From IMG/VR virus record IMGVR_UViG_3300025128_000328, positions 1-24,155 of that record: a DNA stretch of 24,155 nucleotides; one strand, 5' to 3'. This document shows positions 1-24,155 of the stretch, in pieces. The notes under the pieces were generated by a model that saw nothing but the letters and a program-made list of their open reading frames with translations, ran no database searches and was not told where the DNA came from. A program made the position numbers and the translations under genes. This stretch comes from a virus. The first letter of the stretch is position 1. The number at the start of each line of letters is the position of its first letter.

Positions 1-2
1 GC

Positions 3-80
3 GAAGATCCGCCCGCCCTGAACCATTTTAAACGTACCCGAACCATGAACCGCGGACAGTTGACCAGCAACCGCCGATAA
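3..80 (+). CDS. possible 3' end of an upstream gene (partial)
   Basis: The third forward frame is open from the left edge to a TAA at 78-80 and would encode about 25 residues, ending in an Arg/Asn-rich tail (ending LTSNRR). The other two forward frames stop sooner. The stretch is GC-rich like the terminase and portal genes, so it may be the C-terminus of the gene preceding the terminase. It is too short to recognise and may be chance, so its function is unknown. Confidence 0.25.
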   Translation, partial: EDPPALNHFKRTRTMNRGQLTSNRR

Positions 81-97
81 TTATTCCCGCTTATTTA

Positions 98-168
98 TTC
101 GGGGCGGGGTATTAGCTAACGAAAATTTACGATTAAAAAAACCCGAAATATTTTCGGGGCGGGGTATT
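98..168. repeat. 16-bp direct repeat pair
   Basis: TTCGGGGCGGGGTATT occurs identically at 98-113 and 153-168, start to start 55 bp. The second copy overlaps the right arm of the hairpin at 142-158. Function is unknown; candidates are a terminase recognition site or a protein-binding site. Confidence 0.75.
135..158 (-). terminator. candidate intrinsic terminator, minus strand
   Basis: A perfect 7-bp stem (CCCGAAA / TTTCGGG, loop TAT) at 142-158 has seven A residues on its left side (135-141). Read on the minus strand this is a short hairpin followed by seven T residues, the form of a Rho-independent terminator. It could stop leftward transcripts before they leave this region. No leftward gene is evident, so the role is uncertain. 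Confidence 0.4.
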
Positions 169-336
169 TCCGACTCCGAATCTTTTACCGCGTCCGAGAT
201 AAAATATTTTAGAACCGCGCACCGCGGACGGAGTATTTTTTTTAAAGGATGTTTAGGAGACCTCATAATATCGGGTCAATTTTTCACGATCAAAAAACCA
301 AAAAAATCGCACCAGAAACCACCGCCCGCGTGTCTG

Positions 337-363
337 TGGCACGAGTGCAAGTGCCATGTTTTT
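337..363 (+). terminator. candidate intrinsic terminator before the terminase
   Basis: TGGCAC (337-342) pairs with GTGCCA (351-356) across an 8-base loop and is followed by TG and five T residues (359-363). It would end transcription arriving from the left, before the terminase promoter. The stem is only 6 bp, so this is a moderate call. Confidence 0.4.
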
Positions 364-395
364 CACAAATATTTATGCGTAAAAACGAACAAGTA

Positions 396-423
396 TTTAC
401 TATTTTGAAAAAAGTGCTATTTT
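396..423 (+). promoter_or_regulatory. candidate sigma70-type promoter for terminase/portal
   Basis: TTTACT (396-401) and TATTTT (418-423) are spaced by 16 bases and lie just upstream of the terminase start, after a candidate terminator. Each box departs from consensus, so this is weak evidence supported mainly by position. Confidence 0.3.
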
Positions 424-441
424 AACGCTCAGGGACCCCCG

Positions 442-1902
442 ATGAATGTACAGATAAATCAGACCAATGAAGATAAACTTTTGAAGCTCAGACTGCGGTT
501 AGCGCAGCTTGAAAAGAACGAGGCTTGTCAGGATAATTTTTTAACTTTTGTACGTTCCATGTGGCCCGATTTTATTGCAGGTAGGCATCATTATATCATA
601 GCGGAGAAGCTTCAGCGGGTCGCGAAAGGCGAACTAAAACGCTTGATTATCAACATGGCTCCGCGACACACGAAAAGTGAGTTTGCTTCCTTTTTATTTC
701 CTGCGTGGATGATGGGCCGTAATCCGCGAATGAAGATCATTCAAGCGACACACACGACGGAACTGGCGGTGAATTTTGGTAGGAAGACCAAGAATTTGAT
801 TGACAGTGATGATTATAAGATGGTGTTTCCTGACGTTAAGTTGGCGGCGGATAGTAAGGCCAGTGGTCGGTGGGACACGAGCAGTGGTGGTATGTATTAC
901 GCTGTGGGGGTTGGATCGAACTTAGCGGGACGTGGTGGTGACTTGGTGATTATTGACGATCCTCACTCGGAGCAGACGGCTATGAGCAGTAGTGGTTTTG
1001 ACGATGCTTGGGATTGGTATACGGGCGGACCTAGACAACGTTTACAGCCGGGCGGTAGTATTGTTTTGGTACAGACGCGGTGGTCGGAGAAGGACATGAC
1101 GGGTCAGTTGATGCGGGCGATGGCGAAGGACGACAGGGCGGATCAGTGGGAGATTGTGGAGTTACCTGCTATTTTTGAGGATGGCAAGCCATGTTGGCCT
1201 GAGTATTGGAGTTTGGATGATTTGACCGCGGTCCGCGCTTCCATACCGCCTAGTAAATGGAATGCCCAGTATCAGCAGAACCCGACGGGTGAGGAGAATG
1301 CGATTATACCGCGCGAGTGGTGGAGGCGTTGGGAGAAAGAGAGGATACCGCAGTTGCAGTATGTGATACAGAGTTATGATACGGCTTTTAGTAAGAGGGA
1401 GACGAGTGACTACAGTGCGATTACGACGTGGGGTGTGTTCTTTCCTGAGGAGGGCGGAGCCCCTAATTTAATTTTGTTGGACAGTAAGAAGGGTCGGTGG
1501 GACTTTCCTGAGTTGAAAGGCATGGCATTTGAGTTGTGGGAATACTGGGAGCCTGATGCGGTGATTGTAGAGGCCAAGGCGAGTGGTATGCCATTGACGC
1601 ATGAGATGAGACAGACGGGTATACCTGTTGTGAATTTTACGCCCAGTAAGGGTAATGACAAGGTGACGAGGGTCCATGCGGTTAGTCCGCTGTTTGAGGC
1701 GGGTATGGTTTGGGCCCCCGATGAGACGTGGGCGGATGAGATGATAGAGGAGGTGGCAGCTTTTCCGAATGGTGAGTATGACGACTTGGTGGATAGCATG
1801 ACACAGGCCCTTATGAGGTATCGTCAGGGTAATTTTGTACAATTACCAACAGATGACTGGCAAGATGAAGAAAATTCTGTTAAGGTGAGGGCGTATTACT
1901 AA
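442..1902 (+). CDS. terL: terminase large subunit (DNA-packaging ATPase/nuclease)
   Basis: Packaging motor that pumps DNA into the prohead through the portal and cuts the concatemer. The 486-residue length is normal. The N-terminal ATPase half shows a Walker A-like segment (APRHTKSE, 73-80), Walker B (LVIIDDP, 168-174) and a coupling-type segment (IVLVQTRW, 207-214). The C-terminal RNase H-like nuclease half shows acidic residues in expected order: D313 in SYDTAF, E377 in VIVEAKASG and D448/D451 in the EYDDLVD segment. The ATG at 442 is preceded only by a weak AGGG. The portal gene follows after 14 bases. No small terminase subunit is visible upstream in this window. The DNA is strikingly G-rich on this strand, unlike genes after about 4320. 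The family call is secure; subfamily is not assigned. Confidence 0.96.
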   Translation: MNVQINQTNEDKLLKLRLRLAQLEKNEACQDNFLTFVRSMWPDFIAGRHHYIIAEKLQRVAKGELKRLIINMAPRHTKSEFASFLFPAWMMGRNPRMKIIQATHTTELAVNFGRKTKNLIDSDDYKMVFPDVKLAADSKASGRWDTSSGGMYYAVGVGSNLAGRGGDLVIIDDPHSEQTAMSSSGFDDAWDWYTGGPRQRLQPGGSIVLVQTRWSEKDMTGQLMRAMAKDDRADQWEIVELPAIFEDGKPCWPEYWSLDDLTAVRASIPPSKWNAQYQQNPTGEENAIIPREWWRRWEKERIPQLQYVIQSYDTAFSKRETSDYSAITTWGVFFPEEGGAPNLILLDSKKGRWDFPELKGMAFELWEYWEPDAVIVEAKASGMPLTHEMRQTGIPVVNFTPSKGNDKVTRVHAVSPLFEAGMVWAPDETWADEMIEEVAAFPNGEYDDLVDSMTQALMRYRQGNFVQLPTDDWQDEENSVKVRAYY

Positions 1903-1916
1903 TTTAGGAACATAAC

Positions 1917-4319
1917 ATGGTAGACACAGTTGGAAGTTTAATGGACACAAACGTCCCTTCGCAGTTGGACGAAGAGGATCTAAAGGCCGAGATAGAGCTT
2001 GAAATACCCAGTACCGACGAGCCGTTGCTCACGGATCCCGATATAGAGATTGAGATTACGGAAGAAGACGATGGTGGGGTGACGGTGGACTTCGAGCCTG
2101 AGGAGGAGAGAACCGAGGCGGGATTTACAGAAAACCTTGCGGAGATGATTTCTGATACGGAACTGGGACGTATATCTTCTGAATTATTGGGCGAGTTTGA
2201 TGCGAATAAAGCTAGTCGTCAGGAGTGGGAGGACGCTTATACGGATGGTCTGGAGCTTCTGGGCTTTAATTATGAGGAGAGATCCCAACCGTTTAGGGGC
2301 GCGAGTGGCGTGACGCATCCTTTGTTGGCGGAGGCAGCTACCCAGTTTCAGGCACAGGCGTTTAACGAGCTACTACCTTCTTCGGGGCCTGTTAGAACGG
2401 TAATTATGGGGGAAGATACCCGTGCCAAGCAGGAGCAGTCCGAGCGGGTTCGTCACTTTATGAACTACTATATTACGAATGTGATGGAGGATTACACGCC
2501 TGACATGGATCAGATGCTGTTTTATCTACCGTTGGCGGGCAGTACGTTTAAAAAAGTGTATTTTGATGAGGTAATGGGTCAGGCTGTTAGCAAGTTTGTA
2601 CCTGCAGAACAGTTAATTGTGCCTTATGACACGTCGGACTTGGACACCTGTCCGAATGTCACGCATATTATTCGTATGGGGTTGAATGACCTAAGAAAGC
2701 AACAACTGGCAGGGGTTTATAGGGATATTAACGTGATACCTGTGCAAGGGGACGTGACCGAGGTACAGGGTGAGATCAACAGGATATCGGGCATGGAACC
2801 TTCCCAGATTGACTATGACTGCACGCTCTTGGAGTGTCATGTGGATCTGGACTTAAAAGGGTTTGAGGAGGTGGACGACGAGGACGAGCCTACAGGGGTG
2901 AAGCTTCCTTATGTTGTAACCATTTCTCAGGACAACGGTCAGATCTTGTCGATCAGAAGAAACTACAAAGAGGGGGATAGCCTCAAGAAAAAAATACAAT
3001 ATTTTGTACATTTTAAATTTTTACCGGGCTTTGGTTTTTATGGACTGGGGTTAATTCATACGATTGGCGGGTTATCCAGAACGGCAACGGCGGCCCTTCG
3101 TCAGTTGATAGATGCGGGTACGTTATCTAATCTTCCTGCGGGTTTTAAAGCCCGTGGCCTGCGGATCAGGGACGACGAGGATCCTCTACAGCCGGGTGAA
3201 TTTAGGGACGTAGACGCACCGGGCGGTGCTATCAGGGACAGCTTGATGCCATTACCGTTTAAGGGTCCTGACCAGACGTTATTTAATTTATTGGGTTTTG
3301 TTGTTCAGGCGGGGCAGCGTTTTGCGACGATCACCGATATGAAGGTCGGGGACGGTAATCAACAGGCTGCAGTGGGTACAACACTGGCGTTACTGGAGCA
3401 GGGTAGCCGTGTGATGAGCGCGGTACACAAAAGGCTTCATTACGCTTTGCGGTTGGAATTTAAACTGTTGGCTAAGGTAATGAGTGAGTTCTTACCACAG
3501 GAATATCCGTATGCGGTAGAGGGTCAGGATCAAAAGATCATGGCGCAGGACTTTGACGAGCGGGTGGATATTCTACCTGTTTCTAACCCCAATACCTTTA
3601 GTCAGGCTCAGAGGATAGCTTTGGCGCAGACCAAGATGCAATTAGCGGCTCAAGCCCCTGAGATACACAATATGTATGAAGTGTATAGGGATATGTATGA
3701 AGCGATAGGTGTTTCGGATGTAGACAGGCTTTTGAAGTCTATGCCAGATGAGGAACCGCGTCCCTTGGACCCTGCACAGGAAAACATAAATGCAATGGAG
3801 ATGATGACGTTAAAAGCGTTTGAGGGTCAGAACCATCAGGCGCACATACAGGCGCATCTGATCTTTGGTAGTACACCGATGGTGGCCTCTATACCACCTG
3901 TGGCAGCTACCTTGCAAAAGCACGTTTTGGAACACGTCAAGATACAAGCCGAGGAACAAGCTAAGGCTCAAATGGCACAGGCAGGACCTATGCCTGCAGA
4001 AGGTCAGGAAATGCAGTTTCAGGGTATGGTGGCTCAGTTGGTGGCACAAGGTATGCAACAGGTTAAGCAACTATCTGGACAAATATCTGGTCAAGGACCT
4101 GATCCTCTGGTAAAACTAAAAGAGCAAGAGCTACAGATTCGGGCACAGTCTGAACAGAATGAGGCAAACACAGACAGGGCTAAACTACAACTGGAAGCAC
4201 AAAATCAACAGATTAGAGCAGACCAGTTTGGTAAGAGGTTAGCCAGTCAGGAAGCCCAGACCGAGGCTAGGATCCAAAGCGCAATGGAAAGAGAACTGTT
4301 AAAGCAGAGAGGTAAATAG
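1917..4319 (+). CDS. portal protein
   Basis: Dodecameric ring at the capsid vertex through which DNA enters and to which the neck attaches. At 800 residues it is large, in the size range of portals of short-tailed phages. The first 70 or so residues are very acidic. A conserved-looking core begins near residue 85 (SELLGEFDANKASRQEWE, then GFNYEERSQPFRGASGVTHP), the form I know from marine phage portals. The last 100 residues or so are Gln/Lys/Glu-rich and probably coiled coil, perhaps a barrel or scaffold-contact region. It is adjacent to the terminase gene, the usual order. Its base composition matches the terminase rather than what follows. Its stop codon lies inside a 15-bp sequence repeated at 4519-4533. 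The identification comes from context and family resemblance. Confidence 0.88.
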   Translation: MVDTVGSLMDTNVPSQLDEEDLKAEIELEIPSTDEPLLTDPDIEIEITEEDDGGVTVDFEPEEERTEAGFTENLAEMISDTELGRISSELLGEFDANKASRQEWEDAYTDGLELLGFNYEERSQPFRGASGVTHPLLAEAATQFQAQAFNELLPSSGPVRTVIMGEDTRAKQEQSERVRHFMNYYITNVMEDYTPDMDQMLFYLPLAGSTFKKVYFDEVMGQAVSKFVPAEQLIVPYDTSDLDTCPNVTHIIRMGLNDLRKQQLAGVYRDINVIPVQGDVTEVQGEINRISGMEPSQIDYDCTLLECHVDLDLKGFEEVDDEDEPTGVKLPYVVTISQDNGQILSIRRNYKEGDSLKKKIQYFVHFKFLPGFGFYGLGLIHTIGGLSRTATAALRQLIDAGTLSNLPAGFKARGLRIRDDEDPLQPGEFRDVDAPGGAIRDSLMPLPFKGPDQTLFNLLGFVVQAGQRFATITDMKVGDGNQQAAVGTTLALLEQGSRVMSAVHKRLHYALRLEFKLLAKVMSEFLPQEYPYAVEGQDQKIMAQDFDERVDILPVSNPNTFSQAQRIALAQTKMQLAAQAPEIHNMYEVYRDMYEAIGVSDVDRLLKSMPDEEPRPLDPAQENINAMEMMTLKAFEGQNHQAHIQAHLIFGSTPMVASIPPVAATLQKHVLEHVKIQAEEQAKAQMAQAGPMPAEGQEMQFQGMVAQLVAQGMQQVKQLSGQISGQGPDPLVKLKEQELQIRAQSEQNEANTDRAKLQLEAQNQQIRADQFGKRLASQEAQTEARIQSAMERELLKQRGK

Positions 4320-4533
4320 CATGGTGCTTAAACGAAAAAAAATTCAAGATTCACCTGTTGGAAATACGAGTAGAAGAAAAGGGTATAGAAGTCGTTCATC
4401 TATCAACCTCAAAACAAAAGATAAAAGAATGTCTAATCGTGATTTAGAAAGAGCCCAAGACCTATACCCAGAATTAGAAAACTTTCGAAACTACTATAAA
4501 GACTTGATTAAATAAGAAAGGTAAATAGCATGG
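4310..4533. repeat. 15-bp direct repeat flanking the 4321-4515 gene
   Basis: AGGTAAATAGCATGG occurs identically at 4310-4324 and 4519-4533 (18 of 19 bases or so match when the flank is included). Each copy contains a TAG and an ATG, so the first copy joins the portal stop to the next start and the second supplies the ribosome-binding region and start of the gene at 4530. The arrangement fits insertion of a gene-sized cassette at a portal/downstream-gene junction, duplicating the junction. Confidence 0.85.
4321..4515 (+). CDS. small basic hypothetical protein
   Basis: A 64-residue, Lys/Arg-rich protein that I do not recognise. The first half is strongly basic and probably disordered (SRRKGYRSRSS region); the second half (RDLERAQDLYPELENFRNYY) looks helical. 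No Cys, membrane segment or catalytic motif is seen. It sits between the two copies of a 15-bp direct repeat and is AT-rich, whereas the upstream portal is GC-rich. Both facts suggest a separately acquired insert. It begins one base after the portal stop, with AGAGG 5' of it as ribosome-binding site. Confidence 0.65.
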   Translation: MVLKRKKIQDSPVGNTSRRKGYRSRSSINLKTKDKRMSNRDLERAQDLYPELENFRNYYKDLIK

Positions 4534-4727
4534 CTAGAAAAGTTAAAATAGTTACAAACACACCCGGTCCTGCACCAAAGGCAACAATGTCTGCAGAAAT
4601 CAAGGGTCAGGGCACCATACCTTATGGCGAGGCTAAAGAGGTACAAGTTCCTACTAAGCTAACGACTATGACGGTTAGAGGTATGGGGGCAGCCATCAAG
4701 GGTGGTAATTACCACGGTTGTTCATAA
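4530..4727 (+). CDS. small conserved-type phage protein, unknown
   Basis: A 65-residue protein of unknown function. The N-terminus is basic (MARKVKIV), the middle has Pro/Gly/Thr, and the C-terminus is MGAAIKGGNYHGCS, a Gly-rich tail ending in Cys-Ser. Proteins with a RGMGAA.KGG tail are, from memory, frequent in marine phage genomes. AAAGG at 4517-4521 serves as ribosome-binding site. The next gene starts directly after its stop, indicating co-translation. No enzyme motif is visible. Confidence 0.7.
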   Translation: MARKVKIVTNTPGPAPKATMSAEIKGQGTIPYGEAKEVQVPTKLTTMTVRGMGAAIKGGNYHGCS

Positions 4728-4916
4728 ATGCCTTTAAAAAAAGGTTCTAGTCAGAAAACAATAAGTAAAAACATAAGCAAGCTTAGAGACGAGGGGTATC
4801 CTCAAAATCAGGCAGTGGCTATAGCTTTATCAACCGCAAACAAAAAAAGTAAGGGAGGAGTTGTACAGGGGTTCAGCAAGATTGCTAGACCTCAAAAGTT
4901 TAAAGGAATATTCTAA
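4728..4916 (+). CDS. small protein with [18 protein letters not shown] motif
   Basis: A 62-residue basic protein. Residues about 8-37 hold a conserved motif ([19 protein letters not shown], then QAVAIALS) that I recognise as recurring in short phage and bacterial proteins of unknown function, where a helix with Lys/Gln-Ala-x-Ala-Ile-Ala-Leu-Ser follows a Gly-Tyr/Lys-Pro turn. The tail is Lys/Gly-rich. It starts immediately after the previous stop and its own stop overlaps the next start by one base (TAATG). Role unknown; the size and charge would suit nucleic-acid or protein binding. Confidence 0.75.
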
Positions 4917-5404
4917 TGTTAGATCCCGCTAGTATTGCAACGGCTTTAAGTCTTAGTACGGCAGCTTTTAACAATATAAAAAAAGCATTTGCTATGGGGC
5001 GGGACATTGAACAGATGAGCGGTGATCTGTCAAGATGGATGAACGCCTCCAGTGACATAGATAATGCGGTAAAGTCTACAGCCAACCCTCCATTTTATAA
5101 GAAGATGTTGAGCGGTGACACGGTAGAAGAAGCTGCCATGAAGTCTTTGGTTGCACAAAAAACCCTTGAAAAACAAAGATATGAGTTGCAACAGTACGTT
5201 AAATTTAAGTTTGGTGTAAAAGCTTGGGACGATTTGTTGAAGATGGAGGGTACTATTCGTAAAAAAAGACAAGAGCTTATTTACAAGCGACAAGAACTTA
5301 AACAAAGAATAATTGAAGGTCTTTTTGTTATTATCTTAATAAGTTCTCTTATAGGACTAATCTTCTTTGCAATATGGTTGAAAAAACAACAAGATGGAAA
5401 TTGA
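4916..5404 (+). CDS. single-pass membrane protein with helical cytoplasmic domain
   Basis: A 162-residue protein. Residues 1-27 are mildly hydrophobic and Ala/Ser-rich ([21 protein letters not shown]). Residues about 70-135 are helical and charged, probably coiled coil. One clear membrane segment lies at about 136-154 (FVIILISSLIGLIFFAIWL), followed by a short basic tail. That orientation resembles tail-anchored accessory proteins near phage lysis or portal genes. I do not recognise a named family. A tiny membrane-type frame overlaps its 3' end. Confidence 0.75.
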   Translation: MLDPASIATALSLSTAAFNNIKKAFAMGRDIEQMSGDLSRWMNASSDIDNAVKSTANPPFYKKMLSGDTVEEAAMKSLVAQKTLEKQRYELQQYVKFKFGVKAWDDLLKMEGTIRKKRQELIYKRQELKQRIIEGLFVIILISSLIGLIFFAIWLKKQQDGN

Positions 5405-5486
5405 AGATGTCTTATTGTACATTATTGTTCTAGCGGCTTTTTATTGGACTATACTTTTTCCTCCAAAATGGTTATTTATACAATAA
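5394..5486 (+). CDS. tiny hydrophobic peptide (30 aa)
   Basis: ATG at 5394 opens a 30-codon frame ending in TAA at 5484-5486. It overlaps the previous gene by 11 bases, and its stop overlaps the next start by one base (TAATG). The product begins MEIEDVLLYIIVLAAFYW and is almost wholly one membrane helix with a Lys/Trp C-terminal end. The precise coupling to the downstream start, and its bridging of the gap between two genes, argue that it is translated. No strong ribosome-binding site is seen. Function unknown; single-helix peptides near lysis genes can affect membrane timing, but that is speculation. Confidence 0.45.
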   Translation: MEIEDVLLYIIVLAAFYWTILFPPKWLFIQ

Positions 5487-6037
5487 TGGGAAAAAGATCA
5501 GAGTTTGGCAGGATAGATAAGGATTTTTATCCAACGCCTGCAAAAGCGTTAGAACCTTTGTTACCTCACTTAGAGGGTTATATTTCTTATGCTGAACCAA
5601 TGGCGGGCAACGGTTCACTTATAAATGCTATGGATCAGTTTTCTGATTTGAAATGCAAGTGGCGTTCTGATATTTATCCGCAAAGAGAAGATATTAAACA
5701 AGCTAACGTATTTGACTTAACCTTAAAAGAAATAGGTGTAGATACAGATTTAATTATTACAAACCCGCCTTGGTCAAGGGAGGTACTACACGATACGATT
5801 ATGCACTTATCTGCAATTAGACCTAGTTGGTTATTGTTCTATGCAGATTGGATGCACACCATACAAGCCGTACAATATTTACCTTATTGTCAAAAAATAC
5901 AAAGTATTGGTAGAGTAAAGTGGTTTCCAGAAACACCCCATACAGGTAAGGACAATGTGTGTTGGTATTTATTTGATCAAAGAAAAAAATCTGATACAGT
6001 AGAGTTTTACCCTAGAGGATGGTTGTTAACGACATGA
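5486..6037 (+). CDS. compact class I SAM-dependent DNA methyltransferase-like protein
   Basis: A 183-residue protein from the ATG at 5486. A longer frame from 5444 is open, but the 5486 start couples to the previous stop (TAATG) and begins at the conserved FYPTP segment. Motifs: FYPTP at 14-18, SAM-binding motif I AEPMAGNGSLI at 36-46, an acidic ribose-binding candidate D62 (SDIYP), and catalytic TNPPW at 92-96. NPPW/NPPY is the signature of amino-methyltransferases acting on adenine N6 or cytosine N4. No separate target-recognition domain or restriction partner is visible, so it is an orphan enzyme. It probably modifies phage DNA, perhaps against host restriction. A protein substrate cannot be excluded, since N5-glutamine methyltransferases share NPPY. 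Confidence 0.8.
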   Translation: MGKRSEFGRIDKDFYPTPAKALEPLLPHLEGYISYAEPMAGNGSLINAMDQFSDLKCKWRSDIYPQREDIKQANVFDLTLKEIGVDTDLIITNPPWSREVLHDTIMHLSAIRPSWLLFYADWMHTIQAVQYLPYCQKIQSIGRVKWFPETPHTGKDNVCWYLFDQRKKSDTVEFYPRGWLLTT

Positions 6038-6384
6038 CACAAAAAAAATTACAAAAAGGTTCTACATGGGAACTGTTAGATAAAAACGGTGATGGGATTG
6101 TAGATGATAAAGAATTAGAGCGAAGAGAGCGTATGGTTTTGCTTGAGAACCGTGATAAGAAAGAAGATCAGCAACGTCATTTGGTTTGGTTTTCTGCAAT
6201 AACCGTAACGGTATTTATTATTGTATTAATGACACCTGTCGTGCCTATAGATAGAATTAGTCACTTGAGTGGTATCGGCGAAATTTGGATATTATCCAAC
6301 ATGGGAATAATCGGCAGTTTTATCGGTTTTAATCAATTAGCCAAGCGTGGAAACAAAGGGGAGGGTAATGGGGCTATTAGATAA
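6034..6384 (+). CDS. EF-hand membrane protein of the lysis cassette
   Basis: A 116-residue protein from ATG 6034, which overlaps the methyltransferase stop as ATGA; an upstream in-frame ATG at 6019 is less likely. Residues 16-27 (DKNGDGIVDDKE) form a canonical EF-hand calcium loop with ligand positions D16, N18, D20, D24 and E27, between short helices. A charged linker (28-49) leads to two membrane segments at about 51-70 and 82-101 and a basic Gly-rich tail. It lies directly before the holin gene and overlaps it by 17 bases. EF-hands usually work in pairs; a single one may pair by dimerising. A role in calcium sensing or membrane-protein regulation at lysis is inferred from position only. 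Confidence 0.8.
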   Translation: MTQKKLQKGSTWELLDKNGDGIVDDKELERRERMVLLENRDKKEDQQRHLVWFSAITVTVFIIVLMTPVVPIDRISHLSGIGEIWILSNMGIIGSFIGFNQLAKRGNKGEGNGAIR

Positions 6385-6769
6385 TCTTATACAACCAGTA
6401 TCTAAGATACTAGACAAAGCAATACCTGACCAAGATCTCAAACGAAAGTTATCCCATGAGATTGCAACCATGTCAGAAAAACACGCGCAGGAGTTGGCCC
6501 TCGCTCAAGTTAAGGTTAATGCTGCAGAAGCAGCAAGTGGAAGCCTGTTTAAAGGTGGGTGGCGTCCTTGCATTGGTTGGATCTGTGGGATTGCTTTTGG
6601 CTATCACTTTGTTCTTCAGCCAGTTATTATTTTTGTAGTGGCATTAGTGGGTATAGAAATACCAGAGTTGCCAGAGTTTGATATGGGTACACTTCTTACT
6701 GTCCTCGGAGGTATGCTCGGAATTGGAGGACTTAGAACTTATGAAAAGCAGAAAGGGTTAACAAAATGA
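6368..6769 (+). CDS. holin, GTA-type 3TM family
   Basis: Forms lesions in the inner membrane that let endolysin reach the cell wall. The start at 6368 (133 residues) is preferred over 6347 because GGGGAGGG lies just upstream. Residues 1-60 are amphipathic and charged. GGWRPCIGWICGIAFGYHF (63-81) opens the membrane region, with hydrophobic segments at about 68-95 and 107-122, then LRTYEKQKG. The GWRP.IGW and GMLG.GGLRTYEK signatures match the family called holin of 3TMs for gene-transfer release, first described in gene transfer agents. Its stop overlaps the endolysin start (ATGA), the usual coupling of holin and endolysin. Confidence 0.87.
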   Translation: MGLLDNLIQPVSKILDKAIPDQDLKRKLSHEIATMSEKHAQELALAQVKVNAAEAASGSLFKGGWRPCIGWICGIAFGYHFVLQPVIIFVVALVGIEIPELPEFDMGTLLTVLGGMLGIGGLRTYEKQKGLTK

Positions 6770-7221
6770 GTTTTAAATTAAGTCAAAGATCTTTAGATAA
6801 ACTAGAGGGGGTACATCCAGATATGGTCAAGTGTGTTACCTCGGCCATAAACTACTCAAAAGTGGATTTCGGTGTGATTTGCGGGATGAGATCGGAGGCC
6901 GAACAGCGCGAACTTGTTCAAAAAGGTGCTTCAAAAACAATGAAATCCAAACATTTAATTGGTCACGCCGTCGACCTCATGGCCTATCTTGGTTCGAGGG
7001 CATCATGGGAGTTGAATCTTTACGATGATATTGCAGATGCAATGGCACAAGCTGCTAAAGAACATAATGTTCCTATTAAATGGGGAGCAGCTTGGAGCAT
7101 AGGAAATATAGCTCAATGGAATAGTAGCATGGAAGGTGCTATGACTAGTTATATTGACCTAAGACGTAGTGAAGGTAGACGTCCATTTTTGGATGGACCT
7201 CATTTTGAGCTAATAAAATAA
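6766..7221 (+). CDS. endolysin, M15 L,D-/D,D-peptidase
   Basis: Zinc peptidase that cleaves peptidoglycan stem peptides at lysis. At 151 residues it is the size of single-domain M15 endolysins such as phage T5 Lys. Zinc-site motifs are SKHLIGHAVDL (ligands H63 and D70) and DGPHFEL (catalytic acid D143, ligand H146), with the DxxH spacing of the T5 enzyme. The segment GVICGMRS near residue 36-43 matches the conserved start of the fold. There is no signal peptide or wall-binding domain, so release would depend on the holin encoded just upstream. Overlapping ATGA start. A 39-base gap separates it from the next gene. Confidence 0.92.
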   Translation: MSFKLSQRSLDKLEGVHPDMVKCVTSAINYSKVDFGVICGMRSEAEQRELVQKGASKTMKSKHLIGHAVDLMAYLGSRASWELNLYDDIADAMAQAAKEHNVPIKWGAAWSIGNIAQWNSSMEGAMTSYIDLRRSEGRRPFLDGPHFELIK

Positions 7222-7260
7222 GGGAATTTTCAACGCCATATTAAAATAGAAAGGGAAATC

Positions 7261-7980
7261 ATGGCTAATATATACACACCAAAAGACGAAGAGGAAATCT
7301 TTGCACCATTTAGTCCTATTATAGGATATAAAAAAATGTCACCTAGCTTTGTAGATAGGCTCAACGACGCTATGGACGAGAATATGGAGGATTGGTCGCC
7401 TAATCTCGTAGGTAAAGTTTCACAAGAGTTAAAATTTACTAAGGAGCTAGATCAGCTTTGGGCAAAAGAAATGGGTACTTTTTTAATGAAGTACCAAAGC
7501 CACGCTGAGTTATATACTTCTTTGGGTAAAAGAAACATACAACCTGACATTTTTAATTATAGCATAGACGTAACAAGTGGTTGGTTTGTTCGTCAGTTTG
7601 AAAATGAATATAACCCTATCCATGTTCACTTAGGCTCTTACTTATCCTGTGTAGGCTATTTAAAATTACCAGACGGGATAGATGAGGAGTGGGAAGAAGA
7701 TTACAAAGATCACCATCCGTGTAATGGACACATACAATTTGTTTATGGACACGCAGCTAATCATACGGGATCTAATTGTTTAATGAAACCACAGGTCGGA
7801 GACTTTTATGTTTTTCCGGCTCATTTGCATCATTGTGTTTATCCGTTTAAAACAAAGGGTGAAAGACGTAGTTTTAGTGTGAATTGCACCATATCGGCTA
7901 CATATAAAGATCCGTCACAAGAAGCTAAAACCTTTTCAGATCAAGAGAAAGAAATGCTTGTTGAAAAAGAAAAAGTTTAA
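7261..7980 (+). CDS. 2OG-Fe(II) oxygenase family protein
   Basis: A 239-residue protein with the C-terminal double-stranded beta-helix motifs of iron/2-oxoglutarate dioxygenases. NPIHVHLGSYLSCVGYLKLP (118-136) carries the first iron ligands (H121 and H123, an HxH form of the usual HxD/E). VGDFYVFPAHLHHCVYPF (179-196) carries the distal ligand, probably H191. R202 or R203 in GERRSFSVN would bind the 2OG carboxylate. This pattern fits the 2OG-FeII_Oxy_5 (TIGR02466) type, common in marine and cyanobacterial viruses. Substrate unknown; related phage genes are suspected of protein, nucleic-acid or metabolite hydroxylation. An AAAGGG ribosome-binding site precedes the ATG. It is placed between lysis and head genes. 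Confidence 0.85.
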   Translation: MANIYTPKDEEEIFAPFSPIIGYKKMSPSFVDRLNDAMDENMEDWSPNLVGKVSQELKFTKELDQLWAKEMGTFLMKYQSHAELYTSLGKRNIQPDIFNYSIDVTSGWFVRQFENEYNPIHVHLGSYLSCVGYLKLPDGIDEEWEEDYKDHHPCNGHIQFVYGHAANHTGSNCLMKPQVGDFYVFPAHLHHCVYPFKTKGERRSFSVNCTISATYKDPSQEAKTFSDQEKEMLVEKEKV

Positions 7981-7982
7981 CG

Positions 7983-8183
7983 ATGTGGATGCCTATACTT
8001 TTGGTATGTTCAAGTGTTTATGCCGAAAGTTGTATAGTGGTTACAAGAAATTGGGAATTTCATAAGCAGTTTGAAATTTGTCTTGGTGTCGCTAAGATGC
8101 AAGCAGAAAAACTTTTTGAACATCCCCAGATTTATCACATCAAACCTTTGTGTCAGGAGATAATTTTAAGTGAACCCACTTGA
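7983..8183 (+). CDS. small exported Cys-containing protein
   Basis: A 66-residue protein. The first 14 residues (MWMPILLVCSSVYA) look like a short signal peptide with an Ala-x-Ala-like cleavage site before ESC. The mature part has three Cys (C17, C33, C57), so a periplasmic, disulphide-bearing product is plausible. The lipobox around C9 is poor. It starts two bases after the oxygenase stop, so the two are co-translated. No family is recognised. A spanin-like or superinfection role is possible given the lysis genes upstream, but nothing in the sequence shows it. Confidence 0.65.
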   Translation: MWMPILLVCSSVYAESCIVVTRNWEFHKQFEICLGVAKMQAEKLFEHPQIYHIKPLCQEIILSEPT

Positions 8184-8232
8184 TTATTTTATATTTTTAT
8201 ACATAATCCCATATATAAATGCAATTTTATAG
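8170..8232 (+). CDS. possible tiny membrane peptide (20 aa, GTG start)
   Basis: GTG at 8170 overlaps the 3' end of the previous gene and opens a 20-codon frame ending in TAG at 8230-8232. An AGGAG lies at 8155-8159, 10 bases upstream. The product begins with Asn-Pro-Leu-Asp-Tyr and is otherwise entirely hydrophobic (FIFLYIIPYINAIL). The ribosome-binding site and position resemble the tiny frame at 5394. It overlaps the candidate promoter at 8180-8207, so it may instead be an AT-rich accident. Confidence 0.3.
   Translation: MNPLDYFIFLYIIPYINAIL
8180..8207 (+). promoter_or_regulatory. candidate promoter of the head operon
   Basis: TTGATT (8180-8185) and CATAAT (8202-8207) are spaced 16 bases apart, with four and five matches to the sigma70 boxes. 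They lie in a very AT-rich 63-base gap before the gene at 8247. Transcription would run through the co-chaperonin, scaffold and capsid genes to the terminator at 11881-11910, giving a coherent head operon. Confidence 0.45.
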
Positions 8233-8246
8233 GATTTTTTTTAGAA

Positions 8247-8444
8247 ATGAGTGATATTTTTGTTGCAGAAGCTGTATTAAGGCTTATAAATGACCATAGA
8301 CGGACTGTTCAGGACGTTTTGCAGTATAACAATGTAAAAAATATGGAACATTACCGCGAACTCATGGGCAATTTGGATGCCCTTAACTATGTTGAACAGG
8401 AACTCAAGAGCCTGCTAAATAAACAGGAGCAAAATGATGAATAA
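8247..8444 (+). CDS. small helical hypothetical protein
   Basis: A 65-residue, wholly helical-looking protein (MSDIFVAEAVLRLINDHRRT, ending in a Glu/Gln-rich tail). It has no Cys, membrane segment or catalytic motif. Similar short helical proteins occur before head-assembly genes in marine phages, from memory, but I cannot name a family. It is the first gene after the candidate promoter and overlaps the co-chaperonin start by 11 bases, so the two are probably translated together. Confidence 0.7.
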   Translation: MSDIFVAEAVLRLINDHRRTVQDVLQYNNVKNMEHYRELMGNLDALNYVEQELKSLLNKQEQNDE

Positions 8445-8883
8445 AAGTGCTACAATAAAAGCATCAGCCACGCCAAAAGCTGTTGCCAACCTTTCAGATG
8501 CTTATCAAGAAGAGAAATATCTTAATCCAGAAGCCTTAGAGGGCTCTTTGTTGGACAGAATGCCTAGTCCTACAGGTTGGAGACTGTTGATTTTGCCTTA
8601 CAGGGGCAAGGGAAAGACAGAAGGTGGTATTCATCTACCAGATCAAGTTAGAGAACAGAACCAAGTGTCTACCCAAGTTGGGTATGTGCTTAAAATGGGT
8701 ACACTTTGCTACCAAGATAAGGAGAAGTTTCCTTTTGGGGCTTGGTGCAAAGAAAATGACTGGGTAATGTTTGCCCGATACGCAGGTTCACGGTTTAACA
8801 TTGACGGTGGTGAGGTCAGAATACTCAATGATGATGAAATTCTGGCTAAAATACAAAATCCAGACGATATTTTGCATTTTTAG
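8434..8883 (+). CDS. GroES-like co-chaperonin (Cpn10 fold)
   Basis: A 149-residue protein with a GroES-like domain at about 44-141 after a 40-residue extra N-terminus. GWRLLILPY (48-56) matches the first Cpn10 strand. KTEGGIHLPD (61-70) matches the GroEL-binding mobile loop, with IHL in place of the usual IVL/IIL tripeptide. GYVLKMG (83-89) and WVMFARYAGSRFNIDG (110-125), then EVRILNDDEILAKI (127-140), match the closing strands. Phage co-chaperonins such as T4 gp31 replace or supplement host GroES so that GroEL can fold the capsid protein. Location just before scaffold and capsid genes fits that role. Two adjacent ATG codons (8434, 8437) are possible starts. Confidence 0.85.
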   Translation: MMNKSATIKASATPKAVANLSDAYQEEKYLNPEALEGSLLDRMPSPTGWRLLILPYRGKGKTEGGIHLPDQVREQNQVSTQVGYVLKMGTLCYQDKEKFPFGAWCKENDWVMFARYAGSRFNIDGGEVRILNDDEILAKIQNPDDILHF

Positions 8884-8892
8884 GAGGTATAA

Positions 8893-9762
8893 ATGGCAGA
8901 AGATAAACAAATAGAGCTTGAATTAGATGAGTCAAAGGATGTTGAAGTCGAAGTCAAGTCTGATGAGAAAAAAGAAGCTACCACCGAGGTAGTAAATGAA
9001 TCAACTGATGAAGATCAGTTCCAAAAAGCAGAATCAGCTACACAAAAACGAATAAATTCTCTTACAAAGAAGATGAGAGAGGCTGAGAGAAGAGAACAAG
9101 AAGCATTAAACTATGCAAAAAATGTTCAAAGTGAATCAAACAACCTTAAAGCAAGATTAAACAATTTAGACACGAGTTATATTAACGAATACGATAATCG
9201 TGTTAAAAGTCAGATGTCTCAAGCTGAAAAAGACCTTGCTAAAGCAATGGAAATAGGTGATTCGCAAGCAGCGGTTATTGCAAATAAGCAAATTGCAGAG
9301 CTTGCAGTTCAAAATAGTCAATTAAATCAGGCAAAAGCGCAACAAGAGCGTCAAAAGGCGGTCAGTCAGCAACAAAATTATGTTCAACAGCCTGCCCCAC
9401 AACCACAACAGGTCCGAAGACCTGATCCAAAGGCGGAACAGTGGGCAAGCAAAAATGACTGGTTTGGTCAGGATGAAGCTATGACTTTTGCTGCTTTTGG
9501 CATACATAAACGTCTTGTTGAAGAAGAAGGGTTTGACCCGCAGACCGATGAGTACTATACTGAATTAGATCGACGTATTGAAGACAAATTTAATATGCCG
9601 AACAAAGACAATGGCAAAAGACCCGTCCAGACTGTTGCTAGTGTTTCAAGAAATTCTGGGCGCAATAGTGGGAAAAAGGTTAGACTCACCCCTAGCCAAG
9701 TTGCAATAGCAAAGAAATTGGGTGTGCCGCTAGAAGAATATGCGAAATACGTGAAGGAGTAA
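8893..9762 (+). CDS. prohead scaffold-type protein
   Basis: A 289-residue internal scaffold candidate that would template capsid assembly and then leave the head. Residues 1-50 are very acidic (Glu/Asp with Lys). About 45-155 is charged and helical, likely coiled coil. Residues 160-180 are Gln/Pro-rich. A short folded-looking part follows (WASKNDWFGQDEAMTFAAFG, about 189-208). The C-terminal KVRLTPSQVAIAKKLGVPLE (262-281) is a basic helix pair of the kind scaffolds use to grip the capsid protein. AGGAGG precedes the start. Position immediately after the co-chaperonin and before the capsid gene supports the call. Confidence 0.82.
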   Translation: MAEDKQIELELDESKDVEVEVKSDEKKEATTEVVNESTDEDQFQKAESATQKRINSLTKKMREAERREQEALNYAKNVQSESNNLKARLNNLDTSYINEYDNRVKSQMSQAEKDLAKAMEIGDSQAAVIANKQIAELAVQNSQLNQAKAQQERQKAVSQQQNYVQQPAPQPQQVRRPDPKAEQWASKNDWFGQDEAMTFAAFGIHKRLVEEEGFDPQTDEYYTELDRRIEDKFNMPNKDNGKRPVQTVASVSRNSGRNSGKKVRLTPSQVAIAKKLGVPLEEYAKYVKE

Positions 9763-9766
9763 AATT

Positions 9767-10255
9767 ATGAGCATTGAAAATATAGATCAACCAATTAAGA
9801 GAACTTCTCGCGCAAATGAAACTAGGGAGAAAAAGGCTAAACGCAAGCCTTGGGCTCCACCCTCCATGTTAGACGCTCCACCTGCACCCGACGGGTTTCA
9901 ACACCGTTGGATAAGGGCAGAAACTCGCGGATTTGATGATACTAAGAATATTAGTGCTAAAATGCGTGAGGGTTGGGAATTAGTTCGCAAGGACGAATTT
10001 CCTGATTTTGAAGCCCCAGTTATTGACACAGGTAAATATGAAGGAGTATTTGGTGTTGGGGGATTGATGCTTGCTCGCATTCCTGTAGAGACAGCCAAAG
10101 AAAGAAGTGATTACTTTTCTTCAAAGAGTCACGACCAGATGGAAGCTGTGGATTACGATATGATGCGAGAGAATGCACATTCAACCATGACGATTTCTAA
10201 ACCAGATCGTCAATCTCGTGTAACCTTCGGTGGTCCTCCAAAAAATAAAGGCTAG
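9767..10255 (+). CDS. conserved head-operon protein, unknown
   Basis: A 162-residue protein beginning with a basic, Pro-rich stretch (1-42), then DGFQHRWIRAETRGFDDTKN (42-61) and REGWELVRKDEFPDF (67-81). It closes with SRVTFGGPPKNKG. I recognise this pattern from marine phage genomes, where it sits between scaffold and capsid genes, but no function is established that I know of. Conserved Trp/Arg segments and a Gly-rich middle (GVFGVGGLMLARIP) suggest a small folded virion or assembly protein. It begins four bases after the scaffold stop. Confidence 0.75.
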   Translation: MSIENIDQPIKRTSRANETREKKAKRKPWAPPSMLDAPPAPDGFQHRWIRAETRGFDDTKNISAKMREGWELVRKDEFPDFEAPVIDTGKYEGVFGVGGLMLARIPVETAKERSDYFSSKSHDQMEAVDYDMMRENAHSTMTISKPDRQSRVTFGGPPKNKG

Positions 10256-10283
10256 GACTACCCCAATATAGGAAGATAAATTA

Positions 10284-10934
10284 ATGGCAAATCAAGAAAC
10301 AGCCTTCGGTCTTCGTCCTATTGGGCTTGTTGGTAATGCAGCCAATACTACTGGGGTAACTCAGTATGAGATTGCATCCGACAATACTAACGCTTTGTTC
10401 AATGGTGCTATTGTAGTGCCTACCGCAGCAGGGGTAATTGATCAAGCAGGTGCTACCAGTGGTGGTACAACTCAAGCGTTAGGTGTTCTCATGGGCGTAG
10501 AATACGTAGATAGTTCAACCAAAAAGGTAATTTTTAATAATTACTGGCCGGGTTCAAACAATGTGAGTGTGGATACAAACTTTCCTGTAAAAGCACTTGT
10601 AGCTGACAATCCGAATCAACTTTTTAAAGTTGCTTCAGATGCAACCCTTACAGACCGTGCAACTGCGTTAACAGCCGTTTTTGCTAACGCTTCATTAGGC
10701 ACCTCTGCTCGTACAGGTTCAACCAGTACAGGTAGAGCTAATGGCGCACTAAGTGTAAGTTCTATTGCAGTAACAGCCACATTACCGTTGAGGATTGTAG
10801 GAATAATGGACGACGAAGCTAACAGTGATTTCACTGCAGCAGGTATACCGCTTATTGTTCGACTCAATGCTCACTTCAATGCACCAACAAGTAGGTTTGA
10901 TTCGCAGACAACTGCGACATCAACCGGATTATAA
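10284..10934 (+). CDS. probable virion structural protein (head decoration candidate)
   Basis: A 216-residue, Ala/Thr/Val-rich, beta-type protein starting MANQETAFGLRPIGLVGN. It lacks Cys and membrane segments and is low in charge, typical of virion surface proteins. The gene lies directly before the major capsid gene, a common place for decoration or stabilisation proteins. From memory, the AFGLRPIG start recurs in marine phage structural proteins. The precise role (decoration, head fibre or minor capsid) is not shown by the sequence. Confidence 0.7.
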   Translation: MANQETAFGLRPIGLVGNAANTTGVTQYEIASDNTNALFNGAIVVPTAAGVIDQAGATSGGTTQALGVLMGVEYVDSSTKKVIFNNYWPGSNNVSVDTNFPVKALVADNPNQLFKVASDATLTDRATALTAVFANASLGTSARTGSTSTGRANGALSVSSIAVTATLPLRIVGIMDDEANSDFTAAGIPLIVRLNAHFNAPTSRFDSQTTATSTGL

Positions 10935-10948
10935 GGAGGGATTAGACT

Positions 10949-11857
10949 ATGGCTATATCTCGCGCACAATTAGCGAAAGAGCTTGAACCCGGCCTTAACG
11001 CCTTGTTTGGGCTTGAGTATGATCGTTATGAAAACGAACACGCTGAAATCTTTGAAGAGGAAACCTCAGACAGAGCTTTTGAAGAAGAAGTAATGTTAGG
11101 TGGTTTCTCAACTGCACCTGTTAAATCAGAGGGTGGATCAATTAGTTTTGACGATGCACAAGAAACCTACACAGCTAGGTATACGCATGAAACTATTGCT
11201 TTAGCATTTTCTATAACTGAAGAGGCTATCGAAGATAATCTTTACGATAGACTAGCTTCACGTTACACAAAGGCTCTAGCACGTTCTATGGCTCAGACAA
11301 AGCAGATCAAAGCAGCAGCAATACTTAATAATGCTTTTACTGCAGGTTCAAGTGCAATAGGGGACGGAGTATCTCTTTGTTCTGCTTCTCACCCATCTTT
11401 ATCAGGAACTCAAACCAATATCTTATCTGTAGCAGCGGATCTCAATGAGACTTCTCTTGAGCAGATGTTGATAGATATTGCAGGATTTACTGATGAGAGA
11501 GGGCTTAAAATTGCAGTTAGAGGAACTAAGTTAATTATTCCTAAAGAATTGCAGTTTATTGCAGAGAGAGTAATGAACTCAAACCTCCGTTCAGGAACAG
11601 CGGATAACGACATTAACGCCAACAGAAGCATGGGTATGCTTCCTGAGGGTGCAGTCGTTAACCATTTCTTAACGGATACGGATGCCTTTTTTATCAAAAC
11701 TGACGCTCCAAACGGCTTTAAGATGTTCAATAGAGCAGCTATAAAGACAGCTATGGAAGGTGATTTTGATACAGGAAACATGAGATTTAAAGCTCGTGAA
11801 AGATATTCTTTCGGTGTTTCCGACTGGCGTTGTGTTTTCGGTACACCGGGGGCTTAA
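10949..11857 (+). CDS. major capsid protein (HK97-fold type)
   Basis: A 302-residue protein that would form the icosahedral shell. The N-terminal 40 residues are helical and charged (AISRAQLAKELEPGLNALFG). Then comes EEEVMLGGFSTAPVKSEGGS (about 45-64), an E-loop-like region, a helix rich in Ala/Lys (ALARSMAQTKQIKAAAILNN), the capsid signature SLCSASHPSLSGTQ and the C-terminal RYSFGVSDWRCVFGTPGA. That set matches major capsid proteins of marine and other tailed phages. The start has a strong AAGGAGGG site. It ends the head operon, followed 23 bases later by a strong terminator, as expected for the most abundant virion protein. No separate protease gene was found nearby. Confidence 0.92.
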   Translation: MAISRAQLAKELEPGLNALFGLEYDRYENEHAEIFEEETSDRAFEEEVMLGGFSTAPVKSEGGSISFDDAQETYTARYTHETIALAFSITEEAIEDNLYDRLASRYTKALARSMAQTKQIKAAAILNNAFTAGSSAIGDGVSLCSASHPSLSGTQTNILSVAADLNETSLEQMLIDIAGFTDERGLKIAVRGTKLIIPKELQFIAERVMNSNLRSGTADNDINANRSMGMLPEGAVVNHFLTDTDAFFIKTDAPNGFKMFNRAAIKTAMEGDFDTGNMRFKARERYSFGVSDWRCVFGTPGA

Positions 11858-11880
11858 CTCTAAATTAAATAAAATAATGA

Positions 11881-11910
11881 AAGGCGACACTTGTCGCCTT
11901 TTGTTTTTTC
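11881..11910 (+). terminator. strong Rho-independent terminator after the capsid gene
   Basis: AAGGCGAC (11881-11888) pairs with GTCGCCTT (11893-11900) across a loop of four bases, and the right arm runs into TTTTGTTTTTT (about 11899-11909). The GC-rich stem plus T-run is the classical form. It would end or thin transcripts from the head operon. Confidence 0.92.
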
Positions 11911-11919
11911 TTGTATAGT
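11891..11919 (+). promoter_or_regulatory. candidate promoter overlapping the terminator
   Basis: TTGTCG (11891-11896) lies in the right arm of the terminator, 17 bases before TATAGT (11914-11919). Four and five of six bases match the sigma70 boxes. Transcription would start near 11925, upstream of a hairpin operator candidate and the gene at 11983. Overlap of terminator and promoter is compact but occurs in phages. Confidence 0.4.
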
Positions 11920-11937
11920 AATCATATTAACTTCTGA

Positions 11938-11956
11938 CAATCGCATGGTGCGATTG
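11938..11956. promoter_or_regulatory. hairpin / operator-like inverted repeat
   Basis: CAATCGCATGGTGCGATTG is a perfect 8-bp inverted repeat around a 3-base centre, in the leader of the gene at 11983. It is not followed by a T-run, so it is not a terminator. It could be an operator, an mRNA 5' stabilising hairpin or a translational control element. Confidence 0.6.
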
Positions 11957-11982
11957 ACATAGCCAAGACAGGAGATGATATT

Positions 11983-12699
11983 ATGGCTGTACATTTTACC
12001 GGACCAATACTTTTCGCAGGAAAAGACGGTCAAAGAAAGTGGTTTGAAAACCTCCCAATAGACAAAAACCCTGATTATCTAGTTTACATGGATGATTTTA
12101 CAGGGGTCGCTTTAGACAATACAAACGACTGGACAGTTGTGAAAGATTCCAGTGCCTCTGCAGCCATTGCTGCTGATGTTGTAAACGGAGCGGTTACATT
12201 AAGCTCCCAAGCAACAACAGACAATGATGGTGCTTCTATCCAAGGTAATGAAATCTTCGCAGTATCTTCAGGAAGAGATATTTGGTTTGAAACCAAACTT
12301 ACCCCAACAGATGCTGAGGGGGATGCAATGGATATTTGTATAGGTTTAACTGTAAACTTTGCAACTAATCCAGAAGCTATGCTTACCGCAGCAGACCGTG
12401 TTGTTTTTCAAGTAGATGATGGTGATAGCAATATTGATTGTGTGACTGAAAAAGACGGCACTGCAACAACGACAGATTCTGGGGTTGATATTGCAAGTGG
12501 CACTGCAGTAACACTTGGTTTTCATATCAAAGGGACAGGAAGTGTAGAATTTTTTGTAAATAGAAACTTAGTAGCTACACATACTGCTAACATTCCAGAC
12601 GATGAAAACTTAGCTCTTGGAGCAATGGAACTTTCAGGTTCTGCAACAGGAACTAAATCAATGAACATTGATTATATGTTTGCTGCACAGAACAGATAA
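11983..12699 (+). CDS. beta-sandwich virion protein candidate
   Basis: A 238-residue protein with the start MAVHFTGPILFAGKDGQRKW. From residue 34 on it alternates beta strands, with segments such as FTGVALDNTNDWTVV, GRDIWFETKLTP and GSVEFFVNRNLVATHTANIP. The layout (start of a feature, comparison of strands, EFFVNRNLVATHTANIP near the end) resembles jelly-roll, concanavalin-like domains used as phage surface or glycan-binding modules. That is inference from pattern. It has its own leader with probable promoter and hairpin and a GGAG site, so it may be strongly expressed, as virion proteins are. Confidence 0.7.
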   Translation: MAVHFTGPILFAGKDGQRKWFENLPIDKNPDYLVYMDDFTGVALDNTNDWTVVKDSSASAAIAADVVNGAVTLSSQATTDNDGASIQGNEIFAVSSGRDIWFETKLTPTDAEGDAMDICIGLTVNFATNPEAMLTAADRVVFQVDDGDSNIDCVTEKDGTATTTDSGVDIASGTAVTLGFHIKGTGSVEFFVNRNLVATHTANIPDDENLALGAMELSGSATGTKSMNIDYMFAAQNR

Positions 12700-12710
12700 T
12701 GGAGGATTAG

Positions 12711-12884
12711 ATGGCTGAAAGAAAAAGAGCCAGAACTAAAGCGGGAAAATTTATTCCTGATGATCCAAACACACCTGAAAACGAAGCTTGGGTCACTACT
12801 AAATCTAACTCCAAAAAAGCACTCCCTCCAAAGGGGAGTGCTGAATATAAAGCCATGCTTTTGCGTGGTGAGATAAAGGAGTAA
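12711..12884 (+). CDS. small basic protein (57 aa)
   Basis: ATG 12711 to TAA 12882-12884 encodes 57 residues: a basic start (MAERKRARTKAGKF), an acidic Pro-rich middle (IPDDPNTPENEAWV) and a tail ending KAMLLRGEIKE. GGAGG lies seven bases upstream, and the next gene follows three bases after the stop. The MAERKRAR.K.G and DDP.TP..NEAW pattern recurs, from memory, in marine phage genomes beside structural genes. Function unknown. It may be a small head-tail joining or assembly factor. The gene contains a hairpin with the form of a minus-strand terminator. Confidence 0.75.
   Translation: MAERKRARTKAGKFIPDDPNTPENEAWVTTKSNSKKALPPKGSAEYKAMLLRGEIKE
12813..12841 (-). terminator. minus-strand intrinsic terminator inside a + strand gene
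   Basis: GCACTCCC (12819-12826) pairs with GGGAGTGC (12834-12841) around a 7-base loop, an 8-bp perfect stem. Six A residues (12813-12818) lie on its left, so on the minus strand the hairpin is followed by TTTTTT. This is the textbook form of an intrinsic terminator for leftward transcripts. No leftward gene is evident. Confidence 0.55.
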
Positions 12885-12887
12885 TCA

Positions 12888-13292
12888 ATGGCAGATGCAG
12901 TTACCTCACAGACAATAATTGATGGACCTAAAACAGTTGTAATGAAGTTTACCAATGTATCCGATGGATCTGGTGAATCTGCAGTTACAAAGGTTGATGT
13001 TAGTGCTTTAAACGCAAGTGCAGATGGAGATGCTTGTACTGGCGTCGTCATTGAAAAAATGTGGTGGCAATGTATTGGTATGAAAGTACAAATACTTTTT
13101 GACGCTGATACAGATGTTTTTTGCATAGAATTAGGTGAAAATCAAAGTGGTCATCACGATTATTCAAGCTTTGGTGGATTAACAAATAACGCAGGAACGG
13201 GAGTTACTGGAGACGTATTGTTTACTACTGTTGGTCACAGCAGTGCAGATACTTATACTGTAATCCTTTACTTGCGTAAAAAATATGGCTAG
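12888..13292 (+). CDS. conserved virion-type protein, unknown
   Basis: A 134-residue, beta-rich protein beginning MADAVTSQTIIDGPKTVVMK. Core segments include VMKFTNVSDGSGESAVTKVD, MKVQILFDADTDVF and FGGLTNNAGTGVTGDVLFTT. From memory, this exact order of motifs is widespread in marine phages (SQT..DG...AVMKFTN.SDG.GES), next to capsid and tail genes, usually annotated hypothetical. It is low in basic charge and has three Cys. A structural or joining role is inferred. It is followed by a hairpin that probably ends this transcript. Confidence 0.75.
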   Translation: MADAVTSQTIIDGPKTVVMKFTNVSDGSGESAVTKVDVSALNASADGDACTGVVIEKMWWQCIGMKVQILFDADTDVFCIELGENQSGHHDYSSFGGLTNNAGTGVTGDVLFTTVGHSSADTYTVILYLRKKYG

Positions 13293-13313
13293 AATTATTG
13301 AGTTTTTCTCCAA

Positions 13314-13342
13314 TTCCCACCCTTATCAAAAAAGGGTGGGAA
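13314..13342 (+). terminator. hairpin terminator candidate
   Basis: TTCCCACCCTT (13314-13324) pairs with AAGGGTGGGAA (13332-13342), a perfect 11-bp stem with a 7-base loop, 21 bases after the stop at 13292. The sequence after it is T-rich (GTATTTCTGTATTG) but lacks an unbroken T-run, so termination may be partial. Confidence 0.6.
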
Positions 13343-13354
13343 GTATTTCTGTAT

Positions 13355-13363
13355 TGTTATACT
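13355..13363 (+). promoter_or_regulatory. candidate extended -10 promoter
   Basis: TGTTATACT holds an extended -10 element (TG, one base, TATACT; five of six matches) between the hairpin and the gene at 13393. There is no good -35 box 16-18 bases upstream, as is allowed for extended -10 promoters. It could start the transcript of the basic-protein island. Confidence 0.35.
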
Positions 13364-13392
13364 TATTTTTGTTTTATTTTTTGGAGGATTAA

Positions 13393-13680
13393 ATGGCTTC
13401 AAAAACAAAAGATAAGATGCCAAAAAGAAACAAACGTAATTTCCGCCCCACAAAAAAAGGAGCAGGAATGACGGAGGCAGGCGTTAAAGCCTACCGCAGA
13501 AAAAATCCCGGTTCAAAACTTAGAACGGCTGTTACAAAGAAAAAAGGTTTAACTAAGTCTGAAAAAGCAAGAAGAAAGTCCTTTTGCGCTAGATCAGCAG
13601 GTCAAATGAAAAAGTTTCCAAAGGCAGCAAAAAATCCTAACAGTAGATTAAGACAAGCTAGAAAGAGGTGGAGATGTTAA
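13393..13680 (+). CDS. Lys/Arg-rich SFCAR-motif phage protein
   Basis: A 95-residue, very basic protein. Residues 18-45 (RPTKKGAGMTEAGVKAYRRK, then NPGSKLRTAV) and 59-95 (ARRKSFCARSAGQMKKFPKA ... RQARKRWRC) match a known small phage family with the signature KSFCAR and a terminal Trp-x-Cys, found in cyanophage and marine phage genomes and not functionally characterised as far as I know. Two Cys (C66, C95) could bind metal or form a disulphide. Charge suggests DNA or RNA contact. A GGAGG site precedes the ATG. The next gene's start overlaps its last codons. Confidence 0.8.
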   Translation: MASKTKDKMPKRNKRNFRPTKKGAGMTEAGVKAYRRKNPGSKLRTAVTKKKGLTKSEKARRKSFCARSAGQMKKFPKAAKNPNSRLRQARKRWRC

Positions 13681-13901
13681 TATCCAGAAGTAAAATGCCA
13701 AAAGGTTTAAGCTATTTTAGAAAAGGTGGTGCAGCGTCTAAAAAGTCAAAAGGTAGTAAAATATGTCCTGAGGGTAAGGCATGGGCAAAAAGAACTTTTG
13801 ACACGTATCCCTCTGCTTACGCAAATTTAGCAGCCTCAAAATATTGTAAAGATCCAAACTATGCAAAAAAAGCTAAGGGTGGTAAGAGAAAAGGTAGATA
13901 A
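13674..13901 (+). CDS. basic protein with ICPEGKAWAKR / YPSAYAN motif
   Basis: A 75-residue protein from ATG 13674, chosen over an in-frame GTG at 13668 because AGAGG sits at 13664-13668, five bases before it. It overlaps the previous gene by seven bases. It is Lys/Gly-rich, with the conserved-looking motifs KICPEGKAWAKRTFDTYPSA and SKYCKDPNYAKKAKGG. These motifs (CPEG..WAK, YPSAYAN.AASK.CKD) recur in short marine phage proteins. Two Cys may form a metal or disulphide site. Function unknown. Confidence 0.75.
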   Translation: MLISRSKMPKGLSYFRKGGAASKKSKGSKICPEGKAWAKRTFDTYPSAYANLAASKYCKDPNYAKKAKGGKRKGR

Positions 13902-14188
13902 TGTCAAAAGATCCTAAAATAGGCACGGGTAAAAAACCTAAGAACACAGGGCGAAGATTATATACTGATGAAAACCCTAAAGACACGGTAAGTATTAAGT
14001 ATGCTACTGTAAAAGATGCAGAGGACACTGTAAAAAAAGTAAAAAGAATTAAGAAACCTTTTGCTAGAAAGATACAAATTTTGACAGTTTTGGAACAAAG
14101 AGCTAAAGTAGCAGGTAAAAAACAACAAGCATTAATTGCAAAAAGGGCAAAAGAGTTCCTTAGAAATAAGGAGAATAGAGTTGGGTGA
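13901..14188 (+). CDS. basic protein with GTGKKPK / RRLYTDENPKDTV motif
   Basis: A 95-residue basic protein, coupled to the previous gene as TAATG. The N-terminus (DPKIGTGKKPKNTGRRLYTD, then ENPKDTVSIKYATV) is a motif I know as recurring in cyanophage and marine phage proteins of unknown function. The second half is a Lys/Ala/Gln-rich helix (KIQILTVLEQRAKVAGKKQQ). The family has no assigned role that I can state. Fold and charge are compatible with binding nucleic acid. Confidence 0.78.
   Translation: MSKDPKIGTGKKPKNTGRRLYTDENPKDTVSIKYATVKDAEDTVKKVKRIKKPFARKIQILTVLEQRAKVAGKKQQALIAKRAKEFLRNKENRVG
14168..14183 (+). promoter_or_regulatory. Shine-Dalgarno that decides a TTG start
   Basis: AAGGAG at 14168-14173 lies seven bases before TTG at 14181-14183. 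An upstream TTG at 14136 also opens the frame but has no such site, and the residues between them overlap the preceding gene by a long stretch. The downstream TTG is therefore preferred. Confidence 0.7.
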
Positions 14189-14558
14189 GTTAAAAGATTG
14201 GTTAAAACAAGACTGGGTGAGGATAGGTACAGATGGCAAAATCAAAGGTAAATGCGGTACTTCAAAGGATAAAAAGAATCCTGACAGGTGTCTTCCAAGG
14301 GCTAAAGCTCAAAGTCTTTCGCAAAAAGAAAGAGCCTCTACCGCTCGTAAAAAAAAGACAGAAGGTAAAAAGGGGAAGACCGTCGTTAAAAACACCAAAC
14401 AAGCGCAAGTAAAGTTTGCTGCATACGGTGGTGAAATAGAAGTTACAAAAGCAAAAAGACCCTACACAGGTAAAAAAAAGGACGGTGTGGTTGCTAGAGG
14501 ATGCGGTGCCATACTAGCTGATAGAAGAAAGCATACGAAAGGGTCTGTAAGCACATGA
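14181..14558 (+). CDS. basic two-module protein (CGTSKDKKNPDRCLPRAKA + ARGCGAIL)
   Basis: A 125-residue protein using a TTG start, overlapping the previous gene by eight bases. Module one (4-60) has LKDWLKQDWVRIGTDGK, then CGTSKDKKNPDRCLPRAKAQ (25-44), a Trp/Cys motif known in phage proteins of unknown function. Module two, at the C-terminus (100-125), is KDGVVARGCGAILADRRKHT, which recurs as a separate short protein in marine phages. A Lys-rich linker joins them, so this may be a fusion of two small phage families. Four Cys are distributed C25, C37 and C108 plus none elsewhere visible in the linker, i.e. three in all. Function unknown. Confidence 0.72.
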   Translation: MGELKDWLKQDWVRIGTDGKIKGKCGTSKDKKNPDRCLPRAKAQSLSQKERASTARKKKTEGKKGKTVVKNTKQAQVKFAAYGGEIEVTKAKRPYTGKKKDGVVARGCGAILADRRKHTKGSVST

Positions 14559-15109
14559 GCAGTGAGTATCTTGAAGAAATTAAGGCTTGGTCCAAACACG
14601 CGCTTGAAAAACCTTTAGACTATTTTAATGGTCTTCCACCTTGCCCGTATGCTGAAAAAGCTTGGGAGGATGATCGTGTAGATTGTGTAATAAAAGACAC
14701 AGACAATAAACAGGTTCTGTATACGACTGTTTCTCAGTTTCCTAATCATTTAGATATAATTTTAATAATAGACAGAAAGTATGAGCTAGAAGCCAAAAAG
14801 TTTCACGAATATTTAGATTCAATGAATGTTGCTATATCAGATGGGATGTTTATAGATAAAGATATTTGGGTAATGGGGTTTCATCCTGACGATGAAGCTA
14901 GTGAGTATGTAGATGCTAATAATTTTAATGCTTTGATTGAAGATAAGTATGCGATTATCTTCGTTCAAAGATTAACAAAACTTTATGAATCTGCAGACAA
15001 ACTTAAAAAAAGAGGTTATTATAAAAATTACAGCAAAGACTATAATATTAATGAAATTTTTAAATTAAGAGAAACTTTGTATAGGAGACTTAAAGATGGC
15101 AATGCATAA
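14555..15109 (+). CDS. hypothetical protein with GLPPCPYAEKAW motif
   Basis: A 184-residue protein coupled to the previous gene as ATGA. Near the N-terminus LEKPLDYFNGLPPCPYAEKA (17-36) is a motif I have seen in cyanophage and marine phage proteins of unknown function, where a Pro-Cys-Pro-Tyr/Phe-Ala turn follows a helix. The remainder is mixed alpha/beta, with an acidic stretch (FHPDDEASEYVD) and a basic helical C-terminus. It is much less basic than its neighbours and may be a folded accessory enzyme or binding protein. No catalytic signature can be named. The next gene starts inside its last codons. Confidence 0.75.
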   Translation: MSSEYLEEIKAWSKHALEKPLDYFNGLPPCPYAEKAWEDDRVDCVIKDTDNKQVLYTTVSQFPNHLDIILIIDRKYELEAKKFHEYLDSMNVAISDGMFIDKDIWVMGFHPDDEASEYVDANNFNALIEDKYAIIFVQRLTKLYESADKLKKRGYYKNYSKDYNINEIFKLRETLYRRLKDGNA

Positions 15110-15257
15110 TAAAAAACCTGTAAAAAAAATGGGTGGTGGAATGATTAAAAAGAATGGTATGACTAAGGCCATGCGTGGCGGTGGCATGGTTAAGAAGATG
15201 CGTGGCGGTGGCATGGTTAAGAAGATGCGCGGTGGCGGCATGGTCAAGAAAAAGTAA
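15096..15257 (+). CDS. MRGGGMVKK tandem-repeat basic protein (53 aa)
   Basis: A 53-residue protein from ATG 15096, overlapping the previous gene by 14 bases, with AGGAG at 15083-15087. Composition is almost wholly Met, Lys, Gly and Arg. The unit MRGGGMVKK occurs three times in tandem (26-34, 35-43, 44-52), after two degenerate copies (KMGGGMIKKN, then GMTKAMR). The repeats are also near-identical in DNA. There are no acidic residues, so the net charge is strongly positive. Likely disordered and DNA-, RNA- or membrane-binding; function unknown. A related repeat protein follows. Confidence 0.75.
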   Translation: MAMHNKKPVKKMGGGMIKKNGMTKAMRGGGMVKKMRGGGMVKKMRGGGMVKKK

Positions 15258-15272
15258 TCAGGAGTAAGTAAC

Positions 15273-15551
15273 ATGGCAGGATCCAGAGTAAATATAGGAA
15301 ACGCAGGTTTCAAAAAAATGAAATCTAAGGGTGGCACTGTAAAGATGAAATCCAAGGGCGGTATGATTAAAAAAAATAAGCCTATGATGATGTCTAAAGG
15401 TGGCATGATTAAGAAAAACAACAAACCTATGATGATGTCTAAGGGTGGCATGATTAAGAATAATAAGCCTAAAATGATGTCTAAGGGTGGTACGGTTAAA
15501 AAAATGAAAATGATGTCCAAAGGTGGTACGGTTAAAAAAATGAAAAAATAG
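15273..15551 (+). CDS. MMSKGG(M/T)(I/V)KK tandem-repeat basic protein
   Basis: A 92-residue protein with the same composition as its neighbour at 15096. After a short non-repeat head (MAGSRVNIGNAGFKK) it has six copies of a unit of the form (M)SKGG(M/T)(I/V)K, spaced about 9-15 residues apart. Only Lys/Arg charges are present, and Met makes up about a quarter of the residues. The ribosome-binding site is CAGGAG. The pair looks like a gene duplication with divergent repeat units. Phage proteins of this kind are known as hypothetical only; packing with DNA in the head is one possibility, untested. Confidence 0.78.
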   Translation: MAGSRVNIGNAGFKKMKSKGGTVKMKSKGGMIKKNKPMMMSKGGMIKKNNKPMMMSKGGMIKNNKPKMMSKGGTVKKMKMMSKGGTVKKMKK

Positions 15552-15560
15552 AAAGGATCT

Positions 15561-16244
15561 ATGGCTTATTTACAAAGTAATATTCCGCATTTTAAATGTT
15601 GGGTGCGTAGGGAATATACGCACAACCATGAAAAATACCATGGTGAATTTTTACACGCTATGGCTGTGGCCGTCACAACAATGCCGTGCAGATCTTTAAG
15701 CTTTCAAGTAATATTTACGGGCTTGGAAGAAGGCTCTGAAGAAAATGTGCATGGTGGAGCTATGTGGGCAAGAATGCCTATAACAGCCTTGGTAGGTGAT
15801 TTTGACTTTGAAGGTTGGCCTGAACCCATGCCTACCTATCTAGCTCAACCTTGGGACTGTTCCTCACATCATCATGCAGTATACCAAATAAACAGGGCGC
15901 AACCTTGTCCTTGGATTGCTAAAATTGGAAGTGATTTTTTTCCTGCTAAATATTTATTTACAGTAGACTATACAGAGAGTGAAATAGCGGATGATCCTGC
16001 ACAACACAAACAAAGCCATGTTTTACAGTTGTTGGATGCGGATGTTTATACAGGTAATGTAGTTGCGTTACCCAATAATAGAGTTAGGGTTACACATCCT
16101 GCTTGGTGGGTTACAGGAGAAGGTCCTCCCGATTTTAAACCATCTCATCATATACACTATTCAAAATCAGATTTAGACTATACCCTAGACGTAAATAAAA
16201 TTTTTGATAATATGTATGCAGAGCCAGAAGAAGAGGAAAAATAA
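15561..16244 (+). CDS. conserved marine phage protein of unknown function
   Basis: A 227-residue protein starting MAYLQSNIPHFKCWVRREYT. The sequence has HGEFLHAMAVAVTTMPCRSL (27-46), MWARMPITALVG, QPWDCSSHHHAVYQI and AKYLFTVDYTES. The same order of motifs, with VLQPNNRVR-like and DFK-like ends, occurs in many marine and other short-tailed phages in my memory, with no assigned role. It is His- and Trp-rich and overall acidic at the C-terminus (PEEEEK), unlike the basic genes before it. It sits directly before the first head-tail adaptor gene and couples to it (TAATG), so a virion or neck-assembly role is possible. Confidence 0.8.
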   Translation: MAYLQSNIPHFKCWVRREYTHNHEKYHGEFLHAMAVAVTTMPCRSLSFQVIFTGLEEGSEENVHGGAMWARMPITALVGDFDFEGWPEPMPTYLAQPWDCSSHHHAVYQINRAQPCPWIAKIGSDFFPAKYLFTVDYTESEIADDPAQHKQSHVLQLLDADVYTGNVVALPNNRVRVTHPAWWVTGEGPPDFKPSHHIHYSKSDLDYTLDVNKIFDNMYAEPEEEEK

Positions 16245-16912
16245 TGGCGATATCTAACAGTACAGATTTTGAACTTGATGTAGTTGAGTATATAGAAGAG
16301 GCATTTGAGCGTTGTGGACTTGAGGTTCGCACGGGTTATGATCTTAAAACGGCAAGACGCTCTCTTAATCTTATGTTAGCAGAATGGGCTAACAGGGGTT
16401 TAAATCAATGGACAATTAAACAAAGAACCCTTTCTTTAGTCAAATCAGATGGGGAATATGATTTAGGTACAGATATTATAGATGTATTATCTGTTGTTGT
16501 AAGAAGGGATAATACAGATTTTTCTGTAGAAAGAATAAGTAGGGACACGTATTTGTCCATACCTAACAAAACTACAGAGGGTAGAACAAACCAATTTTTT
16601 TTGGATAGGCAAGTAACTCCCAATCTAAAAATATGGCCTGTACCAGAAAATAGCACAGATGTTATATATTATGATGCTTTGACTAGGGTTGATGATGCAG
16701 ACACTCAGGTAAACACCCTAGACGTACCATTTAGATTTTATCCCTGCCTTGCTGCAGGTTTGGCTTATTACATTGCTATGAAAAAAGCACCTGAAAGAAT
16801 ACAATTACTTAAAGCAGCTTACGAAGAGGAATTTCAAAGAGCTATGACTGAGGACAGAGACAGAGCATCATTTAACGTTGTTCCTCAGTTTGAATATTTT
16901 AGGACTACCTGA
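16244..16912 (+). CDS. head-tail adaptor (P22 gp4-like)
   Basis: A 222-residue protein that would form the ring under the portal. ARRSLNLMLAEWANRGLNQW (47-66) is the hallmark helix of the P22 tail accessory factor gp4 / head-tail adaptor family. It is followed by TIKQRTLSL and YDLGTDIIDVLSV, the strand pair with conserved Gly-Thr-Asp. The C-terminal helix pair (PCLAAGLAYYIAMKKAPERI, about 165-184) matches the family's second helical part. This family is typical of short-tailed phages and some siphophages. A second adaptor-type protein is encoded at 17778. Together with the absence of a tape-measure gene in the window, this suggests a podovirus-like neck. Confidence 0.82.
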   Translation: MAISNSTDFELDVVEYIEEAFERCGLEVRTGYDLKTARRSLNLMLAEWANRGLNQWTIKQRTLSLVKSDGEYDLGTDIIDVLSVVVRRDNTDFSVERISRDTYLSIPNKTTEGRTNQFFLDRQVTPNLKIWPVPENSTDVIYYDALTRVDDADTQVNTLDVPFRFYPCLAAGLAYYIAMKKAPERIQLLKAAYEEEFQRAMTEDRDRASFNVVPQFEYFRTT

Positions 16913-17781
16913 TGTCAAAATACGCTAGTGGTAAAAGAGCTTACGGAATATCAGATCGCTCAGGATTTAGATATAGATATAAAGATTTAAGAAAAGAATG
17001 GAATGGTGCGGTTGTAGGACCAGATGAGTTTGAAACAAAGCATCCACAACTATTTCCTAGAAGAAAGGTTTTTGATGCTCAAGCTTTACGGGACGCAAGA
17101 CCAGAAACTAATTTATCAGAAGAAAGATCTATTCAACATGGGTTTAACCCAGTTGGTTTTCGTTTTATTGAGGGTATTACGCCACCAAACCGACTTGCCC
17201 CAGAAGCAGGGGTTGGTAACGTAACAATAACAGTAACTGATTTTATTGGTAATACAGCTAATGTTAGTGGTGTTCAGGGAGCGTCAGCCGTTGGCACGGT
17301 TTCAATAACTGTTCCAAATGAAAATGAATCTGTTAATGTGTCTGGTTTTGTAGGCACAACCTCTGTGGGCTCAATTTCTACTTTACCTGTTGATGTCATA
17401 GGAGTAGCGGGTACTTCGGCAGTGGGTAGTGTTACAATTTCAGAATCTGTGACTACGTATACTGTAACTGTGGCGAGCTACCTTGGTGCTAATAAATATT
17501 ATATAGATGGTGTAAGACAAGCCACAGTAACCCTTAGCGAAGGTAGTATTTACCGATTTGATCAATCCGATAGTTCAAATGGAGGTCATCCATTAAGGTT
17601 TTCAACCACAAGTGACGGAACACACGGAGGCGGTTCAGAATATACAACAGGAGTTACCACTAATGGCACAGCGGGTAGTTCGGGAGCTTATACACAAATA
17701 ACCGTTGCTAGTGGGGCTCCGACGTTGTATTACTATTGTACAAACCATAGTGGCATGGGAGGTCAAGCAAACACACCATGA
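16912..17781 (+). CDS. structural protein: neck-type head, beta repeats, cupredoxin-like domain
   Basis: A 289-residue, three-part protein. Residues 1-95 hold a conserved phage segment (SGFRYRYKDLRKEWNGAVVG, 18-37, and DEFETKHPQLFPRR, 38-51). Residues 100-178 hold three beta repeats of the form (V/F)xG(T/A)(S/T)(A/S)VG (starting 120, 145, 164), like those in the gene at 19359. Residues 183-289 look like a cupredoxin: HPLRFSTTSDG has H226 and LYYYCTNHSGMGG has C276, H279 and M282, the His-Cys-His-Met set of a type 1 copper site. The Cys-His and His-Met spacings (two residues each) are shorter than in plastocyanin. Whether it binds copper is unproved. It couples to its neighbours by overlapping starts and stops. 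Confidence 0.75.
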   Translation: MSKYASGKRAYGISDRSGFRYRYKDLRKEWNGAVVGPDEFETKHPQLFPRRKVFDAQALRDARPETNLSEERSIQHGFNPVGFRFIEGITPPNRLAPEAGVGNVTITVTDFIGNTANVSGVQGASAVGTVSITVPNENESVNVSGFVGTTSVGSISTLPVDVIGVAGTSAVGSVTISESVTTYTVTVASYLGANKYYIDGVRQATVTLSEGSIYRFDQSDSSNGGHPLRFSTTSDGTHGGGSEYTTGVTTNGTAGSSGAYTQITVASGAPTLYYYCTNHSGMGGQANTP

Positions 17782-18629
17782 GCTTTACATTAACGACACT
17801 AAGAACATCTTTAAAAGAATATACAGAAAACACAGAAACCAGTTTTGTTAACAACCTAGATTTGTTTATTCGTTTAGCAGAAGAAAGAATATTAAAAAAC
17901 GTTCAGCTAAATGTTTTTGAAAAAAACGTCTCTGGTACCATGACAACTAGTAATCAGTATTTGGCTTGTCCCAGTGATTTTTTAGCACCAAATGCTTTGA
18001 CCATTACCAATAGTAGTCAATACACCTACTTACAATTTAAAGAAAAAGAATTTATTCAAACCTTTACACCCAATGCTTCTACAACAGGTGTACCAAGGTT
18101 TTATGCCCAGTTTGACGTAGATAATTTTGTAATCGCTCCAACGCCCGACAGTGGTTACACGGTTAATCTAAGTTATTTTTATAGACCCGCTAGTCTTACG
18201 GATAGCACTATTACCTTTACGGTTAGTAGTAGTTCTTCTTTTACAGTGGGAGAAACCATAACAGGAGGCACTTCTGGATCTACTACAACTATTACAGCCT
18301 TACCTTCAAGCACGACAATGACGGTTATTGTTCCTAAAGATAGTTTTACGGCTACAGAAACCATAACAGGAGGCACTTCTGGGGCTTCTACAACTTTATC
18401 TTCATTTACCTCAGACACTACAGAATCTTGGTTAAGCACCAACGCAGAACTTGCTTTACTTTACGGATCCCTAATAGAGTGTTATATTTATATGAAAGGT
18501 GATCCTGATATTATGAATGTTTATAATACAAGGTTTGCTGAAGCAATAGGTAGATTAAAGAATTTAGGTGAAGCGAAAGAAGTAGTCGATGAATACACAA
18601 TGGGTCCAATTAGAAAGGCAAGGACATAA
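17778..18629 (+). CDS. phage adaptor / tail-tube connector protein with inserted repeat domain
   Basis: A 283-residue protein. The N-terminal EYTENTETSFVNNLDLFIRL (14-33) with AEERILKNVQL, then YLACPSDFLAPNAL (61-74), PRFYAQFD and PTPDSGYTVNLSYFYRPASL (121-140), and the C-terminal TESWLSTNAELALLYGSLIE (215-234) match a marine phage adaptor family of head-tail joining proteins. Residues about 143-214 interrupt that core with a Ser/Thr/Gly-rich beta segment containing two copies of ETITGGTSG, 35 residues apart. Start overlaps the previous stop (ATGA). The insert is flanked by family sequence on both sides, so it is likely surface-exposed. The adaptor call is by memory of the family. Confidence 0.75.
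   Translation: MSFTLTTLRTSLKEYTENTETSFVNNLDLFIRLAEERILKNVQLNVFEKNVSGTMTTSNQYLACPSDFLAPNALTITNSSQYTYLQFKEKEFIQTFTPNASTTGVPRFYAQFDVDNFVIAPTPDSGYTVNLSYFYRPASLTDSTITFTVSSSSSFTVGETITGGTSGSTTTITALPSSTTMTVIVPKDSFTATETITGGTSGASTTLSSFTSDTTESWLSTNAELALLYGSLIECYIYMKGDPDIMNVYNTRFAEAIGRLKNLGEAKEVVDEYTMGPIRKART
18251..18382 (+). repeat. 27-bp in-frame direct repeat in the adaptor insertion
   Basis: AGAAACCATAACAGGAGGCA and the next seven bases occur identically at 18251-18277 and 18356-18382. Separation is 105 bases (35 codons), in frame. Identity at third positions points to a recent internal duplication. Confidence 0.88.
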
Positions 18630-18922
18630 TGTTTACTGATTCGTTAAGCATGGGTAAGAACTTTTCAGTGCAAATACAGACTACTGATAACAGAGGGCAA
18701 ACCCCTGAGGAGGTAGCTGAAAGATGTGTCAATAAAATAATTGGTGTATCAGAAAATGCCCACCCTGCCATAAGGGAGCAAGCTCATGCTTATCGTAAAG
18801 AGATGGAGAAAATAATTGCAATTTATATGAGACAGGCTATTAAAAGTGATAGAACCACCGTGTATAATGCAATAAAAGATTCAGGCAACCCCAAACTAGC
18901 AGAATATATAAGGAGAATGTAA
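18629..18922 (+). CDS. small conserved phage protein, unknown
   Basis: A 97-residue protein, mostly helical. After a short strand (FSVQIQTTDNRG) comes TPEEVAERCVNKIIGVSENA (25-44), HPAIREQAHAYRKEMEKIIA (45-64) and IKSDRTTVYNAIKDSGNPKL. From memory, the pattern VQ..TT.NRG.TPEEVAERC and a closing SDRTTVYNA..D recurs in marine phages next to adaptor and structural genes, function unknown. A dimeric helical assembly factor or neck component is plausible. It is joined to both neighbours by TAATG overlaps. Confidence 0.78.
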   Translation: MFTDSLSMGKNFSVQIQTTDNRGQTPEEVAERCVNKIIGVSENAHPAIREQAHAYRKEMEKIIAIYMRQAIKSDRTTVYNAIKDSGNPKLAEYIRRM

Positions 18923-19359
18923 TGGCTTTTACGGGAAATTTTTTATGTACCTCTTTTAAAACAGAACTTTTGAAAGGTGTTCATAATTTTACAGCAACAA
19001 CAGGAAATACTTTTAATGTGGCCTTATATGATAATAGTGCCTCATTTACAGCAGCTACCACAGCTTATACCTCTAGTAACGAAATAAGTGGTACTAATTA
19101 CTCAGCTAAGGGTCAGGCCTTAAATCCTGTAACACCTACGGCAAGTGGAACAACCGCACTGGTAGACTTTGCTGATGAGACATTTAGCAATGTTACTATC
19201 AGTAGTGTAAGAGGTGCTTTAATATTTAATGAAACTGCAACAGGAGATCCCTCCGTTGCTGTATTAGATTTTGGTGCAGACAAAGCAGCCAGTAGTGGGG
19301 ACTTTACGATTGTGTTCCCTACGGCTGATGCAAGTAATGCGATAATAAGGATTGCTTAA
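18922..19359 (+). CDS. virion structural protein candidate
   Basis: A 145-residue, Thr/Ser/Ala-rich beta protein. FLCTSFKTELLKGVHNF (8-24) opens it, followed by NTFNVALYDNSASFTAATTA and the SRxALIFNET / VAVLDFGADKAASSGDFTIV (113-132) pattern. I recognise this type as a small fibre or minor tail protein common in marine and cyanobacterial phages, usually unnamed. Low charge and beta character suit a virion surface role. It is the first of three overlapping tail-module genes leading to the fibre. Confidence 0.75.
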   Translation: MAFTGNFLCTSFKTELLKGVHNFTATTGNTFNVALYDNSASFTAATTAYTSSNEISGTNYSAKGQALNPVTPTASGTTALVDFADETFSNVTISSVRGALIFNETATGDPSVAVLDFGADKAASSGDFTIVFPTADASNAIIRIA

Positions 19360-20039
19360 TGGCGACAGTTGTTGCGTTTAAAGGATGGAATAGCTCTCTA
19401 ACTGCTTGGAATACAGGCACTTGGAATGGTGAGGGTGTTTTTCCTAGTGCAACAGCCTCCGTTGGCTCTGTAGCTATTACAGGCGAAGGTGAGATTGGTG
19501 TTTTTGGGGTTGCAGGTACAAGTGCTATTGGCACAGTTTCCATCACCGCTAATTCAAACCTTTCTGTAACGGGTTTAGCAGGCACAGGTGCTGTAGGATC
19601 TACCTCTGTAGTTGGGGCAGCCAATATATCACCTACAGGTGTAGCAGGTACAACTGCTTTAGGTAATGTTTTTGAAACGCAAACAGGTGTAGCAGGAACG
19701 TCTGCCGTTGGCTCAGTAACCATAACTGGTGTAGCTAACGTTTCTGTAACTGGTATATCAAGTACATCTGCAATTGGTAATACTTTTGAAACTTTAAATG
19801 GTGTAGAGGCTACAGGTGCGGTTGGTACGGTTACTATTACAGGTTTTGCCAATATTTCGATTACTGGTGTGGTTGGCACTATGGCTATTGGTAGAACAAC
19901 AGAAACAATTTTACCAACTTGGGGTGAGATTATACCAGATCAAGATGCTAGTTATAGCACTTTTACACCAAGTCAAACACCGAGTTACAGTACAATAACC
20001 CCAAGTCAAGATCCGTCTTGGCTTGATAAAGCAGCATGA
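19359..20039 (+). CDS. beta-repeat structural protein (VAGTSAVG repeats)
   Basis: A 226-residue protein. The Trp-rich head (MATVVAFKGWNSSLTAWNTG, 1-20) is a known start in marine phage virion proteins. Seven copies of a GVAGTSAVG-type unit begin near residues 50, 72, 94, 110, 132, 148 and 170, spaced 22, 22, 16, 22, 16 and 22. Each is followed by a strand such as SVTITGVANVSVTG. The C-terminal 30 residues contain a second repeat (ASYSTFTPSQTPSYSTITPS). Such regular beta units suggest an elongated fibre or collar element. The same unit appears in the protein at 16912. No enzyme motif is visible. Confidence 0.78.
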   Translation: MATVVAFKGWNSSLTAWNTGTWNGEGVFPSATASVGSVAITGEGEIGVFGVAGTSAIGTVSITANSNLSVTGLAGTGAVGSTSVVGAANISPTGVAGTTALGNVFETQTGVAGTSAVGSVTITGVANVSVTGISSTSAIGNTFETLNGVEATGAVGTVTITGFANISITGVVGTMAIGRTTETILPTWGEIIPDQDASYSTFTPSQTPSYSTITPSQDPSWLDKAA

Positions 20040-20047
20040 GGTAAGCA

Positions 20048-23000
20048 ATGTCAAGTGTATATACCAATGATTTAAGATTAGAAGAGATTGGTTCTGGTGA
20101 ACAATCGGGAACGTGGGGTGATACCACGAATACCAATCTTGAGCTAATAGCAGAGGCTTTTAGTTTTGGAACGGAAGCAATTACAACAAATGCAGATACG
20201 CATACCACCACCATAGCGGACGGTGCAACAGATCCCGGTCGTTCTATCTATTTAAAATATACAGGTACATTAGATTCTGCTTGTACTATTACACTAGGAC
20301 CAAACACCATAAGTAAAGTCTGGTTTATTGAAAATGCTACCTCTGGATCACAAAATATCATTATAAGTCAAGGTTCTGGAGCCAATGTCACAATAGGTAA
20401 TGGCGCAGTTAAAATGGTTTATAGTGATGGTGCAGGATCAGGAGCTGCTGTTGTTGATGCTTTAGTTGATTTGGATCTTACAGGAACTACGACAGTCGCA
20501 GCTTTGACTGCATCAGGTGCAATCACTGCTTCTGGAGTTATTACGGGTACTACCCTTGAGGCTACAGCAGACACTTCATCAGGTGATAATGCAGCTATTG
20601 GATATACAAGCACAGAGGGTTTAATCCTTACAGGTCAAGGTAGTACAGGTGATGTTACGATTAAAAATGATGCTGATGCTACTGTTATACAAATACCCAC
20701 AGGAACAACAGGCGTAGATTTTAAGGGTAATATATTTACATCTACTTCTGGCACTTCAAACTTTGTGGCAGGTGTCAACGCAGGTAACTCTATTACTTCT
20801 GGTGGTAATTACAATGTTTTTATAGGTGATGAAGCAGGTACAGCTATTACTGATGGAGCAAGAAATGTAGCCATTGGATACAATGCATTAAGCACAGATG
20901 ACTCTGGTGATAGAACTATAGCCATTGGTTACGAAGCTTTAAAAGACATGAATGTAAATGGTATTTCTTATAATCTTGCAATAGGATATAACACAGGAGC
21001 TTCAGTTACATCAGGCACTAAAAATAATTTTATAGGTAGTCTATCAGGTGATTCTATAACTGAGGGATCTCAAAATGTGGCTCTTGGCACAGAAACATTA
21101 TCTAGTGACACTTTAGGCTCAAGATCTGTAGCAATAGGTCAAGGAGCTTTGTTTGCTCAAAACTTCACTACAGCTACAAATGCTTACAATACAGCAGTCG
21201 GTTATGAAGCAGGTGTATCAAATACAACAGGCACTTACAATACTCTTTTAGGGTCTGAAGCAGGAAAAAGTATAACAACAGGCATTGAAAATACTCTAGT
21301 TGGTTCTATAGCAGGTGATGCGTTGAGTGATGCAGATTTTAATGTAGCAATAGGTGTTTCTGCATTAACAACAGACACAAAAGGTAGTAAATCGGTAGCT
21401 GTAGGGTGTGGAGCATTAAATGCACAAAACTTTACAACTTCTACAGATACTTTCAATGTGGCTATTGGTTTTCATGCAGGTAATGATGTCACAACAGGCA
21501 CACGAAACACTCTTATAGGTGGACTAGCAGGAGACGCTTTAACTACTGGCTATAACAACACTGCTTTAGGATATAGTGCTTTAAGTGCAGATGATGTAGG
21601 GCAAGGAAGTACAGCTATTGGATATGCTACTTTAATGAATCAAAACTTTGCTACTGCAACAGATTCTGATAATACGGCTGTCGGTATTTTAGCAGGTAAT
21701 CAAGTTACAACAGGTATACAGAACACCCTCATTGGTTCAAAAGCAGGTGATGCCCTTACGGATGCAGATTATAACGTAGCTGTAGGCTATCAAGCTTTAA
21801 CTGCAGATACTCTAGGTTCTAGAAGCGTTGCTATAGGGAGAAATGCACTTTTATCACAAAACTTTTCTACAGCTACAGAAAGCCAAAACGTAGCTGTAGG
21901 TTTTGCTGCAGGTGAGCAAGTTACAACTGGCACATTTAATACTTTTGTGGGAGGTGAATCAGGAAAATCTGTTACAACAGGAATAAAAAACGTATTATTG
22001 AGTAGTAGGGCAGGTGATGCTTTAACTGAAGGTGGTAATAATATAGCAATAGGAGATAGTGCTTTAAGTTCAGATACTTTAGGTAGTAAATCAGTTGCGA
22101 TAGGGGATAGTGCATTATACAATCAAAACTTCACTACAGCTACTGATTCTCTTAATACTGCTGTAGGTCATGAAGCAGGAAATCTTGTTACAACAGCCGT
22201 TCAGAACACTCTTGTTGGAGGTCTCGCAGGAGATGCCCTTACAACAGGTGGGGAAAATGTTGCTATAGGTGTTTTAGCTCTATCTACAGAAGATACAGGT
22301 AGAAAAAATGTTGCTATTGGAACGCAAGCATTAATGGTTCAAAATAGTGATGCAGATAATTATAATACAGCAGTAGGTTATTTAGCAGCAAAATCTGTTA
22401 CAACAGGTATACAGAACACTCTTATAGGCGCACTTGCAGGAGATGCACTTACAGACGCTGATTATAATGTAGCTGTGGGAGTAACAGCTTTAGGTGGGGA
22501 TACGAAGGGCAGTAAATCAACAGCAATAGGATATAGTGCGCTTGTTAATCAAAACTTCACTACTGCTACAGATACTTTTAATGTTGCTGTAGGTTATGAA
22601 GCAGGTGGTGCAATCACAACAGGTTTGCGAAATAATTTGGTGGGAGCATTTGTAGGAGATTCTTTAACAGATGCAGATGATAATACTGTTGTTGGTGACA
22701 GTGCATTAAATTCAGATACCAGAGGTTCTAGAAGTACAGCTGTGGGTAGAGGAACATTAGCTTCTCAAAATTTTACAACTGCAACAGATACTTACAACGT
22801 AGCAGTTGGTTACTATGCAGGGGTATCAATTACAACAGGTTTTTATAATACAATAGTAGGTGGACTAGCAGGAGACGCACTTACAGTTGGTAACGAAAAC
22901 ACAGCAATTGGGCAAAACTCTTTGAGTTCAGATACTAAGGGTGATAGAAATGTTGCTGTTGGATATGGAACTTTATTTGCTCAAAATTTTACTACTTCTA

Positions 23001-23989
23001 CAGACAGCTACAATACAGCTTTAGGTCATAGCGCAGGTTTAGCTATTACAACAGGATTTTATAATACTCTTGTAGGTGGTGCTTGTGGAGATCAATTAAC
23101 GGATGCCGACTACAATGTGGCAATGGGTGTAAGTGCATTAGGTGCAGATACTTTAGGCAGTAGATCAACTGCCATAGGTTATCAGGCTTTAGGTTCTCAA
23201 AATTTTACTACTGCCACGGATGCTTACAACGTTGCTATTGGATATTATTCAGGTCAAAGTATTACAACAGGTCACTCAAACGTTTTTGTCGGAGGTCTTT
23301 GTGGAGATGGTACAGATGATGGTCAACAAAATACAGCAGTTGGTCATAATTCATTAACTGCAAATGCAGGAAATGCTAATGTAGCAATGGGAATTTCTGT
23401 GCTTGAAGTTTGCACAGGTAGTGATAACACTTGTGTAGGTGCAGCTGCAGGTGCTGAAGTTACAAGTGGTATTAATAATTTGTTTTTAGGTCACAATGCA
23501 GGAAGGTCTTCTTCACCTTCAGGACAGATAGCAACAGGTAGTAATATTATTTGTTTAGGAGATGACGATATTGGCAACTTGTTTTGTGCTGATACAAGTA
23601 TTTCTAGTTCAGACTCTAGGGATAAGGCTGATATTACAGATTTCACCATTGGTTTAAATTGGATTAAAGATTTACGACCTGTAACTTACAGATGGGATAA
23701 GAGGTCATGGTACGGAACAGACGAAGAACCTTATGGCACACCTGACGGAAGTAAAAAGAAATCAAAAGTAAATATAGGATTTTTAGCACAAGAAGCACTT
23801 GAAGTAGAAAAAGCAAATGGCTTTGGAGATAGTGCAGACAATATGTTGGTTTGTAACCTTACAGAGGATGGTCAAAGATATGGAATGAAATATGAAAGAC
23901 TTGTTCCTATTCTTGTAAATGCAGTCAAAGAACTATCAACAAAAGTAACAACTTTAGAAGCCGAAGTAACTAAATTAAAAGGAGGATAA
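20048..23989 (+). CDS. tail fibre with YadA-like repeats and S74 self-cleaving chaperone
   Basis: A 1313-residue host-contact fibre, probably trimeric. The N-terminus (YTNDLRLEEIGSGEQSGTWG, 5-24) is a virion-attachment segment shared by marine phage fibres. Residues about 245-1165 are built of N(V/T)A(I/V)G-type turns, the unit of YadA/trimeric autotransporter heads, in modules of about 72 residues marked by ten copies of QN(F/S), some with an extra 18-residue unit. The last 126 residues or so are a peptidase S74 intramolecular chaperone: SDSRDK at 1188-1193 gives catalytic S1188 and K1193 (S-D-x-R-x-K), then a closing coiled coil (KELSTKVTTLEAEVTKLKGG). Cleavage before S1188 would release the chaperone after trimer folding. 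Receptor unknown. Confidence 0.9.
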   Translation: MSSVYTNDLRLEEIGSGEQSGTWGDTTNTNLELIAEAFSFGTEAITTNADTHTTTIADGATDPGRSIYLKYTGTLDSACTITLGPNTISKVWFIENATSGSQNIIISQGSGANVTIGNGAVKMVYSDGAGSGAAVVDALVDLDLTGTTTVAALTASGAITASGVITGTTLEATADTSSGDNAAIGYTSTEGLILTGQGSTGDVTIKNDADATVIQIPTGTTGVDFKGNIFTSTSGTSNFVAGVNAGNSITSGGNYNVFIGDEAGTAITDGARNVAIGYNALSTDDSGDRTIAIGYEALKDMNVNGISYNLAIGYNTGASVTSGTKNNFIGSLSGDSITEGSQNVALGTETLSSDTLGSRSVAIGQGALFAQNFTTATNAYNTAVGYEAGVSNTTGTYNTLLGSEAGKSITTGIENTLVGSIAGDALSDADFNVAIGVSALTTDTKGSKSVAVGCGALNAQNFTTSTDTFNVAIGFHAGNDVTTGTRNTLIGGLAGDALTTGYNNTALGYSALSADDVGQGSTAIGYATLMNQNFATATDSDNTAVGILAGNQVTTGIQNTLIGSKAGDALTDADYNVAVGYQALTADTLGSRSVAIGRNALLSQNFSTATESQNVAVGFAAGEQVTTGTFNTFVGGESGKSVTTGIKNVLLSSRAGDALTEGGNNIAIGDSALSSDTLGSKSVAIGDSALYNQNFTTATDSLNTAVGHEAGNLVTTAVQNTLVGGLAGDALTTGGENVAIGVLALSTEDTGRKNVAIGTQALMVQNSDADNYNTAVGYLAAKSVTTGIQNTLIGALAGDALTDADYNVAVGVTALGGDTKGSKSTAIGYSALVNQNFTTATDTFNVAVGYEAGGAITTGLRNNLVGAFVGDSLTDADDNTVVGDSALNSDTRGSRSTAVGRGTLASQNFTTATDTYNVAVGYYAGVSITTGFYNTIVGGLAGDALTVGNENTAIGQNSLSSDTKGDRNVAVGYGTLFAQNFTTSTDSYNTALGHSAGLAITTGFYNTLVGGACGDQLTDADYNVAMGVSALGADTLGSRSTAIGYQALGSQNFTTATDAYNVAIGYYSGQSITTGHSNVFVGGLCGDGTDDGQQNTAVGHNSLTANAGNANVAMGISVLEVCTGSDNTCVGAAAGAEVTSGINNLFLGHNAGRSSSPSGQIATGSNIICLGDDDIGNLFCADTSISSSDSRDKADITDFTIGLNWIKDLRPVTYRWDKRSWYGTDEEPYGTPDGSKKKSKVNIGFLAQEALEVEKANGFGDSADNMLVCNLTEDGQRYGMKYERLVPILVNAVKELSTKVTTLEAEVTKLKGG
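20795..23500 (+). repeat. long array of fibre modules
   Basis: DNA encoding the YadA-like modules of the fibre. Short motifs such as CAAAA(C/T)TT(C/T)ACTAC (QNFTT) and GGAGA(T/C)GC(A/T)(C/T)T (GDAL) recur roughly every 216-270 bases. The modules are diverged at third positions, so the array is older than the adaptor repeat. Confidence 0.85.
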
Positions 23990-23990
23990 A

Positions 23991-24155
23991 ATGGCAGAAA
24001 CAAGAACAGATGAACAAATAGCACAAAACTACAAAGCTATGGGAGATAGTGTAGATCTCATACAATCTATTGTTACAGCAAAGAAAAATGCTGAGGGTGA
24101 GTTAATGACCATGCAAGGTGCTACAGATGATGAAAAGAAAGAAAGAGTCAATATC
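23991..24155 (+). CDS. hypothetical protein after the fibre gene (partial, right edge)
   Basis: ATG 23991 opens a frame of 55 codons to the edge of the window with no stop. It follows the fibre stop by one base, with GGAGG seven or so bases upstream, so it is translated from the same mRNA. The product begins MAETRTDEQIAQNYKAMGDS and is helical and acidic. Short helical proteins with this start follow fibre genes in marine phages, from memory. It could be a fibre-assembly or accessory protein, but nothing here proves it. Confidence 0.7.
   Translation, partial: MAETRTDEQIAQNYKAMGDSVDLIQSIVTAKKNAEGELMTMQGATDDEKKERVNI

Follow-up and report, generated by a model that had tools for sequence, protein, structure and literature searches.

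A candidate mobile cupredoxin module with a predicted type 1 copper site in virion proteins of marine phages

Introduction

Does a phage structural protein carry a type 1 copper site? This question is raised by a 289-aa open reading frame (ORF) in a viral DNA sequence of 24,155 nt (IMG/VR virus record IMGVR_UViG_3300025128_000328, positions 1 to 24,155), which was analysed as a whole and is referred to here as the window. The original prediction saw the ligand set of type 1 copper proteins in the C-terminal part of this ORF and offered two readings, a copper site or a dead cupredoxin used as a beta-sandwich adhesin. Structural iron is established in the tail fibres of T4 (gp37), which contain HxH motifs, and HxH iron-binding motifs are also present in the tail fibres of Alteromonas phage R22Y (PMC11705849). 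The literature searched, a scope outside which most subscription papers fell, contained nothing on cupredoxins in phage virions, cyanophages or tail fibres.

Results

Carrier ORF and gene neighbourhood

The ORF and its neighbours comprise the following features.

16244..16912, + strand: SU10-type adaptor protein, upstream neighbour (PF24175, E 1.5e-16)
16912..17781, + strand: ORF with cupredoxin-like domain, probable neck-region virion protein, 289 aa (ORF list; synteny in nearly all close relatives)
16912..17109, + strand: conserved N-terminal region, residues 1-66 (phrog_28581; tblastn)
17203..17436, + strand: residues 98-175, Ig-like linker repeats similar to those of ORF 19359-20039
17461..17778, + strand: cupredoxin-like domain of about 106 residues, 184-289 (profile, model and structure matches)
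17587..17589, + strand: His226, putative copper ligand 1 (paired with the plastocyanin His by hhalign)
17737..17757, + strand: ligand loop Cys276-Thr-Asn-His279-Ser-Gly-Met282 (C-x2-H-x2-M; sequence)
17778..18629, + strand: second SU10-type adaptor protein, downstream neighbour (PF24175, E 9.5e-21)
20048..23989, + strand: tail spike or large virion structural protein, 1313 aa, same operon (phrog_4636, E 6e-137)

The structural cluster of the window contains terminase, portal and protease/capsid genes, the two adaptors around the carrier ORF, and the spike; the start codon of the second adaptor overlaps the 3' end of the carrier ORF. By its position within this cluster, the carrier ORF product is predicted to be a virion protein. 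Residues 1-66 are the part common to proteins of the Pelagibacter and Roseobacter phages HTVC027P, HTVC023P, CRP-901 and CRP-902 (tblastn). The terminase has its best matches (62-63%) in Pelagibacter phage HTVC027P and the unassigned phage 023Pt_psg01, which makes a Pelagibacter-like host plausible.

Two other parts of the window deserve mention. Among the neck genes, 15561-16244 matches phrog_3704, labelled 'ferredoxin' (E 2e-27); this label looks wrong, because the four cysteines are spread out without an Fe-S cluster motif. A 2OG-Fe(II) oxygenase gene (7261-7980) and a short DNA methyltransferase-like gene (5444-6037) are located between the portal and capsid genes.

Fold and relation to cupredoxins

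An AlphaFold model was built from a diverse alignment of 131 family members, the rows of which had been chosen for intact sites, and reached a pLDDT of 97.8 and a pTM of 0.90. When this model was compared with the PDB (Foldseek), nearly all of the best 50 matches were cupredoxin-fold copper proteins, led by CuNIR 2dv6 (E 8.6e-4, probability 1.00, TM 0.57) and including rusticyanin (E 2.3e-3), pseudoazurin, AcoP and multicopper oxidases. Thus, the model predicts the Greek-key beta-sandwich of the cupredoxin superfamily, as the original prediction had expected, and the TM-scores of about 0.55-0.60 mark the domain as a divergent cupredoxin. The closest predicted viral structure is a virion protein of S-TIM5 (TM 0.98). 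In BFVD, relatives of Pithovirus and Marseillevirus have predicted 'beta-sandwich proteins' that also match the model (E 6e-6 to 5e-5).

Sequence profiles point to the same superfamily. The family profile retrieved CuNIR (E 0.0024), pseudoazurin (0.007) and a run of plastocyanins from the PDB by hmmsearch, with E-values of 0.0024-0.03 for the cupredoxins as a whole, and its hhalign alignment to marine plastocyanins (E 6e-6, probability 85%) placed His, Cys and His in register. Members scanned singly matched PF00127 (15 members), amicyanin TIGR02657 (6), plastocyanin TIGR02656 (6) and rusticyanin TIGR03095 (3), the best single PF00127 match (relative L149) lying just at the curated cut-off of 21.2 bits. 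The window sequence alone matched no cupredoxin model of Pfam or NCBIfam, PF00127 included, and the Prochlorococcus-type profile alone did not reach cupredoxins at significance. The individual E-values are modest, and the case for a cupredoxin lies in the agreement between methods.

Some searches were discarded. PDB searches with a single sequence or a narrow profile returned antibody noise, and a first AlphaFold run with 32 close relatives (pLDDT 67.6, weak Ig-like matches) was replaced by the diverse-alignment model. As a separate observation, 18 alignment members weakly match PF25489, an At5g54830-like domain with a plant-protein name, in one case (L185:3172-3516) over the whole length. These sequence matches hint that the family may extend to eukaryotes as a further branch, and PF25489 may be linked to the plastocyanin-like domain of insect Knickkopf. 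The literature searches gave no papers on this Knickkopf domain or on the amicyanin loop.

The predicted metal site

His226, Cys276, His279 and Met282 are present in the C-terminal domain of the ORF exactly as predicted from the sequence, in plastocyanin order and with Cys, His and Met in the last loop, the arrangement of a type 1 copper site. The domain had been assigned to residues 183-289; its start had been placed at 17461, one codon late, as residues 183-289 correspond to 17458-17778 plus the stop codon. Cys276 is the sole Cys of the protein and Met282 its sole Met apart from the initiator. In the model, the first His lies just before strand 51-54, Cys ends strand 95-99, and the second His and Met precede the last strand (107-110), so the ligands are predicted to occupy the positions where cupredoxin topology places them.

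Among 500 intact copies, 483 show the C-x2-H-x2-M spacing and 497 have a single Cys, and the distance from the first His to Cys varies from 41 to 95 residues. Retention in hundreds of relatives, constant loop spacing, a single Cys and a variable His-Cys distance together take the four-residue set far beyond chance. Plastocyanin and pseudoazurin have a C-x2-H-x4-M loop, which is not the loop of this family. The loop had been called unusually short; short it is, but it has precedents, since C-x2-H-x2-M also occurs in amicyanin and in the solved structures 9cck (CTLHPWM) and 6hbe (CSIHPYM), both copper nitrite reductases. It therefore belongs to a known type of short loop.

Family size and ligand conservation

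By tblastn the domain was detected in 74 phage records, and IMG/VR contains at least 600 candidate domain loci. Another 45 loci lie in contigs of cellular genomes (SAR11, Prochlorococcus, Actinomarina, Bacteroidota and others), some of them being phage sequence within single-cell or metagenome assemblies. An iterated HMM search over the fetched loci yielded 534 domains (511 full length), of which 327 remained at 90% redundancy: 308 with HCHM, 5 with HCHQ and 14 others.

The original prediction had asked whether the four ligands co-vary in relatives. This is what we observed: exactly one ligand was lost in 0/327 non-redundant domains, Met to Gln aside, and Cys and the second His were both present in 314, with Cys only in 2, His only in 0 and neither in 11, in counts that ignore phylogeny and took all rows, including those from one locus-fetching scan that required the first His and from scan patterns some of which included Cys. 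Coupling between Cys and the second His ranked 2nd among 435 pairs of conserved columns and that between the first His and Met 7th; most of the remaining top-ranked pairs form a separate DQSD-x2-N...G network. In the 131-row set, no columns other than those of His, Cys and His are invariant, which is not independent evidence because the set was chosen for intact sites. Taken together, these alignments indicate that the ligands of the putative type 1 site are conserved, and lost, as a unit.

Copies without a site keep 17-24 of 26 other conserved residues (one keeps 13), compared with a mean of 22 in intact copies. Since these residues are kept about equally in most site-less copies, the site was lost there and the domain was not, and in some contexts the fold is of use without metal. 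In one close relative of the window domain (L017:1915-2238), Asp stands in place of His1 and Leu in place of Met, with Cys and His2 kept. A natural axial Met-to-Gln change (C-x2-H-x2-Q) occurs in L288, L256, L314, L320 and L322, which have larger insertions before Cys; Gln is the natural axial ligand in stellacyanin.

Carriers and mobility

The adaptor-carrier-adaptor order is nearly invariant in the 80 closest relatives. The domain is found on a different ORF further downstream in L038, L063, L067, L069, L074, L075, L078 and L080, and the second adaptor also has a copy in L042, L046, L050 and L057. When 80 contigs were picked by the adaptor gene alone, the domain was on the target in 9 and on a separate gene just downstream in 14. 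Accordingly, it was not found in most close relatives, and 23/80 is a lower bound because many contigs are short.

In the 14 relatives with the downstream gene, an in-frame stop followed closely by the cupredoxin had raised stop-codon readthrough as a candidate, which was rejected: the second ORF is a separate gene, since it starts from an ATG of its own and resembles T4 gp9/10 at the N-terminus (seen in both of the two that were scanned). Mutual exclusion of carriers was also considered, as no contig of the adaptor-selected sample had two; this is compatible with chance.

Other carriers are baseplate and fibre proteins. PF07880 (T4 gp9/gp10 baseplate wedge) is found at the N-terminus of several of them (S-SM1 gp9, L513, L560). 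In cyanomyovirus S-SM1 (L508:24390-29777), gp9 (T4-GC 398), the baseplate wedge/tail-fibre connector, carries at its C-terminus a cupredoxin in which the four ligands are complete (...LYYQCTIHAAMQG...), and the adjoining baseplate wedge protein has another one (...YYHCAHHRYMSG; HMM) together with a site-less copy and a YHYH domain. In Pelagibacter phage Baldr, S-TIM5 (AEZ65678.1) and Syn1, the domain is located on annotated tail-fibre or virion structural proteins. Judged from these sequences, the domain is an unannotated mobile module on neck, baseplate wedge and tail-fibre proteins of marine phages. The neck or tail placement of the window protein is thereby supported, by synteny as well as by the baseplate and tail-fibre homologues.

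In bacteria, a lipoprotein-like, Thr-rich-stalked protein of Candidatus Actinomarina (L115:2899-6163, also L116) ends in a cupredoxin, and its gene is located between those of cytochrome b561 and an FAD/NAD reductase, a setting that suggests a cellular redox system. In Prochlorococcus the domain is on a DUF4214 protein; the bacterial carriers look extracellular.

Discussion

Our computational analysis established a protein family, its fold, a ligand geometry given by topology, joint loss of ligands and changes of carrier. We favour, with good though not full confidence, a cupredoxin that is displayed on the virion, has its type 1 copper site intact, probably carries metal and acts as an accessory surface module. 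Residues 184-289 would fold as a cupredoxin with a complete site (His226, Cys276, His279 and axial Met282), placed at the C-terminus of a neck-region protein beyond the Ig-like linker repeats. Display on the particle surface is very likely, and marine phages appear to attach the module to varied exposed virion proteins: the adaptor-linked neck protein, gp9/10-like wedge proteins and tail fibres. Copper is likely to occupy the site, and may enter it once the particles have been released into seawater. For an accessory module that switches carriers among proteins of the neck, baseplate and fibres, binding to a host or to particles is a better fit than structural housekeeping. The domain would most likely attach to the host or host-derived material, with a metal that would stabilise or tune the binding surface rather than carry electrons over a chain; for such a role in attachment or stabilisation the chances are about even, the carrier proteins being what suggests attachment.

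Other readings have to be weighed against this one. An Ig-like beta-sandwich with a chance match of the four residues is highly implausible: the first model did weakly resemble Ig-like folds, but the confident diverse-alignment model matches mostly cupredoxins, and sequence profiles reach the same proteins independently. It is also quite unlikely that the four residues are kept for packing in a dead cupredoxin that is purely structural or an adhesin. Some paralogues without a site (YCYY, HSGE, EGTL, HNTM and others) keep the other conserved residues, and the domain is one among many interchangeable virion modules. Against this stand the block-wise co-variation of His, Cys and His in the unselected set, their being the sole invariant columns of the set pre-selected for the site, an axial change to the very residue that stellacyanin uses, and a lone Cys without a disulphide partner, which would be difficult to account for on a particle outside the cell unless metal is bound. 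Hence, of the two readings offered originally, the predicted copper site is well supported and the dead adhesin unlikely for the window copy, while some relatives do look dead.

The identity of the metal is a further point. Free copper is scarce in the cytoplasm, the site of phage assembly, and azurin made in E. coli can take up Zn. A structural Zn(II) or Cu(I) in vivo would have its precedent in the iron of T4 gp37 tail fibres (PMC11705849). We consider such a non-redox ion unlikely, as Cys-His-His-Met with a conserved axial Met is a copper set and Met is unusual as a Zn ligand. The complete type 1 ligand set might instead indicate redox-active blue copper through which, as infection proceeds, electrons are exchanged with proteins of the host surface or periplasm; redox proteins that use copper are needed by marine hosts, and the Actinomarina relatives between cytochrome b561 and FAD/NAD reductase genes have a plausible redox setting. 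However, the phage carriers are structural proteins and the surroundings of the phage copies showed no recognisable partner domain or redox gene, which leaves this reading improbable.

Returning to the displayed, copper-binding surface module, all four copper-holding residues are kept in hundreds of related marine phages, so many virions may carry bound copper. Should copper be bound, abundant ocean phages would have virions that are metalloparticles, their site being one suited to redox copper; the literature searched reports no such particles. This would bear on phage attachment and ocean trace-metal chemistry. It is tempting to speculate, rather doubtful as this is, that in several marine phage lineages the type 1 sites on necks, baseplates and tail fibres are loaded with copper and take part in infection, through host recognition, delivery of copper or exchange of electrons. 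Such particles would be a copper counterpart to the Trojan-horse role that has been proposed for iron in phage tails, and would act as a previously unrecognised particulate copper ligand in seawater. As to annotation, an unnamed cupredoxin family is present in hundreds of proteins labelled 'hypothetical' or 'tail fiber', and is found in Prochlorococcus, Actinomarina and Bacteroidota genomes as well.

Among known systems, the plastocyanin/azurin family (PF00127, TIGR02656) shares the fold, the His-Cys-His-Met order, the Y-x-C-x2-H context and profile matches with the phage domain, whereas the latter has a His-Met loop two residues shorter, an FDQSD-x2-N loop before the first His, no visible signal peptide and a predicted place on the virion. 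Amicyanin (TIGR02657) and CuNIR cupredoxin domains have the same C-x2-H-x2-M loop length, with CuNIR 2dv6 as top structural match; however, they are periplasmic redox proteins with known partners, and identity to 2dv6 is 14%. Rusticyanin and AcoP match structurally (probability 0.97-1.00), with three members matching TIGR03095, but have longer chains and another biological setting. T4 gp9/gp10 (PF07880) resembles the N-terminus of several carriers; in contrast to cyanophage gp9 with its C-terminal cupredoxin, the coliphage T4 gp9 and gp10 chains gave no match to the cupredoxin profile. In summary, we regard this divergent cupredoxin family and its setting as new, and metal on phage tails is already known for iron (PMC11705849). 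The HxH iron motifs of tail fibres likewise let virion tail proteins bind metal ions, there as octahedral iron between paired histidines, here as a putative Cys-containing cupredoxin copper site.
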